Assembly (NCBI RefSeq): GCF_030704535.1
Contig: NC_081812.1
Coordinates: forward strand, 19,748,501-19,812,500
DNA from: Vitis vinifera
Taxonomy: Eukaryota; Streptophyta; Magnoliopsida; Vitales; Vitaceae
Direction: 5' to 3'
Length of the DNA stretch: 64,000 bases
Every line of letters begins with the position of its first letter. Within the stretch, counting starts at the first letter, position 1. Below the pieces are notes generated by a model, which was given only the letters and a program-made list of their open reading frames with translations, made no database searches and was not told where the DNA came from. A program made the position numbers and the translations under genes. Below, piece by piece: positions 1 to 64,000 of this stretch.

Positions 1-497
1 AATCAAAATTATTAAAAATTATATTAACAATTTATCTTATCAAATTAATCTTAATTTATAAAATATTAGAACTTCATTAATTTTTTTATATTTTAGCAAT
101 TTTTGAATAAATTTATATTTTTAATATTTTAAAATAAAAACATTCAAAATTAAATAAAATCAAAAGGATAAATATAAAAAAAATATTAAAAGTGAAGTGA
201 CAGTAAGTTTTTAAAATAGGATTAATGAGATAAATGATAATACAATTAAAATTAAAACTATAATTTATTTAATTCAAATGTATTCAATAATATAAAATAA
301 ATGATGATACATGTATGATTTTTTTTTAATATTTATATTTTTATATTTAATTATCATATAAATCATATAAAAAGAGACTTGTTAAGAAAATTATAGCAAT
401 AGTTTTTATACTTTTAGTAATTAATTAAATGAATTAAAATAAAATAATTAGAATTAATTTATTTATTAAAATATTTGTTTTAGTATTTTGGTTTTAT

Positions 498-609
498 GGT
501 GGCTTTAATATATTAATGTTCTGTATATATATAAAAAAAAGTCGAGTTGCCTTGGTGGCTTTAATATATTAATGTTCTGCATATATATAAACAAGAGCCA
601 AGTTGCCCT
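498..609 (+). repeat. 56-bp direct tandem duplication
   Basis: The segment beginning GGTGGCTTTAATATATTAAT at 498 recurs at 554 with few changes and the same (TA)n and A-rich tail. The junction sequence GAGTTGCC(T)TGGTGG echoes the A-box of the SINE-like unit just downstream, so the duplication may have arisen at the SINE head. Confidence 0.8.
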
Positions 610-760
610 AGTGGTTGCCCAAGTTCAATTCCATCCTTTTAACGTAGGTTTGAATCCCTTTTCTATCACAATTTTGGGTTTAACCGTATTGACCAGCAGA
701 TGGAGCACCCTTTGACCATGTGGGATTGCACCCTTTCACCACATTGAGTGGTAAAAAATA
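595..760 (+). mobile_element. tRNA-derived SINE-like unit
   Basis: An A-box-like TTGCCCTAGTGG (603-614) and a B-box-like GGTTTGAATCCC (647-658) are separated by 32 bp, the arrangement of an internal RNA polymerase III promoter in tRNA-derived SINEs. The flanking bases do not fold as an intact tRNA. The right end is uncertain because no clear tail or target duplication is visible. Confidence 0.5.
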
Positions 761-1149
761 TCAGGAAATTCCCAAAAAATCGGTAAAAAAAACCAATAAA
801 TGTCGAAATTAGGAAATCTTCGCTCGTTCAAAATTTCAATGGTAATATCATATCGACCCATGCCGATACACGAAATATCAACTATGTTTTGCCAATAATT
901 TCCAAAATTTCAAACCTTGCTTTTAGAGGGGCCATTGTCCAATGAAATAGTAAAAGTTTCAAAATGCCTAGCACAAATGCAGAGGTTCAAGAATTGCAAG
1001 TGACCAGTTCATACTAATGTCAAAAATTGGGACCAAATCTAACCACAAAAGTTCATAATAGAAATTATAAAGTTCTCTCATACATAAAAATTCTCCACAA
1101 GTCATTCTGACTCCAAGCATAAACCCACTATTTCAAGTCTTAAGAAAGG

Positions 1150-3070
1150 TGCCAAATAATTTTTTAATAAAAAACAAAAGATGTATATACTAATGTTAAA
1201 GAAAACATGAGAAGGATGAGGAGTCCTTCCCAAAATTACAAAAAACCTGATCAAAATATGATTGAACTCCTCCACTATACAAGGAGTTTATACAAAAGGT
1301 TTACACTACAACATTGACTAAGCTCCTCTCAATAATGTCCAAACCTCTTTTATGTATCAAAAAATGTCAATTGAACTAAATAATACTAAGAGGAATGCCT
1401 TTAAAAACCTTAGTGCATGAGGCCCAAAAAGAGAAATAGAAATGAAGTAAATCCCACAACCCCTCTGTCGTACTCCACTTATCCTCAAAAATTCTAACAT
1501 TTTTCTCTTATCATACAATCCAAAACAAAGTGAGACAAGCAATTTGTCAAATGATCTTGTCTCTAATAGAGCTCTCATAACCTTTATATGAAATGATCAT
1601 CATATCGCATATACTCCTAAGTAAAGCTCAATCAATATGACTAGTCTAGATAGACAATGTCCTAGCTCTAAAGTTATCAGATAATGCAAAAAGAGAAAAG
1701 ATAGTTAATAGTCTTTTCACTCCCCCTACATAAAACACACCAATCAAGCCTAAGGGATTTGAAAAGTCTTCTCAACTATAGCATGTTGCTAGTATTTACC
1801 TTTTTATGTGTCACTAGCCAAACAAAGGCTTTGACTTTACATAAGACTTTAGATTTCCATATAAATTTCGTTAGGGAAAAAAGAACAATATCTATTGTAT
1901 TAGACAAAAACATGAAGAATGATTTAATTGAGAATAATCCTGAATGGGTCACTAACTATGCTCTCACATCTTGGGCAGATAGATACAAGCGCACAAGAGT
2001 GAGATTATATTAGACAAAAACATGAAGAATGACTTAATTGAGAATAATCCTGAATGGGTCACTAACTATGCTCTCACATCTAGAGCAGATAGATACAAGT
2101 GCACAAGAGTGAGGGATGACATAAGACTTTCAAGGTCCTCAATCTCCGAATTCATAAGGTGGTGACAAAAATTAAAATTCCAAGAAAAAAAAAAGGCCAA
2201 GAATAGCTAAAATTGTGAGATTTTTAAATGTGACAATTCTATAGACTTGAAAACTGTGAACACAAAGGTTGATCCCCTCACCACAAATCCTCCCAAAAAT
2301 GAATTTTCACCTCATCCACCACAAAACAAGTGTAACTTAAAAAAGCCTAGAACACCTATGCAATGGCCGCCTTCCAAAGACACTGATGTGACTATCTGAC
2401 TATAATGTTGGTGTCACATCCATCAAATGTGTCCCATAAATGCTTAAAATAACCTAATGTCAAAGGTAAGAACTTTCCCTAGGGAACCTCTAAAGTCACT
2501 TTCTTAAAAGAGCATGATTCCTCAGAGATCAACTCAAATCTTAGACCTTCACACTCCTTAGGTTTACACACTAGGTCTCAACAATTGAGATGATCTTTTT
2601 CACACCCCCTCTCCTCCTTCAAAAAAAAACAAAAAAAAAAAAAAAAAAAAACAGAGAATACCTCTTGCAATTTCTCATTCTTAGATGCCATTGACACTAG
2701 AATATTGAAAAGAGACGAGAAATAAGGATGTAAGATAAGCATGATTGAATTATAGTTATTCTACCCCCTAGAGACAGAAAACACTTTTTTCCATCCATCC
2801 AGTCTCCCCAAGACCGTGTCAATCATAATATCCCAAAACATAAAGGCCTTTAGATTCCCCCATAATGGAAAACCCAAGCAAGTTAATTGAGAGAGGTGCC
2901 AAATATTAGAAACATATCTAGCTCACCCCTCCAATGAGTAAGGACCCACCTAGTGGGACTTCCATAGTTCCATTGAACAACAATCTTCATATCAACAGAA
3001 CATTTTTCAACGTGATCCCTCACTTTCAGTTTAGACTAGTAGCTAAGCATGTTTTCCATATCATCAGTTC
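1150..3070 (-). mobile_element. Decayed plant LINE (non-LTR retrotransposon) remnant
   Basis: On the minus strand, short stretches in shifting frames match the C-terminal half of plant L1-type ORF2. They include a segment like LDGWKKVFS followed by MASKNEKLQE (about 2830-2680), WEDLWWGDQPL-like residues (about 2300-2250), and a terminal FKGIPLSII-like motif (about 1410-1370). The order of motifs is correct for an element read right to left. Many stops and shifts show it is old and inactive, and it carries an internal 110-bp duplication. Both ends are approximate. Confidence 0.72.
1901..2120. repeat. 110-bp tandem duplication inside the LINE remnant
   Basis: The segment starting TAGACAAAAACATGAAGAAT at 1901 starts again at 2011 with only a few differences (for example TTGGGCAG versus AGAGCAG, CAAGCGC versus CAAGTGC). 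The second copy loses similarity near 2114. Few differences between copies suggest it arose after the LINE had already decayed. Confidence 0.85.
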
Positions 3071-3790
3071 TTCACTACGTAAGTGAAAATCCTTCTAAAA
3101 TCTGTCATTGCAGCCATAATACTTTCAAAACTTCACAGTTTGATCAATTATGGTTCTCAGGCTCCTTGTAGTTTATCACAACTAATGGTTTTAGTCCATA
3201 AATTAGTGGGAATATTGAAGCTATCATAATATTTTCATTGCTTGTATTATATCATGGCGATACACCATAATGACAAAGCATCCACATCTAGCCCCTTGAG
3301 GCTTATCTTATATCTTAGATGTTTGTCTCATATACTTACCAAATTAGGGGCTTCTTGTAAGCTATGATAGAATTCCAAGTAAAAATTACTTTACCATTAA
3401 TTTTTCTAATTTTTTAAACTAAAGTTTTACTTATAACTGTTAACAAATTTTAAAACCCTTTCAGCCTTTTATTTAACATTAAGGATTGCCTGATGTGTAT
3501 TTAATCAAGTTAAAGCTATTGACCAACTTTATTATTTTTTTTCCACAATCCAACTCTAATAAATGTAATGGTACCTCACAATACTCAGGAGTTATAGCAA
3601 CAAACTGTTTAACTAGGTTATGATAAGAGGGTCAACAAAGTGCACTCAAGTTACCAAGTTCTTTGTTTAAATTTAAGTACTTGTACACTTATTATGAAGA
3701 TTTATGCCATCACTTCATTTTTTATATTTGTCCAGACATATCAATATGAAGTAAAGTTATGCACATTAATTAAGGGTAACAGCTGCTTAC

Positions 3791-6700
3791 AGTCAAAACT
3801 TGAGTAGCCAGCTGCTCCCTTGCCAAGGGATTGTGCAATAGGACCACCAAGCGAGCAAAGAGCTCCTGAGTATATATGCAATGGTTGACAATATGTCATT
3901 CTGGATAGGAAGTGGAAAAGAACATTGGAGACATCAGATACATTAGATCAGATTCTACCTCAGGATTAGGAATGTCAATACGAGCTTTACATTCACTAAG
4001 CATTGTATTAGCATAAGAAGATCCATGTCTGCACAATTCTGAGATGCATCTGCAAACCTGCAAAACGATATTCAAAAACAAGTTATTGCAATGGAATTTC
4101 AAGTTCAGACAAGCACCAATCCCCACACAAAATGAGCTAGGATCACATTAGAGCAGACACACATGCACACCAGAGACATACTACAAGAAACTTTGTGGAA
4201 TAAGCCCCAGAATTAATTTCAATCCTTGAAGAGGGAACTCAAAGAAAGACATGCAGAAAGTCCTACCGTGGCAGCTGCACCAGTATAAGCCCGTGGAATA
4301 ATCATCTTCAACAGAAAAGGCCAAAGAATGTGCTGCAAAACAGCAGACATCAAATACAAGATGTTATTTGCCGTTCACTGAATATACACAATCAAGGAAC
4401 TCTTTTTTTTGTTTTTTTTTATAGGTATCAAGGAACTCTAAAGGTAAAAAGAAGAAAAAAATGCAATACCACCAAGGAATCAAGACAAGGTCAGAAATAT
4501 GATATAGAACCAGGAATCTAGCATACCTCCATTTCAGGAATGGTAATGGTTAGCAAAAGCAAACCTTTCTCACAGATAGATCTCAACTCTGTCAGACAAA
4601 CTGCTCCAGACTTCACCTGAGAAGGACATCACCTAATATTAAATGGCAAGAATGTGTCAGAGAAAACTAGATTTTACGCAACAATTGTGATATTTCATGG
4701 CAACATATGGAATGTGAGCCTCAGACAGTGCTTGGGTTCTAAAACACTCTAACCAGACAATAAGAATAGCACATATTCAATGTGTGGGATCCACCCTCTG
4801 GCCAACTATAAGATTGTCAATGGAAAACATCATGGTAGGTTCATTTTTTCATAAACAAAATCACATTATTTTTACCATCTAAGCTGAAGATCTTCCTTGC
4901 AATGGACTACGAAAAATTTTGTGCAGTTTACAACAATCTGGTAAACTAGATAATCAAGTTCATGATTACAGGTCAAAAAAAAAATATTTGTGAACTATCC
5001 ATATTTATGAAGTAAGATAAAAACCTCCAATCTCTTGTACTGGCAACCATAGTTATTGTTGTTTGACCTAATCACTTCCTTGGAGTTCTCAAGTGCATAG
5101 CTTTCTTGATCTGACAGAGCACAATTGCGTACAAGATACTCAACAAACAACTCCCCAGATGGACCAACCAAGTAACAATGCGAAGCCATAATCACAACCA
5201 ACTATCACAATACCAACAGAATCACATATGAGCAAGTTAAAAAAAAGAAAAAAATCCCTTAAAAGTTACAAGAACAGCTAGGGCAATCATTTCATCACAT
5301 GTACCTCTGAAAGTGCCTTACGAACACCTAAAATTTGTTCATCTAGCAACAACTTTACAGCTTCAACAAGTAAAGGCCTTTTACTATGCCAAGCTTCAGA
5401 CAATCTCCATATGGGAATGGTAAGAAAGTTAGGAAATACAAGAAAAACATAGATAACAATTACAAATCATGGAAGTGAAAGAAACCTGGGCAAGAGATGC
5501 TTGAGGACACAGAGAGCACCAAAAGTCAAAGGTTCTTCATTCAACCTGCACTTCTGGTAGCAGTCATTTCAAATCAATGTTAATATCCATCTCTCAAACC
5601 AAACCCACCCCCCCTCCAACTCTCTTTCCCTCTTTTTTGCCAAAACTATAAAACCAGGTTGAAAAAATAAAGCAAAACAATTAAGATACTGGGAAAGAAG
5701 GTTGAAAACAGATCTAAAAGGATTTAGAAAAGGTTTGACAATTTAAGAAATAATGAGCTAATTAAATTAATGATAGAGCAAAAGTGAGCTTAAAAGAATT
5801 AAAAAAAAATACAATTAGGAAAGAATGAATGTTATGATATGGATTGTCACTTCTTATAAGAAAAAAGAAATAACAAAGAAAATTAAAATATTTTGCAAAA
5901 ATGGAAAATTCTAGAGAAAGAAAGGGATTAAAGAAAAAAAGATACTTGTCAGATAATTTTGTTTAATTGATTAAATGTTGAATAATTAGAAAAATCTTTT
6001 TATCAGTTTTAAAGTTGAGGAGAGTTTGCTGTAACTTATTTTTTAACAGTACAAGCAAAAAATTAATAAAACACTTCATTTTTTCTAGGTTTACAAATAA
6101 ATAAATAACTAGGTTTATAACAACCACAACAAAATACATAAGTAGGGCCTTAAACTTAAAAATCCATAAAGCTTAGAAAACTATCAAGCCCAGATATGGT
6201 ACTCACATTCAAAAGGAACATAAATAGATCTTCAGGGTATACCAAGCCAACAGTCAGAAAGCAATGTTGAACCTCATTATATGTCTGCCAGAGAAATATA
6301 TAAAGACATGAAAATAAAATTACCATAGAAAAACCATCATCAGTCAAACATAAGAATAGGGAGTTGGATGTAATCATAAAGAAGAACATTCTTTTGATGT
6401 ATCACTCAGGCAACAAGAAATGTCAGCTACAAGAAATGAACAAAGGATATCCAAAAAAATCTTAAGGCAATAGAACATAATGAACTCAATGGCAAGCAAA
6501 ACCAGCTAAGTCGAAAGAATGAACAACATTTGTATACAAATAGATAGGTAAACGCTATTATATAAGAACACCTTCAATCCCACAGAGAAATCTGACTGCT
6601 CTTTGCTGTCATTATTAATGCAAACCACTGGCAGAAGTGTTGATAGAATAACCATAAGTTCCTGCAATATAAAACAGAGTCTCTAGATGTAAAGTAACCC

Positions 6701-9700
6701 AGAACCAAAAAAAAAAAAAAGTGTATGTTACAGGGATGAACAGTACTTATGGCCACCAGGAATTAGCAATAATATGTTAAAAAAAGAGACAGAAAAAGTA
6801 ACAAATGGGATTTTCTAATCTGCAAATGTCAAGTACAATTGCTTATTTGCAACCAAATTATCAAGCTCAATCTCTTGTTTTGGAATAAATAGAAAACAAT
6901 CATCAAGAACTTCAAGGATCCACAACACATCAGACCCCACATCTATTGAGCAACCACATACATGTACTGGTGCAGTCAAAGCGTTCAGCTCCACTAGTCC
7001 TTGCAAAAGGGCAAACAAGACAAAATTCACAAGGAACAAACCATCACCTCCTCAAAAAATAAGATAGTGAATAAAGTGTCCAGCCTTACTCTTATTACCT
7101 AGAGTAACAAAAAATATAAATGTTTACATAACAAAATGGTGATCATAGATCTCCCACCGTTCTTGTTAAGAAAGAGGTAAAACTAAAAACAGATTACTCA
7201 GCTTTATTTGTATCCACCTTCTCCAAGCCTTTTCTTAGAATAATTTCACAATTTTAAAGAGATTATTCAATGTAATTTCCTGATAATTGCAATTGATATA
7301 TTGAGCCAATATCGCAATGACACCAAAAAAAAAGGGAAAAAAAAAAAGCCTCTTATTTGGCCACTGCAACGTAGGAAAGTGAACTTGTGCCCAGATATGG
7401 TCGATAGAGCTGGCCACATTCCTTCCTAGAAGCTTATATTGCAGTAACAAAGTATCCATGTTGCGCAAACCCACCCCTTCATCCCACAATGTCAATATGA
7501 GAACACTGAATTGGAGCCCAAACATCTATGGAGATCCAGTTATAAATCAATTCATAACCCAAATAACAGTTTACAAACATGGTAGCATTACTTTCATTCT
7601 CTATGAGAAGAGAAGCCATGTTTTGCTTAGGAGTAAGAATTCACAAATTTTGTGAACCTGCAAATCCAATAGATTAGCTGATATTCCACATTTAGCTTCT
7701 CTTTACCTACCATCAAATTTAGAGAGAACGCCAATATAAACTCAAGTTTACAAACATTATGGGGGGGGAAATCAAATCAAAGAGTGACAAAACATTAATA
7801 ACAGAAATTCCATCAGAGAATCAACTCAAATTCACCCAACCTAACCAGAAAGGAAATTGAGATAACCGAAAGTATATCAACACATATAACAAATGTAACC
7901 AACAAATTTCCTGTGGAAGTGACATTTGGAACCAAGTAACTCAATTTTAACTACAGATATACATGAAGAGAAACAAAAAGGATTACCTCAAAATCAAGCA
8001 AAGGAGGCCCATTTTCAGATAGTAAAGAGGCATTAAGGAGATTGTGGAGACTACATGTTGCCAGAAAAGCAATATCTAGGTCCTTCTTATACCTGATTAA
8101 TAAGGAAAAAAGAAATTAGGAAAAGGCAGAGTACAATCTTCATTAATGTTCATGGAGAAGCTAATGCGTTACTACCTTACCAAATATTTAAAATCTGTTA
8201 ACTATGGTAAAGATCAAGAAACAAAAGACATCCATTCTTGTCCAGTCATTGAAAAGACTACCAGTTCAATTGCTTCAGCTTTCTAGGACCCTAGATCCCA
8301 GTCACATGAACTAGCCCAATCAGGTCGTGCTATGTTAGTGCAAAACAGTGAAAGCCAGGTTCTCTGGCCGTCCAAAGTAGGAAGAAATTAATAGCAATAT
8401 CATCAAGAAAGCTACTTTAGCTCCACAGAACAGCCAGAAGGCATGTGAACCTGTTCTACTTGTGCGAATGTCTCTTTAAACATGTTGTAGGACCAAAGAG
8501 ATGATAAAGAATGTATTGACATCTGTTCTCTCCAGCTATGTTTCTCCTGTCTCATCAAAGCCAAGCAACATTTTACTATCTGACCACTTGGAAAAAGAAA
8601 AAAAACTGGAAACTCTATTTCTTGCCAATAGTCTAGTCAGTCTGACAAACAACCGTAAGGCTGCCACTCCTCAAGGAATGGAATGTCCAAACATTTTGTG
8701 CACCATTCAAGCTATTGCTTCTGAAGCTGTTCAGCACAGAACTTGATATTTTGAAGTCCTCAACAATGAGAAGAACCAAGTTATACCATAGGTATCTCCT
8801 AAGGAGACACATTGCAACTAGGGCCGCACCTACATCCTCAAGGACCCATACTAAGATGCAAATTTGAATGCATGGGTAGCTGTTGGTTGTTGAGCTCACT
8901 GTTTAAGAAGCACATGATGAGACTGGAGAAAATGTTAGGGATCAAAGAAAAGCTTCATCCTATAAATAATTGGGAAATTATTTTTGCTTATAATTGTGGG
9001 TGGGTGATCCATGGCATACATCCAAGTAAGTCAAGAAGACAAATCTGAGATGAAAGCTTTCTGCATGATCTTTAGAGCCAGGTAAGCTTGGTCAGAAATA
9101 CGAACTGAAACTTGGATGTTCAACCCCCTTTTTGTGCCTTTTTCCTTTTAGGCCTTTCAATAGTTGCCTTTTTCCCCTTTTCTTTGGTTGGGAATATATG
9201 ATGTGAATTTGACATGGGGCATCCAGATGGGGTTGTTGGTGTTTGCCCAACACTTCAAAGTTCATTCATGTCAATAGTAAATAGATATGAGCTGCTAAGG
9301 CAAGGGTAGACCTTTTACGTAACATTAAAGGCATCTAGTCAAGGTCGGAAATGGTACCCTGTTTCAATGAACCTGTAATACATATGTGTGTTTGTGTGTG
9401 TATGGGGGCTCCCATGAGTTTTATTCTGAAAAGGGAAAAATCGGGGCACAATATGACAGTACAAAGCTGCCAGTTTCAAATATCACAACTCAGAATACAT
9501 CTTACAATTCCAATATGGTAGGAACAAGCCTTGGTAAAGCTGCCTTTAATTGTGCACGAGTTATAAGACCAACCATCTGACCCAATGCTTCAACAGAAGA
9601 GACTCGTACCTATTGCAAACAAGAATTAAGTCCAAATAATATATAATACAACTCAATAAAATGTGTAAAAATCTCAGCGAGAAATTTGAATGTCTATAAT

Positions 9701-12700
9701 GTATAACTAGAAACAAAACCAATATTTAGAAACAAATTCTTAAGCTGTCCAAATGCAGAAAAAAAATGAAAAAAAAAAATATGTGCCATGCAATATGGAT
9801 AACAAATCACCTAAGCGTGCAAGTAGAGACAAACATGAAATCCTAACTCAGCTTTTATGCCTTTGTTCCTATAAGATGGATAGAATATGCAACAAATAGG
9901 AAAACAATGAAACAGTTCAAATCCAAAATACAACAAAATGTAAATAATTAAATAATAAAATTCTTTTTTTGATCAAAAACAAACATTTTCATTCATCAAT
10001 CAATTGATAAATACAAGAAGAACCAAAATGCAAAATAATTTGGATGATGAATCTTGTTTTAAAATGCAAGGGAACAAGAAAATTTTACTTTTAACAGAAC
10101 AATAACACAAATTGAAATAATAACCAATAGGATAGTATGTCTGTAGTCAAAAATTAGAACAACAGCTTATTTGAAAGAGAGAGGGCAAGGAGAAAAGAAC
10201 AATGAAATTTATCTAAATAATTTAGCATGAATCTTATTTTAAAAAGCAAGGAAACAACAAAAATTTACTTTTAACAGAACAATAACACAAATTGAAATAA
10301 TAACCAATAGAATAGTATGTCTGTAGTCAAAAATTAGAACAACGGATTATCTGAAAGGAAGAGGACAATGAGAAAAGAACAATGAAATTTATTTAAATAA
10401 CCTTTAGATCCCTTGAAGTTGCCCAAACTCTCAACAAAAGTTCAAAAGCAGAATTTAGAAATGACCTGTGTAAATGAGAATTAATTTCAGACAAGATGGC
10501 TTTGTAGAAACATACAGATCCAAATATAAAACAAGAGAACATGTAAAAGCATAAAACTGGTCTCACATCACATCAGCATCAAGAGGTGAAGTCGATGGAA
10601 AATCCATACTATATTGCCAAGAAGCCTGACACCAACACTTAAATGCTGGAAAAGAATTAACCATATGTCATAGGTTCAATTCCTTATTGAATAAAAAAGA
10701 AAGAATTGTGAATATAAAGCATATCTACAACATAGTCAACATGAGAAAAGATTTGCAAGCTAAAATCATTTTTTTTTTTTTAAATGAATGTAACATTAGT
10801 TAAAAACAAGCCTTGAACTTAGACCCAAAAAGTGAGCAGTTTATCAACTCATCATCTTCTTTTAGTAGCTAAAATCCTCTTCAGCTCCAACAAAAATATG
10901 GGATGCAATGATGCCAAAACAACAAACTCTAGCTAAGAAAAGAATTGTTTCATAGCTAACCTCTAAAAATGCACAACTACAATTTGGACTGTCAAGTGAA
11001 GCTTTTCAATTTGAACAGCCATAATGAAATGCAAGCTATATGTATACAATTAAAGTTACACCGTAAGGTCATCTAGTCCTATCTAGATCCAGATATCATG
11101 GTAAGATGATTTACAATAAATCAAGAGCTGGGACAGTTTTATAAGCGTGACATGCTTATAACAATAATATAAAAGAATCAACCGCACCATTTGCAAAAAT
11201 TGGCCGATGGGCATCTCTGACATTTCCAAGAATAGGCAAGACTCGAGAAAGTACACCTTTTAGTCGTGGAGTAAACTGCAAGGCTTCAACAGATTTAAGA
11301 GTGCAGGAGATGCTTTAGTTTTAAGAAGAAAACTTTCATGCAACCAAAACACCGTCATCTGATAATATTTCATCGAGGAAAAAGAAAACCAAAAAAAAAA
11401 TAGAGTTTGATGATTAACCATCAGCAGAAGCAAAATCTGCAAGAATTTGAACCATGGCAGGCAAAGCTGAATTTGGCCCTGGCAAATGAAGAAATATTTC
11501 TTCCATCATCTGCCAAAAAGATAATAAAAGAAGCAAAAATCATTAAATAGAGAACAGAAATGTTGAATAACACATTCATTGAAAGAGAAGGATAGAGAGT
11601 TGGAAGTCAAATATCACACAATGTAAAAAACATCATATACATTATAACAAGGACATACACATAAAAATGAAATGTTAGAAGAAGAACCCAAGGTCTCCAC
11701 CTTGTACTTCCTTCCAGGATTTATTCTCTAGTACACGAAGAAAGTCCTCCATGCTATGCAATAGTGTGGAAAATCCAGACTGTGGGGCAGCATGATGCTC
11801 ATCTCAATGCAAGAACTTACATATTTGGAAGTTGGACTCCATGGCCCAATTATTCTCTACTATACAGTGCCCCTTTTGCATGATTCATTCAAAAAATAAA
11901 GGCTTTGTTTTAAACTAAAAAACTATCTAAAATATGTGAAGAACAATTATAAGTAAAGTAAAGACTGCTGTTCCAAGAAAATAACTTAGCTCGGTGATAT
12001 ATCATTATACCACTGAGCAGTAAGCTTTTAAGGAAGTCTCTTCAACCAATTTGGATTGGAAAGGCAAGGTTTAACCTTTTATAGTTGGGTGGCATCCTGA
12101 TAAATTTGGTAGCCAATTGACCGCCTACAGTCAATGCTTTTGGGCTGGTCTCACCTCCTTACCCTTTTCAGTGGAGTATTGGACTCCTTCCTTCTATGCA
12201 TGGTGATTTCAAGTTTATCAAGTTTTAAATCAGAATTACCTAGACAAAGGAGAGCGCGGAGGGAGAATGCCAAAAAAAGAGAAGAGCCGGTCACAACTAA
12301 AACACCTTATATTTTGACTTATCCATGATATTGCAAACAAAAACGAAATATGAGGCCACCTCCACTGATTGTTCAACAGTGATTCCCCATTATCTTGGAC
12401 AAATGAAAGGGTTCCAACTAAAAGAACAGCTTTCAGTTTCTAGTAAGCAACCAAATCAACAGAACTTACTAAGTCCGGCAAATGAGAGCCAATGGAAACA
12501 AGTAGTCCTGCTGCAGCCCTTTGCCAGTCCGCACTGAGTTCCTACATCAAAGATGAAAAGCAAAAAATAAAATAATGACTAGAGGTGATCCATGAAAGGT
12601 CAATTTACAGTAAAGAGGGAATCATGATGAATGTGTACTCCACATGATGAGAATATACGGCTGTCATTGCATTGAATGGTATCAATATTTTCTAATCAAA

Positions 12701-13515
12701 TAAAAATTAAAAGTTCAGATCAGCGGCATTGCTTTGAAAAAAAAAAAAAAGCTTGCCCCAGATGGCGCAATCAGTTACACCATTTCAAGTATTGATAAAA
12801 CCCGAAATCTTATGGTCAACCCCACAAGAATTTACGATGATGTGTTTCCATATTAATTCACCTGAAAGTGTTTTTTCAACTGTTCAAAATGATAGCGATA
12901 TAACTTAGGGTTTTGATGCACCTTGGACGAGATCATCTCGGCAGTGGCGATCTTGGCCAGCTTCGCCATGAAAGGAGGATCCACGTCTCGCTTCTCCAAA
13001 GCGCGGACTGCAGATGCCATTACTTGGAATAGCCCCGACATGTTCCCAAATCGCTGAAACATTTTCAATTCAAAAGCATAATTAAGAAACATTCTTTGAG
13101 AAAGTGAAACCCTGGCTTAGATTCCAAATAAACAGAAAAGGGAATGAGAACAAGTACCCGACGACCTCCTCGAGAAACGGCACAGCAACATTCAAGTACC
13201 AAAAGAGGGTTTCTGCAATCAAGAAAACGTTAGGTCCGCAAATCGTAATTCACATTTTCAAGTGTGTATGAACGGAGAGAAAAATGAGGACAGAATGGTA
13301 CATGGCAGCGATGTCTCTGAGAGCAGCCATGGAGGCTGCTCTGACCACGTGAGATTCATCTCCGAGCGACGAAACTAAAACCTGCACCGCCTCTGAAACA
13401 AGCAAAAGCAAATAACTGTAATACACTGATCAAATTGGAGAAATCATCGTAATTGGACGAAGCAATTCGAGAGACCTGGCGCGGGAATTGAGTTTCCAGA
13501 ACTGGAAGAAGCCAT
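3791..13515 (-). CDS. SGR6: SGR6/MROH1-like HEAT-repeat protein, N-terminal 591 residues (3' end beyond left edge)
   Basis: Twenty exons join in frame with canonical GT-AG sites: 13515-13476, 13392-13302, 13212-13158, 13053-12922, 12541-12470, 11509-11419, 11283-11188, 10645-10567, 10465-10402, 9609-9506, 8092-7987, 6661-6572, 6284-6207, 5553-5486, 5404-5305, 5201-5025, 4616-4527, 4332-4267, 4057-3959, 3865-3791. They total 1773 nt with no stop. The product starts [20 protein letters not shown] and continues as helical HEAT-like repeats (for example [46 protein letters not shown]). I recognise the plant SHOOT GRAVITROPISM 6 / maestro heat-like repeat family, usually about 1700 residues, so roughly a third is here. 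In Arabidopsis SGR6 is a vacuolar-membrane-associated protein needed for shoot gravitropism. The start is the first ATG, about 60 bp below a TATA box. No catalytic motif is expected. The family call is confident; the exon edges were read by eye. Confidence 0.88.
10041..10400. repeat. 180-bp tandem duplication in an SGR6-like intron
   Basis: Two copies, about 10041-10220 and 10221-10400, share long identical runs such as ACAGAACAATAACACAAATT and differ at scattered bases. The right copy stops almost exactly at the donor of the exon ending at 10402, so the first 180 bp of this minus-strand intron were duplicated in place. Splicing need not be affected, since the working donor is kept. Confidence 0.85.
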
Positions 13516-15159
13516 CCTAGCTCCAACCAGACCCTCTATGATTCTTGCCCGTTGCGAGGCGGTGGGGGGACGGATATATAGGCATAGCCTTTTTAACTGC
13601 CGTGGCTCTCTCCAGCTGGCCACTTCAATCCATCTCAATTTGGAAACTTTCCTTTTTGCATTATTTGGATTCTTTGAATATTTTATTTGAATTTTTTATG
13701 TTTATTTCAAAATTAAAAATATTTCTATTATTCCACGTAATTCTGAAAATGTAATTAATTTATTTAAACCAATTTTCTGAAATTAAAAATAAGTATTTTA
13801 AAATTTCGGCACCATCAAATGGGATGCATTTTGTTGGATTTTATTCTATTCACTTGTGTAAAGCCCCATTAATTAAATTTATATTTTATCATAGTACATA
13901 GCACCCTCTTAATAGCTTTATTATTGCATTTAATTAGAATATGATAATTATTACATGTGAATATTGGATGATAGCTTTATCAAATAAATTTTCTAACTTT
14001 TCTCCTTTCCTATAATTCATTTCCAAAAGTCCCAACCATATAATCCCATGAAATATATTAAGTGGGTATTTAATAAACCAATATAATAATTTAATGACTT
14101 AATTTAAATTATTAATTAAATTAAATATAATTGATAAAATAATTTAATAAAATTTATACTTAAATAAGATAATTAGAGGCTCTTAACCACCAAAAAAAAA
14201 GAACTTTTTTCCGCACCATATCGAAAAGCCTCATAAAGTCAAAAGTAGGCACTTGAGTAAATAAATCACCCTTTATTGTGCCTTTTATTTAAGTAGAAGA
14301 TGTCTCTAACAGAAATGTCCGTTCTCCCACTTGGTTCTATCCCCCAACGTTTTGCTTCCTTTCTTCCTTCCTTCTTATCACAAATAATTATTTTTCTTAT
14401 ACTAATATGAATTAATTTGATTGAAAAATTAAAATATCATAAATAACCTATCATGTGAGATATAAATTATAGATTTAATTTTTTTATTCATATATTTTAT
14501 TATGGAAATATTATTTATAAATAAAAATATTTATGTTTTATTATGAATAATTAGAAAATTAATTGTTTATTATAAAATATAAACGTATGATAATATTTTC
14601 ATGATAAAACTAAACGGTCTCAAATTTATGATTAGAATAGTAAGTGAGAAATGGAGAGATTTTCAAGATATGATTTTGAATTATATATTTTCAAATATTA
14701 TAGTACAATTATAAAAAATCATTGAAATGGACAGTATATTCTCACTTGTTGTGTGGTGATAATGACGTGCCTGATGGGACACGCACATAGGCATCAAAGC
14801 TTGCACTCTTAACCCTCGTGGCTCTAATCAAGGTTTAACCACACTTCACATTTAACAACGGTTAAGATGATTAATTTCAATCACACAATCCAATAGCAAT
14901 TTAAATTATTTAAATTTGAAAAGAATTGCATAATCTAATCTACTGTCATCCATCATAGGGATAATTGAGAGGTCGGGACTGGTCAAAAAACTATGTTTTA
15001 TATACACTCCCGTACATCCCAAATGATAACATTGGAGACACTTATTATTGATTTGACAGTGACCTTTTTACAGGCAAAATAACTGAGGGAATTCACTATC
15101 ATAAATAAGACATATTCTACAGCTGCAAAAAAGAAGGAAATCAGATTGAAAGCTCCACA
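13516..15159. other. Intergenic DNA between the SGR6-like and PWWP genes
   Basis: Upstream of the SGR6-like start there is about 130 bp of mixed composition including the TATA box; the rest is AT-rich with short poly-A/T runs. It also contains the 3' flank of the PWWP gene. No coding similarity, RNA gene or structured repeat was recognised. Confidence 0.6.
13574..13580 (-). promoter_or_regulatory. Probable TATA box of the SGR6-like gene
   Basis: On the minus strand a TATATAT core lies in the context CCTATATATCC, 59-65 bp upstream of the start codon at 13515. That leaves room for a 5' UTR of about 30 nt. Position and composition fit a plant core promoter; no transcript evidence is available. 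Confidence 0.45.
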
Positions 15160-18100
15160 TTACTTGGAAGCGATTCTTGCATGAGCTAGTGAAAAAGGTG
15201 AACCAACTGGAGCTATGAGGCCAAGGTACCGCATTATCCTGAACCGGCGAACCTTTCTTGCTGGTTTCAATGGAAGTGCCACCGCCTACAAAAGTAGGTA
15301 TGTGAAACTGTAAATATGGCAAATGACTCAAAGAATACCTTCAATTAGCTGGGAAATAAAATGACAACAACTCACATCAAAGTGAACTTTAGGCTTTCGT
15401 TTCCTCTTCCCCCTCCCCCTTTCAATGGAATCATCTTCCGTTCTGCTTGAACATGATGAAATGCATTTTTCTGTTCAAACCAAATGGAGAAATTAGAATG
15501 GCAAAAGGAGATAGGAAGGCGGCACACCTTAGTTCTACATGTAACAACCTTTAGGCAAGCACATTATAGAGTTAGCAGTATGCTAGCAGTAACACTCAGA
15601 ATTCAAAAAGACAGTTTATGCTCTTCTTACATAGCAAATAGGATATAGAGTGACACAAGGAAACAAAGTATCACATTGCATGTGATTTGATTCTTGTATT
15701 CACAAACTATCAACTTCAAGGTTAAGTGTTAAGATACTTTACCTATGATAAATAAATAAATAATCAAGATATATAGTTTTCAAGACTAACAAACAGGACC
15801 AACTCCGTAGTTGCATGCATAGAAGTCCAAATTTTAGCGAAATAGCATTTTCCAGGTCTATCCATTCTGATCAGTTAGCTAAATAATCAAAGATATTTAC
15901 TTACACTCTTAGCAAATATTGGTTTATTATATTTAATCAATTCCATTTGCGCATTCAATTTTTGTTATGCAATTGCTTTGTGTAATCCATTCTGCTTGCG
16001 TTCCTCTTCTATGATATTTTTACCCTTCCTCCCATCCTTCACACCTTGGAACTGATTTGCAGGCAAATAGAGCCATCTGTGTTTACCAACGACAGACTCA
16101 ACTGTCAGGATGATCACTATCATTTTCAATCCCCCAGATATTACCAAAGATCTGTTTGCAACCCAGGCAAAAAGACACAACCATGAAGTCCCAAGAAGTA
16201 ACCTTTACGTGTATCTTAGTCATACTTGAAGACGAAAAGCATGATAAGGTGTGCAAACCACAGTACGTACCAGATGACTGGTCTTGCTGATGTAAGTTAT
16301 CTGGTCCATCAGGGCTTCCAACCAATTGTCTACATGAATTGAGATGTCTCTTTCTGTGCAGTGCCTGCAATTAGGTGAGAATACAAGAGTGTGTAAATCC
16401 AAATTTGGGCATGTGCAAATTGTCAAAATGATGAGAACCATCAAAATTAGTTGCATTTTTTTGCCAAAGGTCAGCTATGTACTTGTTTCAAAGCATCTTG
16501 GAAATCTTCCATAGGGTTACAGCTTCTCTCTTCAAAGCACTGAAAAGAGTGAAAGCACAAGCAGAGTATTAGGCATGGGTAAGGAAAGTGGGTGGTAAAT
16601 GAACTGTCTATCAACAACACAATATAAACTATGTTAACGATGCTTCAGGCTCTTCTACCATCATTTTCGGCACAGTTGCAGCAATCACCAGCCTGTCACA
16701 CAGCACAAAATCATGGTATGGAGGGCATTGACACCATTCATCCCAAAGAAAATTAAACAGGTAACTCTCAAAATAACTTCTAGTTTATTTGCAAAATAAT
16801 GCCAATGATGACCCTCCACACCTATATCAAATTTGAAATTCCATGCCAGGCGTCCAGTTGATTAATACAGTGATTGTTCTAAGAGGAAAAGAGAATTTAG
16901 AAGAGCCAAATCAATACAGAGGTGTCTTTACTCTAAAGCCTGTTATTTGTAATATACCATCACAACGAAGGGTCTTATGAAGCAATATTAATAAGCTTAT
17001 AAGTAGGAAATATCCTACACTTACATCCTCAAACAGTGACAGATCTCTATCTGGATCAACCCAAGCACTGAAAAAAAAATTACGTCAAAATTTCAGCACA
17101 AGAAGAAGATTTGACACGTTTCCAAATTTAAGATACTTGGAAATTCCAAACATATAATGCAGGCATAGGCAGAAATATTAGAAACTTCACCTGTGATGGT
17201 TCCCATAATACTGTACTAAAACATGTCCATCAATGCCTTGGTTTCTTGAATCGGTGGATTTTTCTTCCATGACCTGGAGATGTCAGTTCAAACCTCATTA
17301 GTTGGCTAATATGAAAGTACGTCTCCAAAAATCTAAGAAGGGAAATAAGTCATATGACACACTTGAAAACTACTTTCATATCATAACAAATTAAAAGGTT
17401 GGGATCTAAAGCAAGTGGGATTTATATGCAAGAACACAAAACTACCAACTTCTCAAAAGTTATGGAACTAATAGGTAGGTATTATGCAAGGAAGCTCAAA
17501 AATTAACGTAAGATAAAAAGTGCTGCCTACCCCAATAATATAAAATGCATCTTTTCAGTACCATGTAGATGGCACTAATATTTCGACCAAAACTGCTTCC
17601 CTAGAAAGCCCGTTTCATAACTGGGATGAAATTTTTGGAAATCTAGGAGAAACCTTTGGGAAACACTAGAAATTTTTTAAGATGTTTCAAAAACTTGTGG
17701 GAAACTTATATCGAACAATTCAGAAACAGATACAGGCTTGTTTTGTTGGTAGGCAATATTTATTTATTTATTCGTCCCTGCCAAGGAGTGAATCTAGAAC
17801 CTTCCATATCCCCACCCTTTTGCCACTTCAGAAAACTCATGAGCTACGTGTCTAGATAAACTCCCTTTTTTGTTTCTCAAACTTTTATCCCAGGATAATT
17901 TTTTCTCAAAAAGCTTTACTTTAAATATGGGACAGCAAGAAGGACAAGAAGAAATCGACAAGAAAAAGAAAGGTGGCACACTAATGTGAATTATTTGAAA
18001 AAGGTAGAGGTTTTTTTAACTCATGGTTCATTTTTCTAGGACTTTCTTTTCCTATCAAAGAAAAAAAAAGTACCCTCAGAAAAAAAAAGAAGTTAAATTC

Positions 18101-20823
18101 ATAGGATTTAGAAAAGGAAAGAATTGGTGTAGATGTGGTTAGTATCCTTAGACATGAAATGCTAGCAAATGGCATTTCCAGGTTTGTTCTTCTAGGATTT
18201 CATTCAACTCTTATTTTGCCTACTGAAAGAGAGAAGGAGAGAGAAGCAGAAAAAAAAATTCAATTCATGGGATTTAGAAAAAGAAAAAAATGGTATAGAT
18301 GTGGTTAGTATCCTTCAGACATGACATGCCTTACACATGTTCAACATCCCACATTCATGTTCAAAATTTTTAAAACAATACTTTTGACAAAGTACACAGT
18401 GGCATAAGTCATTTTCTCTCAATACACCAGGACATAGTTACATTTTTTCAGCACAAAAGGAAAAAAAAAAAAAGAGAGGAAATGAGGGAAGGATGATGAT
18501 AAGAAGAATTCAGAAAGTAGGCATGAGAGTAGTAGAATGATGATAAAACTGTATTTGTATGCATACACACACAAAAAAAAACAAGGTATTTAAGTTTCCT
18601 ATCAAAAAAAAACAAACAGGTATTTAAGTTATTGATGTGTTTTCATCACATCCATATTCCCTTTTCATTAAATTTTTTACATTGGCATGTCAATACAACA
18701 TCTATTCACAGTCTCTATTTTCATGAAACAGCATTACCATTTTGACTGTCTATATGTTACATCACCATTCTGGTGCAAAACCAGATCATGTCGTTAAGAA
18801 TCCTGATTGTCACCGGCCACATATTTACTCTTCAAAATATCTATTATTTGATGAAATTCTACAAATTCAGATGTACGTTATAAGAATGAAAAAGCAAAGG
18901 ACAATCCAAATCTTGCTAAGTTCAAACATGATCATAACGATAACTTACTTCAGCAGGCCACCATACTTGGCAAGCTGTCTTAGCCCATACTACACTTCCT
19001 GGGTTTGTGAAAGCACCACTGCTTTCCATGACTTGTGATTTTATTGGCATGAAATCCAATGTTGCAGCATTATCATCTTTTTGTTCATCAAAAGTCCTAC
19101 ATAGAATAGAAAAGACTCAATTATTGTCAAATAACTGGACTTGGAATAACTATAAAGATGTCCACATGAATAGTTATTAGGAAAAAAAATTAGAAGGAAC
19201 AAAAAAAAAGCTATCAGGGGAAACCAGGCATAAATAACTATTCATACCCATGCATCTAGTTATTGTTTAAAACATATTATCAAAGCATGTAAAATATTTC
19301 AAGATCATGGCATGCATAGTATGAGAAAAACCTATCATTGCCGGAGTCAAAATGTGCACCCTGGACAACTGATTCAACTTCATCAATGGGAATTTCATAG
19401 ACATCTGAACACAATCCTTTATCCTCAGAATTATTGCATTTAATCAGAGGAAGCTTGGCCATTTCAGTCCTCTTTTCCATCCTATCATCCAAACTAGCTA
19501 TACTGACGCTTGATAGTGTATCTTTGCTGCTGGAGGACCTCAGCAAGGAACCTGATGTATAAATGTTCAAAAAATAATATCTTTTAAAAAAAAATTTCAA
19601 TCAAACAGCAACAAGAATCTTAAACTTCATAAACATCAGACAGGATTGTTGGAGCGTTCTAGTTTTAAACAGTTACATAAGAAAGTTAACCCTTCAACAC
19701 TAAAGGAGTCCAAAATGTACTGAGCTATGTGTACACTTCTATGCAAACAATGGTCACACACTCGTTCTCTTGGACATTCTTCCAGTAGGGATGCTTCAAA
19801 ATTTTTATTTCCCTCATATGCCTTTAGCAAAATATTTCATTGGGAATTTAATTGAACGATCTGAATGTTTAATGACAGTGAAAAAGGCAACAATGTGTTC
19901 ACCCTTCACTGATTCAGGGTTTACAATAATGCAATATCAACCCTATTCCCGTATTTGTATCTGTTGCATAAATTTGCTAATTACCCAATGCTCTGGTTTT
20001 GTAAAAAGCAAAAACAATGGCGTGCTCAATTTAGAGGAATCAATTAAACAGTATAATATGATAAATTGAAATCAAACTAATAAACCTTAAAAACCAAACA
20101 ACTAAAAAAATTACATTATTTCAGTCCCCTTATCCACAAAAGAATCAGCTTAATTCACAGCAGCCCAATAATATGACAAAAATCAATGCAGATGTGTGTA
20201 TTATTCCAAAGATACAAAATTTTCAATGATTAACTACAACATGGAGAATCAGAATAATTATTGATTCTGCAATGATGAAGCATGAAGTAAATTCTAAGGA
20301 TGAGGAAAAGATTTGTGCAGAGTCGTTACAAAAAAATAAATAAATAATTACAATACCAACAACAAAAAAATTGGGGTGAATTTCATAGCAGCGGAATTAG
20401 TTTCAATTTGGAATGGCTACAGAATCAAACCTCAAGATATAGTGATCAAAGCAACAATGTATGAGATTTAAGCAAATTCAAGAAAGAAAAAGATAACATC
20501 GACGAATTCAGAGAAACTTAACGTAGTTACGATGATAACGATGGAATTAGTTCAATTTTCTCTTACCAAAACAGTAATGTGATAGAAAAATCAATCCCAA
20601 GTCACAATATTTATTAAGATTAGCGCCAAGAAAAAGCTTAAAAAAAATTACAGAAAACAGAGAATAATTGGGATTCTAGGCATATAAACTTATAAAGACC
20701 TCCATGGAAAGGAGTTGAGAGGAGGGTGGAGAAGTCCGTGCGGCGTCTGGGATGACTTCTGGGCTGCCGGCAAGACTTTGGTATGTGATCAATTCGGATT
20801 ACGTTCTCTTTCTTTTTGGCCAT
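15160..20823 (-). CDS. PWWP-domain protein, 329 residues, nine exons
   Basis: Exons 20823-20700, 19551-19332, 19096-18949, 17273-17191, 17067-17025, 16539-16483, 16364-16271, 15470-15376 and 15285-15160 join to 990 nt (329 codons plus TAA) with GT-AG sites throughout. The N-terminus MAKKKENVIRIDHIPKSC is basic. The centre (about residues 150-220) reads as a PWWP module: GSVVWAKTACQVWWPAEV, then HVLVQYYGNHHSAWVDPDRD and a CFEERSCNPMEDFQDAL helix. A basic stretch RGRGKRKRKPK (near residue 280) looks like a nuclear localisation signal. The tail ends in a short conserved-looking segment with RRFRIMRYLGL. PWWP domains bind methylated histone H3 tails and DNA, so a nuclear chromatin role is expected, but no partner or catalytic domain is visible. 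It resembles uncharacterised plant PWWP proteins. Confidence 0.83.
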
Positions 20824-21612
20824 TGCTTAGAATTGAAGAAGCCCAGGTCTGAAATTAGAGAAAGGAGACAACCCTAGAAAAAGGTGAAGATGAAGAATTG
20901 AGAATGAGAACAATGGGTTGGAAATTGGAACGGGCCACCGCTGCTCTCTCGCTCGTGTATTTGACAATTTGTTGCTTCCTTTTATAATTTTTTTTCATCG
21001 TATATATGTTTTATTTCTTTAAGAATAATGTTTGTAACTGATCCATGATTCCGTTTTAAGTTGAGTTCATCTCAAATTCAAAGAAATTTTTAGTATTAGG
21101 TATTAGATGAAAAGACCACCTAACGCTTTTTTTTTTAATTCCTATAACTGGATTCGAATAACTTACTTTATATCATAATAAAAGAACATGAAAAAAAGGT
21201 GCAGTACAAGATATAAGAAGACGTGAGTAGTTTAAAAAAATAAAAAATAAAAAATAGTAATATGAATAAAAGTTTGTTCAATAGTTTGATTTAAAAATAA
21301 TTTTTTGTTTTTGAAAATAATATATTTTAAAATTTTTCTAATATTATTTCATCGTTCTTTAAAAGTAATTTTAAAAAATAAACTGAAATTGTACAAGTAA
21401 AATTTGTTTTTGTCGATTTTTTTTTTAAAAGAACATAAAATAAATTTTATTTTTGAAAAGAAGTATAACTCAAATCTAGATATTATAACTCGAGCGTACT
21501 AAAAAGAAGAACAAGTGAAAATTATGCACACGCATACTTGAATAGGAGCATACCAGCAACGGACAATGATAACCATTGGGGTGAAGGGGGTATTTTATCT
21601 AAATCGGTGGAT
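20824..21612. other. Intergenic DNA between the PWWP start and the broken thaumatin-like gene
   Basis: It holds the 5' leader and presumed core promoter of the PWWP gene, then AT-rich sequence with poly-T runs (for example near 21418-21430). No coding similarity or mobile element was recognised. Confidence 0.6.
20978..20986 (-). promoter_or_regulatory. Probable TATA box of the PWWP gene
   Basis: TATAAAAGG on the minus strand lies about 155 bp upstream of the start codon at 20823, after which a pyrimidine-rich leader follows. The match to the plant consensus is good, but the transcription start is not known. Confidence 0.4.
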
Positions 21613-21646
21613 TTAAAAAGGGCAAAATGTTATATTATATGCCTTA
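21613..21646 (-). pseudogene. Displaced 3' tail of thaumatin-like pseudogene 1
   Basis: Immediately left of the retrotransposon the minus strand reads the last codons expected of a thaumatin-like protein, ending ITFCPF and TAA at 21615-21613. The paralogue at 30328 ends ITFCP. The segment includes the left copy (21643-21646, CTTA) of the target-site duplication. The cysteine in this tail is the sixteenth and last conserved cysteine of the family, so the main body to the right of the element lacks it. Confidence 0.85.
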
Positions 21647-22189
21647 TGTCACAAGCTGACCCAAATGAGCCTCCCCATGGCCTTATATAGGGCCAGGAAG
21701 CTTCTGGAGACTCCTAGAATGGGAAGAGTATGGAAGGTTCTAGAGAAGTCTGGAGGAGTCCACACAATTCTACACTATGGTGGAAGGCACAAGAGGAGTC
21801 CGGGGCTTTCTAGAGAAGTCTAGAAGACTCTTGTATATACTTGTATATAGGCTTGTAACTAGAATGATGTAGGACATTCTAGAATAGTCTTGAGATGTAA
21901 GGAACCCTCCAAGGTTCCAGAGAGTTCCATTGGTGCCTATAAATAGGTGAGGGCCTCATTTGGCCAAGGCACCAAGCAAGTGAGCATCCAAGCACTTGTA
22001 AAGGTTTCCTTGAGTTAGTGAAAGCTTCCATTCTTTCAAGAGTTGCCTACCAAGCTTCTTAAGCTTTTAAGTCGCGAGTGTCTTAGCTGAGCAAGCTAAG
22101 CATTGGGGAGCAAGGCTGACTTAGCAAGATCAAGCGTCTTGGCTTGTCTAAGTGCCGCACGAGCTTAGTGAACGACTAAGTCCGTGACA
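21647..22189 (+). repeat. Left LTR of the Ty3/gypsy element
   Basis: 543 bp, beginning TGTCACAAGC and ending GTCCGTGACA, so it has the TG...CA ends and a short inverted repeat TGTCA/TGACA. It contains a TATA box (TATAAATA, 21938-21945), the likely promoter of the genomic RNA. It matches the right LTR with no difference seen. Confidence 0.97.
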
Positions 22190-22191
22190 AG

Positions 22192-22203
22192 TGGTATCAG
22201 AGC
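22192..22203 (+). other. Primer-binding site (initiator tRNA-Met)
   Basis: TGGTATCAGAGC begins two bases after the left LTR. It is the classic plant-retrotransposon complement of the 3' end of initiator methionine tRNA, which primes minus-strand DNA synthesis. Confidence 0.95.
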
Positions 22204-22234
22204 GCGGTTACGAGGTGGGCATAGCAAAGGAAGC

Positions 22235-25200
22235 ATGTCGGGCTCTAACGTGGAGGAGACTAGCGAGCAAACCCGTGGACGGGAGATGGAGCATACTACA
22301 CGGGGCCGAGGCAGGAAGGATAAGTCTCGTGACACCTTAGCCAACATGGAGGCAAGGCTAGCCAAGGTGGAGCTAGCCATGGCAGACACCCGGGAAGGGG
22401 TGGACTTGATAGAGCAAGGCATGGAGAAGGGCTTAGAGGATCTAAGGGAGCAGATCCAAGACCTTCGCGAGGGCGTGCTATGTTCACAAGTTCAGCCGGT
22501 GTCACACGAGGAGTTCATGTCCTTCCAAGACAAGGTCATGACCATGTTCGCTAATGTGGAGTCAAGGATGGAGGCCTTGGCTGCTCGCATGGATGCCCAA
22601 GACCAAGAGATCCGACAAGAGCTGGCCATCTATAAGACTGCGGTGTCAGCACGAGTCATGGCCACTCATGAGGCACCAAGGGTGGAGGTGCCCAAGCCAC
22701 ACACGTTCAGTGGCAAGAGGGATGCCAAGGAGCTAGATAATTTCTTGTGGCACATGGAGCGCTACTTTGAGGCAATTGCATTGACGGATGAAGCCACTAA
22801 GGTACGCACCGCTACCCTTTACCTCACTGATAATGCTACTCTATGGTGGCGTCGACGATTTGCCGACATAGAGAGAGGGACGTGCACCATAGACACATGG
22901 GATGCCTTTAAGAGAGAAATCAAGAGGCAATTCTACCCCGAAGACGTGGCTTACCTAGCAAGGAAGAGTTTGAAGCGTCTCAAGCACACGGGCTCAATCC
23001 GTGAGTATGTCAAGGAATTCTCTACTCTTATGCTTGAGATACCTAACATGGCTGAGGAGGAGCTGTTGTTCAACTTCATGGACAACTTGCAAAGCTGGGC
23101 CGAGCAAGAGTTGAGGAGACGTGGTGTCCAGGACCTAGCCACGGCCATGGCAGTAGCCGAGTCCTTGGTGGATTATAGAAGGGGAGACTCCTCCAAGCCC
23201 AAGCCACCATCCAAGGGTAACCAGGCCAAAGGTGGGGGAGACAAGAGGTCGCAAGGCCAAACTTCTAAGGAAGGATCAAGCAAAGGCCCTAGTGGCAAGG
23301 ACGGCAAAGGCAAGGACAAGCGAAAGGAGTTCACGCCTAGGACCAATTGCTTCCTGTGCGATGGTCCGCACTGGGCACGGGACTGCCCTAAGAGGAAGGC
23401 TTTAAATGCTATGATCGAGGAGAAGGAGCAGGAAGGCGATGCTAAGATGGGATCGTTGCAGCTCCTAAATGCCCTTAAGGCCAAGCCGATGCCTAAGATG
23501 CCTCAAAGCAAAGGACTGATGTATGTGGAGGCCCTGGTGAATGGGAAAGCCACCAAGGCCTTGGTGGACACAGGTGCCACTCACAACTTTGTCTCGGAGG
23601 ATGAGGCAAGAAGGTTGGAGCTCCAAGCATCCAAAGAAGGAGGATGGCTCAAGGCGGTCAATTCAGCCGCCAAGCCATCACATGGAGTAGCTCGCGGGGT
23701 GACTATGCACATCGGCTCGTGGGAAGGAAGGGTCGACTTCACAGTGGCACCCATGGACGACTTCAAGATGGTGCTAGGAATGGACTTCCTACAGAAGGTC
23801 AAAGCCGTGCCACTACCTTTCCTACGTTCAATGGCTATCCTAGAGGAGGAGAAGCCGTGCATGGTCCCTACGGTCACTGAAGGTACGCTCAAGACCCCTA
23901 TGCTATCTGCTATGCAAGTAAAGAAGGGGTTAAAGAGGGAAGAGGTGACCTACCTCGCCACCTTAAAGGAAGAGAAGGATGATGGGTCGGGAGAACCCAT
24001 TCCTAAGGAAATCGAGGGGGTCCTTGATGAGTTCAAGGACGTGATGCCGCTCGAGTTGCCTAAGAGACTTCCTCCTAGGAGAGAGGAAGATCACAAGATT
24101 GAGTTGGAGCCAGGAGCCAAGCCCCCTGCTATGGGGCCATATAGGATGGCACCACCTGAGTTGGAGGAGCTAAGGAGACAACTCAAGGAGTTGCTAGATG
24201 CGGGGTTCATCCAACCATCCAAGGCTCCCTATGGCGCGCCGGTTCTATTTCAAAAGAAGCATGACGGGTCCCTACGAATGTGCATAGACTACCGGGCACT
24301 CAACAAGGTGACGGTGAAGAACAAGTATCCCATCCCGCTCATTGCTGATTTGTTCGATCAACTTGGAAGGGCAAGATACTTCACGAAGCTGGACTTAAGG
24401 TCAGGCTACTACCAAGTCAGGATTGCGGAGGGAGATGAGCCGAAGACTACATGTGTGACCAGGTATGGCTCATATGAGTTCTTAGTGATGCCTTTCGGAC
24501 TCACCAATGCCCCAGCAACGTTCTGCACCCTCATGAACAAGATCTTCCACCCATACTTGGACAAGTTCGTGGTGGTGTACTTGGATGACATAGTCATCTA
24601 TAGTAACACTCTAAAGGAGCACAAAGAACACTTGAGGAAGGTCTTTAAGATCTTAAGGCAGAACGAGCTATACGTAAAGAAGGAGAAATGTTCGTTTGCT
24701 AAGGAGGAAGTGAGCTTCCTTGGGCATCGCATCAGAGATGGCAAGCTGATGATGGATAATAGCAAGGTGAAGGCCATCCAAGAATGGGATCCACCAACCA
24801 AGGTACCTCTACTCAGGTCTTTCCTTGGTTTAGTTAATTATTACCGGCGGTTCATAAAGGGTTATTCGGCAAGGGCTGCCCCACTCACTGATCTTCTTAA
24901 GAAGAATAAGGCATGGGAATGGGATGAAAGGTGCCAACAAGCCTTTGAGGACTTGAAGAAGGCTGTGACTGAGGAGCCAGTGTTGGCACTACCCGACCAC
25001 ACCAAGGTCTTTGAGGTACACACAGATGCTTCCGACTTCGCTATTGGGGGAGTCCTTATGCAAGAGAGGCACCCAATCGCATTTGAGAGTCGTAAGCTAA
25101 ACGACGCAGAGAGGCGTTACACGGTGCAAGAAAAGGAGATGACCGCTATCGTCCACTGCTTGCGCACCTGGAGGCACTATCTGCTAGGGTCTCACTTCAT

Positions 25201-26866
25201 AGTGAAGACCGACAATGTGGCCACTAGCTACTTCCAAACACAGAAGAAGCTGAGTCCTAAACAAGCTAGGTGGCAAGACTTCCTGGCCGAGTTCGACTAT
25301 ACGATGGAGTATAAGCCAGGAAGTGCTAACCATGTGGCCGACGCCCTAAGTCGCAAAGCCGAGCTAGCGTCCATGACGAGTCAGCCCCAAGGAGATATAG
25401 TGGATCTTCTAAGGGAGGGACTGCAACATGATCCAGTGGCTAAAAGCCTTATTGCCCTGGCTCATGAAGGAAAGACTAAGCGATTTTGGGTGGAGGACGG
25501 CCTACTCTATACCAAAGGGAGACGACTCTACGTGCCTAAGTGGGGGAACATAAGGAGGAACCTGATTAAGGAGTGCCACGACACCAAGTGGGCTGGGCAC
25601 CCTGGGCAACGACGCACTAGGGCACTACTCGAGTCGGCGTACTATTGGCCTCAGATACGGGACGAGGTTGAGGCCTATGTGAGGACTTGTCTTGTGTGCC
25701 AACAAGACAAGGTGGAGCAGCGACAACCTAGAGGCCTGTTAGAGCCACTACCTATAGCAGAACGCCCATGGGACAGTGTCACCATGGACTTCATCATCGG
25801 GCTACCCAAGTCAGAGGACAATGGGTCTATCATAGTGGTGGTGGACAGGTTCTCTAAGTATGCAACCTTCATAGCAGCCCCGACTGACTGCACGGCGGAA
25901 GAGACGGCAAGGCTATTCCTAAAGCACGTAGTCAAGTATTGGGGGTTGCCTAAGTTCATCATCAGTGATCGCGACCCGCGCTTCACTGGGAAGTTTTGGA
26001 CGGAACTCTTCAAGCTTATGGGTTCGGAGCTTCACTTCTCCACAAGCTTTCACCCACAGACAGATGGACAAACTGAGAGGGTAAACGCCTTATTGGAGCT
26101 CTACCTAAGGCACTTCGTGAGTGCCAACCAGAAGGATTGGGCTAAGTTGCTAGATGTAGCCCAGTTCTCATACAACCTACAAAGGAGTGAGGCGACCAAC
26201 AAGAGTCCGTTCGAGCTAGCTACGGGACAGCAACCGTTAACTCCTCACACCCTAACAATTGGCTACACGGGGAGAAGTCCAGCGGCCTTCAAGTTCGCAA
26301 AAGGGTGGCACGAGCAAGCTGATATAGCACGCTCATACTTGGACAAGGCCGCTAAGAAAATGAAGAAGTGGGCTGACAAGAAGCGACGACACACGGAGTA
26401 TAAGGTCGGAGACATGGTGCTTGTCAAGCTCCTTCCTCAACAATTCAAGTCCCTAAGGCCGGTGCACAAGGGCCTTGTGAGAAGGTATGAAGGACCCTTC
26501 CCCATACTTGGGAAGGTCGGCAAGGTGTCCTATAAAGTCGAGCTGCCCCCGAGGTTGAAGATTCATCCTGTCTTCCATGCCAGCTACTTAAAGCCCTATC
26601 ATGGAGACAAGGATAATCCAAGCCGAGGGTTGTCCAAGAGGGCACCTACAGCGGTCGTGACCTCCTATGATAAAGAGGTAGAACTCATCCTCGCAGACCG
26701 GGTCATCAGGAGACGAGGGGTACCTCCTGCTACGGAATACTTAGTGAAATGGAAAGGACTACCAGAAAGTGAGGCTAGCTGGGAGCCAGCAGAGGCACTA
26801 TGGCAGTTCCAGGAACAGATCGAGCGGTTCCGGGCAGAAGGCGCGACGAGGACGTCTGCGGCATAG
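22235..26866 (+). CDS. Ty3/gypsy gag-pol polyprotein with C-terminal chromodomain
   Basis: An uninterrupted frame of 1543 codons from the ATG at 22235 to TAG at 26864. Upstream codons in frame overlap the primer-binding site and LTR, so this ATG is preferred. In order: coiled-coil-rich gag with a retrotransposon gag domain (about residues 150-310); a zinc knuckle [13 protein letters not shown] (near 370) with three rather than four residues between the second Cys and His; aspartic protease with DTGA (near 444); reverse transcriptase with YLDD (near 781); RNase H with its HTDAS start (near 928); integrase with an HHCC finger (about 1110-1155) and D, D, E residues near 1184, 1245 and 1280; and a chromodomain with YLVKWKG (about 1485-1535). 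The protein encodes capsid, maturation, reverse transcription and integration functions. Its GC-rich codon use contrasts with the AT-rich host DNA. Confidence 0.96.
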
Positions 26867-26868
26867 GT

Positions 26869-26877
26869 GGGGGAGAG
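26869..26877 (+). other. Polypurine tract
   Basis: GGGGGAGAG directly abuts the right LTR, the standard position for the primer of plus-strand DNA synthesis. Confidence 0.9.
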
Positions 26878-27420
26878 TGTCACAAGCTGACCCAAATGAG
26901 CCTCCCCATGGCCTTATATAGGGCCAGGAAGCTTCTGGAGACTCCTAGAATGGGAAGAGTATGGAAGGTTCTAGAGAAGTCTGGAGGAGTCCACACAATT
27001 CTACACTATGGTGGAAGGCACAAGAGGAGTCCGGGGCTTTCTAGAGAAGTCTAGAAGACTCTTGTATATACTTGTATATAGGCTTGTAACTAGAATGATG
27101 TAGGACATTCTAGAATAGTCTTGAGATGTAAGGAACCCTCCAAGGTTCCAGAGAGTTCCATTGGTGCCTATAAATAGGTGAGGGCCTCATTTGGCCAAGG
27201 CACCAAGCAAGTGAGCATCCAAGCACTTGTAAAGGTTTCCTTGAGTTAGTGAAAGCTTCCATTCTTTCAAGAGTTGCCTACCAAGCTTCTTAAGCTTTTA
27301 AGTCGCGAGTGTCTTAGCTGAGCAAGCTAAGCATTGGGGAGCAAGGCTGACTTAGCAAGATCAAGCGTCTTGGCTTGTCTAAGTGCCGCACGAGCTTAGT
27401 GAACGACTAAGTCCGTGACA
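26878..27420 (+). repeat. Right LTR of the Ty3/gypsy element
   Basis: 543 bp, from TGTCACAAGC to GTCCGTGACA, apparently identical to the left LTR. Its TATA box is at 27169-27176. It is followed at once by CTTA and the broken thaumatin-like reading frame. Confidence 0.97.
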
Positions 27421-28229
27421 CTTAGCTCCATTACACTCGTAAAAAGGTGGTTCCTTATCACCCGGATAAGCATGGGCTAGGTTGCACAACTGCTTGAAGG
27501 TCTCGGAGTACTCATTGGGTAGACATTGTGGTCCGGTATAACTTCCGGTGCAACAATATTTGGGATCCTTGAATGCGTCACATGGGCTAAAGCACCCAAC
27601 CGCCCACCCCGCCTTGTTCTTCGCCACCAAAGTGGACGGACATACATTGCTAAGATCCTGGATGCAGTCAACAACAGGACATGCCCTTGACCCACCCACC
27701 AGAGTCCCACCGTCCGGCTGGATCCGAACCGGGACATCATTGTAGCCGTGGTTCAAGCTCACTTCATAGGAGACCAACGAGTGGTCAATGGTGAAGTGCA
27801 GTAGGGTCACCGGATAAGTCGGCGGTGGGTCTTGGCATTCGGTTTGGCCGGTTCCAGTTTGAGGCACTGGTGGTGCACTGGGTCCTAACCCAAATCATGC
27901 CACTCCATGCATCTGGAGTGTCGAATATCGTGAGCGTATCAGGTCCATACTCAGGCATGGTGACTCCAATTCCGGGGCTGGCAGCAATCCACACCGAGTG
28001 GACGCATTGGTTCAAGTAGTTGAAAGTCACCGAATATCCATCTGAAAAACAAATCCAAAATACCATCAAATTAGATAATTTATCATCATAAATGATATTT
28101 TCTGGAGAGCCAGCATCCAACAGTGTATATCATGGTGCATTGATTATAAAATGAAGACAACGTAACGTAAAATTAACCTATGCTCAGCAATGAGAGGAGA
28201 AGAAGGGTGAAGAGAGCCTTTGCTTCCAT
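27421..28229 (-). pseudogene. Thaumatin-like (PR-5) pseudogene 1, main body, broken twice
   Basis: Exon 1 (28229-28178) encodes a signal peptide, MEAKALFTLLLLSLLSI; a 136-bp intron follows; exon 2 begins at 28041 with GYSVTFNYLNQCVHSVWIAA. Two lesions are visible. Near 27850-27870 a net loss of about 26 nt relative to the paralogue at 30328 shifts the frame and removes two cysteines around the thaumatin signature. The Ty3 element then interrupts the frame after YECNGAK at 27421, about ten codons before the original stop. Beyond the frameshift the residues still match the family closely (for example GYNDVPVRIQP and AVGCFSPCDAF), so decay is recent. Intact relatives are secreted 16-cysteine beta-barrel proteins linked to antifungal defence. 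No functional product is expected. Confidence 0.9.
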
Positions 28230-30327
28230 TGAATCCTATCTTCGAGTTTGTGACATGTACAAACACTCGGGGCTTCTGATGATATCCACTGAAAACAAAA
28301 TAAATACGACAATGACATTCTCACTAAACATGGTACATAGTCACAAGTAGGAGTCGATTCCCTCTTAAAATGCGCACCATCCATGTTAAAAGTACACCAA
28401 CTGCATTAATTTCCACAACCTGAAACCTAGGACCAAAAAATTTGTAACTGTAACGCATGAAAATTTCTTTAAATGGAAAATAATTTACTACTTAAATAAC
28501 ATTAATATCATCGGGCTCCTACTTATTTTACAGCTAGCCCCACAAACAAGATACATAGGGCTATATATTTCCAAATTCTTATAAATGAAAGTTTGTTCCT
28601 CGACTACACGAAATATGCATACTGAATAAAGTTATGTTATATTTTGCCTTAAAAGTGGAATTTTATCTGGATTAGGCAGTTTCATAATATTGAATAATTT
28701 AATTGACTTAAAGAACCTAGGTTTTTAAAAATGAGTATAATAATATTTGAAAACTTCTTTTGGAAAGATTAAGGGTTCATCCTATTTTTGTCATCCCAAA
28801 ATATTTTTGTAATTAAGCTTGTCACCGTGCATACTAAGGCGGCTTCCAACAGAGCATGGAGGGGGAGGCGAGTGGCAAATATTTCTTGCCAATGCAGCTA
28901 AATGGAATGGGCAACGAATCGGGTCCCGTTTTCTAAGTTCCTAAACTATGTCCAAGTAGGGTAGATGGCTGCAACTTTGTCTAGTAGATATGGAAAAGCT
29001 GAAACATGAGAAGGGTTAAAACTTCAATCATGGGGGTAACGGCGTATTCTAAAAATGGAGGAAAGTGATTGTTTTGATGTTGGAATTCCACAGTTATCAT
29101 CACCAATAATACTCCTTATAGAATTCATCTCAATATTATGATAAAAATAAAAATAAAAATAAATAAAAATTTGGGATTAAAGGGATTGCTCCATTGATAT
29201 TAGTTTAATTACCGATGACAGTTTTAATTTTAAATGAAATGCATCTTACTGAAAACCCATATTGATTATGACCAATTGATTTTACTCTGAGCATATGTTT
29301 AATAATATTTATCTTGATAAACTGATTTTTTTTAGTATATGTGTAAGAAGAATGTGACCAATTCATTATCTTCAATATGTAATAAGAATGGGAATTCCTT
29401 TATGTTTGCTTCACAGAATCACATTACATTTTTATTGATGAATTTTGTTATATTTAGGTCATGTTTGGTTCCTAAAAAATATTAAGAAAATAAAAAAATA
29501 TTAAAAAAATAATTTTCTCATGTTTTGTTTCAACATAAAAAAAAATGAAAATCAAATATAATTAAAATTAGATAAAAATTTATACATTTTAAAATTATTT
29601 AACTTTTACATAGAAGAGAAAAAAAAATGAGAAATAAGTTTGAAATAGCATATGAAATAATTTATTGATTTTAAATTTATTTTTTATTTTTTTAAAATTT
29701 TATTTATTTATTTATACTTTTCCTCTATACTTTTTTTTCTCTCATATTTTTTGGGAATTAAACATAGCAATAATATAAAGGAAAATTTTAAGAAAAAATT
29801 TAAAATACAAAAAAAAAATTACGTTTAAAAATTATATTGTCTCAGTCTTATCAGTTATAAAATCCAAATTATTGATACAGAAAGAAAATAATATTGGTAG
29901 CATTGCTTATGCTCTGTTTTGAGTTTATAAATTTTGGCTCATTAAGAATGTCGTTTCACTCACAAAAATTTTGCTTTTCAAATGCTTGAAAGGAAAACCA
30001 GAAAGCATCTATTTATTTTATTTGTTTGCCAATCAAGAGTCAACTCTCGGTTGACCCCATAAAGCATAAATCATAAGGATAAATGAATCATTAAGTCAGC
30101 ACTCATGCCCACCAGCATCCTCCTTAACCTTCAGTTCAAGCTGCTTTTGCTGTTAAAGTAATGTGTGGTACGGTAATGGTATGGATGATTAAATATGGCT
30201 TCAAGCATCTAAGTTCCAAACATTACCTCCAAGGATGAAAGCAAGTGGATGACTGAAGTACCCCCATTATTTAAAATATACGATGGATCACAATCACGAT
30301 ATTAACAAGTCGAACATGATGGGTAAT
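28230..30327. other. Intergenic DNA between thaumatin-like copies 1 and 2
   Basis: 28230-28800 is the 5' flank of the pseudogene, without a convincing TATA box. 29450-29860 is extremely AT-rich with a TTTGGTTCCTAAAAA start, resembling the TTTGGTAA-type MITE-like units elsewhere in the cluster, but its ends could not be set. No gene was seen. Confidence 0.5.
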
Positions 30328-31133
30328 TCAAGGACAAAAGGTTATATTGTAGGTAGCAGCATCTTTGCAGCGATAAATTTCAGGGGTTTTATCAGCTGGG
30401 TAAGTGTGGGCCAGGCCGCACAGTTCCTTAAAACGCTTGGAGTATTCATTGGGCTGGCATGCCTGCCCACTGAAGTTTCCGGTGCAACAGAATTGGGGAT
30501 CCTTGAATGCATCACATGGGCTAAAGCACCCCACGGCCCAACCGTCCTTGTTCTTGGCCACCAACGTAGACGGACACACGTTGCTAAGATCCTGGATGCA
30601 GTCAACCGTGGGGCATTTGTCAGAGCGCCCCTCTAGAGTCCCACCAATCGGTTCGATCCGAACCGGGACATCATTGTATCCGTGGTTCAAGCTTACTTCG
30701 TAGGAGACCACTGATTGGTCGATGTCGAAATTGAGTAGGGTGACAGGGTATTTGGGAGGTGGAGATTGGCAATCGATTGTGCCGGACCCGCAATCTCCGG
30801 TTTCGCACGAGAAATGCAGTGAAGCGTCGGTGGAGCACTTGGTCCGGGCCCAAATGCTGCCGTTCCACTGATCTGGTGTGGGGAAGATGTACAGAGTGTA
30901 AGGTGGCCTTTCCGGCATCAAATCGCCAATACCGGGGCTTGCAGCAAGCCACACTGTGTAAGGGCATTGATTCAGGTAGTAGAAATACTGCACTGAACTT
31001 CCGCCTACAATCACATAATTGGTCGTTTTGTTAAACAAATTTATCACAAGACTAATCTTACATGGAAATGGACAAACAGACCTGTGATCACAAGGAAGAT
31101 GAGGAGAAGGTTGAAGAGTGCTTTGGGTGCCAT
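30328..31133 (-). CDS. Thaumatin-like (PR-5 family) protein 2, secreted
   Basis: Exon 1 is 31133-31082 and exon 2 is 31004-30328, separated by a 77-bp GT-AG intron, giving 242 residues. The protein opens with a signal peptide (MAPKALFNLLLIFLVITG) and then a thaumatin fold starting near [21 protein letters not shown]. All 16 family cysteines are present, with the signature region CETGDCGSGTIDC and the end ITFCP. Family members are extracellular, many bind beta-glucans and inhibit fungi. Here the acidic-cleft positions are unusual: N where Glu is normal (LLNFDID), E for the first Asp (YEVSL), and H for the second (NHGY). Glucan-binding activity is therefore doubtful. It is the closest paralogue of pseudogene 1, with the same intron position and orientation. 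Confidence 0.92.
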
Positions 31134-31823
31134 TGCTCCGCCTTGGCTTTCCCCTCTAAAGACGTGCTTAAAAATGATTGATGTGTGGCTGACTAGCTAT
31201 GCACTATGTATTTCCAGGTGAGGAGCTGTTTCTTGACACGTAAATGCGTATACATTTTTTAGTTTTAAAATAAACTCTCCCAAGTAAGCAAGATTAAAAT
31301 ATCTAGAGATATCGTGGATACATCCGTAATATACCGTGATACCGATACAAAAAATTCAGGAAGATATATCTGTCAACCAATATTTTCATATATTTTACCG
31401 ATATTTTATCAATTTTTCAATTTTTTTCCTGTTTCAATTGATATTTCTGGATATTTTATTAATATTTCAATGATTTTTTTATTTTTTTATTAAATAAATA
31501 AATTATAATTATTTTATTTTTATATTTGTTTTAATTTATTACCAAAAATATAAAATCATAATTTTTCTTTTTACATAATTTATATATTTATTAAATATAA
31601 TAAAAATAAATATTAAAAAAATTATACATATATTATTATTTATTGATATCATTTAATACATTTAAATTAAAATGGATTATAATTTTAATATTAAATATAT
31701 TTTAAAATTAGACATATTATCATAATAATATTATAAAATAATCTATAATACAATTTAATAATAAATATACATTCATAAAATTTATATTTTTATCTATATA
31801 AAAGATATTATTATCAAATATAA

Positions 31824-31829
<6 letters not shown>

Positions 31830-31862
<33 letters not shown>
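31830..31862. repeat. (TA)n microsatellite
   Basis: An uninterrupted TA run of about 33 bp in intergenic DNA; likely length-polymorphic. Confidence 0.95.
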
Positions 31863-31869
<7 letters not shown>

Positions 31870-33206
31870 TAACTTTAAAATATCTATTTTTATTTTTTAT
31901 ATAATTTTATAAAAATTTTATTAATTTTTATGTCGACATATTTTCTATATATTCATAAATCGAAGTACCAATATATTCGTAATTACTGATATTTTTATCA
32001 TTTCTCTAAAATCCCAATTATTTCCTTAAGGACATCTCATCAAAGGATTAAAATAATTATTATGGGAAAATTATGCAATTAATGACATGATACTAAAAGT
32101 TTTCTATTTTCCTTTTTCGGGCCCCTTGGCAGCGTACCTGCTCTATGCTGGCTCCATGCACCCGCAAACTACTGGCTGCGCTAAAACACAAGGTTTCCTT
32201 TACAAAACGAAGACTACTTTGGTTTTGCCCCAAATATTCCCTTTTCTCGATTACTTTTCCTTTTTGTAACTCACAATCACAACTAAGGTTGTTTAATTTT
32301 TAGGCCAAAAAGGAATTCATGGTCAAATATAATTTTTAAGCACAATAAAGTTTCTCAATTCATGCTTCCTAACAGCAACATCAAACAAGCTGACCCTAAT
32401 AAAAATACCCAATCAAATGATAGAGATTTTGGGCTAAATCACCATCAAGAATTTGTTTTCCCCTTGCATGAAAGTGGCCATAACTTGTACAAATAGGTAA
32501 ATTGTAAGGAATGACTACGTCTATGGCATGGAGAAGTTTTAGACAGGATGAAAAAAGAGAGATGTAAATAAAGAAAATAAAGTCATCATAACTCATGAAA
32601 ACTAAGAGCTTCTTTTGGGAATTGTTTTAAAAGTGGTTTAATATTTTATAATTAAAAATAGAAAATTATTTTTTAAATTTGAAAACAGGTTTGGTAATTT
32701 TTTGACATGAAATATATTTTTGAAAATTTGTTCAAAAAATATGTATTTTTTAAATATATTTTAATTATTTTTAACTGTTTCTATTAATTTTCTGAAATTC
32801 ATTTAAAAAAAGTATATAAATATGAAAAATAATTAAATATAAAGTGTACTATATTTATTTTGCTACATAAATTTTATTTATTTATTTTATTAAACTTTTC
32901 TTCTAAGACTGACTGCTATTAAAAACTACCTTTACTAAATATTAAAAAATGTCTTTTTGTTAGAAAGAACCTCAAAAACTTAACGAAAAATTGTATACTA
33001 CAAAATTAATAACAAAACATTATAAAACACAAATCCGGAGAGATAGACATTGTCTTTAATTATAACAACTAAATATAAATTGGCAAAAATAAGTATCGTG
33101 GTTTGGTGTCGTAATTAAGTATAACTTCTCATTCCAAATATAAATAGTACGATTAAAGATTATTGTTGACTTTGACCATCAAATTTAAAATGGTAATGAG
33201 ATAATG

Positions 33207-33560
33207 AGTGTGTTTGATAACTATTTTGGAAAATAATTATAATTTAAAAAATAGTATTTGAAAATTGTTTTTAAATTTTTATAAATAAAAGTTTGTTTAG
33301 AAACTTAAAATATTTTTAATATATTTTTAATATTTTTAAGTATATTTTAAAAATAATTTTTATATATAATGTTTTATTTTTAATTATTTTACATGTCTGT
33401 ATTATTTCTTAAAATAGTCATAAAAAAATAAGTAAAAATAATTTTAAAATATTATCTAAAAACACTTTATTTTCTATTATTGAAAATATAAAATATAAAA
33501 TATTTTTTGGTTGTCAATTGTATTTTTTGTATTTTTTTATATATAATATAAAGCTGTTTT
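33207..33560. mobile_element. MITE-like AT-rich element
   Basis: It starts GTGTGTTTGATAACTATTTTGG and continues with runs (AAAATATTTTTAA, TTTTTAATTATTTTACATGT) also found, inverted, in the unit at 35588-35965. The right end is not sharply defined. It is non-coding and resembles hAT-type MITEs by its TTTGRTAA terminus, but the superfamily is a guess. Confidence 0.45.
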
Positions 33561-34444
33561 AAAAAATCATTATGAATTGACCCTAAATTTTTTAGAACTG
33601 TTTGTAAAATAAGGTTTCATGTTGAATATGACTTTTCATTGTAATTTAGAGTATATTTTAGAATAATGTTTACTTTCTACATTTAATTATTGCAATAATA
33701 ATAATAATTAATAAACTAAAAGTAATTACTATTAAAATTTATGTTTTAAAATTGTTTTTTAAAAATGTTTTAATTAAAAATACATATAATCGTGACATTG
33801 AAAATTTTATCATTGACAAAATCTATTTTTATATCGTGTTTTGCAAAAAAAACATGGTTTTCGTTTTTTTTTTTCTTAAATATGAATTGTGTTTTGACTT
33901 TTAAATGATAATCTTATTAAAGTATAAAAACATTTCATAAAAGTGCATTTTACGGTGTTTTCATTTAATGAGTTTTTAATATAAGTATTTTCATTAAAAA
34001 TATTTTTAGGATGATCACTTATCAAATTAAATGATTTTTTTTTAATATTATAAGTAATTTTTAAAATTTTTAGAATTGTTTTATAAATTTTACTAAATAA
34101 CCATTTTGTTTTCAAATATATTTTTTAGCTTAAAAATATTTTATAGAATTATTGTCAAAGTTTAATAATAATTTTATAAAGTATTTTTATTATTTTTAAC
34201 ACTTAAAAAATTTTATAATTTAAATATTAAAAGGATAAAAAAAATGTATTTTAAAATCAATACCAAATGCTCTCAACGTGGTTTTAAAATTTAGAAGTTA
34301 TAAAACCGCATTATGTGTTAATGTATATGAATTTAAGTAATTTGAAACACTATAAATTAATAGAAGACCAGCACGAGAAGATATTTTATATCTACCGAAG
34401 GCAAGTAATTATTTTTTGTGATAAGTGATCTGAGCTTGTACACG

Positions 34445-35272
34445 TCACGGACAGAACGTGATAAGGTAATTAGGCCCACCAAAGCAGGTAAAAGTGCTGG
34501 ATTTGTCATCATAAGCATAACTATAAGCCTGGCTGCACTGACTCTTGAAAAACCGAGAATAGTCGGTGGGCAGGCAAGTCTCCGGCGTAGCATATTGGCC
34601 GGTGCAACAGTACTGTGGCTGATTAAAGACCAAACACGCACTCTTACAACCAATCACACTCCCATCTGACCCCTTCATAGCCAGGTCCGACGGGCAAGCA
34701 GAGTTCACATTTGCCGGGCAACTTGTGGTATTGCAATCCCCAGACCCACCTTGTGGGGTCACTGAAAGCGGTAAGTTGAATCCGTCCACCAGACTCACGT
34801 CGTAAAAGTCTTGTCCGCCATTAGGTGCGATAGTTAACTCTATTAGGGAGGCCGGTGGGATTGCACCGGCTCCGTTGCATGACACTTGATTAGAGGCACA
34901 GTCTGCGGTGGCGCAAGCAAATTTTCCGGTAGAGTCCGTGGAGCAAAGGGTTCTGGCCCAGAATCGACCGGACCATGGAGCGGGAACGTCAAGAGAAGAT
35001 GAAGCTCCCGATGCTAACTCGAATCCCGTCGATGATAACTGTGAGCCGGCACCGGTTAAAGTTGCTGGCCAGACCGTGTACGGGCACTGATTTTTGAAAG
35101 TGAACGTGGCTGAATGAACCCCTGAAAGAAAACAAGAATTTCCAGTAATAAATTAAAGTGTATGCATTGTTTGAAGATTCAACAATCAGAGATGAGACTG
35201 AATCATCAATAAAAACATACATACGAAAGAAACGGAAACCAGAGTCAAGAAGAGAAGAACTCGAGTTTCCAT
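34445..35272 (-). CDS. Thaumatin-like (PR-5 family) protein 3, secreted, canonical acidic cleft
   Basis: Exon 1 is 35272-35221 (donor GTATGT) and exon 2 is 35121-34445, separated by a 99-bp intron, giving 242 residues. A signal peptide ([16 protein letters not shown]) precedes the mature start near [20 protein letters not shown]. Sixteen cysteines are present, with the signature region [14 protein letters not shown] and the end ITFCP. Unlike the neighbouring copies it keeps the family acidic-cleft residues: E in LIELTI, and both Asp in [11 protein letters not shown]. It is thus the best candidate in the cluster for ordinary glucan-binding antifungal activity. Sequence divergence from copy 2 is high, so the duplication separating them is old, although intron position and strand are shared. 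Confidence 0.93.
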
Positions 35273-35357
35273 CACTCGATCTTAGTTCTGACAGCTAGCT
35301 TTTGCTTGGATGAAAGTGGATTGAGCGGCACTGATTGATATAGGCATACACCCATGC

Positions 35358-35365
35358 TTAAATAG
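35358..35365 (-). promoter_or_regulatory. Possible TATA box of thaumatin-like gene 3
   Basis: CTATTTAAGC on the minus strand lies about 90 bp upstream of the ATG at 35272, a usual spacing for this family's short leaders. The core departs by one base from TATATAAG. Confidence 0.4.
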
Positions 35366-35587
35366 AAAAATTACTCCTTCATTAATATGGAAAATTTTCA
35401 GGTAGACTTTTACCATCTAAACAACCCACAAAACCAGGACTTCTTTCTCACTGAGTCTAAATTAACTTTATTGAATTTCATGATTAATATATATATATAT
35501 ATATTGAGAGAGAGAAGGAAAATTCAATAAAATTTCATTTTAGCCTTAACTAAAAAATTTTGCTTCTATGTCCAATATTTAGAGGGT

Positions 35588-35965
35588 TTGTTTGGTAATT
35601 ATATTCAATAATAATTTTTTGTTTTTTACAAAAAAAAAAAAGAAACATTTGACAATCAAAATTTGTTTTTTATTTTCAATAACAGTTTTTTGTTTTCTAT
35701 TAAAAATATAAAATTTCGTGTTTTCAAATAATTTTTTTTAACTGTTTTTTTTTATTATTTTAACTTATTTTATGAGAATTATTTTAAAAAATAATTATAA
35801 ACATGTAAAATAATTAAAAATAAAACACTAACATTTAAAAATATTAAAAATATTTTAAGTTTTCAAACATATTTTTGTTTTACAAAATATCGGATAACAA
35901 TTTTCAAAAATTATTCTTAAAAACTATTTTTTAAAATTTAAAAATAGTTACCAAATAAATCTTTA
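35588..35965. mobile_element. MITE with terminal inverted repeats
   Basis: The left end GTTTGTTTGGTAATTAT and the reverse complement of the right end, GATTTATTTGGTAACTAT, match over about 17 bp with few differences. The roughly 380-bp interior is AT-rich and non-coding. Size and ends fit a non-autonomous DNA transposon; superfamily and target duplication are unresolved. Confidence 0.6.
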
Positions 35966-36824
35966 TTTTTTTTGCCTTTATAAAAAAAACCTCTGGAGAT
36001 ATAAACCATTAATGTTTTTTTATTTAAAATAGCAAGGAAAAAAAACTTTATCTTTTTATGCTTAATGAATTTAGAACGTGAAGATTGACTTTTTAATCAC
36101 GTATATTAAAAAGATAAATACTAAATTATAAAGAAAGAAACCGAATACACATAATTGTAAAGCTTATTTTATAATTATTTTCATATGAAAAAACTGAAAG
36201 AAATAAAAATTTCACCTTTAATGCCTATTCAATTCTCTCGTAATAATTTTTTATCCTACAATTGAATTTTTATTTATCAATTAAAAATGAAGGTTTAAAT
36301 AGAAGAATATATAAAATTGACTCTAGGTATATATGAAGACTATACTATAAAAAAATTATTCAGATGAGATAACTCTACATCCATGCATTAAATACAGGCT
36401 CTTTTGGTATGAGAGAATAAGGAGTAATAATTAATATTTTATTTTCGTTCATATTTCCTTTTGAATATAAATGAATTTGGTAATTTAAAATATTGTGTTT
36501 TGATGCATATAGAAATACAAATAAAATGAAGATAAAAACAATAATGGAAAAAAATATAAATTGTCTATAATGTTTACTATGTTTAAAATAAATTTCTATT
36601 TTTATTTTTTTTAAATATCACATCATATATAGTTTAAAATAACCTTTTATTCTCATTTTAAAAAATCCTTTAGAGTTTTTTTTACTAAATATTAAAAAAC
36701 ATATTTGTGTGTGTGATTTAATGAATTTTAAAAAATTTATACCATTATTTCCTTGGTTTTTAAAAAACAAAATGAAATAAAAATTGTTCTTCCCATTATA
36801 TATAAATCAAAATTGTTCTTTCCA

Positions 36825-36851
36825 TTATATATATATATATATATATATATA
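36825..36851. repeat. (AT)n microsatellite
   Basis: A simple AT run of about 27 bp in AT-rich intergenic DNA. Confidence 0.9.
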
Positions 36852-38466
36852 GACTATAAAAAATAATAGAAATAAGAAATGCTTTAAATTCTTTAATAAA
36901 ACTTATATTTTTTTAATAATAATTTGAAATTCAAAAAATGGATTAATTAATTATAGATTAAATAAAATAATCTAGAATTTCAACTTCTAATAATAAATGT
37001 ATGCATATAAGGAAAATTTGGGCTCATTTATACCTTAAAAATTTAATTTTTATTTGTTGTTATATTCATTTAAAATAAAATGGTATTAATAGTTATTAAT
37101 TTTGAATAATTATTATTTGTTTTTAATAAAACAAACCAATTAATGTTAATATCTATATTTTTATAATATTTATAAAAAATATATAATTTTTGGTTTTATT
37201 TATTATAAATATTTTTAAATATAAATATTCATATTTTATTTTAAAATATTTATTTTAAATTATTTATAATTAAAAATTATTTTTGTTTTTATTAAGATGC
37301 AATTTAAATTTAGTTTACATTATATAACTTGAATTTACAATTTACGGTTTTCATAAAATCAAAATAAAAATTTGTTTTTAAAAACAACTTAATTGAAAAC
37401 ATCTTTGGTTTTTCAATTTTTGAAAAATAATTGGCATTAAATAATCAAAATACCTCATAATTACGATGAATTCAAATATCACTTATAGATGAAATTTCAT
37501 TTTTATTTTAATTACTTTTAATTTCATTCTCATAATCATTTAAGTCATCCAAACATAGAAATCAATGAGAAAATGAATTAGATATTCATCCTCACTTCTC
37601 ATTCCTACTTACCAAATAAATGAGCAATTATAACAAATTTTATTATTATGACAATTTTAATAACGCGACAACCATAATTATTTTCTTATTAAATATAAAT
37701 TATTTGATGAATTTTGAACTAAATTTTAATTAAAATAATCTATTAATAAGGTATTTGAATGAATAAGTTAGAATTACTTATCTAGGTTTATATCTACGTT
37801 ATTAATGTAATTAAAGTGTTCGATTGCATATTTTTCTCTCCCAAAGTCAACATTTAAAAAAAAAATCAATTGGTTAAAATGGATGAAATAATCATTGTAT
37901 TTATAAATTTAACCTCATTAATGCTTTTATTTAAAAAATAACTCATTTTTTTATATATAGATACCCTTAACTATTTCAAGTATTTATATATAGGTTTAAA
38001 AAATATATATATTTTATAAAAATAAAAGTGAGAATATTTTTGTCAAAATATAACCAAAAAATGATGAAGGGTTAGACTTTTAAAATTGGATTTTTAATGA
38101 CCTTTTTAATTAAATAATAATAATAATAAATTAATTATAAGAATCTATATTAAAATTTCGTACCACATATTTATTATTTTAATTATAATAAATATATTTT
38201 TTTGGTCGTCCATTCTATTATAAGAACCTTTCTTATATGTGAAGTAAAATTGAATATATTGACCCTTGGAAATCAACTAATATAAAGTTGACATAATATC
38301 AATCTGAATCAATTTGAGGCGCACTTAATTAATTTGATTATAAAATTTAAATATTAATGAATATAAGTTATAAAAACTGAAAAAATTAAATTATTTATTA
38401 GATTTTTGAATCCGAAATTAAATTAAACCTAATTAAATTAATTGTGGATTGGAATCTTTAAAGTGA

Positions 38467-38561
38467 TGGGCTGAACTTGAGAGAGTTTCCTTTGGGACTA
38501 AATTATCAGGCCCACACACAGCTCAACAGTCCGCAAATTGGGCTGGCTAAGGCCCAGCCCA
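38467..38561 (+). promoter_or_regulatory. Cluster of five site II (TGGGCY) elements, NOP10 promoter
   Basis: TGGGCT at 38467-38472 and 38539-38544, and the reverse form GCCCA at 38508-38514, 38550-38556 and 38556-38561. Clusters of this motif bind TCP-family factors in plants and are typical of ribosomal-protein and ribosome-biogenesis promoters. The cluster lies just upstream of the likely 5'-UTR exon of NOP10. Confidence 0.75.
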
Positions 38562-38593
38562 CTTACCTGACCAAACTCATGTTGTACACGCTT

Positions 38594-38602
38594 TTAGGGT
38601 TT
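38594..38602 (+). promoter_or_regulatory. Telo-box (TTAGGGTTT)
   Basis: TTAGGGTTT, the reverse complement of AAACCCTAA, lies about 33 bp below the last site II motif and close to the expected transcription start. The site II plus telo-box pair is a known signature of plant translation-machinery genes. Confidence 0.75.
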
Positions 38603-38706
38603 GTTGCTAAGGAGAAGAAGCCTCCATCTCTTTTTACTCGAAAGCACTCAATCATTCCTTCTCCAAAATTTGCGTTTCGATCGATCCCTGAGTTGAAGCC
38701 TTCAAG
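38600..38706 (+). other. Probable non-coding first exon of NOP10
   Basis: A stretch of ordinary composition ends with TTCAAG|GTACAG, a good donor at 38707. It would join the acceptor just before the NOP10 start codon, giving a leader of about 120 nt. The left edge is estimated from the telo-box position. Several Arabidopsis ribosome-biogenesis genes have a similar leader intron. Confidence 0.5.
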
Positions 38707-39912
38707 GTACAGTTCCAATCTCTATTACCAATTTGTTCAATGGAGTTCTAGATCAGAAAATAACGAGAAAACGAAAGAGAAGTTTGAATCCTAAAATTTT
38801 CACCATCTAGGGTTTGAGATAGTAATCAAAATGTGGTTTTCTTTTAGTGTTATTTATTTTATTGGCAACTCAAACAGAGGGTCGGATTTCACTGAGTCTT
38901 TACATTTGGGATGTTTTGAATTCTAGGGTTTCTCTTTAAACAGTTGTGGAACTGTTGTCAGTTTGGATTAGAGTTCACAATGAAATTTTTGTTAGATTAA
39001 TGGTTTTTGCTATTCGGGAATGTCTTCTTTGTATAAAAACAGAGTTAGCTTAGATATTGGGAAAATATGAAAAAAGTAATTAAAAATTTGGATTGTAAAC
39101 TTTTCACCAAAGATGATTCAGGAATACAGGAAAGTGGCTCTGTTAAGGGGCTTTTTCTTTTTTCTTTTTTGGAAGCAAATGAGAGAAATAACCTAGGAAT
39201 GAATTCATTTAAAGGGAAATCATTATTGGAAAATACTTTACAAATGTAATCAGAAAAGTATAAATATAAGGGTAAGATTTTCTATAATCGAAAATTACAA
39301 TAAATAATTTTTTTCCTAACAGAGTTTGTAAAGTCATTTTTTAGAACAAACTTAATTGTTGCCCTTATTTATTGAATTGTATACTGTAGGAGAAGCTAAA
39401 AGATGCCTTTCCCTCCATGATCCTTCATCATATGTATGATGACAAGGGTAGCAAGAAAGGATGTAAAGCCCTTGATACCCTTGTTGCGGGTGTTATTTAC
39501 ACAACTCAAAAAATGGTTTTAGCATCATGAGGGAAATGGTTGGTACCCCACCCCCGCCCAAAAAACCCCCGATCATTTGGCATTTTCTAAGTAGTCTAGA
39601 ATGAATTCCTAGGATTTAAAATTTTCAACAATAGCTTTGACGGCTTAAATGCATTCCAAGAAAAACCTAGCCCTCTGTTTGGTTTCCAAGAAAATACAGG
39701 AATGAAAGAAAACAATATTTTAGAGAAACAAAAGTTTTTGTTATTAAATTGGACTGCATATTGTTATATTTGAGTAGAATTTTAAGTAAATTTTGGAATA
39801 GAAAGGAAGGGTTTTGCTAGAAAGAGAAGGGACATGAAAATGTTGATTAGTAGAGAATAAAGTGGTGGGCATTTTTGACAATAGAAACCCTAGCTGCTTA
39901 TCTGTCTCTTTT

Positions 39913-39931
39913 ATTATTATTTTGTCACCTC
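39913..39931 (+). repeat. Left target-site duplication of the LINE
   Basis: ATTATTATTTTGTCACCTC (19 bp) is repeated exactly at 41996-42014 beyond the poly-A tail. The first A of the right copy could instead belong to the tail. Confidence 0.9.
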
Positions 39932-41869
39932 CAAAAACGTAAGGAGAAAGGGTTGATTTGTAAGTTGGACATTGAAAAAGCCTATGACAGCATAAGTTGG
40001 GATTTCCTTATGAAGATTCTGCGTAAATTGGGCTTTGGGTCTAGGTGGATGGAGTGGATTTGGTGGTGCATCTCTACTGCCAAGTTCTCTGTTCTTGTTA
40101 ATGGTGTGCCAGCAGGTTTCTTTTCAAGCACCAAGGGGTTGCGTCAGGGAGATCCCCTCTCTCCTTACCTCTTTGTTTTGGGTATGGAAGTGCTTAGTGC
40201 ACTGTTAAGAAGGGCGACTGTCGGGGGATTCTTTTCAGGCTGCAAATTTTGGGGGAGGGGCAGGATGGAGCTAAATATTTCTCATTTGCTTTTTGCGGAT
40301 GACACAATTATTTTTTGTGAAGCAAGGAAAGAAAACATGACTTTTCTAAGCTGGATTTTGGCTTGGTTCGAGGCTGCGTCTGGGTTAAGGATAAATCTAG
40401 CCAAAAGTGAGTTAATTCCAGTTGGCGAAGTGGAAGAGATTGAGGAGATGGCTGTGGAGCTAGGTTGTAGGGTGGGGTCTTTGCCCAATGTGTATTTGGG
40501 GCTGCCGTTAGGGGTTCCTCACAAGGCTTCCTCGATGTGGGATGGGGTGGAGGAGAAGATGAGGAGGAGATTAGCCTTGTGGAAGAGGCAATACATTTCC
40601 AAAGGCGGGAGGGTTACCCTCATTAAGAGCACGTTGGCCAGCATGCCAATCTACCAACTGTCCCTGTTTCGAATGACCAAGATGGTGGCGAGAAGGCTTG
40701 AAAAGCTCCAAAGAGACTTTCTTTGGGGAGGGGGAAGCTTGGAAAGGAAAGTCCATTTAATTAACTGGGAGGCGGTGTGTGCTCAAAAGGAGAAGGGGGG
40801 CCTTGGCATTAGGAGGATTGCCCGTTTGAACAAGGTTTTGTTGGGAAAATGGTTATGGAGGTTTGCCTTTGAAGAAGATAAGCTGTGGAAGAAGGTGATT
40901 ATGGAGAAGTTTGGTCAAGAGGGCCTTGGTTGGAGGACTAATGAGGCTTGTGGGACGTTTGGAGTGGGAGTTTGGAAGGAGATTCTGAAGGAAGCTGATT
41001 GGTGTTGGAATAACATAGAGTTCAAGGTTGGTAAAGGGACCAAAGTTAGGATCTGGACTGACCATTGGTGCGGCAATGCAGCGCTGTCCCAAACTTTCCC
41101 TCTTTTATTCGATTTGGCAGCTCATAGGAATGCAACGGTGAACGAAGTTTGGGACCCTAGCTTTGGCCAAGGAAGTTGGAATATCAGTTTCTCTAGAGAC
41201 TTTAACGATTGGGAGGTGGATTTGGTTGGTAATTTGCTGTACATGCTAAGGGATTACAAAATCTCTTCAGAAGAGGATTCGGTTTTATGGAAAGGTGGGG
41301 GAAGTGGCATCTTTAGGGTTAAGGAGGCTTACAACCTCCTTGTTGCTTCGAATGATATTGTATTCCCGAATAAGGGCATTTGGGTGGACAAGGTCCCAAC
41401 TAAAGTTGTGTTTTTTGCTTGGGAGGCCACGTGGGGAAAGGTCCTAACTTTGGATAGGCTACAAAGAAGGGGGTGGCAGTTCCCTAACCGATGTTTTTTG
41501 TGTGGGTGTGAAGAGGAGACTGTAAATCATATTCTTCTACATTGTACAGTGGTCCGGGTCCTTTGGGAGATTGTCTTCGTCTTGTTTGGCATTCAGTGGG
41601 TGTTCCCTGAAACGGTTAAAGATATGCTTTTCAGTTGGAGGGGTTCTTTTGTGGGGAAAAAAAGGAAAAAGGTTTGGACTTCCATCCCGTTGTGTATTTT
41701 TTGGACGGTTTGGAAGGAAAGGAATAGATTAGCTTTTAGGGGGGGATTCTTATCTATACAGAAACTCAAAAATTCTTTTGTATGTAATTTGTGGAGTTGG
41801 GCTAGGGTGTATATTGGAGAGGAGTCCTCTTCACTCATAGGCTTTCTAGAGTGGCTCGCGTCCAATTGA
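39932..41869 (+). pseudogene. LINE ORF2 fragment: partial reverse transcriptase plus zf-RVT domain
   Basis: The open frame within the element starts at KGLICKLDIEKAYDSISWDF, in the reverse transcriptase palm, and runs to TGA at 41867-41869. The catalytic motif LLFADD is near 40290, and the C-terminal zinc-binding reverse transcriptase-associated region (CFLCGCEEETVNHILLHC) is near 41490-41545. The N-terminal endonuclease and start of the reverse transcriptase are missing, so it cannot act alone. The frame stays open about 57 nt upstream into host intron DNA, where an ATG occurs by chance at 39875. There are no stops or frameshifts inside the element. Confidence 0.93.
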
Positions 41870-41995
41870 GGGTAGGTAGGATTGTGGGCTTTTTGTGGCT
41901 TTTGGGTTTGGCTGCTTTGTATACGTCCTGTATGCTGTGTGGCTTTTTGCCTTTTTAATATAACATCTGCTTACTTATCAAAAAAAAAAAAAAAA
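39932..41995 (+). mobile_element. Young 5'-truncated LINE (L1-like) inside the NOP10 leader intron
   Basis: A 2.06-kb insertion between 19-bp perfect target duplications, with a poly-A tail of about 16 A at 41980-41995. It begins abruptly inside the reverse transcriptase domain, the usual result of incomplete target-primed reverse transcription. It has the same orientation as NOP10. Perfect duplications and an open frame to the stop show that it is recent. Confidence 0.95.
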
Positions 41996-42014
41996 ATTAT
42001 TATTTTGTCACCTC
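41996..42014 (+). repeat. Right target-site duplication of the LINE
   Basis: The same 19-bp sequence as at 39913-39931, immediately after the poly-A tail. Confidence 0.9.
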
Positions 42015-43471
42015 TCCAAACCTGAATCTTCAATCAATTTCTATTTTGTGGAAAGCAAGGCTCGCCCTTTTTATTTATTTATTTTATGTTTTGTTCCTGA
42101 GGAAACGGAGGAAAGGTGAAAGTAACTGACAATTTCAGTCATTTGATTTCAGTCGCCTTTTTTTTCTCTTGTTTTCATGTCCTTGCCTTTTTTTCTCAGC
42201 AACCAAATGGAAGATAGCTTTTTTCCATCTTTATTTGAAATAATTTTAATAAGGGATGCTGTCCTAGTTTGTGTTTTTTTCCTCTGGTTGCTCAGAAGAC
42301 AGTGGAAATGTGAAGAAAGTAAAAATTGTGAATCTTTATGCATTCTCAATGCCTTTGTGTTGTTGCTGAGGACTCAAAACTTGGGAGCACATTGTGATTT
42401 TTTAACTCTTGTAGCTCATTTTTGCTTTATAGTTTATATGTTTTTACAGTTTTCCGTAGAATCCATAAGTTTCAATTGAAAGTAATTCCCAAGAGAATTT
42501 TCTGCTAGACTCTCCATGGAGATTTTATCTTCTCATATATTCCTAATGCAAAGAAAATTTATCTATTTTTTTGGGGAAAATTCTTTTTCAACACAAAAAA
42601 CTTAGTCACTTGTAAAACTCAATAGAGTGAATGAGTTAATGATGCCGCAATGCGAAACTCAGATTTTGAGTTGACAATTTTGGTTGGGAGTTCTCAGTGG
42701 TTGCTATCCCTATGGTACTTCATTATGTCTAGATTTGAATATGAGGTCAGTATAGGTGATATTGAACCTGTACTGTGTAATGATATGTGACATTTCAAAG
42801 AAAAAAAAATCCTTTTTTTTCTTTGGTAACACCATATGGAATATTTGTCTCAGTGAATAAAACCAAAATGATTCCCTGCTTGTTGAAAAATGTATTCACA
42901 TTACTCCTTTAATTTTGAAAGGAGTTGAATCTATTGGATTAGAAATGGACTGACAAGTGACAAGTCAGAATTTCTTTTGGTAATTGCATGAGATGATCTG
43001 AGTTGCCGACTAAAGGCAAATATCTTGCATCACAATGCATCATGAGACATATTCATATGGTTACTAACTGTATTGTATTAGGTAGTTTAGCTAATGAAAC
43101 CCAGGATTTGTGCCAAAGAAACTGTTATATGCATACTAGATGCTTGATTGGCTGAGGCACTATTGGTAATATCATGACCACCTTTTACTTAGTTACCAAA
43201 GGTGTTGGATTTTGGTTATTTTATGATTATACTTGTTTTAAAAAAAATGAAGGAAATGTTTTTGTCATATAGCATGATATCTGATTTATTTCTTCCATTT
43301 TGTGTTCTTATTTCACACGAATTATTCTGTGTAATGATTGTAAGTGATCTTGAATCCAGGTTTTTCTTTTTTCCCTCCTTCTTTGAGATTTATTAAACCT
43401 GTTCATCATAAAAATTCTTCTGTTAGAGATATCTGATTTGGCTCTGGTTTCAGCAGGTGAATTGATCCAAA

Positions 43472-45015
43472 ATGTATCTTCAGTTTTACATTAACGAGAA
43501 TGGCGATAAAGTTTACACTACTAAGGTATGCTAATCGAGGTTTTTGTTTTTCTTCTTCTTTTTCACCGGATGTTCTAACTTATGCATATATATAAACCTG
43601 AAATGCATGCTCATACTAGATGAAATGAAGTTCGGATTTAATTGGGTGTTGGTGTCTACTAGTGGAATCTGACCTGTCCCAATTTTCTTCTCAGGTCTAA
43701 GACTGTATATAGATTTAATAACTTTAGATGGTAGATCCATTGACACTCCTATTTCTATCATAAAAAGTCATTTCCCTGTCTGTGTGGTTCTAGGAGAAGT
43801 GTTGATGAGGAAGTGATCACCTAGGTTTCTTCTTTGTTCTCCATCTCTACTTTTCTTTTAAATCCCTGTACTGTTGCACTTTAGTGTTCTTATTCTGCTT
43901 TTTTAATAGGTCCTGTGAGCTTTCCATTCTTTCTCCCTCTGACGTAAGCCTCTGTTTACTGTCCTGATCTATTTTCTACCTTCATGCTTTTTCCAAACAC
44001 CCTAAAGATGATAATTTTGTTGCCGTCCAGTTCAGTAGCAACCTGTTTACTTAATTTGGGGCAGTGCACCATTAATTCCCCCTCAAACACTGAAACAGAT
44101 GTTGACATACTCGTCTAATAGTTGACGTTGTTTTCATTAATGTATTTGATTTGTGAGAGAGTATTATCCATGTGGCATGGCAACCTCTGAGCTAGATTCT
44201 GATTGTGTGCATATCCTTGATGCTTTTGCAAACATGTCTTATTTGTTTGGCATGGAATTGCAGATATTTTTTCTGTGGTCCGACTTCTCATTGTCCTAAC
44301 ATGATACTGTCCATGCTAGTATATTTTTCTCCTTATACTTCTGCTCATTTACCTTCATGCATCTGTGGCATGCAGAAAGAATCACCACTTGGAGTGAACA
44401 CACAATCTGCTCATCCAGGTAAACTTAAAATTTTTTGCAAGGGTAATTACCCTTTTATTGTCCATCCTAATTTCCAGTTTACTTGGGTTTTTGAATTACT
44501 GCTGGTAAGTTTAGCATGGGATAATGGATGTTGGACTTCATCTTTAGCTAGTTGAAGTAGCCCTCATATCAAGTTTTGGGTTGTAAGTAATGGTGACAAC
44601 ACATTGAAAAAACAAAGGAAAAAGGTAAAGATGTTGAATGCTCTACTCTATTTACTGATACCAGAATGAACAAGAAGAGAAGGTGCTAATGATTATTCTG
44701 GATTAATTTTTATGCTTAATTGCATTACTGCTATCAGTCTGTGCTCCATGACCCATCGACTTATTTTCTCTGAGTTTCTTGCATTTTGTCACTTGATTTG
44801 GTGTGATTATTATAGTTTCCATCATCAGCTGAATTATTGTCACCAATCATTTGATTGCTGGGATTTGCTATGACACTCATCTGTCTTTGTCATCCATTTC
44901 CTTTGCCTTTAATGCAGCTCGCTTCTCCCCTGATGATAAATATTCACGGCAAAGGGTTCTTTTGAAGAAGCGCTTTGGATTGTTGCCCACCCAAAGTCCA
45001 CCCCCAAAGTACTAA
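43472..45015 (+). CDS. NOP10: NOP10, H/ACA ribonucleoprotein complex subunit 3
   Basis: Exons 43472-43525, 44376-44418 and 44918-45015 join to 195 nt, a 64-residue protein, the normal length for the family. It begins [20 protein letters not shown], has the conserved [17 protein letters not shown] core across the second junction, and ends [12 protein letters not shown]10 binds dyskerin/CBF5 in H/ACA snoRNPs of the nucleolus and Cajal bodies, which pseudouridylate rRNA and snRNA and support pre-rRNA processing and telomerase RNA. The N-terminal strands pack on CBF5 and the C-terminal helix is the RFGLLPTQ region. Both coding introns are GT-AG. The upstream site II/telo-box cluster and leader intron fit co-regulation with ribosome-biogenesis genes. 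Confidence 0.96.
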
Positions 45016-46263
45016 ATATTTCACTGTCTTCTTGATGTTGATTCGGGGCTTACCTTTGCTTCCATGGAAGAATGCGGGGAAGTATTTTGGGTTTTGGTAG
45101 CTATTCATCTTAATTGTTCACTAGCAGGATGGCAACTGATGCCGGATCACTGAATTGGACGGAAAATGAGATGATGTCTTGAATGCATCTGTTTAGACCC
45201 TAGAATGTTTTGTTGCATTTGTACACTTTCTTATTTTTCATTTTTGTCTTGCATGAAAGCATTCTGATTTTTTCTTGTGTGTTTTTAAGATGTCTCGTTT
45301 TGCTTATAAGTATATTGAATATATCTGTGAATTGAGGAGAAGATAGGGTCAAAATGTCTGCGGCCGAGACCATGAACCTTGGCTTAGATCCCGACTAACA
45401 CTTGGCTTCGAATTAAGAAAAATGAACGTCTTGTTTACTTCTGGCAGGGTTTCTATTTTTTTAGTGGAAGTGTTTTTCAGAAACAATGCCAAACGTGGAA
45501 TTGCAATTCAAGGACAAGGTAATTTAATAACAATTCTTATTTTTCACTGAAAACCTCGTTACTGAACACCTAAGACGATAAATATGATTATTTAATCAAC
45601 ATATAAGGTTATGCTAAAAGTAATAGTTAGATGATAAATTTTACAAATATTACTTTTTATTATTTCAAATATTTTAAAATTAAATATAATCTTCTTTTGA
45701 TATTTTTATTCCTTTTAATTGAAATGTATTTTTATCCAATATTTATGGAGGTCATTCTCGTTTTTATTGGATCGTTTTTAATAAATTTTAAATGAATGAA
45801 GTTAAATATAATTTTACCAGACTTACATCCCACGTGATAGCGGATAGTAATTGCCAATCCGTAAGAGTATTATTTACTCTTGCGGTGGAATTAAGAAAAA
45901 TGAATGTATTATTTACTCGTGATTCAAGGACATGTAATATTGTACATTTTTCTAACTCCAATTATCTTCAACGACTCATTTGAAATATAATTATATATTA
46001 ATTTGTAAACTAGACGACAAATTAGAAATATTTCCTCCTTAAAAGTAGATTCTTGATCGCCTTCCAATTTTATCCCATCAACTCAAAAGGAAAATAATAG
46101 TAAATGTTAAATATTAGGATTTTTCTTTCCCAATAAATACACCTTTTCTATCTTAGTCAAATATATTTATTCTTAAATTTACAACTTTTTCTAAACCATT
46201 ATTTCTTAAATATTACATATCTTTCCTAAATATTATTTTAAAAATAATTTAGAAATTTCCTAA

Positions 46264-46266
<3 letters not shown>

Positions 46267-46312
<46 letters not shown>
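46267..46312. repeat. (TA)n microsatellite
   Basis: About 46 bp of uninterrupted TA repeat, the longest simple repeat in the window. Confidence 0.95.
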
Positions 46313-46315
<3 letters not shown>

Positions 46316-46654
46316 TATAAATATTTGACATTGTATTATTTCTTAAAGGGTTTTAAATAGTCCTCAATATTTCTCCAAGGAAAAAAACTTACACAGATTT
46401 TTAATTTAGGAAGATTTTGCACTTTATTATAAAAGAATTCTAAAATATCTCCCTTGGTATATATGTTAACAAATTTTTTTAAAAATAGCATTTTACTAAA
46501 AATAAAGATATCTTGCTAAAGAAATGAATTATGCTTAAAGGAAAATGTTTTTAATTTCGTTGTGGAAAATTAGAGAAGTAGCCAATGTGGATGGATCTCT
46601 GTGAAAGCTGAGCTGCGGGCGGGTTACCACTCAGGTGTCCAATGGGTAAATGGC

Positions 46655-46692
46655 TATATAAATATTTCACCCTCATTGGTTTCGATGTGGGA
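46655..46692 (-). promoter_or_regulatory. snRNA-type upstream element plus TATA, candidate only
   Basis: On the minus strand TCCCACATCG (46692-46683) matches the plant USE of snRNA promoters, followed after 18-20 bp by a TATA-like TATTTATATA (46664-46655). RNA polymerase III-type plant snRNA promoters carry these two elements about 24 bp apart, so the spacing is slightly short. The sequence downstream (46650-46560) is GC-rich compared with its surroundings but I cannot match it to U1-U6, U3, 7SL or MRP RNA. A decayed or unrelated repeat is equally possible. Confidence 0.3.
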
Positions 46693-47639
46693 TTTGACCC
46701 AGTTTAAAGTGTAAATATTTAATAAAGATATGAAATGTGATAGACAAAAGTGTCATGTTATTTGTTACCTAATCAACCCATATTTTCCTCTTTTTTTTTC
46801 ATTCATTTCCGTCATCTCTATATTTCTTACTTCAATTCTTAAAATCCAAGTCTTTACTATCTTTGTCTCACAAGTTCACCACAACGGTCATAGATCATCT
46901 CAACCAATGGGCTAGTTTCCAATCTTTGACTGATCTTCTTATTCGTAATTTGTTTTCAAATTTTTAAAAATTCAATAATACAAAAATAGATTGTTATTTT
47001 TGAAGATAAAATTAAAAAATGATAAAGTTAATTTTATAAATATTTTAAAAATAAATAAATAAATTAAAATATTTAATTTGAAAAATGAAAATAATAATAA
47101 CTTTCATTGACTTGCTAATCATTTAAAAAAAATAAATTAGAAATGAGGTATTAAAATTTATTTACCATTTCACATTTTGATCGGTCATTTTAGAATAAAA
47201 ATGAATTTATAGATGTTTTTCTTTAATATTTACCCTATAATTCTTATTTTGATTTTTCCTTTTCCTTTTTTTTTTTTTATTTATCTTTTTTTGGTAATAT
47301 CTCCTAATTTTGAGAAAAAAATAATTTGAAAAACCCTAATTTTGTTTGGTTATCCATTACATTGAAAACATTTTTATGTTGCATTTTTATTTATTTATAA
47401 TATAAATAAAATTTAATAAAAGTAATTCAATCGTAAAACAAATGTCTAATATAAACAATCTGAATTCAACTCTGAATTTAGAAAAATGAGGTTGGATTAG
47501 ACCTAGGTTGAATACATTAGGTTAGAGGACGAGTTGGGTTGAGCTCAGGTTTATTGTTTTTTAATTCAGGTTAAGTTTGGATTAGCCATTAACCCATCCA
47601 ACCCGTTCAAGTTATAGTCTTTTATGTATGTAGTTCCCT

Positions 47640-47721
47640 CCTTATACCTAATTGCCTCTTCATTGTAACCAATTTGGTAACCTTATACCTAATTGCCTCT
47701 TCATTGTAACCAATTTGGTAA
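47640..47721. repeat. 41-bp perfect tandem duplication
   Basis: CCTTATACCTAATTGCCTCT... occupies 47640-47680 and is repeated without change at 47681-47721, pointing to a recent slippage or repair event. Confidence 0.95.
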
Positions 47722-47821
47722 ATATATGTATCTCATTGTGTTAGTTCATTAATAAAAATAGTTCAGTAATAAAAACACAAAGCATATCAAATTCAGCCCA
47801 CAAAAACATACTCATCCACCT

Positions 47822-47822
<1 letters not shown>

Positions 47823-47853
<31 letters not shown>
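47823..47853 (+). repeat. Poly-A tract of about 31 bp
   Basis: A pure A run in intergenic DNA. It could be the tail of an eroded retroposon, but no element body or target duplication could be recognised on its left. Confidence 0.85.
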
Positions 47854-47855
<2 letters not shown>

Positions 47856-48184
47856 TAATTGCCACCCCTCCCAAGGCCAAGGTGCCCACAAAAACAACTT
47901 GTCGGTTATGAAAAAATTGAAACCAAATTGGATAAAGACTTGGGCAATGGTTGAATCTACCAAACCAATCCAATTTTGAAGACAATGAATTTGAGAAAAT
48001 GTGTAATAACCTGCTCAAATGACCCTTCCTTAAACATATATAGATAGACAAGAAGTTTTTGGACATTTTTAGAGCAATCTACCTTTAGTCATTGGTGGAA
48101 GAATGCAAATTCTGAAAAAGGTTAAAGACATCTACACATCTCTACATAGGGGATGAAAGACATAAAAAAATGAGTGGAGTCATC

Positions 48185-48419
48185 GTGTAAATACTCGTAT
48201 ATAATATTCGTATAGAGTTTTATAGAAAACTTTAAATTAGTTTATGTGGGGAATCTTTGTGGGCTCCAAAGAGTTTCATTAATGCCCATAAATAGACGAT
48301 GACCTCATTTGATCAAAACACCCGTGTATCTTAACCTAATAAATTAAGCATAAGACTTCAAGTGTCTTGAATTATCTAAGTGTTGTATGTGAGCTTAGGA
48401 GAAGCCTAAATCGATGACA
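48185..48419 (+). mobile_element. Decayed LTR related to the Ty3/gypsy element at 21647
   Basis: Blocks align with the intact LTR in the same order: GTTTCATTAATGCCCATAAA versus GTTCCATTGGTGCCTATAAA, then GACCTCATTTGATCAAAACACC versus GGCCTCATTTGGCCAAGGCACC in part, then CAAGTGTCTTG, ATCTAAGTG, GAGCTTAG and a terminal GATGACA. About 110 bp of the middle are missing. No primer-binding site or polyprotein follows, so it is a solo or truncated LTR. The left end is approximate. Confidence 0.75.
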
Positions 48420-49302
48420 GAGTAAGGGTTCAAATCATACTCACATCATGCATGAATGTCTCTCTAATCAAATTCCAAGATTTTGAAGTCCTAATTTAAT
48501 TGAAGGATTTGGTTTATGCCAATAATTCATTTTCTACTTTTGAATAAATATAAGAGACACCAATACACCTCAAACACACATCTACATAATAATTAGATTC
48601 ATGAACATAATATAATAAAAAAAAACTCATTATAAAAAATATTATTTTTTAGTACATTTATATATATATTTTTATATCCCCTGATATTATTGCATTCTCA
48701 CAGCTTTATATTAAAAAATTATTATTTTATATTCAAATGCAGTGTACCATATCTGTGAGTTTCTAAACGCGAATAAAAATGGGATTGTTCTGAGTTTTGG
48801 ACGCTTCGTCGGCTACGTTGAAAGGCCGGCCCGCCATAGCTACTTTGTCTTAATATTGGTACTGCAAATGTAATTTTCTCTTGAAAATGCCGAGGGCGTT
48901 TACGTCAGACAGTTAGACTATTGCAGAGTGGAAACAGAAAAGTCAAAACTTCTCGACAAATTCCCATTCTAATAAAAATTTCCCTATTCATAAAAACCTT
49001 TCTCATTTTTTCATCATTACTTTTTACATTTATTTGCAAATCTATACCAGAAAAATATTGTAACAACTAATAAGTTGGAAATTTCAAAATTTCAAACTCA
49101 GTCATCTGCTGATATCCAGGTGTTGACATGGTTGGAAATAAAAAATAGGAACCGATGATGCGCAGAGATATCCATGCCCGTTAGAATTTCACAATATTAG
49201 AAAAAAAAAACTACATAAAAAAATTGGAAACTCTTAGAGAAAGCCTACCTGCTCAGTTCAGCAGACAGGAGCAGTCGGCGAAGAAAAGGGAGAAAGAAAG
49301 AG

Positions 49303-52300
49303 ATGGAGAAATATGCAGAGCTGCGGGAGGCAGTGGAGAAGGTTGAGTTAGTGGACGCCCATGCGCACAATATCGTCGCCCTCGATTCAGCCTTCCCTTT
49401 CATCGGCTGCTTCTCTGAGGCCAATGGCGATGCCTTATCCTACGCAACCCACTCCCTCTGCTTCAAGGTAACCCCTACTACTAATCCATCATTCCGCCTT
49501 CTCCTGCTCTCACCTTCCATCTACACTTTTTTCCTAAGCTTTTAGATTACCATATTTCGATTGGATGGATATTACCATTTGTCTATGTATATGAGTGTAC
49601 GCCCATATGCATAATCATTTATCTTGGTTTCTTTCTGGTTAATGAAGGCTAAGAAAAGGCATCAGGATTAGGATTCAAGTTCGTTATATTTGTTATATAA
49701 GCACATAAGATCCTATTCAATTTCTAGGAATCACCAAGAAGGCTGGATTCATCAGTTTCTTTAGACCCTATTATATATATATAAAATTCAAGAAATTCTT
49801 TATGGATTTCAACTATGAGGTAAGAGAACCAGTATAGAGTGTGATGTCGTGGTTTGTGATCTTTGCATATTGTTATTAGGGTGTGATTTCGATGCATGAA
49901 TCATTTGATATATGTATCACTATTGTGTCATCGCAATTCCCGGTTTGTTCTGATGAAATAGAATATTTCTCAAGAGTGTTTGGTTCCAATTGAATTCAGC
50001 TTTTATTTTTATGCCCGAATTGAAACACAAATATAAATAAGATATTAACTCGTACTGTTACACTGCACCATTATCCTTCAAATTGAGTTTCTGGTTTTCT
50101 TTTTTGGTTGCTGGTGGGTGTTTTGGATAGTTTTAAAAAGCATGTGTCATCTTTGGATCAACTTCTTGACACATTTTAACCTCGTTCCATTCATCATGTC
50201 ATCCTACTTCAAAACAGTGTTCCAAGCTTGGATAGGGGAGAGATGGGTAGTATCAAATTAACAACTGGGATACAACTTTCCACCAAATCTCTTTGAACTT
50301 AGTACCAAAGGAATTCTTCAAGCACTCTATTTTGATGACATGTTTGCAAAAATGAAACAATAGATGTTGTAACTTGCTACTGCATGTTAAGAATTTCAAA
50401 TAGTGGCTTCTGGGGCTTTCATTTTGATGGCACTGGTTTGTTCATGGCAGAGAAGTTTGAGGGAGATTGCTGAACTGTATGGCTCCGAGGTATCTTTGAG
50501 TGGAGTTGAAGAATATCGTAGATGCTCAGGGTTGCAATCCATTACTTCAACTTGCTTTAAAGCTGCAAGAATCACTGCTATACTGATTGATGATGGAATT
50601 GACTTTGACAAGAAGCATGACATCCAGTGGCACAGGAACTTCACACCCATTGTTGGTAGAATATTGAGAATTGAGCATCTTGCAGAGAAGATACTTGATG
50701 AGGTGAGTAATTTTGGTCTGCCTACTTTTATGGTTACAAGTACTTAATGACATAGTAATCTATCATTAGCTTGCTCTTTTTGTTGCAAATGCATTTTATA
50801 TGATGCTGTGCATTGTCCTATTTCCCAGTGATGAGAAAACTTTAGATTCAGTTCTACTCTAGATTTAGAAATTTATAATGACCCAGTAGTTCTTCCCTTT
50901 GGTTTTAGCATTTTTATATCAACCTCAACCTTTAAATTCTAGACTTATGTTCTGTGTTCATTGATATTTATTTTTCCCTTCTTTGGCATTAATGGGATTT
51001 CATCTCAACTTCTCAGCTAGAATTGTTCTTTTAGATACATCAAATGATGGATCCATAAGCTTTTTGTCCTCCTTTTTTTGTTCTTTTAGGAGGCGCCAGA
51101 TGGATCTCCATGGACATTGGATGTCTTCACTGCTATCTTTGTGGGAAAGTTAAAATCATATCCTCTTCATATTTCATAGTGGATTTCTTCTGCTAGTTGT
51201 CAAAATATGTATTAAAATTTGATTCTTGCTTCTGTTAGTTTCCTTATCATCTGTTACAGTTGCTGATGGGATCTCTGGCTTGAAAAGCATAGCTGCATAC
51301 CGTAGTGGTCTTGAAATTAATACAAATGTCAGTAGACAGGATGCCGAGGAAGGTCTTGCTGAAGTTTTATATGGTGAGTTTCCCATTTGAACAGAGGTTT
51401 CATTGTATCCACCATATAATATGTTAATCAATCCCTTTCTTTTCTCCAGCTGGGAAGCCTGTCCGCATCACAAATAAAAACTTTATTGACTATATCTTCA
51501 CTCGTAGTTTGGAGGTCGCTCTATGCTTTGACTTGCCAATGCAGCTACACACTGGGTAATAGAAAGTTTTAGAATTGTTGAACTATTGTTTCACCTTATG
51601 CTCTTTTGATGTCTTAGGAAATATAGGAAAAAAAACTAGAAACTTGGAAATTTTAACAGGACAATGGAGTGGCTATTTTAAGCTTCCAAGTTTTCATTTT
51701 GTTGCCTTATGATCAACAATCAAGCATATCACTAGGGCAGTCTGTTTCTCTCTGTACTACTTGGTTATCTTTTTTCTGAATATATTGTTTCCTTCTTCCT
51801 TCATTTTCCTGCTGTTAGGTTCGGAGACAGAGATTTGGATTTGAGGCTGGCCAATCCACTTCATCTCCGTACTCTTCTTGAGGACAAGAGATTTTCCAAG
51901 TGTCGTATAGTGCTTTTACATGCATCCTATCCATTCTCAAAGGAAGCATCATATCTAGCCTCTGTTTATCCTCAGGTAAAATATTTGGAATTCAAATAAA
52001 TACTTCTTAAAAATGTATTATGGTGTTGAGCACAAAATTTCCCATACAGATCAATTGCCTTCACTTTCAGGTCTACCTTGACTTTGGTTTGGCAATTCCC
52101 AAGCTTAGCACCCATGGTATGATATCTTCAGTCAAAGAACTTTTGGAGCTTGCTCCAATCAAGAAGGTGAGTTCTTATGCATTTGGGAGTATATAGTATA
52201 AAAGTTTATTATAATAATTGTTTAACAATTATGATAGGCTTAGGAGATCCAAATACTAAATTAATATTTTTATAATTGAACCGGTCATTGAATCGGAAAA

Positions 52301-55300
52301 TTTACTGGTTCATGGTTCAATGGTCGGATCAGTGGTTGAACCGTGGTCGAACTGGTGACGTAATAAATATATAATTTGTAAGATTAAAAAATAATAATAA
52401 TTCATTCTTTATATTTGATGTTATTAAATTAAATGGTAAAGATAAATATAAATGTATTAATATTTTAAATTTTATTAAATAAAACACATAATATTTTAAA
52501 GAAAAATTATAATATTTAGTTTTATCTACATGTCCAAAATTGTATATCTTATTATTTTATAATTTTAAAAAATGTTATATTATTTTCATAAATATTATTA
52601 TATGATAAGTATAATTATTTAAGGGTTTTAAATAATAGAAATTTGAAAGAAGCATTACTTTAATATATGATGTTTTACAATAATAGTTAACAAGATGCTT
52701 TCATATCCCAATAGTCTAATCCTTAGGCAAGCAAAAAATATTTCTACTTCCTACATAAATCCCACATCAGAAAGTCATAAGCTACGCAATAGAAAACATA
52801 GGTATAAATACCCCTTGGAACTCTGGAGCAGAAACCAAAGGGGCATGGGTCAAAAACATTTGGCCCAATGAGGCGTGACCTGTTCTCCTTATGGGCCAGA
52901 ACCAATAGGCCCAATGATAAGCACTCAAATATTAAAATTTTTTGAAAAAAATAGGCTTGAGTGGTTCCTGGAGAACCAGCCGGTTCATGCGGTTTGACGG
53001 TTTGACCATTGGTTTGAACGGTTCAACCCCGGTTCGATCCAAGAATGGTTCAACTAAGGTGACCGGACCGGAGAGGCCGCCAATTGATGATCCGATTTTA
53101 AAACATTGTACTAAATCTCTTTAAAACAAATTTGCAATATTGGAGTTGGTCCAAGTGGAAAGAGAGTTGTTCCATTTTTAAGTCGATAAGGGGTGAGGCA
53201 CATTTATAACATTGAAACTCATACTTCTAACAACATTTACACATTGTAGGCATGCATCATTACCTGTACGATTGGTCTTGAGTATGGATCAAACCTGGTG
53301 TCTAGGTGTCATTGATACAGGAAGAGTGCAAAGATTTAACTTATTTTGACTAGATTAATAGGGATTTATGGAAAATTCAGAAATCATATGCTTGGAGGAA
53401 AGTCTTGGATTACCTATATTTTTCTTTTGTTAACACATTTAACTTATCTAATAGTTTGAAAAGTTTGTGATGGGTTTAAGTTCCTATTTAGGATATAGAA
53501 GGATGCCTCATCCTTCTAAATAGGGAGTTTATGTAACGAATCATGATTTAGGTTTGAGTATTTCTTCTCCTGCAACTTCTTCACCAGAATTATGCAGGTC
53601 CTTCACTACATTTCATTTGTACAACAAGATAACTGATTTTCACAATTAAACCTGAACACATTTTGGAAGTTCAAATAACAGAATGTGTATTTTCTCAGTT
53701 ATTGTATTCATTTATCTCATTCACAATCCTGTAGCAGCTAGCATTTTGTTTCAGGTATCTTCTATATTTATTTCTCTATATTCAAAACACTCATGATTTA
53801 TCTAATTGAATTTATGAATTTGCTTTAGTTATGAATTTGATTTTATCTATGTCATATCAATATGCATTAGCTTCTAGCTATTTGCCATACTAATGCTCAT
53901 TTGGTTTTAAATATTTGCAAATTTCTTCACATGTATGAATACTTTAGGAGGTAGGATTCTGCAATAATGTCCAGAAGAAGGCCAGTATTAGACTTTCATT
54001 GTGTATTTAAATTGTTTAGTTTGCACCACTAACACGTATGGATGAATTTTCAGGTGATGTTCAGCACTGATGGGTATGCATTTCCTGAAACTTTCTACTT
54101 AGGTATCTTTAACTAATTGTCTATTAATACAATATCCATTCTTGATGATAACTCTAGTTTCAGGATTTTATGCAATGAATCAATGCCTTGTTCTAGGCCT
54201 TCTATTCCTTGCATTCAGAATAGCAGATTTCTGACATCAATTTCAATTTTCATGTTGCATTTTGCCCACTTATGTGCAATGATGCTTCTGAGAAGCCTGG
54301 TTTTCTGGAAGCTAGCAGTCATCACCTGCCCCTTGATACATGTTAATATGGCAAGGAAAATTTAAAATTTATGAACCAGATGGTACAGTAGCTCTATGGT
54401 GTTATTTAAAATTGTAATTTTAGAGCGACAAGGATCTTGTATTAAGCTTGAAATTTATAGAAAACTTGTTCCTTAGAATGTGACTTTGGATTGTAGAAGA
54501 ATAAATGGCCTCCAATAAGATCTATGCAAAGAAATTAGTCAGTCCTTTGTCATAACAAAAATAACTAATTCACATCTTGTGTCCACAATTTATCATATTT
54601 TTGGTAATTTCTTGGTCATATCATGTTTGAGTTTATTTCCTATATTCTCATACATTATATTGTAAACCCTGGGTGTTATGTCAGGGGTCTTTTTGGCAGT
54701 CTTTTCTTTCTTTTCCTTTCTTTTTGGTTCTTCATTGTTCTTGTTTGTTATTCAAAGGATTCTGCATCCTTCATGCCATATATTTTATCACTGTTTTTTG
54801 TGATAAAATCTTGTTCCTTGTAAATGAGGGTGTGATAGTGTTGATGTAAATAATGAACATGTAAAAAATCAATGTGAGAAGCATTGCTATCATCCATCTT
54901 TTGAATTGAGTTGTGAAGTTGTAAGATACTACTGGTTGAAAATCAATTCTGTGAACATATTTTCTCTGTGGTTAAAAGGACAATCAGGGGATATATCTTT
55001 GTGTTGGACTTACAGGGACAAAGTAGGTATGTCATTAATCACTGAAAAGTTGCACTCTTCGTGTTCTTATATTATCTACTAAATTTATTTGACAGGTGCA
55101 AAGAAAGCACGTGAAGTTGTCTTTACTGTTCTACGAGATGCATGCATTGACGGTGATCTCTCAATTCCTGAAGCTGTGGAGGCAGCTGAAGACATCTTTG
55201 CTAAAAATGCAATTCAGTTTTACAAGCTAAATGTAGCTATGAAGTCTATTGATTTGAAGAATGCTATATGCCCTAAGCTCATGAGCATAGGCAATAATTC

Positions 55301-58300
55301 CTCACAAAATGACATCACACTTGTTCGCATTATCTGGGTTGATGCTTCTGGGCAGCAAAGATGCCGTGTAAGTTCTCTCCTTATGTTTTTTATTTTCCTT
55401 TTTTGTTTGTTTGTTTCTTGTTTTCTCTTTTTGAACAACATGCTGGTTAGAGCTTTGAAAATTAATTGCTTGGTGAAATTAATACTGAAATACCTTTCCC
55501 AGAAAGTAAAAGGGTAAAAGCATCATATGGAAGAGAAATCAAGCCATCCATGGTACAGCTTTGTTCATTATCGAATATTCATGAGCAAGTTGAACTTTCT
55601 GAGATCCTGAAGATGAGAATAGATCAATGTGGTTTTGTCTACCAGTTTCAACAAGGCAATTAATGGAGGGAAGCATGGATGATTTAAAACCGAAGTTTGG
55701 AAAACATAAGAGTTATCTGGAAGATTAGAAGGTTTTGGAGTGCTAGTGATAAAGACTTGGATGGCATTAAAAGTGTCAAGTTCTTTATTTGTCAGATATC
55801 ACAATAATTAGGGAACTCCACAACTGAAAAGAGATTCTTTAAACTATTAGAGATTGAATAATTTTAATATCTTCCCCCATCTCAGTTGTGTCAATTTTAG
55901 AAGCAAGTTGTTCTTTCATGAGATGATTACTTTATGCAGTGTCTTTTAATTATAGGGATGTGAAGACAAACACCTTAATGATGGAAGAATAAGAAGAACT
56001 AGGTTTGTTAAGCTACCAACTTTTTTAAAAGCTTAAGCTGTTAGAATATAAGCTCACAAAGTATGCCACGCTAACACCCTCGTGCAATCCTATACAAACA
56101 CATGAGAGACAAAGTAACAGTTCTGGATTATTTAATCATCTCTATTCCTACCTTGTTAAGCTACCAACTTTTCTAAAAGCTTTAAGCCATTAAGATATAG
56201 ACTCACAATGTACACCAGGCTACACAGTTAAAAATTGGATTTGAGTCGTAGACTAGGCAAATTCCTCTCTTTCCTCTATTGTACTCTTCCCTCTTTTGCT
56301 TGAGCCAATTCATCTTTAAATGTACAATGTCCTTATGGTAGTGTAGAAAGAAAAATGACAAAAGAACATATTTGCTTCCATTAGACAAAAGTTCAGGTTT
56401 TGATTTGTAACTTCTCTAGAATAATCAACTGGCTATATTATTTAAAAACATAGACAATATTTTTCAGTCCTTAAGAATTCTCAAACTGTCCGGGCGTGGC
56501 GTGTTTATTATTCTTATCACAAATTGAATAATTTATGTTCTATATTTTGTAAAATCCAATTTGTTTGCTAAGGTGAAATATAGCTTGACTTTCTGTGCAA
56601 TTGTTGTATATAATTGTTTCAGGTTGTGCCAGCAAGACGCTTCTATGATGTTGTTTTGAAGAATGGTGTAGGTCTAACGTTTGCTTGTATGGGAATGAGT
56701 TCAGCTATTGATGGTCCAGCTGATGGGACCAATCTGAGTGGAGTGGGTGAGACCAGACTGGTTCCTGATTTATCAACCAAGTGTAGAATTCCATGGTACT
56801 GAATAATTTGATGCGGCTTTCAATGTTCCTCTGCATTCCTGGATATTTCCATCTACTCTTTGTGGTTGAGTTTTCCATCTGTACATTATCTTATGTTTAT
56901 CCCTTTATTCTATATCCCCACTACTGGTTATTGAATATTGAAAATGGAAGATGAAAACCCTTTACTCGTTATCTCCCTTTGAATGAGGTACAGTCAAACA
57001 GGGATGCATATGTATCATAATATCTGCAATTGTCAAATCATATATCAGATTGTCAATTTTGTGCTTCTCTTTGTCTTGTATATGATAGGATAATGCAAAT
57101 TTGAAAGAAACGGAAAAATATATGCAAAGGATGCCTAATGGTTTGGAAATTAATAAATGCTGAGTAAAGTGCTGATAAATCATGTAATCGGATAACTTTA
57201 AGTTTGTTCTCGTATTTTACAATCATAAAATTTTGTAGTTTCACTTGTTTCATGTTCATTTGCAATTCTGTCAGTATAATTATGCATAAGCTCATTACTA
57301 CTGTATAAATCTACTGAGTACTGATGAGTTATATATCTACAATTAGAATTTATATATTTTAATGGTTATTGGATGAGACCATTTGAGCTGGAAACATTAT
57401 GTTATTGTAACTGAATTTCACTGATTTTAATGCCACTTCTTTTCCTCATAGGGCAAAACAAGAGGAAATGGTTTTGGCTGACATGCACCTTAAACCTGGG
57501 AAACCATGGGAATACTGCCCAAGAGAGGCCTTACGAAGGATTTCAAAAGTTCTGAAAGATGAATTTAACTTGGTATGTTGGATTGTTTATATCTAAAATG
57601 TGAAATGCCTTTATTGTTCCGTTACCAATTTTTTTAATTGTTCAGGTAGTGAATGCAGGCTTTGAAGTTGAGTTTTATCTCTTGAAGAGGATACTAAGGT
57701 ATGTGAAGCTATCTTCTATACCTCTGTATGTTAAGATTCCCATGTCACTTTGCAGTCATTGTTAATGGTCTCTGCAGGGAAGGGAAAGAAGAATGGGTGC
57801 CATTTGACTCAACCCCCTACTGCTCTACATCAGCATTTGATGCTGCATCCCCTATTTTTCATGAAGTTCTTGCTGCTCTCCAATCCTTGAATGTTCCAGT
57901 GGAACAGGTAAAGAAGAAAATTTGTTGTGCAGATACTTACATGAAATAATTTTTCATACGTATTTACTTCATCTTAATTAAGCTACTCAAAAGTTTTATT
58001 ATGGAATACTTCTCTATTGAACTTGAATTCTATTACTATTCCATTTTCTTCTTCTTTCATTGTTTTAGCATGAGAGTTAAAAGTCAACATATAGTTGCAT
58101 CTTATAACCATAATCATGAGGAGGAACTAGTTAAGGTGTTCCCTATGAGTGGGCATTTTACTGGATCCAGTTGCAGGGAAAAATCGCATAGATTACCTAG
58201 GGATTCATTGGAAGTGATGTGTTGCATCCACATTTGGTGCAGTGAGAAGTAGATAACATTTTCCCCACTATGGCTATCGATGAGAAAGCTAATTCCAGTG

Positions 58301-61300
58301 GAGAAGGTTTCATTTAGCAATGTTGAACATAGGAACACCAACAGGCAAAAGAATGAAAGTGTTAGATTCCATAGGGGTATAAATATAACTTGTCTGCAAA
58401 CAACTAAGAAATGGAAAACATCAGATACCATAACAGCTGTGGTCGTTGATGCTTAATTGACTGTTCCATGCTTTTTCTTTGTTTTGATCTCTCTCTTCAA
58501 TTAAAATATTGCTGACCTTTGCCAACTCTTTTGGCTCTTTAAATGTTGTAGCTCCATGCAGAAGCTGGGAAAGGTCAGTTTGAAATTGCTCTAGGGCATA
58601 CAGTTTGTAGTTGCTCTGCTGACAACTTGATTTTCACCCATGAAGTTATTAAGGCCTGTGCAAGGAGACACGGGCTGTTGGCAACCTTTGTTCCAAAGTA
58701 AGCCTGGTTTTGTTAGAATATGCTAGATACTTGTTTTCTTGTATGCAGAAAGTTATAAATCTTAATTAAATTTGATCCATGTCTAATCTCTCAAATTTTT
58801 ACTTTTTTATTTTTGAAAAATTTATTTTTCTTTGGGGGTTGGGGCTAGTAGGGGCATGTGGTGTAATACGAATTTGGGGATGAATATACTAGTGGAAAAT
58901 AAAAGTTTCATATTCATCACAAGGGTATGAGTTGCATGATTTATATAAATACTTATTTTATCATTCAACATTTAACGTCCTTGGTATCTATACAAAGATA
59001 TTGAAAGTTTAGATAATCATTCATGAAACTACCTTGGGGGGGCAGGGGGGTTGTGTGGTGTGGGATGTGGTGGTTGAATAGGTAGTCCTGTTTTTTCAGC
59101 CAAAAAATTGATTTTTTTTTTTTTTTGACAGTATAAGTATTCTTTGATCAATATGAGATATTAGATATCATGACCTAGATCAATCCTACAATAGACATGT
59201 GATGTATGTGGAAACCACCTCCAAAAATCTATAGAGGTAGAAAACCACGAGTCTCAATCAACCATAAAGTAAATCTACTAAATATGAAAACGAAGTACAC
59301 TGATTTACCTGACCCTAATGCAACTTTCTCCTAAAGGAATTACTTTACCCAGCACCTACACTTTGCTTTCACATCCTTGATGTGACATCTTGTGCTCTTT
59401 AGTGGACACCTCAACAACTTGAGGCAATGTTATCAACTCATCAATGCCATTCCATCAAAAGGACTTTTAAGTTTCCAACTAAATTGATTTTTGAGAGTTT
59501 AGGAACTATGGTGAATTAATGACAAAATAATATATTGTTTTCTTTTAGCATGTGTCCTTCCTCCTCTAGGGTTATGAAAAATATTTTTCCTTTTATAAGC
59601 ATAAAACCCTAATTAGAATACAATAGGAAGCTTAATAAAGCTGGAAAGTGAGAGAACCAATAAGGAAACCAAAATTTTAAACTTCCTTAAATTTTTTAGA
59701 CTTCCATTTACATTAAATTCAATCATTAATTTTTCATTACTTAACCAGATCCAAAATCACATACCTTAATTTGATTTACGTCCTTCAAATTTTAGTCTTG
59801 CTCTTCAAGCCAATAAGTCCTTTAAATGTAGTGGCATTGGATTAAGTGCTTTTAGAACAAAATGTGAACATAATCTAGCCATGCTAGTACATTAATAGAT
59901 ATTATTTGGTATCATTCTTTTGCTTGTATCATACATGTCACCTCGCCTAAACTTGCATCGCTGATTTAAGTAGCAACTTAACTGTTAAATCATGCTTGAA
60001 TTATAACCAGAAAACAGCTAAACTTTGTGGTTTAGACTAGGTAGCATTTATCTGTTTAGGTTAAACTTTTACATCTAGAGAGATTTTGCATGTGACCATG
60101 GGCTCTCATTCTGAGGGCGTGATTTTAAAACCTCAAAAATATATTTCTCTCTTTAAAACAGGAAATTCTAAATCTCTTATTGCAAATTATATTGTGCCCT
60201 ATCCAGCCTTCCTCTCACTTGTCTTGCATAGTATATTTTTATTAATGACCATTTTTCTCCTCCACATCATTTATGTTGGATTGGTGAACTATTACAAACA
60301 TCTCTTCTTCATCTCATCATATGTGGAGTAATCTTATGTCCTAGTTGTAATAATAGTACTCCTGGTTGCCCACCTAACCCATTCAACATCGTGGTCTTGC
60401 CTACATGTATTTTATGGATCTCTCTCTATCTCTGTATCATCTTGAACTCTTTGATATCTTGTTTTTTAGTTGTATAATAGTTTGCTTTTTGTAGAATTTC
60501 TGATTTGGAACAAGATAGTAACATAATATTCTCGAACCACTTATTTTAACGACTATGCTTTATTCTTGTAGGCATCAACCTTTCTAGGTCCTTTTTGAAT
60601 AGAACCAAGTGCCACAAGGTGGTTGCTTGAAGGCTCCTATTGGCCAAAAGATCTTAACTATCTCCCACCTTTTATCCATGCAATTCACCAATCTTTAATC
60701 CTGTAGGCATCATCACCTTTTTTGGTCATAAACAAAAAGGTATTATGTGTAAAGGAAGTTATATGCAACAAAAGATGGGGTATCCTGCTATCCATGAAAA
60801 TGCATAGCAGAAGAATGCATGGATCATCCTCTTTAGTTTTCCTCTTTATGGATCAAGAATCAAAGCACCAACATAGTTACTCCAAGGTATTGTAAAGTAC
60901 CCTATGACAAACCTATGTTATTCACCCAAAAGGGAGAGTGAATCAAGTGATGGTATCTTTTCTAACTATTTGCTAGTTTATACTTTAAACACAAGGTATA
61001 TGGATGTTAAGCAAAATAAGAAGTAATGAAGTAAAGATATCAAGACATGGAGAGTGCAAACAATGATTTTAATATGGTTTGGCATGCTCTTATGCACTTG
61101 CACGACCTCAAGCTCCAAACCAAGCATTAAGGTCCACTAATAAAAAATCCTTGAAACCAAGGATTCCTTCTATTTTCACTTAGTTTCTAGGTATAAATGG
61201 ATCTTTACAATCTTATTAGTGTTCTTCTAACATTCCAACTCTCTCACACAAAAGTAATAAATGTAGCTTCAATGAAATACAAGAAATAGCTTTGTAACTT

Positions 61301-64000
61301 AATTACAAAAGAATAATAATTGGTCTTCAAGATGCAATAAACAAGTTATGCAAATGAGGGTGTGATTGTACTAAACATATCTTGAAATCTCAAAGTAGAA
61401 CAACTAGAATTATTTGTATTTGGTATTCATAAATGTTCAATAGTCATTTAAATGGATTTCTTCCAAAATAGGGTGGTTAGACATAATTTTCTGATGAACC
61501 AGACAACCACCCATCTAGTTGTTGTGCGTTGATTGCTTTTGCCGATGAATATTGAGACTCAAAATGTTTGGTCAACGACTGCCTGATTGGCCACTTGCTC
61601 ACTTGATAGGTCATCTTTAGACTAAAAGTGCATCATTTGAGCAACCAACCCATGGGGGACAGTTTGATCAATGGGTCAACCTCCTAGTAGACCACTTAAG
61701 TTGGTTTCACCAAAAATAAAAATGCTGCACAAGTATCTTTTGATGACTCAGATTGGTGCAGATTGAAAACTTAAGATTGAAAGTCCCTTTTTGATGATGA
61801 AAATGTGTCAAAATATAGGTTTTCAACCTTGTATGGATGAACTCAATTTATACAAAAATTTATCAATAAGGCATAAATAATCCTTGTAAAAAAATCTTTT
61901 GAAGAGTTGATTCTTTTTTGTTAAAAGGGACTTAGTTTGTGATGGTCTAATTTTAAGGTATGGTTACCCACACTACTTGAACCATGACTTGGTTTACAAA
62001 TGAACCTATTCTGTTTATAATCTTGACAAGGCCTCCTCTTGCATTTTTAGCTTCTTAATGTGCAAAAAGCTTTCTTCTTGAGAATTTTTAAGAGTATCGC
62101 AATTAAATCTATTCAAAAATCTCAAGACAAGGATTGGATTTGCTTCATCAAAATTGATTTTAAAACTTTGGGCTAACACTTGGCCTTGGAGCTTAACTGC
62201 CTCCATTCTTCAATTCATGATCTAATCAAAATTGCATTTCAAGTATTTTATCTATTGTTGAATAAAAAATAATTAATTAAGTTTTGATTGAGGGAGGGTC
62301 TAGAAGGAGTTAGGTAGGTCACAACAATTATATAACAAAATGTTAAATCGTGTGCTAGCTAATTTGGTCTAGATTGACAAAATAATAAAAAACATATCAA
62401 AATTCCTGTGACTTTCTTAGTCCACCCAATTATGCACATATGTGATATTTCTCCAATTATTGAAATTTGAAATTTCAAAAATTTGCTCAAAGGTTTAAAG
62501 TGGTTCCAATTGTAACTGTTTTCTTTTGTTTTGATGATTACTTGAACTGACTTAGTATGGTATGAACTTGGAACCTTATTCACCTTTTTATCTGTAGAAT
62601 TGTCTTCTCTAACCTACCAAACCTATCTGTTTCATTGCACAACATAACATTTCCTTCTTATTTTTTAGGTACACATTGGATGACATTGGGTCTGGATCCC
62701 ATGTGCATATCAGTTTGTGGGAGAATGGAGAAAATGTTTTTATGGCATCTGGTCAAGGCTCTCACTATGGAATATCCAAGGTTGGAGAAGAGTTCATGGC
62801 GGGAGTTTTGCATCATCTTCCTTCAATTTTGGCATTTACAGCACCAGTTCCAAATAGGTTATCATCTTTATCTTTGAGTAAATAATTCATTGTTACTCTT
62901 TGCTAATTTTTGTTTCTTTATTTTCATTTTTTTAAAAACATACACTAGAATTGAAATGGTTATACATATGTAGAACTAAACATTTTTCTCCAATGCTTTG
63001 GAAGTATCTGGTTTACTTATTTAATATGCCCCATCCCTACCTCCATAATGCCCAGCCATTGGTCCTTGAACGTTGAAAACTGATTACTTCTGGCTCAATT
63101 TGTTTATGTTTAAGTCATCTCAATGATTACCAATGTTTCTGTCAGGTACCTCATTTTATGTTTATGATTTTTTGAAAAGTAAAACTAGTTATCATATCTA
63201 TCCATATTTTTAGAAAATTAACAGATGTGTATAAACACCACAAAACTCATAGAGTCTTACTTGGTGGAGGCTAAATTGTGTTTCAAGGGAAAACTTTTTA
63301 AAATTTTCCCCATTCTTTGTTAATGTTGAGGAAAATCTCTCTTTTAATATCCGGTTCAAGTTGTCTCCATTTGTTAGTTTCCATTGAGCATGAAGCAAAG
63401 CACATTTATTAGATATTATCTGAAGCTGTTACTATATTAAAAATTTATTCCATGACAATGTTGTCTATTGCATGTGCAATTTTTCCTTTGCAAACTTAGT
63501 ACTTCATTAATATGATTTATGTCTGGATTTTTCAACAACTTTGGATTTGTTGAACCAACAAAATATTATTTATAACTTGGATCAGTATATCAAAGCTCTG
63601 TAGATTGAAAGGTTTTATACAATATATTATATGAAAACAACTCGTTAAAAAGGAACTTCTTGTCAGTGACATTCATTTTGTCATCATAATCATTTTTTAT
63701 ACTATTTTTCCTGTAGTTCTCTATGTCCTCAAATTTTGTTGTTTAGTTTTTCGTATTTTGGAGGATGAAAATATTATTGGAATTGAAGTGACTGGCCTTT
63801 TATGGAAGATTGCTGCATTGTGGTGGTGGAAATTGTGTGTGATATCATTTGGCTTCTGAACTTCATTTTGGATGTATATCACAAATAAAATTCAGATTGT
63901 ATGCTCTTATACTCTGTTGACTGTTATATCCTGTTTGGCTTTTTGGCCTTGTAGTTATGATCGAATACAACCTGATACATGGAGTGGAGCATACCAGTGT
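49303..64000 (+). CDS. FluG/NodGS-like protein: amidohydrolase fused to type-I-like glutamine synthetase (3' end beyond right edge)
   Basis: Sixteen exons join in frame (2139 nt, 713 codons): 49303-49467, 50451-50702, 51090-51157, 51258-51373, 51450-51555, 51819-51975, 52071-52166, 54054-54102, 55096-55367, 56623-56795, 57452-57572, 57646-57698, 57778-57907, 58552-58697, 62669-62857, 63955-64000. Residues 1 to about 400 form an amidohydrolase-2 domain with the metal-binding HAH of VDAHAHN (H20, H22), HTGFGD and STDGYAFPE. From about 420 comes a glutamine synthetase: beta-grasp (IIWVDASGQQRCR), then AGFEVEFYLL, HAEAGKGQFEIALGHT, GSGSHVHISLW and SYDRIQPDTWSGAYQC of the catalytic barrel. Plant relatives (NodGS) are about 840-850 residues, so some 130 remain. 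They are cytosolic proteins linked to nodulin N6 and fungal FluG; the enzymatic reaction is not settled. All introns are GT-AG except intron 3. Confidence 0.94.
51158..51257 (+). other. U12-type AT-AC intron (intron 3 of the FluG-like gene)
   Basis: Joining exon 3 at 51157 to exon 4 at 51258 gives the expected protein, LKSVADGISGLKS. The 100-bp intron begins ATATCCTC, matching the U12 donor consensus ATATCCTT at seven of eight bases. It ends with AC after CTGTT. A branch-site match TCCTTATC (consensus TCCTTRAY) lies at 51241-51248, about 11 nt from the end. A GT-AG alternative in frame is not available: the only acceptor-like CAG at 51257-51259 has no matching GT donor. This intron should be removed by the minor spliceosome. 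Confidence 0.93.
52260..53110. mobile_element. Non-autonomous DNA transposon with long imperfect inverted ends
   Basis: The left arm (about 52275-52365) is rich in GGTTGAACCG/GAACCGGTC motifs. The right arm (about 52970-53105) holds the same motifs inverted, such as GGTTCAACCCCGGTTCGATC, near an ATTTTAAAACATTG end. The interior is non-coding and includes a segment of different composition (52690-52930). Ends and target duplication are not certain; similar CCGGTT-rich elements are common in plant introns. Confidence 0.5.
52767..52811 (+). promoter_or_regulatory. snRNA-type USE and TATA pair within the intron 7 insertion
   Basis: TCCCACATCA (one mismatch to the plant USE) is followed after about 33 bp by TATAAATA. 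That spacing is the one used by RNA polymerase II U-snRNA promoters in plants. The downstream sequence does not look like any snRNA I know, so this may be a promoter relic carried by a repeat. Confidence 0.3.
56003..56225. repeat. Diverged direct repeat in intron 9 of the FluG-like gene
   Basis: A unit of about 70 bp starting TTGTTAAGCTACCAACTTTT at 56006 recurs near 56154 with substitutions and small gaps. The GTTAAGCT...AAGCTT...TTAGAATATA pattern is seen in dispersed plant repeats, but the element type is not clear. Confidence 0.6.
58698..62668 (+). other. Intron 14 of the FluG-like gene, about 4 kb, repeat-rich
   Basis: A GT-AG intron, the longest in the visible part of the gene. It contains a G-rich run (about 59036-59055), a poly-T of 17 near 59111, and a segment from about 60890 to 61950. 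That segment begins CACCCAAAAGGGAGAGTGAAT and continues with TTAATATGGTTTGGCAT, a layout seen in a common dispersed plant repeat. No coding domain was found in it. Confidence 0.6.

What the first reader, a model, noticed from the sequence alone, without database searches (positions are those of the whole stretch)
51158..51257. AT-AC minor-spliceosome intron in the FluG/NodGS-like gene
The exons only join into the conserved protein if the intron runs from ATATCCTC to AC. Donor, branch-site match and branch-to-end distance all fit the U12 class. Such introns are a very small fraction of plant introns, and gene predictors that require GT-AG would mis-call this exon pair, so current models may be wrong here.
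Basis: partly seen in the sequence, partly recalled or inferred. Interest (0 to 1): 0.75.

Follow-up and report, generated by a model that had tools for sequence, protein, structure and literature searches.

The report
AT-AC minor-spliceosome intron in grape-like gene
A plant gene for a two-part nitrogen-related enzyme contains one 100-base intron of the rare AT-AC kind, probably removed by the minor spliceosome; it is a sound but ordinary example of a known class.

Summary
Window 51158-51257 (+) is a 100-nt, phase-2 intron, ATATCCTC...TTAC, in a NodGS/FluG-like gene (amidohydrolase plus glutamine synthetase). Of 20 stop-free in-frame donor/acceptor pairs, only this one gives KLKS|VADGISGLKSIAAYRSGL without gain or loss. 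The segment aligns with five prokaryotic homologues and PDB 2QPX, and holds K171, aligned with the Zn-bridging lysine of 2QPX. All four stop-free GT-AG pairs delete K171. Retention meets a TAG. The other 12 modelled introns are GT-AG. U12 and U6atac genes are present, as is a known grapevine U12 AT-AC intron (CBP20; 2731 nt here, 2733 published).

Two corrections. The branch site TTCCTTATC matches 8 of 9, but the mismatch removes the downstream branch A; the upstream A lies 11 nt from the end. The motifs alone are at chance level, in the window and genome-wide; the case rests on their falling at the junction the protein requires (about 1e-5).

Whether current annotation is wrong could not be tested; no transcript, annotation or plant orthologue was reachable. 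Published surveys put AT-AC at 0.06-0.09% of annotated plant introns, so interest is low.

The parts
51158..51257 (+). AT-AC U12-type intron, 100 nt, phase 2, 71% A+T
51158..51165 (+). 5' splice site ATATCCTC (consensus ATATCCTT, mismatch at +8)
51240..51248 (+). branch-site match TTCCTTATC (consensus TTCCTTRAY; upstream A at 51246 kept, downstream A replaced by T)
51256..51257 (+). terminal AC, followed by AG at 51258-51259 (tandem ACAG; ending the intron at that AG shifts the frame to an immediate stop)
51177..51179 (+). in-frame TAG met if the intron is retained, 194 nt upstream of the next exon end
51090..51157 (+). exon 3 (68 nt)
51258..51373 (+). exon 4 (116 nt); K171 codon at 51283-51285 aligns with the carbamylated Zn-bridging lysine K166 of 2QPX
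49303..58697 (+). modelled 5' part of the NodGS/FluG-like gene: 14 exons, 634 residues, 12 GT-AG introns plus this one; gene continues (GSGSHVHISLWENGENVF from 62688), not modelled

Best explanation
It is an ordinary U12-type AT-AC intron. U11 and U12 recognise ATATCCTC and TTCCTTATC together, U6atac replaces U11 at the donor, the lariat most likely forms on A51246 (the upstream branch A), and the exons join after the first AC that follows, 11 nt downstream. This completes the metal-binding segment GLKSIAAYRSGL of the amidohydrolase half. Shown here: the exact sequence, the frame, the homologous protein segment, the absence of a stop-free GT-AG solution that keeps the metal-bridging lysine, and the presence of U12 and U6atac genes. 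Inferred: that the minor spliceosome removes it, which adenosine is the branch point, and that retained transcripts would be degraded because of the in-frame TAG.
For: Of 20 stop-free pairs only AT-AC 51158-51257 restores KLKS|VADGISGLKS without gain or loss. The segment aligns with 5 of 5 prokaryotic homologues fetched, gapless with 4 and with a one-residue gap against L010 (5 fetched of 32 matching plasmid records), and with PDB 2QPX, again with a one-residue insertion in 2QPX. K171 and Y176 correspond to K166 and Y171 of 2QPX, described as the Zn-bridging carbamylated lysine and a substrate tyrosine (passages of PMC6478659). Donor 7/8, branch 8/9, distance 11 nt, against a published optimum of 11-13 nt (passages of PMC3584512). 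Either branch A can serve (same source), and in plants an A at the upstream position, kept here, favours splicing (passages of PMC5932401, citing Lewandowska 2004). 1 of 9 [AG]TATCCT[TCA] sites on both strands of the window is paired with a branch match, and it is this one. 0 of 12 other introns of the model pass both tests at one mismatch. Two U12 and eight U6atac matches over the Rfam cut-offs; both U12 loci carry GTAAGGAA and 3 of the 4 U6atac loci read carry AAAGGAGA. The grapevine CBP20 U12 AT-AC intron is recovered from the same genome, also with one branch mismatch.
Against: The downstream branch A is T. The best predicted duplex with U12 is weaker (-9.6 vs -11.5 kcal/mol for a consensus oligo) and leaves no bulged adenosine; the donor-U6atac duplex is weaker too (-5.2 vs -6.9) (the oligos also differ in flanks). 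Motifs alone are at chance level: 13 loose candidates vs 13.85 expected. The strict consensus pattern gives 14 hits in the genome against 24 for its reversed control. No transcript evidence. U11 did not complete (tool busy) and U4atac not tried.
Confidence: 0.93

Rival explanations
1. The segment is spliced mainly as a GT-AG intron by the major spliceosome, for example 51179-51287 or 51149-51287, giving a slightly different protein.
For: These pairs keep the frame without a stop.
Against: All four stop-free GT-AG pairs delete K171, the residue aligned with the Zn-bridging lysine, which is K in all 6 sequences of the alignment. The donors look weak by eye (AAAGTTAAA, ATAGTGGAT); they were not scored.
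Confidence: 0.03
2. The AT-AC intron is real but largely retained or poorly spliced because donor +8 and the downstream branch A are off consensus, so the gene is down-tuned or decaying. (Not exclusive of the best explanation.)
For: Weaker predicted pairing at both sites; TAG at 51177-51179.
Against: The 14 modelled exons read 634 residues without a stop, with both Pfam domains above cut-off. Either branch A can serve (passages of PMC3584512).
Confidence: 0.06
3. AT-AC intron removed by the major (U2) spliceosome.
For: U2-type AT-AC introns exist: 0.01% of U2-type introns in A. thaliana (table passage in PMC7367187).
Against: Donor ATATCCTC fits U12 at 7 of 8, and a branch match lies at the right distance.
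Confidence: 0.03

Closest known systems
U12-type AT-AC introns of plants, e.g. CBP20 intron 4 (passages of PMC5932401)
   Same: AT-AC ends, ATATCCT donor, TTCCTTRAY-like branch with the As 9-11 nt before the end
   Different: This one is 100 nt (CBP20 in this genome 2731 nt, read; 2733 nt published for V. vinifera); donor +8 is C, and branch position 8 is T where CBP20 keeps A
NodGS / FluG / GSI-like proteins (Arabidopsis NodGS, Medicago GSI-like, tea CsTSI, Aspergillus FluG; passages of PMC9909507 and PMC6478659)
   Same: N-terminal amidohydrolase plus C-terminal glutamine synthetase; metal-site residues H20, H22 and K171 match those described for FluG and 2QPX
   Different: The two Aspergillus fluG introns lie at nucleotides 1126-1176 and 2420-2472 (passage), far from the K192 codon; introns of plant orthologues were not examined

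Membership tests
U12-type AT-AC intron | 5' splice site ATATCCTT | tested here: met
   ATATCCTC, 7 of 8
U12-type AT-AC intron | branch site TTCCTTRAY | tested here: inconclusive
   TTCCTTATC, 8 of 9, but the mismatch is the downstream A; upstream A kept
U12-type AT-AC intron | short branch-to-3' end distance (optimum 11-13 nt) | tested here: met
   11 nt from A51246 to 51257 (passage of PMC3584512)
U12-type AT-AC intron | AT and AC termini at the junction the protein requires | tested here: met
U12-type AT-AC intron | host has minor-spliceosome snRNAs | tested here: inconclusive
   U12 and U6atac found; U11 unanswered (tool busy), U4atac not tried
U12-type AT-AC intron | excision depends on the minor spliceosome | not testable with these tools
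   needs RNA from minor-spliceosome mutants
NodGS/FluG-like protein | amidohydrolase and glutamine synthetase domains in one protein | tested here: met
   PF04909 and PF00120 above cut-off, PF16952 below it; 2QPX relative

The most novel reading that the evidence does not exclude
The off-consensus donor (+8 C) and the loss of the downstream branch A make this intron a rate-limiting switch: its retention, which brings an in-frame TAG, would couple output of a nitrogen-signalling enzyme to minor-spliceosome activity.
Probability: 0.06. Interest if true: 0.5.

Novelty: new member of a known kind. Interest (0 to 1): 0.15.

Why it matters
It fixes the likely exon 3/4 junction of a conserved two-domain enzyme gene. 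A model limited to stop-free GT-AG introns here would lose the lysine aligned with the one that bridges the two zinc ions. Beyond this it is a routine example of a well-described intron class.

Tried and rejected
Genome-wide motif counting (strict donor, branch and AC with a 60-90 nt gap) was meant as a positive control but was not enriched: 14 matches (12 distinct donors) against 24 for the reversed pattern, so it says nothing for U12 introns. The genome-contig scan with the 382-residue protein confirmed no relative (0 of 143 pattern matches); plasmid records were used instead. Intron 54103-55095 has a U12-like donor (GTATCTTT, 1 mismatch), but its best branch match has 2 mismatches and lies 3 nt from the end, so it was rejected as U12. 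Ending the intron at the AG 51258-51259 was rejected: it gives KLKSC and a stop. The duplex energies are of limited use: an oligo without the upstream A scored -11.5, so they do not measure the need for a branch A. My first exon table had several boundaries off by one or two bases; it was corrected. One search covered the U12 and U6atac loci in one orientation only and seemed to miss GTAAGGAA in L012; one search shows it on the other strand.

Literature: four searches joining U12 or minor introns with this gene or family returned 0 papers. The library holds only open-licence papers, and the two key papers on plant U12 introns are not held. All papers cited were seen as passages only; PMC10639083, PMC2846911 and PMC3033335 were also looked at as passages and carry no claim here. 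Lewandowska 2004 was not seen, only as cited in PMC5932401.

Full report
What is there. Window 51158-51257 on the + strand is ATATCCTC...TTTCCTTATCATCTGTTAC, 100 nt, 71% A+T. It interrupts a + strand gene starting at 49303, of which I modelled 14 exons to 58697 (634 residues, no stop). Further coding sequence follows (GSGSHVHISLWENGENVF from 62688) and was not modelled. The modelled protein has Amidohydro_2 (PF04909, 2e-15) and Gln-synt_C (PF00120, 8.8e-25) above cut-off; Gln-synt_N_2 is below its cut-off. The Pfam amidohydrolase match starts at residue 227, so it does not cover the junction at residue 162; the 2QPX match (residues 123-345) does. This is the NodGS/FluG/GSI-like architecture (passages of PMC9909507 and PMC6478659). 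In the 495.6 Mb genome a 179-residue query found four matches, all four being exons of this gene; the tool calls such counts lower bounds.

The host. The genome has 21 contigs. From recall this size and number fit a telomere-to-telomere grapevine assembly (19 chromosomes plus two organelles). In support, the CBP20 intron that PMC5932401 gives as 2733 nt in Vitis vinifera (passage) is found here as a 2731-nt AT-AC interval (donor at 307 and AC end at 3037 of the reverse complement of L037, end and exon join read by eye). The species remains an inference.

Why AT-AC. I enumerated GT-AG, GC-AG and AT-AC pairs around the junction: 122 in all, 34 in frame, 20 without a stop (4 GT-AG, 2 GC-AG, 14 AT-AC). 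Only 51158-51257 gives KLKSVADGISGLKSIAAYRSGL. Five other stop-free AT-AC pairs share its acceptor: three delete much of exon 3, one (51155) loses a serine, one (51176) adds six residues. The four stop-free GT-AG pairs all remove K171 (codon 51283-51285). The segment aligns with five prokaryotic homologues encoded in single reading frames (four bacteria, one archaeon; 5 fetched out of 32 matching plasmid records), without a gap against four of them and with a one-residue gap against the archaeal one; likewise one residue against PDB 2QPX, E = 6.5e-32. In 2QPX the equivalent lysine K166 is described as carbamylated and bridging both metals, and Y171 as a substrate residue (passages of PMC6478659). 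The letters GLKSIAAY here give K171 and Y176, and H20 and H22 match as well. Retention meets TAG at 51177-51179.

U12 class. Donor 7 of 8; branch TTCCTTATC 8 of 9; 11 nt from the upstream branch A to the intron end, within the published optimum of 11-13 nt (passages of PMC3584512; how that source counts was not checked). The branch mismatch is not neutral: it removes the downstream A. The same review says either A can be the branch point, and PMC5932401, citing Lewandowska 2004, says an A at the upstream position favours plant U12 splicing. So the site is probably usable but below par. The predicted pairings agree: U12 duplex -9.6 against -11.5 for consensus, with no bulged A in the best fold; U6atac donor duplex -5.2 against -6.9. 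The grapevine CBP20 U12 intron, which was put into mini-genes in PMC5932401 (passage), also has one branch mismatch in this genome (CTCCTTAAT), though it keeps both As.

Is it more than chance? By motif alone, no: 13 distinct loose AT-AC candidates in the window against 13.85 in random sequence, and the strict genome pattern was not enriched over its control (14 against 24). In a stricter window scan, 1 of 9 [AG]TATCCT[TCA] sites on both strands is followed by a branch match (<=1 mismatch, CCTT core) at a proper distance, and it is this one. The 12 other introns of the model are GT-AG and none passes both tests.

Machinery. Two U12 matches and eight U6atac matches pass the Rfam cut-offs. Both U12 loci carry the branch-pairing GTAAGGAA. 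Of the four U6atac loci read (of eight), L013-L015 carry AAAGGAGA and the weaker L016 does not. U11 did not complete and U4atac not tried.

Known or new. AT-AC introns make up 0.06% (PMC6310983) to 0.092% (PMC7072748) of plant introns in annotation surveys, and 26% of U12 introns in A. thaliana by one count (PMC7367187), although PMC5932401 cites 4.8%. Four searches joining U12 or minor introns with this gene or family returned no paper, but the library is partial and no annotation was at hand, so I do not claim the intron is unannotated. The finding is correct and well spotted, and an ordinary member of a known class.

Noticed in passing
window 54103-55095: Another intron of the gene begins GTATCTTT, one mismatch from the U12 donor, but lacks a U12 branch site; probably U2-type.
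   Followed up: partly
L006-L010: In five of five plasmid homologues fetched (Allomeiothermus, three Deinococcus, Haladaptatus) the amidohydrolase gene lies directly downstream of a glutamine synthetase family gene: the two halves of the plant fusion protein as neighbours, in reversed order.
   Followed up: partly
window 51256-51259: Tandem ACAG at the 3' end: an AG directly follows the AC used; ending the intron there shifts the frame to a stop.
   Followed up: yes
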